Shown one piece after another: positions 1-5,819 of a stretch of DNA of 5,819 nt; positions within the stretch are counted from its first letter, which is position 1, and every line of letters starts with the position of its first letter. The notes beneath the pieces are model-generated. The model saw nothing but the letters and a program-made list of their open reading frames with translations, had not been told where the DNA came from and searched no databases. Made by a program: the position numbers and the translations under genes. The DNA is from Candidatus Zhuqueibacterota bacterium. Its GTDB lineage: Bacteria > SM23-31. Location: contig JADFON010000139.1 in assembly GCA_022562855.1 (NCBI GenBank), forward strand, positions 1 through 5,819, written 5' to 3'.

Positions 1-3000
1 TTCTTTGTCAATTTCGCCGGGTCGATTACCAAGCCGCTAACCCCGGACGCGGCGGGGCGCTGCCGTCTCTATCGCAACCTCGGCGAGATGCGCTTCGTCG
101 ATGTGACGGACAGTGCGGGACTCGGACTGATCGCCTTCGCCATGGCAGCGGCGTGGGGTGATTACGACAATGACGGCGACCTGGATATAGTGGTCGTAGG
201 TCTTGATAATCTTGGTAATTCTGTGGCGGAGATATGGAAGTTCGAAGGCGGAGATTATGTGCTTGATACAAACCAGGACATGACCGGGCTACGGTATGCA
301 ACAGCGTCATGGGGCGACTACAACAAGGACGGTTATCTTGACCTGGTTACGACAGGAATGGACCGGTTTGGCGATTCGCGGACTATTCTTTATAAAAATA
401 CAAAAACAGGATTGAGAAACCTCCTTATTGCAGAAACTCTTCAGCCATTGCTGAACGTGTCCAAAGGCGACGCCGAGTTTGGGGATTTTGACGGCGACGG
501 TGACCTTGACCTTGTTTTGTCCGGTCTTGACGCAAGCGGATTTCCAAACGCCGCCTTGTATAAAAACGACCCTGTCGGTTTTTTCAGCTATGACAATAGC
601 AATTCTGAAATAATAAAAAAATTGTCCAATGGTTCGCTGGCTTGGATAGACGTAGATGCGGACGGCGATCTTGACCTGATGCAGACGGGATTAAATGCCA
701 GGTGGGAATCGGAAACCCATCTATATGAAAATGAACCCGTCGGACGTCTTCGCGGTGACCTTTTATCCGCGATACAGGATGTATCCGGACCGTTTGCAAT
801 AGCAGACCTCGATAATGATGGCGATCTTGATATCGCGTTGGGCGGAAAAGACAAATTTTCTAACCTCTATGGAAATTTGTTGGAATGGAGCGGCGGCTTT
901 ACCCAAAATCTGCTGCAGTTTACAAGTTTAAGAAACGGGTCGATGGCATTGGGAGATTTTAATTCGGACGGAAAGCTTGATCTCCTTGTCAGCGGTGTGA
1001 ATGAAACCCACGATTTCGAGACACTTTTATTTAGAAATACCTCCGCTGGTGCGTCGGTTACACCTGGCCCGCCTTCCGCTCTTAATCAGGCTGTTGTCAC
1101 TAATAACCGAATTATATTAACCTGGGACAGGGGCTCGGATGCTCAGACTCCTTCCAATCTCTTAACATATAATGTTCGGATTGGTACGCAGTTGGATGAG
1201 AGCCAGATTTTGTCCGGTGTGAGCCCGGTAATAAACGGCAACGTCGGCAACGACCTGAGCCTGATTATGCATACACAGTTAGCTGAAGGCACCTATACCT
1301 GGAGTGTTCAAACTGTCAACGCACAATTGGAACGGTCTGCATGGTCGCAGGAAGATATTTTCCGTGTGGAGCAATTTGTCAGTTCTCTTCAAAATATTGC
1401 AGGTTTCCGGTTTTCGTCCTCTGCCTGGGGAGATTACGACAATGACGGCGACCCCGATTTTGTCATAGCAGGTACGGATGTTAACGGAGATAACAGGACG
1501 TTGTTTTACATAAATAATGATGGTCTCCTTTCGGAAGACCGGAATGTAAACAACAACATGATACAATTTAATAACGGTGATTTTTCCTGGGGCGACTACG
1601 ATAATGACGGCGACCTCGATCTTGCCTACACCGGATTCTTTATCCGGGAAAGCGCCACGTCCGGAATTTATGTAAATGATAACGGTGTGCTGACCGAAAT
1701 AAAAGAACCGTTTACTCCTGTCGGATTTGCTTCTCTTGACTGGGGCGATTACGATAACGACGGCGACCTCGATCTTGCTGTAATGGGTAAGACTTCTGCG
1801 GGACCATTTGTGACAAAAATTTATAATAACGATAAAGGGATACTTACCGAAGATACAGGTCAGTCAATAATGGGATATGCCAACGGTTCGCTGAAGTGGG
1901 TTGATTATGACAATGATGGCGATCTCGACCTGTCGTTAACCGGTCAAACCGCCAACGGCGATAACAGAACGAGAATCTACAAAAACGATCCGGTTGGCGT
2001 CTTGACCGAGGATTCGAATCTTTCCGATTTACCCTCGTACCAGTCAAGCGATATAATCTGGCTTGATTTGGATGACGACGGCGATCTCGATATGATTATC
2101 ACAGGGTTTAACGACAATACTTCCAATGTCAAAACTGCGGTATTCGTTAATAATCCTACAGGGACATTAACCGAAGATGCCGCGCTTTCCGCCAACTTGA
2201 AGGGCGTTGTGGGCGGTTCGTTGACAGTAGGAGATTATGACAACGACGGTGATCCCGATCTTGTGGTAAGCGGTTTTGATCTATTAAATCCTATTTTAAA
2301 GGTTTACAAAAACAACGCGACAAGTTTTAGCGAAGAATTTTTGACGATTATTGAAGATCGCGGAGTTGATTTCAGCACCATATCGCTGATTGATATCGAT
2401 GGCGACGGCGATCTCGAACTTGTAACGACCGGAAGAAGAAAAGTGGATGAAACAACGTTTATATCAACTTCGATAGTATACGATAATGTAAACGCAAGAA
2501 GTAATCCGAATACTGCTCCGCAGGCTGTTTCAGGTCTTATTTCTGCTGTATCCGGGGGGACGGCTGCGCTTTCGTGGAATCCGGCGGTTGATTTCCCAAT
2601 CGGCGATCCACTAAGGGATTTTGTTACTTACCAAATAAGGATCGGCACGTCTCCGGGTGGCAATGAAATAATATCCGGTGTTCAAACATCAAACATCGGC
2701 ACTTTTGGTTCTCTCACGAGCAGGGTAATGTTGGGATTGAAAAGTAACGACTATTACTGGAGTATTCGGTCTGTCGATAACGGTCTTGCCGCTTCGGAAT
2801 GGTCTCTGGAAGAAACCTTTAGAGTCGACACAGACGCTCCCACCGTTAGTCCCGAATTTGTTACAATTACACCCGATTCGGTTGGAATAGGAACTGCAAC
2901 TATATTTATAGTGATAACGGAAAATTTTGATCTGGATCTCCAAATACTTCCGGATGTGTCTGTTACACTGTCGAATGCATCGGAAGTACCGGTTTCAATA

Positions 3001-4218
3001 CTTTCATATTCAGGCAATACCTGGATTGGTGAGTTTGATGTGCTGGAGTCATATCCAAGCGGTTCTGCGATGCTGAGTGTGTCCGGTGTAACCGATGCGG
3101 TCGGCAACGTCATGACCCCTGCAAACGGGATCAAGGAATTCCTCATTGATACCGACCGTCCCAAGGTGATAGTCACCAGTCCGCCATTTATCGAGGGAGG
3201 CGTTCAGGAAGGTGTGGGTAGAAACATCACACTTACAGCTACATTTGGCGAAACGATCAATCCGGTTTCGGTGGGCGATGACGTTTTGAAGCTGTTTCTT
3301 GGGTCGCAGGAAGTTACGGCGGCATCGAACGTACAGATCAGCAGCGATCTGCTGAGTATATCTGCATTATATTCGAATCTTGAATCAGAAACCGTTTACA
3401 GGGCAGTAGTAGTCTCAAAAGTACGCGATATAGTCGGTAATAGCATGGAGGGTGATTTTAGCTGGGAATTTAAAACTGCTCGAATAGTCTCGGCTCAATC
3501 GGGCGGCAGCGTATCAAATGCCGACGGAACAGTGACAATTTATTTCTCACCAAATGCGATTTCTGCTGATGCTGAAATTTCGATAGAGAAAGCAACGCCG
3601 ACTTCTTTCCCGTCTTCGATAAATTTTATTGATGTTGCCTATAGTATCGGTCCAGCCGGCGGATTGAACCTGAACAAACCGGCACAATTGAGAATCGGGT
3701 ATGACGAGGAGAACCTTCTTCTCAAATACCAATTCAAACCGGAATTTGACGAAAACAAGATTGTGATTTATCAACAGCAAAACGGAAATCCAGCAGCATG
3801 GGACAAAATAGGCGGCACAGTCAACACTTCCGATAATACAGTTACGGCGTCGATAAATAGTCTCGGAACTTTTGCTCTTTTTGAGGATTTGGGCGTGGGC
3901 ACGGGCGCTGACGGAATTTTTGATATTTCGTTTTCACCAAGAGTGTTTTCGCCGAAGGGAACAACCGTACTCCGCAAGGAAACAGGCGTTAATTTCACTT
4001 TGGGAAATGCCGCAGAGGTAACGATTTTGATATTTAATACATCCGGGCGGCTGGTGAAGAGACTGCTTGATAACGCCGCGTTAAACAGCGGCAGGCAGAC
4101 GGTCGTATGGAACGGAAGAGACGGTAATGGGAGAGTTTTGCCATCAGGTTTATATATGGTGGTGATCAAAAGCGGAAGCGGTTCCGAAATGAAAACGGTT
4201 GCTATATCCAATAAATAA
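1..4218 (+). CDS. Large multidomain FG-GAP/VCBS propeller surface protein with FlgD-like C-terminal tail (5' partial)
   Basis: The frame is open from the first base (it reads FFVNFAG at the edge), so the ATG at 88 is internal and the true start lies upstream. 1405 codons are visible and the stop is TAA at 4216-4218. Domains by visible codon: propeller loops about 54-327, Fn3-like 355-458, propeller loops about 478-806, Fn3-like 837-942, two Ig-like modules 943-1054 and 1054-1160, ZU5-like 1161-1298, FlgD/T9SS-like tail about 1303-1405. The thirteen DxDxDGxxD loops are known in this family to bind calcium. The role is probably extracellular adhesion or ligand binding; no catalytic motif is visible and the ligand is unknown. 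The protein lacks cysteine except one codon at 61-63, inside an atypical GC-rich 5' segment that may not belong to this gene. It sits 48 bases upstream of a second propeller gene in the same orientation. The general class is secure; the function is not. Confidence 0.93.
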   Translation, partial: FFVNFAGSITKPLTPDAAGRCRLYRNLGEMRFVDVTDSAGLGLIAFAMAAAWGDYDNDGDLDIVVVGLDNLGNSVAEIWKFEGGDYVLDTNQDMTGLRYATASWGDYNKDGYLDLVTTGMDRFGDSRTILYKNTKTGLRNLLIAETLQPLLNVSKGDAEFGDFDGDGDLDLVLSGLDASGFPNAALYKNDPVGFFSYDNSNSEIIKKLSNGSLAWIDVDADGDLDLMQTGLNARWESETHLYENEPVGRLRGDLLSAIQDVSGPFAIADLDNDGDLDIALGGKDKFSNLYGNLLEWSGGFTQNLLQFTSLRNGSMALGDFNSDGKLDLLVSGVNETHDFETLLFRNTSAGASVTPGPPSALNQAVVTNNRIILTWDRGSDAQTPSNLLTYNVRIGTQLDESQILSGVSPVINGNVGNDLSLIMHTQLAEGTYTWSVQTVNAQLERSAWSQEDIFRVEQFVSSLQNIAGFRFSSSAWGDYDNDGDPDFVIAGTDVNGDNRTLFYINNDGLLSEDRNVNNNMIQFNNGDFSWGDYDNDGDLDLAYTGFFIRESATSGIYVNDNGVLTEIKEPFTPVGFASLDWGDYDNDGDLDLAVMGKTSAGPFVTKIYNNDKGILTEDTGQSIMGYANGSLKWVDYDNDGDLDLSLTGQTANGDNRTRIYKNDPVGVLTEDSNLSDLPSYQSSDIIWLDLDDDGDLDMIITGFNDNTSNVKTAVFVNNPTGTLTEDAALSANLKGVVGGSLTVGDYDNDGDPDLVVSGFDLLNPILKVYKNNATSFSEEFLTIIEDRGVDFSTISLIDIDGDGDLELVTTGRRKVDETTFISTSIVYDNVNARSNPNTAPQAVSGLISAVSGGTAALSWNPAVDFPIGDPLRDFVTYQIRIGTSPGGNEIISGVQTSNIGTFGSLTSRVMLGLKSNDYYWSIRSVDNGLAASEWSLEETFRVDTDAPTVSPEFVTITPDSVGIGTATIFIVITENFDLDLQILPDVSVTLSNASEVPVSILSYSGNTWIGEFDVLESYPSGSAMLSVSGVTDAVGNVMTPANGIKEFLIDTDRPKVIVTSPPFIEGGVQEGVGRNITLTATFGETINPVSVGDDVLKLFLGSQEVTAASNVQISSDLLSISALYSNLESETVYRAVVVSKVRDIVGNSMEGDFSWEFKTARIVSAQSGGSVSNADGTVTIYFSPNAISADAEISIEKATPTSFPSSINFIDVAYSIGPAGGLNLNKPAQLRIGYDEENLLLKYQFKPEFDENKIVIYQQQNGNPAAWDKIGGTVNTSDNTVTASINSLGTFALFEDLGVGTGADGIFDISFSPRVFSPKGTTVLRKETGVNFTLGNAAEVTILIFNTSGRLVKRLLDNAALNSGRQTVVWNGRDGNGRVLPSGLYMVVIKSGSGSEMKTVAISNK
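160..186 (+). repeat. 27-base exact direct repeat of a calcium-loop coding segment (second copy 5437-5463)
   Basis: Both copies encode DYDNDGDLD in frame and match at all 27 bases; the flanking base on each side differs. A 22-base match to the same sequence starts at 1432. In this copy it lies exactly where the GC-rich left end meets the AT-richer remainder of the gene. Confidence 0.85.
160..1056 (+). repeat. First FG-GAP/VCBS blade array, six calcium loops visible
   Basis: DxDxDGxxD-type loops start at 160, 316, 484, 649, 805 and 955, spaced 50-56 residues apart, the usual size of an integrin-alpha-type propeller blade. Most sit in a context of aromatic or hydrophobic residue, G/I/A, D, loop, then LDL..(T/S)G. 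The second loop is DYNKDGYLD and the sixth DFNSDGKLD, both still plausible calcium ligand sets. The FFVNFAG at bases 1-21 looks like the strand that normally follows such a loop, so a seventh blade probably begins off the left edge and would complete a seven-bladed ring. That completion is inference. Confidence 0.88.
1063..1374 (+). other. Fn3-like linker module 1 in the propeller protein
   Basis: The module begins PGPPSAL, continues ILTWDRGSDAQTP and LTYNVRIGT, and ends GTYTWSVQTVN...SAWSQEDIFRV. This is the layout of the Fn3-like modules that follow VCBS propellers in FCB-group secreted proteins (LSW core, 'TYN.RIGT' strand, 'YxWSVQ' strand, 'S.WS.E..FRV' end). It separates the two blade arrays and matches the second module at 2509-2826 in order and key residues, so the two look like an old internal duplication. 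Confidence 0.75.
1432..2418 (+). repeat. Second FG-GAP/VCBS blade array, seven calcium loops
   Basis: Loops start at 1432, 1594, 1747, 1903, 2065, 2233 and 2392, spaced 51-56 residues, enough for a closed seven-bladed propeller. The usual pattern is W.DYDNDGDLDL..TG, then about 10 residues, then IY.N(D/N)..G.LTED. The third loop, DYDNDGDLD at 1747, is nearly identical in DNA to the one before it. Two loops have Pro in place of Leu (DGDPD at 1432 and 2233). The last loop ends in Glu instead of Asp (DGDLE, 2416-2418), a conservative change at the final calcium ligand. Confidence 0.92.
2509..2826 (+). other. Fn3-like linker module 2 in the propeller protein
   Basis: It begins NTAPQAVSGL, has AALSWNPAVD, VTYQIRIGTSPGGNEIISGV and YYWSIRSVDNGLAASEWS, and ends ETFRV. 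The same strands in the same order occur in the module at 1063-1374. It closes the second propeller and leads into the Ig-like stalk. Its 'RIGTSPGG' and 'YYWS..SVD' segments are closer to the usual family pattern than those in module 1. Confidence 0.78.
2827..3480 (+). other. Two bacterial Ig-like stalk modules
   Basis: The first module (2827-3162) runs from DTDAPTV to FLIDTDRP and includes 'SGVTDAVGNVMTP', the typical end of cadherin/Big-type repeats. The second (3160-3480) starts PKVIVTSPPFIEGG, has ITLTATFGETINPVSV, 'YRAVVVSKVRDIVGNSM' and ends WEFKTA, which fits the SbsA/Big_5 family ('...l..nt.Yt..v...v.D.aGN.....f.w.F.T'). Such modules usually form an extended stalk that carries a binding head away from the cell. 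The exact family assignment is from pattern only. Confidence 0.65.
3481..3894 (+). other. ZU5-like module near the C-terminus
   Basis: It contains SGGSVSNADGTVTIYFSPNA followed by ISADAEISIE. This resembles the start of ZU5 domains (GG.v...dG.v.l.iP.gAl...t.I.I). Later come 'YSIGPAGGLNLNKPAQLRI', 'WDKIGGTVNTSDNTVTASINSLGTFALF', the usual property-then-'GtFal' ending of these bacterial modules. In other bacterial surface proteins the same arrangement sits just before the C-terminal sorting or anchoring region, as here. No catalytic residue is apparent. Confidence 0.5.
3904..4215 (+). other. FlgD-Ig / T9SS-type C-terminal domain
   Basis: The segment reads FSPRVFSPKG, then VNFTLGNAAEVTILIFNTSG, RLVKRLLDNAALNSGRQTVV, WNGRDGNGRVLPSGLYMVVI and ends KTVAISNK. 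'IFNTSGRLVKRLL', 'WNGRDGNG' and 'LPSGLYMV' are hallmarks of FlgD Ig-like (PF13860-type) tails and closely resemble type IX secretion C-terminal signals of the FCB group. The position at the very end of the protein suggests it directs export across the outer membrane or attachment to the surface. Whether it is a T9SS signal depends on whether the genome encodes that system. Confidence 0.75.
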
Positions 4219-4266
4219 AATAAGATAATCAAATCGAAAAGGGTATAAGCTATTATAAAACATATT
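4219..4266 (+). promoter_or_regulatory. Short AT-rich intergenic spacer between the two propeller genes
   Basis: The 48 bases carry an in-frame TAA at 4246-4248, which excludes a longer start for the downstream gene. The only purine-rich run, GAAAAGGG at 4236-4243, lies 23 bases before the ATG, too far for a normal Shine-Dalgarno. The bases next to the start are A/T-rich, as is usual in Bacteroidota-type leaders. No TAnnTTTG box and no GC-rich hairpin with a T-run is visible. Co-transcription with the upstream gene is likely but not shown. Confidence 0.4.
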
Positions 4267-4341
4267 ATGAGAAATAATTTAGTTACCTACTTATTGACCG
4301 TTATTGTTACAAGCATGTCGATAACATCTAATATTTATTCT
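4267..4341 (+). other. Sec signal peptide of the ASPIC/UnbV protein
   Basis: The first residues MRNNLVTY carry one positive charge, followed by the hydrophobic run LLTVIVTSMSI and a polar end TSNIYS. The most likely cut is after Ser25, leaving Gln as the first mature residue, a common pattern in Bacteroidota exported proteins. There is no lipobox cysteine, so it is not a lipoprotein. Confidence 0.8.
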
Positions 4342-5802
4342 CAAACACAGTTTGAAGAGGTGACCTCTCAGGCAGGTGTCGTGATGAGTTTTACTTCCCG
4401 GTGGTCTACCGGTCTTGCGTGGGGAGACTATAATAATGATGGTTTGTTAGATGTTTATGTGACTTCATGGGGTCAGGCTTCTACCGGTCAAGCCCGCAAT
4501 GCACTGTACCGGAATCTTGGATTCGGATTGTTTGTAAATGTTGCCGCTGCTGAAGGGGTCGACCTTGGCGATAATAGCACTGCGGCGGTCTGGGGAGATA
4601 TGGACAACGATGGTGATCTCGACCTGTTTGTCGCAAATTTTTCCGAAGGTGATGTTATATTCAAGAATTTACTAATCGAAACCGGGTCTGCCTCTTTTGT
4701 CGATGTTACCGTTACTTCGAATTTTATTAACGAATCTGTCGGCAGGTCAAAGGCGGCAGTATGGGGAGATTACAATAATGATGGTTTCCTCGATATTTAC
4801 GTATCAAAATTCTGGGGGAAAAACGCACTGTACAGGAATAACGGCGGGTCGACATTTTCACTCGTTGACGGTGTTGTTTCCGATGTCCGGGACAGCGAGT
4901 GGGCTAACTGGGTGGATTATGATGATGACGGAGACCTCGACCTGTATGTCGTAAACCGTGAACAGGAAAACAGACTGTACATAAACAACAACGGTGAATT
5001 TTCGGTTGACCCCGGTCTTTTGAACGATACGCAGTTCGGTAGATTTTCAGTTTGGAGCGATTTTGACAATAACGGCAAGCTTGATCTTTTTGTTGGAAAT
5101 ATTGGCGCTAATTCGCTGTACCAACAAATTCTGTCCGGGGATTTCTTAGAGGTATCCGGTGCAACAGGGGTAAAAACCGCACCAAATGCATGGGATACAT
5201 GGGGCGGGACCTGGGGCGACTATGATGGAGACGGAGACCTCGACCTGGTTTTTGTGGGCGGTTTTGATGAAGTTGCTCCCTCGAGTAATTTTACCGGTAC
5301 ATTTGGAAATATTTTATTTAATAATAACGGGGGGTCTTTTACCGATGTAACTACGGCTGCCGGGCTAATACGAGGCGCTCTGAACTTCAGTACCGCTGAG
5401 GAAGTCGGAAGTTTTGCAAGCGCCGCCGCATTCGCCGATTACGACAATGACGGCGACCTGGATCTGATGATAACGAATACACACCAGAACCTCATGTATG
5501 AAAACAAAAACCCGACAAATAACTTTCTTAAAGTCTGGGTGCAGGGAAGAGGAGTCGGTTTTAATAATCGTAACGGAATTGGGTCAAAGGTGAGGATTTA
5601 TAACACAAATGCACCGGGTGTTGTAGTTGCTATGCGTGAGATTCGTTCGGGTCCGGAACCGATGTACGCACACTTCGGTTTATCGCTAAGCGAAACGTAT
5701 AATATTGAAATCTCGTTTCTAAATAACGGTTCGATCCCTGCTGATAAAGTGACTATCAGCGGAGTCAGCGTGCCGCTCGATACGGTCATAATTCAAAAAT
5801 GA
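4267..5802 (+). CDS. Secreted FG-GAP propeller protein with ASPIC/UnbV C-terminal domain (CRTAC1-like)
   Basis: Complete protein of 511 residues. The start ATG is fixed by an in-frame stop 18 bases upstream and by a good signal peptide at residues 1-25. Seven DxDxDGxxD-type loops follow, at residues 54, 111, 168, 217, 265, 318 and 391, in the pattern W.DYDNDGDLDL.V.N with 'NALYRN.G...F.DVT' between them, giving a probable seven-bladed calcium-binding propeller. Residues about 419-488 match ASPIC/UnbV: NFLKVWVQG, NRNGIGSKVRI, REIRSG, HFGLS and YNIEISFLNNG. This is the usual CRTAC1-family layout; members are extracellular and of mostly unknown function, and the best studied relatives are animal cartilage acidic proteins. 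No FlgD/T9SS tail is present, unlike the upstream gene. No cysteine is seen. It overlaps a putative next start by four bases. An enzymatic role is not suggested by any visible motif. Confidence 0.95.
   Translation: MRNNLVTYLLTVIVTSMSITSNIYSQTQFEEVTSQAGVVMSFTSRWSTGLAWGDYNNDGLLDVYVTSWGQASTGQARNALYRNLGFGLFVNVAAAEGVDLGDNSTAAVWGDMDNDGDLDLFVANFSEGDVIFKNLLIETGSASFVDVTVTSNFINESVGRSKAAVWGDYNNDGFLDIYVSKFWGKNALYRNNGGSTFSLVDGVVSDVRDSEWANWVDYDDDGDLDLYVVNREQENRLYINNNGEFSVDPGLLNDTQFGRFSVWSDFDNNGKLDLFVGNIGANSLYQQILSGDFLEVSGATGVKTAPNAWDTWGGTWGDYDGDGDLDLVFVGGFDEVAPSSNFTGTFGNILFNNNGGSFTDVTTAAGLIRGALNFSTAEEVGSFASAAAFADYDNDGDLDLMITNTHQNLMYENKNPTNNFLKVWVQGRGVGFNNRNGIGSKVRIYNTNAPGVVVAMREIRSGPEPMYAHFGLSLSETYNIEISFLNNGSIPADKVTISGVSVPLDTVIIQK
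4426..5463 (+). repeat. FG-GAP/VCBS blade array of the second protein, seven calcium loops
   Basis: Loops start at 4426, 4597, 4768, 4915, 5059, 5218 and 5437. Spacing is 57, 57, 49, 48, 53 and 73 residues; the last blade therefore holds an insertion of about 20 residues, in the segment EEVGSFASAAAF and what precedes it. Two loops have Asn in the first part (DYNNDG at 4426 and 4768) and one reads DFDNNGKLD (5059), where Asn replaces the Asp of the DG pair. Confidence 0.9.
5521..5730 (+). other. ASPIC/UnbV-like domain
   Basis: The conserved features NFLKVWVQG, NRNGIGSKVRI, a REI strand, 'HFGL' and 'I.FLNNG' appear in the right order. In typical members the segment before HFGL is G.GY.SQ; here it is RSGPEPMYA, a departure from the common form. 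It directly follows the last propeller blade, as in other CRTAC1-type proteins. About 24 residues with two beta-strand-like stretches remain after it. Confidence 0.8.
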
Positions 5803-5819
5803 GAAATAGGAAATTGTAT
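5799..5819 (+). CDS. Possible start of a third gene, overlapping the previous stop (3' partial)
   Basis: The stop TGA of the ASPIC/UnbV gene is embedded in ATGA, and the new frame reads ATG AGA AAT AGG AAA TTG TAT (MRNRKLY) without a stop to the window edge. The basic start resembles a signal-peptide n-region and the first ten bases equal those of the preceding gene (ATGAGAAATA). ATGA overlaps are a classic sign of translational coupling. Seven codons are too few to prove a gene or suggest a product. Confidence 0.4.

Follow-up and report, generated by a model that had tools for sequence, protein, structure and literature searches.

The window, which is the whole stretch of DNA analysed here, corresponds exactly to contig C145 (5819 bp) of a fragmented MAG (G000; 2.51 Mb in 491 contigs, completeness estimated at 79.6%), and the apparent fusion gene at its left end is almost certainly an assembly error and not a biological novelty. 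The contig holds sequence of two origins, with the breakpoint at a calcium loop at the contig end; the two lineages have a loop k-mer in common, and the same MAG contains at least one similar join. We consider it very probable that the contig is an inter-species misassembly at this shared calcium-loop k-mer. Biologically little is at stake, and the value of the case lies in quality control: FG-GAP propeller genes repeat their calcium-loop codons many times over, and such codons can lead an assembler to splice genes of different phyla in frame, the outcome being believable but false fusion proteins.

Gene layout and domain content

The contig physically begins at base 1, which places the feature at a contig terminus, a point absent from the first-pass annotation of this DNA. 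The features are as follows, with the evidence for each in brackets.

1-4218, + strand: ORF1, a 5'-open gene of 1405 codons (ORF reading)
1..159, + strand: foreign segment of 53 codons from a Phycisphaerae-type FG-GAP/ASPIC protein, FFVNFAGS...RLYRN...RFVDVTDSAGLGLIAFAMAAAWG, 64% G+C (composition; end-to-end matches only to planctomycete-type proteins; synonymous codon usage; absence from orthologues)
160..186, + strand: calcium-loop segment DYDNDGDLD, the probable join (similarity hand-over; change-points at base 158 and codon 61; 160-188 exact in a Phycisphaerae-class genome)
187..4218, + strand: 5'-truncated host gene with FG-GAP blades, an Ig-like Big_5 domain and a C-terminal FlgD_ig domain (Pfam; orthologues in G003, G004 and G005)
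4267..5802, + strand: ORF2, second FG-GAP gene of the host, 511 aa (Pfam; comparison with G003 and G005)
5437..5463, + strand: exact 27-base copy of the loop segment, within ORF2 (sequence identity)

The Pfam domains of ORF1 are FG-GAP_3, FG-GAP, Big_5 and FlgD_ig; the C-terminal UnbV_ASPIC domain (PF07593) was not found in it by Pfam, and as a whole ORF1 does not belong with the UnbV_ASPIC/CRTAC1-type proteins. From about base 187 on, there is nothing unusual about the gene, which encodes an FG-GAP/FlgD_ig protein and is truncated at its 5' end.

A composition and codon-usage step at the join

The first-pass annotation had estimated about 64% G+C for bases 1-159 and about 46% for 187-420, in agreement with the measured values of 64.2% and 45.7%; the loop segment 160-186 has 51.9%, and the contig from 187 to its end has 45.5%. 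G+C stays at or below 56.6% in all other 159-base windows of the contig. Across 25 sampled sibling contigs of the MAG (169 kb, G+C 42.3%; the short contigs C1-C50, read as N, were left out), only 0.2% of 159-base windows were as GC-rich, and these lie mostly in contig-terminal segments of foreign appearance. The best position of the base-composition step, at the join, is base 158.

Codon usage changes at the same place. GC3 is 77% in codons 1-53 vs 46% in codons 63-1405, with a change-point at codon 61 that was reached by none of 2000 permutations. Using a synonymous-codon score that is independent of the protein sequence, we obtained +18.6 log units in favour of Phycisphaerae over the host for codons 1-53, a two-way contrast between a host table drawn from the contig itself and a Phycisphaerae table drawn from the homologues, which does not classify among taxa at large. 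Other 53-codon stretches of ORF1 gave a mean of -13.7 and a maximum of +4.7, and the running total of the score is highest at codon 61. The single cysteine codon remarked on earlier is codon 21, the only Cys in ORF1; ORF2 has none.

Relatives of the left part

A search of codons 1-53 against a collection of genomes from 84,980 species found 11 relatives, led by three from Phycisphaerae/Phycisphaerales MAGs, each spanning 1-53, with one Acidobacteria MAG and one Planctomycetaceae MAG next. When the 114 genomes of the best match's order were searched, 15 gave matches at E <= 1e-14, with alignments that in almost every case start at residue 1; L107, read in a wrong frame, was left out, and the others formed a homologue set of n=14. 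The Phycisphaerae FG-GAP/ASPIC homologues match codons 1-53 end to end, with best identities of 64% and 63%, which agrees with the CRTAC1/ASPIC-type assignment proposed for this side by the first-pass annotation. The proteins L099, L076 and L077 have in common with the segment the stretches FFVNFAGS, CRLYRN.G..RFEDVT...GLG and AWGDYDNDGDLD; past the loop they continue as LYVTAYG...LY.N.GDGTF, unlike the window, and L077, the one homologue checked, carries the UnbV_ASPIC domain that ORF1 lacks. In these homologues the segment stands directly after the sequence 'LPEDMGSGVA.GDYD.DG..DL', so that base 1 of the contig lies just past the previous calcium loop of the donor-type protein. No near-identical donor was found among 397 Phycisphaerae-class genomes, where the best DNA identity over the segment is 71-76%. 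A viral source for codons 1-53 was also searched for, and none was found.

Relatives of the right part

Codons 63-350 are 38-41% identical over about 300 residues to same-class genes of G003, G004 and G005, with which they have TG.D-type blades in common, the blade subtype that had been recognized on this side from the sequence. From codon 63 on, ORF1 shows both the collinear blades and the neighbouring FG-GAP gene of the same-class FG-GAP/FlgD_ig group; in G003 and G005 the orthologue is followed by a second FG-GAP gene of similar length, in the order seen in the window. Blade two of the three orthologues aligns with the first loop of the window, and upstream of it they have a signal peptide and the blade 'LPGVY.G...GD...DG..DL', whereas the window has the foreign segment, codons 1-53 being of another type. 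No RLYRN..RFVDVTDSAGLG-like sequence is present at that place in the same-class orthologues.

A search of the MAG assembly did not turn up the host gene's own 5' end, with its signal peptide and first blade. The orthologous N-terminus as query gave only generic repeat matches in the MAG, on C145 itself, and DNA polymerase I, the candidate upstream neighbour, gave no match there, an empty answer that is uninformative alone. A DNA polymerase I-like gene precedes the ORF1 orthologue in G004 and G005. In G005 the orthologue is split between two contigs (L031, G005:C74; L032, G005:C127) whose ends overlap in protein sequence, which marks the gene as hard for assemblers and counts towards an assembly join in C145. 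Past the second FG-GAP gene, a gene of about 800 aa is found in G005 (L031 5310-7688) and G003 (L029 7990-10395), resembling by eye a PorV/PQ-type outer-membrane protein; C145 ends short of its place.

Considering that ORF2 of the same genome holds related inter-blade sequences of the RLYRN/DVT type, at a lower similarity of 55% over 44 aa, the likeness of the left segment to Phycisphaerae is partly family-generic. This likeness, along with the fact that FG-GAP repeats are alike everywhere, could be taken to mean that nothing in ORF1 is foreign and that codons 1-53 are a first blade of its own, unusual in being GC-rich. We regard this reading as extremely improbable: residues 1-18 (FFVNFAGS...), which lie outside the repeat consensus, align to planctomycete-type proteins and have no alignment in the host phylum, the orthologues begin with a different N-terminus, and the codon usage and composition of codons 1-53 are far outside those of the rest of the gene.

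Hand-over at the calcium loop

The two sides of the loop have different closest relatives. In ungapped register, identities between the window and Phycisphaerae L099 fall from 32/51 ahead of the loop to 1/20 past it, and those between the window and the host orthologues rise from 0-1/8 to 5-6/16. The switch that the first-pass annotation had placed on the loop is thus borne out, since similarity to Phycisphaerae collapses right past it and similarity to the orthologues begins, next to the compositional change-points. The comparison suggested with that claim, a search for homologues that keep left and right parts in one protein, yielded no such protein: the left homologues diverge past the loop, the right homologues have another N-terminus, and the hybrid N-terminus was found in no genome searched.

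The loop itself is repeated within the contig, 160-186 being identical to 5437-5463 as reported before, and this 27-base pair is the longest exact repeat (>=20 bases) in C145. Given that about 20 calcium loops encode a near-identical peptide, the repeat is only mildly unusual alone; a 27-base repeat pair arose in about 3% of 60 synonymous resamples, and we rejected it as an independent oddity on account of this weakness. Extended to 29 bases (160-188), the loop DNA has an exact match in one Phycisphaerae-class genome, and several others of the class have similar matches at 92-95%. DNA matches of the left end to Phycisphaerae stop at 185-190, and it is one of the genomes so matched that has 160-188 exactly. 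A k-mer at the join is therefore shared by both lineages, over 27 bases in the host and 29 in a Phycisphaerae-class genome. The Dx[DN]xDG calcium blade motif is widespread (PMC3123361). As the loop is common to both sources, the breakpoint can be placed only to about 150-190.

Origin of the join

We infer that the join was made by an assembler and not in a living cell. In such a scenario, the assembler would have moved leftwards from the host propeller gene (46% G+C) through the loop k-mer (DYDNDGDLD, about 160-186) and crossed over there to the corresponding loop in a gene of another, unrelated community member, a Phycisphaerae-like bacterium (about 60% G+C). Extension would have halted about 160 bases on, at the previous calcium loop of this second gene, another likely repeat. 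Chimeric contigs formed from k-mers common to genomes are a described fault of short-read metagenome assembly (PMC7299287). Like these, C145 joins two genomes at common k-mers and has a short foreign tail at the contig end and a composition step; it differs in that the join lies in frame inside a repeat-protein gene and imitates a real fusion protein.

A join made by the assembler is much better supported than recombination, given the position at the contig end, the loop k-mer common to both lineages and other contigs of the MAG with the same type of defect. The first-pass annotation had offered a chimeric join or recombination, and it is on these same grounds that the artefactual form of its proposal is upheld. 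True recombination or horizontal transfer between phyla, by which the gene would have exchanged its own N-terminus at the common loop for the 5' portion of a propeller gene of Phycisphaerae type to give a hybrid propeller, is in our view unlikely. The ORF1 reading frame is preserved across the join with no stop codon, and the two lineages have similar DNA at the loop, a requirement for homologous recombination; however, an assembler join would be expected to keep the frame too, since the loop is read in one and the same frame in both genes. Moreover, the foreign piece amounts to only about 160-186 bases and terminates at the contig end, no sign of amelioration is evident in its codon usage or G+C, no searched genome has the hybrid, and the MAG contains other contigs of the same kind. 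For C145, approximately bases 1-186 should be trimmed.

Similar contigs in the same MAG

Contig C120 carries an apparent, independent in-frame false fusion (L066, G000:C120, 4969-6393) in which a short-chain dehydrogenase (about residues 1-183) is cut inside its domain and runs in frame into DprA (206-412). The G+C jumps there from 44% to 60% at about 5474, and in 5 other genomes of the phylum the two halves occur only as separate ORFs. With at least this one further apparent false fusion, fusion proteins and contig ends of the bin are untrustworthy without reads. In 20 contigs of G003 we found no GC-rich contig ends.

Two further ends of the MAG's contigs are GC-rich. The end of C90 (L094, G000:C90, 1-1659; 57% vs 42%) bears a COX15/CtaA gene; an ORF of 480 aa crosses the G+C step there, and only the right part of this ORF has weak relatives in the phylum. 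This end looks like another join. The end of C56 (L087, G000:C56, 8172-8685; 60% vs 38%), with a 155-aa ORF that has no Pfam match, looks similar in kind to the C120 join.
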